Positions 1 through 10,873 of a stretch of 10,873 bases of DNA are shown in pieces. Under the pieces are notes generated by a model. The model searched no databases. It was not told the origin of the DNA and worked only from the letters and a program-made list of their open reading frames with translations. The DNA is from Deltaproteobacteria bacterium (GTDB taxonomy: Bacteria; UBA10199; SBBF01): assembly GCA_016207765.1 (NCBI GenBank), contig JACQOY010000121.1, forward strand, positions 1-10,873, in the 5' to 3' direction. Both the position numbers and the translations under genes were made by a program. The first letter of the stretch is position 1; the number at the start of each line of letters is the position of its first letter.

Positions 1-136
1 AACGGGTCCTGCCGCCTGCAGGTATCCCGCTCGTCCTCGTCCGCCAATACAACCTGGCGGACTGCGGCGCGATCGGGAGCCCTCCTTCCGGCGTCACCCG
101 TTCACGATCTACATATTTATCTCTAAACTCCGCCAT
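1..136 (-). CDS. Possible partial ORF running off the left edge
   Basis: An ATG at 136-134 opens a frame of 45 codons that stays open to base 2. It overlaps the last 28 bases of the upstream LolA/LolB-like gene in another frame, as coupled genes often do. The predicted start reads MAEFRDKYVDRERVTPEGG; I do not recognise a family. No convincing Shine-Dalgarno precedes it. The stretch from 1 to 108 is about 67% GC, well above the interior, so long open frames occur by chance here and other frames on both strands are also open. This is a weak call made because nothing else explains this end. Confidence 0.25.
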   Translation of the reverse strand, partial: MAEFRDKYVDRERVTPEGGLPIAPQSARLYWRTRTSGIPAGGRTR

Positions 137-618
137 GAGATTTTGAGGCTCGTCTTTCGGGAAGTCATTTCGATTGTTTTCGGATAGAGGATATTACCCT
201 TTTTTTCAAAATCCCGGAAACTGATTTTATACCTTTTACCGGCCCGCTTTGATTTTTTCTCCACCTCGACCAACCGCCCGCTGGAGTCATAGACAACATC
301 GAGGCCGTCAACCTCCTGGGGCAAACGGTAGAGTAGATACGAGACGAACTCCCCCCGCGAAAGGGGGAGGGAAAGGGTCTTTTGTGCCAGTTTCAAATCG
401 CCGCCGCTGAAATCGAACCTCAACACCGTGTTGCCGAAATCGTCAAGCGTCTCGAAAGACGCCTCATCGGGTGTCTTGATCACAACCGCCTGATCGAACC
501 GGTAGACCCTTTTTTTGGCGGACCACTCGACTGTGGCATGGCCGCGAAGGAGAGGATTCGTCCCACCAGCGAAGACAACAGGAGAGACAAGCAAAAAGAA
601 AGACAACAGAAGATTCAT
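109..618 (-). CDS. Exported LolA/LolB-like envelope protein
   Basis: A 169-residue protein. Start chosen at 618 (MNLLLSFFLL), because an in-frame start 12 codons earlier would translate a palindromic intergenic repeat and break the signal peptide. Residues 1-17 form a Sec signal peptide with a probable signal peptidase I site at VFA|GG; there is no lipobox cysteine. The mature part alternates hydrophobic and charged residues in the pattern of the LolA/LolB beta-barrel lipoprotein-carrier fold: an N-terminal GHATVEW strand, a central FDFSGGDLKLA strand, an SRGEFVSYLL helix, then DGLDVVYDSSGRLVEVE strands and a C-terminal LYPKTIEM strand. Classic LolB is itself a lipoprotein, so a soluble periplasmic LolA-like or DUF4292-like role fits better. 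The family is inferred from pattern, without an alignment. It follows the TPR lipoprotein gene by 108 bp of repeats and is probably co-transcribed. The stop is TAG in an ATGTAG context. Confidence 0.7.
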   Translation of the reverse strand: MNLLLSFFLLVSPVVFAGGTNPLLRGHATVEWSAKKRVYRFDQAVVIKTPDEASFETLDDFGNTVLRFDFSGGDLKLAQKTLSLPLSRGEFVSYLLYRLPQEVDGLDVVYDSSGRLVEVEKKSKRAGKRYKISFRDFEKKGNILYPKTIEMTSRKTSLKISWRSLEINM

Positions 619-631
619 CTTCGGCGCGATC

Positions 632-702
632 ACATGGTTCGACCGGCTCACCATGTCCCATATATGTGGCCTCGCTGGACACGATGAGCTTGTCGAATCG
701 TG
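632..702. repeat. Dimeric palindromic intergenic repeat with covarying stems
   Basis: Two inverted copies of a palindromic unit. The left arm (633-658) has stem CATGG/CCATG around TTCGACCGGCTCA and ends in TCC. The right arm (677-702), read on the minus strand, has stem CACGA/TCGTG around TTCGACAAGCTCA and also ends in TCC. The core 25-base arms match at 19 positions. Of the six differences, four are paired compensatory changes in the stem and two lie in the loop. The spacer 659-676 contains CATATATG. The unit recalls TTCGACNNGCTCA repeats that I believe are common in environmental genomes. It fills the gap upstream of the LolA/LolB-like gene. Confidence 0.75.
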
Positions 703-707
703 AAAAT

Positions 708-730
708 GGGGTTCTCCGACACGCCCCTAC
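708..730 (-). repeat. REP-like GTAGGGGCG element edge at the TPR gene stop
   Basis: On the minus strand this reads CTGTAGGGGCGTGTCGG and continues to an ACCCC block, allowing only a weak GGGG/CCCC hairpin. Its first bases are the same TGTAGGGGCG edge seen after dapB, dapA and dapF. The TAG at 729-727 is the stop codon of the TPR lipoprotein gene. It appears to be a decayed or one-sided copy of the REP-like family. Confidence 0.65.
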
Positions 731-2346
731 AGATTGCTGATTTTTTCCCGTATACGCCTGATCTGCTCTTCATCCCGCGGATCGCGGTTTTCTTTTTTGT
801 TCAGCACAAAAAGGGATTTTTCAAAGAACTGCCGCGCCAGCCGCTTGTTTTGTTTTCGGAGATAAACCTCCGCCAGATGCTCGAGTATGGTCGGCTCGTC
901 GGGGCTCAAACGGTTGGCTTTTTCGAGCAAATCAAGCGCTTGGTCGTAATTCCCCTTTTGAAAGTAAACCCAGGCAAGGCTGTCCATAATATAGCCGTCG
1001 TCCGGTTTGAGCTTCAGGGCTTGCCCAACCAGGTTTTCGGCCTCGTCAAGGTTTACCCCCCGCTCAGCGTAGGTGTAGCCGACAAAATTGAGCGCCGACG
1101 CGTTGTTGGCATTCAGCTTGATGACTTCTTTCATGTACCGAAGGCTTCCATCCCAATCCCCCATCTTTTCCATAACCACCCCCAGGGAAAAAAGGAGGTT
1201 TTCGTTATTGGGAATCTGCCTTATTCCGATCTTCAACACCCCCACCGCCTCCGAATATTTCTTTTCGAGAACGTAAAGAGAGGCAACCAAGTCGTAGAAG
1301 TCGGACGTTTTTGGGTTCTTCTCCATCACCTTTCGGGCAAGTTCAAAGGCGCGTTGCATCTGGTTTGAATTTTTAAACAACACCACCTCCCGGATTACGG
1401 CATCGACATAGAAAGTCGATTCGGGCTTGATGGCCGAAAACCGGGCAAGGGCCTTCTCGTCGTCCTTTTTCTCCTGATAAAGAAGACCAAGATAGTAGAG
1501 CACGCGGTCCGATTCCGGGTTTGTCTCGAGAATCCCTTCAAACTCGGCAATGGCGCGGTCAATATCCTTCAATTCATAATACAGGAGGGCCATCCGCGCC
1601 TGGATGGCGGTGTCGTCGGGGTTTATCTCCATCAATTTGGAAAGCACATCGAGTGCCTTGCGATAATCTTTCTGAGCCAGATGGATTTCGGAAATAATCT
1701 GCAGAATTTTCGGGTTGTCCGGATCCTGGTCGAGCAGTTTCTGGTAAGCGGCAATCGCCTTGGGATAGTCTTTTTCCACCGTGGCGTAAATGCTTCCCAG
1801 ATAAAAGTAGGCCGAAAGGGCCTCCGGATTTTCTTCAATCAATTTCTTGAGAACCTGAACGGCCTTTTTTGTCTCGTCCAATCCCATATATTCACGCGCC
1901 AGCATCGTGGCCGCTTCCTCGTTTTTCGGGTCGAGGGCGATCACTTTCTGATAATGAACAATGGAACGACCGCTGTCTTTTTGCGTGGAATAAATTTTGG
2001 CCAAAAGAAGGTTGAGTTCGGCGTTTTCCGGATTTTGATGATAAGCCTGAAGAGCCAGTTTTTCCGCCTCTTCGAGCTTGTTCTGCCGTGCCAATTGATA
2101 GGCCTTGCCGGTGATCAGATAGGTGGAATCGGGATTTTTGGTTATGGCCTTGTCGAGATAAAAAAGGGACCGATCCGCCTCCCCCTCAAGCGCCTGAAGC
2201 TCCGATATGACGTAATAATAGAGGCTGTTCCCCTTCTTCGATTCAACCCCTTTCAAGGATCCGGCGCCTTCCCTTTTGGGAGCATGTGCGCACTGCGTCA
2301 AAGAAAGGAGAAAAAAGAGGAAAACAAGAAAATTTTTCAAATCCAT
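727..2346 (-). CDS. TPR-repeat lipoprotein, 14 tandem TPRs
   Basis: A 539-residue protein with an N-terminal lipoprotein-type signal: hydrophobic residues 5-16, then L16-T17-Q18-C19. The Gln at -1 is unusual, but the Cys followed by a polar stretch supports lipidation. From about residue 39 to 510 the protein is essentially all tetratricopeptide repeats of about 34 residues; I count 14, most ending in the helix-breaking NP[DENK] of the consensus (for example ALDPK, EINPD, ETNPE, LKPDD). The C-terminal 20 residues are highly charged. TPR superhelices are protein-protein scaffolds; this one probably faces the periplasm from the outer membrane. The partner is unknown, though linkage to a LolA/LolB-like gene suggests an envelope role. 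No clear Shine-Dalgarno precedes ATG 2346. The stop is TAG inside a REP-like repeat edge. It follows dapB by 100 bp and is probably in the same transcript. Confidence 0.9.
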   Translation of the reverse strand: MDLKNFLVFLFFLLSLTQCAHAPKREGAGSLKGVESKKGNSLYYYVISELQALEGEADRSLFYLDKAITKNPDSTYLITGKAYQLARQNKLEEAEKLALQAYHQNPENAELNLLLAKIYSTQKDSGRSIVHYQKVIALDPKNEEAATMLAREYMGLDETKKAVQVLKKLIEENPEALSAYFYLGSIYATVEKDYPKAIAAYQKLLDQDPDNPKILQIISEIHLAQKDYRKALDVLSKLMEINPDDTAIQARMALLYYELKDIDRAIAEFEGILETNPESDRVLYYLGLLYQEKKDDEKALARFSAIKPESTFYVDAVIREVVLFKNSNQMQRAFELARKVMEKNPKTSDFYDLVASLYVLEKKYSEAVGVLKIGIRQIPNNENLLFSLGVVMEKMGDWDGSLRYMKEVIKLNANNASALNFVGYTYAERGVNLDEAENLVGQALKLKPDDGYIMDSLAWVYFQKGNYDQALDLLEKANRLSPDEPTILEHLAEVYLRKQNKRLARQFFEKSLFVLNKKENRDPRDEEQIRRIREKISNL

Positions 2347-2393
2347 TGCTATAACAATTAGAACACGAAAGATCGGTGCAAATCAACGTCCGC

Positions 2394-2450
2394 GTAGGGG
2401 CGATCCTCGTGATCGCCCTACGGTTGGACGAACACAAGGTTCGCCCCTAC
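2394..2450. repeat. Composite REP-like element, two hairpins, after dapB
   Basis: The outer ends are inverted: GTAGGGGCGA at 2394-2403 and TCGCCCCTAC at 2441-2450. Inside are two hairpins. One (2394-2421) pairs GTAGGGGCGATC with GATCGCCCTAC around CTCGT, with a single bulged base. The other (2427-2447) reads on the minus strand GGGCGAAC-CTTGT-GTTCGTCC with one G-U pair. On the minus strand each hairpin is headed by GTAG. The dapB stop codon (2449-2447) is the TAG of the outer edge. It occupies about half of the 100-bp gap to the TPR gene. Confidence 0.8.
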
Positions 2451-3283
2451 AAACCCAACACATCCCCCATATCGTAAAGACCGGGCTTCCGACCAGAGAC
2501 CCATAGAGCGGCGCGAAGGGCCCCATCGGCAAAGGTGGCGCGCGAAGTCGCTGTATGCCGGATTTCCAGCCGCTCCCCAATCCCACAGTAGAAAACGGTG
2601 TGTTCCCCGACGATGTCGCCCCCACGGATAACCTGCATGCCGATTTCGCGCGGCTGACGCTCACCAATCACCCCCTGCCGGTGAAAATTAATATCCTGCG
2701 GGTAACGGCGGCCGGTCGCCTCCGCCAGAATCTCGGCGATACGGACGGCCGTTCCGGAAGGGGCGTCCTTTTTCAACCGGTGATGCGCCTCGAGAATTTC
2801 GAGATCGTACCCGTTCCCAAGAACCTTCGCGGCATCGGCGACCAGTTTGAAAAGCGTGTTCACCCCCACACTCATGTTGGGAGACAACACCACCGGAATT
2901 TTCCGGACGGTGTTGCGAATCACCGTTTGATGATCGGCCGAAAGGCCGGTCGTACCGATAACCATGGGGCACCCGTATGCGGCGCCCGTTTTCACATTAT
3001 CAAGCGTCGCCGTGGCTTCAGAGAAATCGATGATGACGGGGCGGTCTTTGCCGCCTGCTCCCTTCGCCTTGCAAACCTCCTCAAGTGAGGACGCAATGGC
3101 AACCCCCAGCGAACCGATCCCGGCAATCAGCCCGGCATCCTCGCCGACAGCCTTTGAGCCGGAATGCTCCGTGGCCCCGACAAGCTTGAATTCTTTTTTT
3201 CCGGCGGCCGGCGCCAATGACGCCTGCGCGAGAATGGTCTTTCCCATTCTGCCCGCCGCACCGGTGACAATGATTGGAATCAT
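2447..3283 (-). CDS. dapB: 4-hydroxy-tetrahydrodipicolinate reductase
   Basis: Reduces hydroxy-tetrahydrodipicolinate, the DapA product, to tetrahydrodipicolinate with NAD(P)H, in the cytoplasm. At 278 residues it is of normal length. The nucleotide-binding loop VTGAAGRMG is at residues 6-14, and the family signature EAHHRLKKDAPSGTA at 165-179 carries the probable acid/base His167 and Lys171 (E. coli His159/Lys163). VIGTTGL at 108-114 and the C-terminal DMGDVLGL are also typical. Start at 3283 because MIPIIVTGAAGRMG is the usual N-terminus; an upstream in-frame ATG would translate the preceding repeat. No Shine-Dalgarno is visible: the start follows the repeat end and an A/T run. The stop TAG is the first part of a REP-like element. 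It lies 55 bp after dapA. Confidence 0.96.
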   Translation of the reverse strand: MIPIIVTGAAGRMGKTILAQASLAPAAGKKEFKLVGATEHSGSKAVGEDAGLIAGIGSLGVAIASSLEEVCKAKGAGGKDRPVIIDFSEATATLDNVKTGAAYGCPMVIGTTGLSADHQTVIRNTVRKIPVVLSPNMSVGVNTLFKLVADAAKVLGNGYDLEILEAHHRLKKDAPSGTAVRIAEILAEATGRRYPQDINFHRQGVIGERQPREIGMQVIRGGDIVGEHTVFYCGIGERLEIRHTATSRATFADGALRAALWVSGRKPGLYDMGDVLGL

Positions 3284-3290
3284 ATATTTT

Positions 3291-3344
3291 TTGTACGGGC
3301 GTACAGCCCCAAAGGGACCACTTCGTGGCCGTACGCCCCTACAA
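3291..3344 (-). repeat. 54-bp palindromic REP/MITE-like element between dapA and dapB
   Basis: Ends TTGTACGGGCGTAC and GTACGCCCCTACAA form 14-bp terminal inverted repeats with one mismatch. An inner hairpin pairs CCAC with GTGG around TTC, and a small CCC-AAA-GGG-type fold sits beside it. It is the same as the element at 4225-4279 except for one missing A. Read in the direction of the operon it begins TTGTAGGGGCG, and that TAG (3341-3339) is the dapA stop codon. It ends 7 bases before the dapB ATG. No target-site duplication is obvious. Confidence 0.88.
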
Positions 3345-4214
3345 CAATCCATAATTTTGTAGCGCCTGCTTCAATTTTTCACGATTCTCCCTTGATATCG
3401 GCGTCAACGGCAGGCGATATTCCTCCTCAACCTTCCCCATGAGGGCCAGCGCCGCCTTGACCGGAATGGGATTGGTCTCCAAAAACATGACCCGATGAAG
3501 GGGCATCAATTTTTCGTGGATCTCGGCCCCTTTTTTCAAGTCCCCCGAACGATAATATGCCCACTGCTCAGCCGCCTCGCGGGGGACGATATTGGCCGTC
3601 ACCGAAATCGTGCCGACCCCCCCTTTCGTCCTGATCTCGTGATTAAGGGCGTCTTCTCCAGAAATAACCGCAAAATTTTTCGGACACAACCGGATAATTT
3701 CCTCCACCTGGGCCAGATTTCCGGAAGCCTCCTTGACGCCGACGATGTTTTTGATTTCGCCCAGCCGCGCCACCGTTTCGGGCAACATGTTCACCGCCGT
3801 CCGCCCCGGCACGTTGTAGAGGACCACCGGAAGAGGGGATGCCTCCGCTACCGCCTTGAAGTGTTGAAACAAACCTTCCTGCGTCGGCTTGTTGTAATAG
3901 GGGGTCACCTGGAGGGTGCCGTCGGCCCCCGCTTTTTGCGAAGCGCGGGTGAGATCGATCGCCTCATGCGTGGCATTAGCCCCCGCCCCGGCCAAAACCT
4001 TCACCTTTTTTGCCGCCTGTTCGACGACAATTTTGATGACCCGGATGTGTTCTTCGGTGGTAAGCGTCGCCGACTCACCGGTGGTGCCGCAGGGGACAAG
4101 AACGTTCGTCCCCGACTGCACATGCCAATCGACCAGTCTGCGCAATGCGGCTTCATCAACCTTCCCCTTCTTGAAAGGGGTCACTAATGCAACCATTGAG
4201 CCGGTAAATATCAT
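3339..4214 (-). CDS. dapA: 4-hydroxy-tetrahydrodipicolinate synthase
   Basis: Condenses pyruvate with aspartate semialdehyde, the first step of the diaminopimelate/lysine branch; a TIM-barrel lyase with a Schiff-base lysine. At 291 residues it has the same length and residue numbering as the E. coli enzyme: Thr44-Thr45 in PCGTTGES, Tyr107 in TPYYNKP, Tyr133 and Arg138 in YNVPGRT, and the Schiff-base Lys161 in GVKEASGN. All catalytic residues are present. Start at 4214 (MIFTGSMVALVTPF) fits the family; an AAAAGG stretch about 6 bases upstream is a fair Shine-Dalgarno and abuts the end of the preceding repeat. The C-terminus YGLL resembles the usual family end, and the TAG stop belongs to a REP-like element. 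It lies 59 bp after dapF, nearly all of it repeat. Confidence 0.98.
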   Translation of the reverse strand: MIFTGSMVALVTPFKKGKVDEAALRRLVDWHVQSGTNVLVPCGTTGESATLTTEEHIRVIKIVVEQAAKKVKVLAGAGANATHEAIDLTRASQKAGADGTLQVTPYYNKPTQEGLFQHFKAVAEASPLPVVLYNVPGRTAVNMLPETVARLGEIKNIVGVKEASGNLAQVEEIIRLCPKNFAVISGEDALNHEIRTKGGVGTISVTANIVPREAAEQWAYYRSGDLKKGAEIHEKLMPLHRVMFLETNPIPVKAALALMGKVEEEYRLPLTPISRENREKLKQALQNYGLL

Positions 4215-4224
4215 AATTCGCCTT

Positions 4225-4279
4225 TTGTACGGGCGTACAAGCCCCAAAGGGACCACTTCGTGGCCGTACGCCCCTACAA
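4225..4279 (-). repeat. 55-bp palindromic REP/MITE-like element between dapF and dapA
   Basis: Near-identical to the copy at 3291-3344 (one extra A). It has terminal inverted repeats TTGTACGGGCGTAC / GTACGCCCCTACAA and an internal CCAC-TTC-GTGG hairpin. In operon direction the edge TTGTAGGGGCG supplies the last Leu and TAG stop of dapF (4276-4274). Its other end lies next to the dapA Shine-Dalgarno, so the folded RNA could affect dapA translation. Confidence 0.88.
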
Positions 4280-5110
4280 ATCAATCTCCCCTTCAAACAC
4301 CGTGGTCGCGGGACCGGTCTTGAAGACAGTACCGCTCGACTCGTCCCATAAAATCTCCAGATCGCCCCCTCGCAAATGAACGGTCACGGCGCGATCGGTT
4401 TTATTGTTGAGAACCGAGGCGACAACAGCGGCGGCGGCCCCCGTGCCGCAAGCCGGCGTTTCTCCGGCTCCCCGCTCCCACACCCTCATCCGGATATTTT
4501 TTTTATCCATCACATTGACAAATTCCACGTTCACCCGGTTGGGGAAAAAGGGATCGTTTTCAATCTGCGGGCCGGTCTTTTCCACTTCAACCGCCTCGAC
4601 ATGATCGACAAAAACAACACAGTGCGGGTTTCCCATCGAAAGACAGGTGACCCGATACCCCAACAACGGCTGATTGATCACCAATCCGTCGCGGTTGACC
4701 GGAATATCTCGTCCCTCCAGCACCGGTTTCCCCATATCCACCTTCACCCATACCGTCCGGGCGGTATTGCGGGGATGGTTGGGAAGAAGTTCCGGATAGA
4801 TCATCCCCGCCATGGTTTCAACCGCCAGCGCGGTCTTGGAGGCAAGCCTTGAATCACGCACATATTTGGCGAAACAGCGGATGCCGTTGCCGCACATCTC
4901 CACCTTGCCGCCATCGGCGTTGTAAATATCCATCCGGAAGTCCCCCTGGTCTGACGGCGCCGCAACAAGCATCTGATCGGCGCCGATGCCAAAACGGCGG
5001 TCGCACAATTTTTTGGCTGTCGCCGGGGGATTTTCGATCGGCTGTTCCATGGCATTGAGGAGGACAAAATCGTTTCCGGCTCCCTGCATTTTGGTAAATG
5101 GTAATTTCAT
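4274..5110 (-). CDS. dapF: Diaminopimelate epimerase
   Basis: Interconverts LL- and meso-diaminopimelate by a two-cysteine, cofactor-free mechanism. It is 278 residues, the normal length. The first catalytic Cys73 lies in NADGGKVEMCGNGIRC (residues 64-79) and the second, Cys221, in ERGAGETPACGTGAAAA (212-228). The N-terminal FTKMQGAGNDFV motif is at 5-16 and the SMGNPHCV motif at 158-165. The ATG overlaps the lysA stop as ATGA, so translation is probably coupled. There is only a weak G-rich ribosome-binding stretch. The stop TAG and the preceding Leu codon are part of the downstream repeat. The product feeds LysA directly and also the peptidoglycan precursor pathway. Confidence 0.98.
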   Translation of the reverse strand: MKLPFTKMQGAGNDFVLLNAMEQPIENPPATAKKLCDRRFGIGADQMLVAAPSDQGDFRMDIYNADGGKVEMCGNGIRCFAKYVRDSRLASKTALAVETMAGMIYPELLPNHPRNTARTVWVKVDMGKPVLEGRDIPVNRDGLVINQPLLGYRVTCLSMGNPHCVVFVDHVEAVEVEKTGPQIENDPFFPNRVNVEFVNVMDKKNIRMRVWERGAGETPACGTGAAAAVVASVLNNKTDRAVTVHLRGGDLEILWDESSGTVFKTGPATTVFEGEIDL

Positions 5111-6366
5111 TTCAAAAACCCCGGCACCTTTTCCCCTTTTACCACATCTTTCACCGTTTCCCGCTCCCTCACCACAAAAGAATCCCGCCCGTTCACCATC
5201 ACCTCGGCCGGGCGCGGGCGCGAATTATAGTTGGAACTCATGGAAAAACCGTACGCCCCCGCCCCCATAATCGCCAGACATTCGCCCGGAAGCATCGTCT
5301 GCAACGGCCGCTCCTTGGCGAAAAAATCGCCCGTTTCGCAAATGGGCCCCACAACATCGACATGAACCTTTTCACGTCCGGCCTCCACATGGAGCGGTTC
5401 AATCTTGTGAAATGCGTCGTACAACGCCGGCCGCATCAGGTCGTTGGAAGCCGCATCGACAATGACAAATTTTTTCGCCTCGCGTTCCTTGTTATAAAGC
5501 ACCTGAGTCACAAGGACCCCCGCATTGCCCGCCAAAAAGCGCCCCGGCTCCAGAATCAGTTTGCAATCCAGACCGGCAATTTCCTTTTTGACGGCTGAGG
5601 CGTATTCTTCGGCGGTTGGAGGCGTTTCATCCTTGTAGACAATGCCAAGGCCGCCACCGATATCAAGATTTTTGAGCGCAATACCCCGTTTTTTGATCTT
5701 CTCCATCAAAACCCTTGCCTTGCGCACCGCCTCCACAAACGGTTCCACCCGCGTGATTTGCGAGCCGATATGGCAGTCGATCCCGACGATTTCGATTCCG
5801 CGCATTTTGGCCGCCCGCGCGTAAATTTCAACGGCGTTGTCGTGACAGATGCCGAACTTGCTCGACTTCAACCCGGTGGAAATGGAGGCATGCGTTTTCG
5901 GATCGACATCCGGGTTCACCCGAATGGCCACCGGCGCTTTTTTCCCCAAATCGGATGCTATGCGGCTGATATTTTCCAGCTCTTCTTCCGATTCTACATT
6001 GAATTGCAAAATACCGGCAACGAGAGCTGTCTTGATTTCCTCCGAACTTTTGCCGACGCCGGAGAAAACAATCTTCTTCGGATCGCAACCGGCGGCCATC
6101 GCCCGCTCGAGCTCCCCTCCGGTGACGACATCGATCCCCCCTCCCGCCTTTACAAAGGTGCGCAAAACGGCGCCGTTGGAATTGGCTTTCATCGAAAAGC
6201 AGATCAGATGATCGGTCCCGCCAAACGCCGCGGAAAAACGGTCAAAGGTTTCCTTGAGCGCCCGATAGCTGTAAACGTAAACCGGTGTTCCCACCTTTTT
6301 GGCAATTTCGGAAACCGGCAGGTCTTCGCAAAAAAGAGCGTTGTCCTTGTAGGCGAAATATTTCAT
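5107..6366 (-). CDS. lysA: Diaminopimelate decarboxylase
   Basis: A PLP enzyme converting meso-diaminopimelate to lysine, the final step of lysine synthesis. It has 419 residues in the alanine-racemase-like fold III arrangement. The PLP Schiff-base lysine is Lys60 in CFSMKANSN, HIGSQ is at 199-203, the phosphate-binding glycine loop GGGLG at 237-241, EPGR at 273-276, and the active-site CETGD at 343-347 with Cys343. AYGFSMSSNYNSRPRP at 371-386 is the usual C-terminal signature. The ATG directly follows the argH TAG with no spacer, and a GGGGGA stretch inside the end of argH serves as Shine-Dalgarno. It overlaps dapF by 4 bases at the other end. Confidence 0.98.
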   Translation of the reverse strand: MKYFAYKDNALFCEDLPVSEIAKKVGTPVYVYSYRALKETFDRFSAAFGGTDHLICFSMKANSNGAVLRTFVKAGGGIDVVTGGELERAMAAGCDPKKIVFSGVGKSSEEIKTALVAGILQFNVESEEELENISRIASDLGKKAPVAIRVNPDVDPKTHASISTGLKSSKFGICHDNAVEIYARAAKMRGIEIVGIDCHIGSQITRVEPFVEAVRKARVLMEKIKKRGIALKNLDIGGGLGIVYKDETPPTAEEYASAVKKEIAGLDCKLILEPGRFLAGNAGVLVTQVLYNKEREAKKFVIVDAASNDLMRPALYDAFHKIEPLHVEAGREKVHVDVVGPICETGDFFAKERPLQTMLPGECLAIMGAGAYGFSMSSNYNSRPRPAEVMVNGRDSFVVRERETVKDVVKGEKVPGFLK

Positions 6367-7755
6367 CTATTCCCCCACCAACTTCTTTGCCCGCTGAAGC
6401 TCCGCCTTCACCCTCTCGCGGGCCGTTCCGCCAATTGATTTTCGCCGGTTGATGGAGGCCTCCACATCCAGCCACGACTGCACATCCGCTTCAAAGGCGG
6501 GAGAAAACTGTTTCATCTCCGGCAGGGACAAATTCTCCAGCGTCTTCCCTTTTTCGATACAATGCGCCACCATCCGTCCCACAATTTCGTGCGCGGATCT
6601 GAACTCCACCTTCTTCAAGGCCAGATAATCGGCAAGGTCGGTGGCCAGAAGAAAACCTTCTTGCGTTGCCTTTTTCATCGCCTCCGCCTGCACCTCGATT
6701 TTTGGAATCATCTCGGTTAACACAAAAAGAGAAATAAAAACCGTATCGAGCGCATCAAAAAGCGGCTCTTTATCCTCCTGAAGATCCTTGTTGTAAGCGA
6801 GAGGAAGCCCCTTGATGACGGTCAAGAGACCCATCAGATCGCCGTACACCCGTCCCGTTTTTCCCCGAATCAGTTCCGGTGCATCGGGATTCATTTTTTG
6901 CGGCATCATCGACGAACCGGTGCAAAACTCCTGTGGCAAAACCACAAAACCGAACTCCTGACTGCTCCAAAGGACAAGCTCTTCCGACAACCGGGAGAGA
7001 TGGGCCATGATCAGCGAGAGAACGGAAAGAATCTCCACCACAAAGTCGCGGTCGGAGACGGTATCGAGGCTGTTCCGGCTGACACTGTCAAACCCCAGTT
7101 CCCGCGCCGTAAATTCGCGATCGACCGGAAAGGTGCTTCCGGCAAGGGCCCCCGCGCCCAGCGGACAAACATTCACCCGGGCGTGTGCATCCTTTATCCT
7201 CCCCTTGTCGCGCTCCAGCATTTCAAAATAGGCGAGCCAATGGTGCGCCCAGTAGATGACTTGGGCCCTCTGCAGATGCGTGTATCCCGGTATGGGAACA
7301 AAACCTTTTGCTTCGGCAATATTCAGAATAGCCTTTTGAAGATTCGAAACCGCCCCGGTGAGCTCGTTCAACTGGCGCCTGGCATAGAGCCGCAAATCAA
7401 GCGCCACCTGGTCGTTCCGGCTTCGCGCTGTATGCAGTTTGCCGCCGAGACCGCCGACCTTTTCGGTAAGGCGGGCCTCGATGGCCATATGGATATCCTC
7501 CAAGGCATTGGACCATTCAAACTTTCCCTGATCGATTTCCGCCTTTACTTCCAGAAGCCCTTTGTCGATCTTCTTTTGCTCGGCCTGTGTCAATACCCCG
7601 ATCTTTTCCAGCATTCGGGCATGGACCCTTGAGCCCTCGATGTCTTCGGCATAGAGCCGCCGGTCGAAGGGGAGGGAGGCGTTAAAGGCCTCCATCAAGG
7701 GGTGTTCCCCCCGCTTAAAACGACCGCTCCAAGCCTTTTTCTTCTGTGTGTTCAT
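6367..7755 (-). CDS. argH: Argininosuccinate lyase
   Basis: Splits argininosuccinate into arginine and fumarate, the last step of arginine synthesis; a homotetramer of the fumarase/aspartase superfamily. It has 462 residues from the chosen ATG. HTARSRNDQ is at 108-116, the catalytic His160 in GYTHLQRAQ, and the superfamily signature GSSMMPQKMNP at 280-290 with the flexible-loop serine and Lys287. Start at 7755 (MNTQKKKAWSGRF) is chosen because WSGRF is the common N-terminal motif; a more upstream TTG lies inside a probable -35 box. No Shine-Dalgarno is visible and the predicted leader is very short. It is the first gene of the lysine cluster, an association I know from deltaproteobacteria. 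Confidence 0.97.
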   Translation of the reverse strand: MNTQKKKAWSGRFKRGEHPLMEAFNASLPFDRRLYAEDIEGSRVHARMLEKIGVLTQAEQKKIDKGLLEVKAEIDQGKFEWSNALEDIHMAIEARLTEKVGGLGGKLHTARSRNDQVALDLRLYARRQLNELTGAVSNLQKAILNIAEAKGFVPIPGYTHLQRAQVIYWAHHWLAYFEMLERDKGRIKDAHARVNVCPLGAGALAGSTFPVDREFTARELGFDSVSRNSLDTVSDRDFVVEILSVLSLIMAHLSRLSEELVLWSSQEFGFVVLPQEFCTGSSMMPQKMNPDAPELIRGKTGRVYGDLMGLLTVIKGLPLAYNKDLQEDKEPLFDALDTVFISLFVLTEMIPKIEVQAEAMKKATQEGFLLATDLADYLALKKVEFRSAHEIVGRMVAHCIEKGKTLENLSLPEMKQFSPAFEADVQSWLDVEASINRRKSIGGTARERVKAELQRAKKLVGE

Positions 7756-7771
7756 AAAGTTACGGAACGGG

Positions 7772-7800
7772 ACGGTATCAACTTGAGCCCCCTTTGTCAA
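7772..7800 (-). promoter_or_regulatory. Candidate sigma70 promoter for the argH-lysA-dap operon
   Basis: A perfect -35 hexamer TTGACA (7800-7795) is followed by a 17-base spacer and a weak -10, TACCGT (7777-7772). Transcription would start near 7765, about 10 bases before the argH ATG, giving an almost leaderless mRNA; that fits the lack of a Shine-Dalgarno there. The -10 match is only moderate. Confidence 0.35.
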
Positions 7801-7826
7801 TTAACCCCCCCTTGCCAACAAAAACC

Positions 7827-7855
7827 TTGACGCTCCCCCCGCGTTGGGCAATAAT
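7827..7855 (+). promoter_or_regulatory. Candidate sigma70 promoter for rho
   Basis: TTGACG (7827-7832), a 17-base spacer, then AATAAT (7850-7855): each hexamer matches consensus at five of six positions. Transcription would begin near 7862, leaving about 150 bases of leader before the rho ATG at 8011. This is divergent from the argH promoter. Rho genes commonly have long leaders used for autoregulation, so a leader here is plausible. Confidence 0.5.
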
Positions 7856-7861
7856 AAAAGG

Positions 7862-8010
7862 GATTTTAAACGATCACGGATCATTCCAGTTATACTAACG
7901 ACTTGAGATACTCATCAATCGGCTAACCGAATTAAACCGATAAAGACTCCCCAAAAAGAGAGATAATCAGAGACGTCTCCTGTCGTGTATACCATGCATC
8001 AATAACCATC
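7862..8010 (+). promoter_or_regulatory. Putative rho 5' leader
   Basis: About 150 bases, A-rich and with no ORF of note. It holds two small symmetric sequences: TCGG-CTAA-CCGA at 7919-7930 and a perfect 10-base palindrome GAGACGTCTC at 7970-7979. No Shine-Dalgarno lies before the ATG at 8011. There is no known riboswitch that I can recognise. An in-frame TAA at 7933 limits any longer Rho start, and no ATG, GTG or TTG occurs between it and 8011. Confidence 0.35.
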
Positions 8011-9576
8011 ATGTCATCATCCGACTCCAGATCCAACGGCCGCACCGGGGGCATTCGGGAATATACCCCTCCTCCGCGCCGCCGCTCCCCCATAGGCACA
8101 GGCAGAAAACCTTTTGGCAAACCGACCGACCGCGACGACCCTTTAATGCCGATGCCCAACTCGGGTCCGGCGCCCGATTACAGCCGCACCGACGGGCCGA
8201 AGCCTCCTCCTCCCAGTGAACCGGCGGGAGAAAACGGGAGCGGCGAACAACCTTCCCAAGCCAACTCTGTTTCAAAAGCCCCGGTGGAAGAGCATCCGCC
8301 GCTGGCCAGCTTTTTCAAGGGGGGGGTGATGTATCTCAAGGATTTAAAACTTGTCAAAATAGCCGATCTTATCCACCTCGCCCGCGAATTCGGCATTGAA
8401 GGGGCCGCCGGCATGAAGCGGCAGGAACTGATCTTCTCCCTTCTGAAAGCCCAGACCGACCAGCAGGGGGCAATTTACGGAGAAGGGGTTCTGGAAACAC
8501 TCCCGGATGGATTCGGATTTTTGCGTTCCGGCGATTTCAGCTATCTTCCGGGGCCCGACGACATCTACGTTTCACCCTCCCAGATCCGGCGGTTCAACCT
8601 GAGAACCGGCGATACCGTTTCGGGTCAGATCCGTCCCCCCAAGGACGGCGAGCGTTATTTTGCCCTTCTGAAAGTGGAGCAGGTGAATTTCGAGGACGCC
8701 GAACTGGCGCGCGACAAAATCCTGTTCGACAACCTGACCCCTCTCTACCCCAACGAACGGTTCAATCTCGAATTCGACCCGAAAAATTACACGACGCGGA
8801 TCATCGATCTGCTGACGCCTTTGGGCAAAGGACAGAGAAGCCTCATTGTCGCCCCGCCCCGCACCGGAAAGACCATGATGTTGCAGAACATCGCCAACGC
8901 CATTTCGGCCAATCATCCGGAGGTTGTGCTAATCGTCCTGTTGATTGACGAAAGACCTGAAGAGGTCACCGACATGGAACGTTCGGTGAAAGGGGAAGTC
9001 ATCAGTTCCACGTTTGACGAACCGGCCACGCGCCATGTGCAGGTGGCCGAGATGGTGATCGAAAAAGCCAAGCGGCTGGTGGAGCACAAAAAGGATGTGG
9101 TGATTCTCTTGGACAGCATCACCCGCCTGGCGCGGGCCTACAATACGGTGGTGCCCCCTTCGGGGAAAATTCTCTCCGGCGGTGTGGACTCCAACGCCCT
9201 GCACAAGCCGAAGCGTTTCTTCGGCGCCGCCCGGAATATCGAGGAAGGGGGGTCGCTCACGATTGTGGCCACCGCCCTGATCGACACCGGTTCGCGGATG
9301 GACGAGGTGATTTTCGAGGAATTCAAGGGAACCGGCAATTCCGAAATCGCTCTCGACCGCAAGCTGATGGAAAAACGGATATTCCCCTGCATGGATGTGA
9401 ACGCCTCCGGCACGCGGAAAGAAGAACTCCTGCAACCCGAAGACGTCTTGAACCGCGTCTGGGTTCTGCGGAAGCTCCTTCATCCGCTCAACGTGCTCGA
9501 TACGATGGAATTTCTGATTGATAAAATGCAGGGGACGAAGAACAACAAGGACTTTCTGGAGTCGATGAATAAATAA
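8011..9576 (+). CDS. rho: Transcription termination factor Rho, with N-terminal extension
   Basis: Hexameric RNA-dependent ATPase that ends transcription. It has 521 residues against about 419 in E. coli. Residues 1-106 are a Pro/Ser/Gly/Arg-rich, probably disordered extension. The canonical start [13 protein letters not shown] begins at 108. The RNA-binding cold-shock-like domain follows (about 155-227, GFGFLR at 167-172). The ATPase has Walker A APPRTGKT (281-288; E. coli has Lys where Arg284 stands), the catalytic [10 protein letters not shown] (313-322), Walker [17 protein letters not shown] (363-378) and the [10 protein letters not shown]-terminal motif (466-474). All key residues are present. 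The ATG at 8011 has no Shine-Dalgarno, whereas the internal ATG at 8329 has a strong one, so a 415-residue form is also possible. The stop TAA is followed at once by a REP-like TGTAGGGGC. Confidence 0.96.
8317..8331 (+). promoter_or_regulatory. Strong internal ribosome-binding site and ATG in rho
   Basis: AAGGGGGGGG at 8317-8326 is followed by TG and the ATG at 8329-8331. AAGGGG sits about 6 bases from the ATG, a good Shine-Dalgarno arrangement, while the upstream ATG at 8011 has none. Initiation here would give [14 protein letters not shown], the normal N-terminus of Rho, and a protein of 415 residues. It may be the true start or an alternative one. Confidence 0.45.
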
Positions 9577-9594
9577 TGTAGGGGCAACCCTGCG
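9577..9594 (+). repeat. Partial REP-like edge between convergent genes
   Basis: TGTAGGGGCAACCCTGCG fills the entire 18-base gap between the rho TAA and the stop of the convergent NAGPA-family gene. The first nine bases match the element edge found after dapB, dapA and dapF; only a minimal hairpin can form. No intrinsic terminator for either gene is visible here. Confidence 0.5.
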
Positions 9595-10341
9595 TTATTT
9601 CCTAAAAATCCCCAACCCCACCGGCACTCCAACATAACTCGGCAGTCTCAATTCAAACGAACCAACATGTGCATACATCTGGCTGGAACTCCCGCCATCG
9701 AAGTTGAGCGCCGCCACACACCCCAAGCCCCCTTTTGATTCGGGCTTGGCCATCAGTTTCGCCAGTTCGCCCACTTCAATTGGAAAAAGAGTGGTTAGCA
9801 GAACCACCTCCCCTTTTTCATTGATGCCGACGGCGGTTTTCTGGCTTTTTTCGGGTTTAAGCCGAGGCACTTTCCCCCCCACAACCAACCTGGGCCCCAC
9901 CTGAACGGCGGTTGTGATGCCTTTTATGCTTTTCCAATCGGAGCTGTGAACGATGTGGGGTCTCCCTTTCTCGATGTAAAAAACACCCCACCACGAAATT
10001 TTTTTGAAGGGATTTATTTCTTTGCCGCTTTTGATGACAAGACCAAGCGGTTTTCCGGACGGATCAAAGAAATTGGCATTTACGGCAATAATCGCCCCGG
10101 TTCGGTCGGCCAGACGGCGGATCGACTCGTATTTTTCCGGTGCCGCCAAAAGAGGACGAAAATCGTGCTGTTTCGGGTTGATCTTGAAGACATGGACAAG
10201 ATACGGCACCCCTTCGGCGCTTTTTTTGCCGACCTCGACTTTTTGGTATGAAAGTCCGGGCTCAAGGCGCATCCAGCCGGAAGCCGGAGAGATCAGAGGA
10301 AAAAGGCAGAGAATCAGCAAGAAAAGAAAACCCTTTTTCAT
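9595..10341 (-). CDS. Secreted phosphodiester glycosidase (NAGPA) family protein
   Basis: 248 residues from the ATG at 10341. Residues 1-22 form a Sec signal peptide (KKGFLFLLILCLFPLI core, cleavage near SPASG), so the protein is exported to the periplasm or beyond. The rest matches the NAGPA/DUF2233 domain by its hallmarks: AVNANFFD at 86-93, GLVIKSG at 100-106, QVGPRLV at 147-153, AVGINEKGEVVLL at 170-182 and LNFDGGSSSQM at 212-222. The animal relative uncovers mannose-6-phosphate by removing GlcNAc from a phosphodiester; bacterial members are mostly uncharacterised, and the substrate here is unknown. An earlier in-frame TTG would add 12 residues before the signal peptide and overlaps a likely -35 box, so it was not used. 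No Shine-Dalgarno is seen. Convergent with rho. Confidence 0.88.
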   Translation of the reverse strand: MKKGFLFLLILCLFPLISPASGWMRLEPGLSYQKVEVGKKSAEGVPYLVHVFKINPKQHDFRPLLAAPEKYESIRRLADRTGAIIAVNANFFDPSGKPLGLVIKSGKEINPFKKISWWGVFYIEKGRPHIVHSSDWKSIKGITTAVQVGPRLVVGGKVPRLKPEKSQKTAVGINEKGEVVLLTTLFPIEVGELAKLMAKPESKGGLGCVAALNFDGGSSSQMYAHVGSFELRLPSYVGVPVGLGIFRK

Positions 10342-10348
10342 GACATGG

Positions 10349-10377
10349 GATATAAAAAATTTTTGGAGGAATGCCAA
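10349..10377 (-). promoter_or_regulatory. Candidate promoter for the NAGPA-family gene
   Basis: On the minus strand TTGGCA (10377-10372), a 17-base spacer and TATATC (10354-10349). The start site would fall about at the ATG (10341), implying a leaderless or nearly leaderless transcript, consistent with the absent Shine-Dalgarno. Confidence 0.4.
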
Positions 10378-10383
10378 CCAAGA

Positions 10384-10407
10384 AACTAAGTCAACAACAT
10401 CTTAGTT
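10384..10407. repeat. 7-bp perfect inverted repeat, possible operator
   Basis: AACTAAG (10384-10390) and CTTAGTT (10401-10407) are exact inverted copies separated by 10 bases. They lie just upstream of the candidate -35 box of the NAGPA-family gene, where a regulator could bind. As RNA it could also form a small hairpin, but there is no T-run following it in either direction. Confidence 0.35.
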
Positions 10408-10419
10408 AACCCCCTGTAC

Positions 10420-10452
10420 AAATAAAAAACCCCGCTGTTTCCAGAGGGGGTT
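10420..10452 (-). terminator. Intrinsic terminator after the PIN-domain gene
   Basis: Read on the minus strand: AACCCC, an inner CTG-GAAA-CAG stem-loop with a GNRA-type loop, GGGGTT, then a T-run (TTTTTTATTTG). The hairpin spans 10452-10428 and the T-run 10429-10420. It lies 48 bases beyond the PIN gene stop codon. Confidence 0.75.
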
Positions 10453-10499
10453 GGAAGGGGGGGGTAAATGATAAATAGAAAAACTTGATCCTTTCTTTT

Positions 10500-10873
10500 T
10501 TAAGGCTCAATGATTTTCAATTGGGGAAAATAAGAGCGGTAAAACCCCCGATCCCGCGTTGCCAGAGCATCAGCGGCATGTACAGCATGGGCGGCCACCA
10601 AAAAATCGGCCATGATTCTGTTTTTAGTCCCCCCTTTCGTTCGGTATTTTTTGAATAATTGGCCCCCTTGGAAGGACGCCTTTCGATCCATGGGAACCAA
10701 CTGAATATTGACCGTTTCAAGGGCCCTGTCCAATTCGGCCTGTACCTCAAAGAAACAGGACATCTCGCTATAAACGATATCGCAAATGATCAAAGAGCCC
10801 GATTGATAACAATTCTCCAAAAGCGCCTTGGAGGCCTTGGGATGCATGCCGCAGCGCGGCGGGTCGGCGACGA
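10500..10873 (-). CDS. PIN-domain ribonuclease (VapC-like), N-terminus atypical or missing
   Basis: The frame is open to the right edge. From the ATG at 10847 there are 115 residues; eight more in-frame codons (VADPPRCG) precede it to the edge. Conserved PIN features: Glu28 in DIVYSEMS, Asp81 in MADFLVAAHA, Asp99 in ATRDRGFY, and the C-terminal YRSYFPQLKII, as in VapC-type metal-dependent RNases. The first catalytic Asp, normally in a DTNV-like strand at the extreme N-terminus, is not found in the usual form. Instead the sequence reads VADPPRCGMHPKA, which looks like an RlmD/TrmA-type methyltransferase motif or a divergent VAD. No antitoxin gene is visible; it would lie beyond the edge. GC jumps to 85% over the last 26 bases, so the edge may be an assembly junction. 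Confidence 0.7.
   Translation of the reverse strand, partial: VADPPRCGMHPKASKALLENCYQSGSLIICDIVYSEMSCFFEVQAELDRALETVNIQLVPMDRKASFQGGQLFKKYRTKGGTKNRIMADFLVAAHAVHAADALATRDRGFYRSYFPQLKIIEP

Follow-up and report, generated by a model that had tools for sequence, protein, structure and literature searches.

The TPR-dapB-dapA-dapF locus

The stretch of DNA analyzed here (the window, 10,873 nucleotides) is contig C63 of a 1.89-Mb MAG, the parent genome, which consists of 256 contigs and is 84% complete. On its minus strand the window carries a TPR-repeat protein gene (727..2346), dapB (2447..3283), dapA (3339..4214, with its start at 4214 or 4196), and dapF (4274..5110). An earlier note on this DNA had proposed that all four genes take their stop codons from the same repeat edge, YTGTAGGGGCG, and we confirmed this for each of them (4/4): the minus-strand TAG lies at 729-727, 2449-2447, 3341-3339, and 4276-4274, respectively. 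The same note had reported a fifth, partial copy after rho. This copy is present as well; the rho gene ends with TAA at 9574-9576 and the edge TGTAGGGGC follows from the next base on the plus strand (9577..9585).

The four copies take different forms. At the TPR stop there is a degenerate edge, GTAGGGGCG (722..730, minus strand), and no CGCCC partner arm or hairpin partner was visible downstream of it in the window sequence. The dapB stop lies in one half of an inverted REP dimer (2394..2450, minus strand; arms 2394-2421 and 2423-2450) with a predicted folding energy of -43.3 kcal/mol (z = -7.9). The dapA and dapF stops belong to single-hairpin GTAG...GTAC elements located at the junctions with the next gene. 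The element at the dapA/dapB junction (3293..3342, minus strand; predicted fold -37.3 kcal/mol, z = -6.3) is followed by nine bases and the dapB ATG (3283-3281), and the one at the dapF/dapA junction (4227..4277, minus strand) is followed by twelve bases and an ATG at 4214-4212. These two copies share 40 identical bases and belong to one repeat family (D2). An Rfam search of the window gave no match at gathering scores, and the dapA element had no match in phage sequences.

We compared the ends of these genes with those of relatives. The end codon of DapF is shared by 14 of the 15 relatives with a match, that of DapA by 13 of 16, and that of the TPR protein by five of the six with a match. DapB ends at the same codon in 5 of the 15 relatives with a match, and in nine of the ten others it is 1-3 residues longer. 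The dapA/dapB junction is an ATGA overlap in one relative, G001, as compared to the stop, hairpin, nine bases, and ATG of the window. The TPR gene of G001 (L269), the exception, lacks a stop where its relatives end and runs about 70 codons further into the region of the next gene. Another relative, G005, belongs to a different family of the same taxonomic order; its dapF and dapB genes also have GTAGGGGCG at their stops, and the copy at dapF differs in its core and has GTAC as its foot. The same stops were therefore used more than once, or the copies were retained while their cores changed.

The repeat is a GTAG-class REP

The motif GTAGGGGCG occurs at 173 sites in the parent MAG, compared to 50 for the reversed motif, and TGTAGGGGCG occurs at 81 sites, compared to 5. 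We examined 162 of the 173 GTAGGGGCG sites, in 73 stretches, the remaining 11 lying outside those stretches. Because contigs beyond C156 were sampled by TGTAGGGGCG alone, the share of T-preceded sites (81/162) is somewhat inflated. Two further genomes from the parent's family, each of another genus, contributed 80 of 98 sites (G002) and 46 of 65 (G001).

Each element consists of a GTAG foot followed by a GGGCG...CGCCC hairpin, and occurs singly or as an inverted dimer. Single hairpins have, opposite the GTAG foot, a far foot that is CTAC, GTAC, or TTAC; dimers such as that at 2394-2450 are frequent in the junctions of G001 and G002. A complementary arm was found within 75 nt of 249 of the 288 GTAGGGGCG sites in the three genomes, and none at the other 39. 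These numbers support the earlier description of a REP-like, GTAG-footed palindrome. With GTAG at the foot of the palindrome, a high and mostly intergenic copy number (114 of the 162 sites examined in the parent), and both singles and dimers, the repeat is a GTAG-class REP.

Relatives commonly carry it: TGTAGGGGCG was present in 34 of the 40 genomes searched, the parent included. Within one class, six genomes had no copy whereas G028, the sole genome of its genus, had 197. A wide sample of 80 dapA loci (896 kb) contained 14 GTAGGGGCG sites, one of which (L172) ends a long open frame, without a hairpin after it. The same kind of GTAGGGGCG palindrome was seen in MAGs titled Desulfacinum, Nitrospirota, and Planctomycetota (L114, L117, and L120), and one 28-mer of L120 is also present in the parent genome. 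The parent and a second genus are 100% identical at one repeat junction and the gene belonging to it (L083 and L262), which reflects either recent transfer or a binning error.

Repeat feet dock on stop codons

Genes were called with a purpose-written hexamer script, a non-standard gene caller. In the parent, the TAG of 48 of the 162 GTAGGGGCG sites coincided exactly with the in-frame stop of a gene predicted on the same strand, compared to 41 of 1798 other GTAG tetramers (Fisher p = 3e-31). The bias to TAG stops over chance that the earlier note looked to find across the genome is therefore there. At 16 more sites in the parent a stop started 3-20 nt before the TAG. Exact stops were also obtained in the relatives (17/80 in G002 and 10/46 in G001). 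No gene read into a site and stopped within 60 nt after it at any of the 288 sites of the three genomes, and the reversed motif never served as an exact stop (0/18 in the parent, 0/14 and 0/15 in the two relatives). Sites of the form GTA[ACT]GGGCG were stops, necessarily TAA, in 5 of 46 cases in the parent.

It could be argued that a home-made gene caller, or chance, produced this pattern. We consider this almost certainly wrong: the gene ends are backed by orthologues with stops of their own, the reversed motif gave the zeros listed above, and the same caller found no exact stop among 41 GTAGG[CT]C[GT]G sites from a 300-kb sample of E. coli MG1655 (0/41 versus 48/162 in the parent, p = 6e-6). 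The docking pattern is real and strong, and within a known class of repeat it is an unusually clear case.

Orthologues point to replacement of the stop codon in place

To compare gene ends with and without the repeat, we used 44 reciprocal-best-hit pairs from three genera, each matching a gene with GTAGGGGC at its stop to an orthologue that lacks it there. Pairs had at least 50% identity and matched within 40 residues of both ends. They represent 35 repeat-bearing genes (20 from the parent, 10 from G002, and 5 from G001), and the full nine bases are at the stop in 36 of the 44. All comparisons cross genera; the relatives found included no genome of the window's own genus.

The C-terminal length difference was zero in 25 pairs, at most one codon in 37, and at most three codons in 42; the repeat-bearing gene was shorter in 13 pairs and longer in 6. 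Among 372 background pairs, 51% showed zero difference and 64% a difference of at most one codon. Zero difference alone is therefore not in excess (57% versus 51%, p = 0.53), while the share within one codon is above background (p about 0.007, with the background count back-calculated from the rounded percentage). The case for exactness thus rests on the peak of offsets at the stop itself together with the one-codon share. Counting one partner per gene (n = 35) gave 21 pairs with zero difference and 30 within one codon. That no coding sequence was lost, as the earlier note had held, is supported by these ends.

The repeat-less partners used every stop codon: TGA in 18, TAA in 15, and TAG in 11 (14, 13, and 8 with one partner per gene), with zero difference in 10/18, 10/15, and 5/11 pairs, respectively. 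Since they end at nearly the same place whichever stop they use, the element replaces the stop at its ancestral position and docks independently of any pre-existing TAG. The orthologue comparison shows this step, and it bears out one of the two alternatives offered before, that the element replaces stop codons outright. The other alternative was that genes already ending in TGTAG serve as landing sites. TAG was somewhat commoner in the repeat-less partners than in the background (11/44 versus 53/372, p = 0.08); however, 33 of the 44 end with TGA or TAA and only 10 have a G before the stop. Landing on existing TAG stops was rejected on these grounds, and we regard it as very improbable.

Copies inside genes

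Not all copies avoid coding sequence. We counted 28 two-footed copies inside genes on the coding strand, 18 in frame 0 and 10 in frame 1, the third frame being a stop by definition. Many of them encode VGAYCNTPLQ-like peptides in stretches that are also variable in relatives. At L080, L069, L095, L248, L265, and other loci, the peptides encoded by copies in a non-stop frame are of the VGA...TPLQ or RG...APT kind, and relatives show other insertions or length differences at these places. In a gene that we take, from its sequence, to be uvrC (L071 and L265), G001 carries a copy, and at the same point the parent's protein has a repeat-like peptide that is similar; this site is possibly an insertion hot spot.

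Mobilizing enzyme and target site

The earlier note had suggested searching the genome for a RAYT/Y1 transposase. We obtained no PF01797 (Y1) match in the parent MAG, at its 84% completeness, and the parent is one of five genomes without a match among the 40 searched (35 had one). Y1 presence and repeat counts were in no obvious accord; G018, for example, lacks a Y1 match but carries 19 sites. The sequence GTAGGGGC was absent from all eight Y1 loci examined in relatives, one of which (L109) carries an unrelated GTAG hairpin. A 70-aa Y1 fragment lies about 0.7 kb from a symmetric repeat copy in G001. As a Y1/RAYT gene flanked by the repeat was found neither in the parent MAG, which has no Y1 match, nor at the eight loci of relatives, which have no GTAGGGGC, we do not class the family as a REPtron.

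The flanks of 90 two-footed elements gave no clear signal of a motif or a target duplication. T was mildly overrepresented before GTAG, as was A following the far foot (49/90). A 2-bp TA target duplication would stay hidden because TA is contained within both feet.

Docking is strongest at crowded junctions

In 22 of the 44 repeat-less partners the next same-strand gene lies within 6 nt, compared to 176 of 641 in the background (p = 0.003), and 11 of the 44 have 4-nt overlaps. When the next gene was within 80 nt, 62 sites were exact stops, 19 lay 3-20 nt past the stop, and 4 lay 21-60 nt past it. When the next gene was more than 80 nt away the corresponding numbers were 13, 10, and 7. Crowding raises docking, yet it explains only part of it.

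These data bear on the possibility that insertion is random and that the peak at stops is simply the residue of purifying selection, copies inside genes persisting where they add residues to tolerant loops or bring a TAG in frame at the gene's end. Several observations favor this possibility. We found no target motif, and TGA, TAA, and TAG are all replaced, contrary to what a sequence target would lead one to expect. Docking peaks at tight junctions (62 exact versus 19 and 4), and copies inside genes occur in both non-stop frames. However, counted per position, the stop is hit far more often than the 18 positions from 3 to 20 nt after it even where there is room downstream (13 exact sites as compared to 10 over those positions), and truncations of a few codons are scarce although 36% of ordinary orthologues differ by more than one codon. 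We rate this explanation as less likely than the one preferred below.

The far foot depends on location

The far foot was scored at all 288 sites, symmetric copies being counted from both ends. Of 24 sites with GTAC, 20 were exact stops. In contrast, only 8 of the 68 sites with CTAC were exact, and 34 of these 68 were inside genes. TTAC was found at 14 sites (3 exact), an arm without such a foot at 143 (28 exact), and 16 of the 39 sites with no arm were exact. Leaving out copies inside genes, GTAC was exact at 20 of 23 sites and CTAC at 8 of 34 (p = 2.5e-6). The difference holds within the five cores that occur with both feet, where GTAC was exact in 10/11 and CTAC in 3/24 cases. A start codon lies within 15 nt of the element in most of the 20 exact GTAC copies. 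The G-G mismatch at the base of the stem costs a predicted 4 kcal/mol in the one pair that was folded. This dependence on location may result from selection on the mRNA or may be a product of insertion.

Another explanation for docking, favored by a far foot that follows location in this way, is that the stop-docked hairpin would be a functional 3'-end element, kept and enriched there by positive selection for mRNA stability, termination, or re-initiation within the operon. The proximity of start codons to the exact GTAC copies fits such a role, as does a report that translation in E. coli is lowered by REPs located no more than 15 nt from a stop (PMC12306157). Most copies, however, are undocked, the docked stops differ between genera, and 2 of the 20 exact GTAC copies represent the same stretch, identical in G001 and the parent. 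It is improbable that such a function would account for the docking.

Origin of the docked copies

The reading we prefer, with a probability of roughly 0.55, is that a GTAG-class REP family inserted at or near stop codons, that its foot became the new stop, and that both an insertion or retention preference and selection at gene junctions shaped the pattern. Copies have inserted at stop codons or within a base or two of them. The G of the foot became the last base of the final codon and its TAG the new stop, converting TGA, TAA, or TAG to TAG, so that protein length was kept, or nearly so; this much the orthologue pairs show. Two forces could be at work. Insertion or retention may favor the stop codon itself, even with the next gene far away. 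At tight or overlapping junctions, selection may in addition have picked the rare insertions with an in-frame stop in the foot, because these harm neither gene. Mobilization was probably by a RAYT/TnpA_REP-like Y1 enzyme, of which none was found in the parent MAG.

This reading is consistent with the exact stops in three genera, the 44 orthologue pairs, the DapF and DapA ends, the tight junctions, and the docking that persists when the next gene is distant. Against it are the zero-difference share, which is no higher than expected from background pairs (p = 0.53); the 13 pairs with shorter and six with longer repeat-bearing genes; the absence of a flank motif or duplication in the 90 elements that could be a targeting signal; the lack of Y1 in the parent MAG and of the repeat at eight Y1 loci; and the 0/41 result in E. 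coli.

A bolder and rather doubtful variant is that the palindrome seeks out the stop codon as such, of whatever type, and brings the replacement with it. Translation termination, or single-stranded DNA at that place, might be coupled to the step by which it does so. The far foot would then be set to GTAC wherever a start codon follows, and the element would act as an operon spacer that splits overlapping genes.

If docking is targeted, insertion preference would be set by gene function and not by a DNA motif. If purifying selection after random insertion is responsible, the data show how a repeat that brings a stop codon with it can persist in gene-dense operons. In both cases 4-nt gene overlaps are broken, and translational coupling may change.

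Comparison with known repeats

A literature search with the literal GTAGGGGCG gave, among the matches listed, titles on other subjects, and a search on palindromic elements with in-frame insertion found nothing. Further known work is given in PMC3116915 and PMC2817692.

Rickettsia palindromic elements (RPE), which are named in PMC3733652, resemble the repeat in that some copies lie in frame inside genes, but the repeat described here is commonly 28 bp, is GTAG-footed, and lies mostly between genes (114/162). The E. coli REPs associated with TnpA_REP/RAYT share the GTAG foot and hairpin and the inverted dimers. As described in PMC8266576, TnpA_REP requires GTAG and cleaves at CT or CA; E. coli has this known RAYT, whereas none was found in the parent MAG. 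The 0/41 control indicates that not all GTAG REPs supply stops.

The closest likeness is to the GTAG REP families of Di Nocera, De Gregorio, and Rocco (2013, PMC3733652). As far as their text describes them, these share with our repeat the GTAG end, the short stem-loop, singles and dimers, a location near gene 3' ends, and some copies inside genes. Compared through that text alone, our GGGGCG family is unassigned among their 24 consensus families. They state that GTAG REP termini "often provide" a TAG stop, which weakens the earlier note's view that a family systematically supplying stop codons would be unusual; on the other hand, the E. coli result shows that the supply is not universal. Our analysis puts numbers on this passing remark and distinguishes landing on TAG from replacing the stop. 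It includes stop counts, an orthologue test, and a far-foot rule, none of which appears in the text of PMC3733652 that we consulted, and beyond that text it adds a measured precision, the replacement of all three stops, the separation of overlapping genes, and a foot that depends on location.
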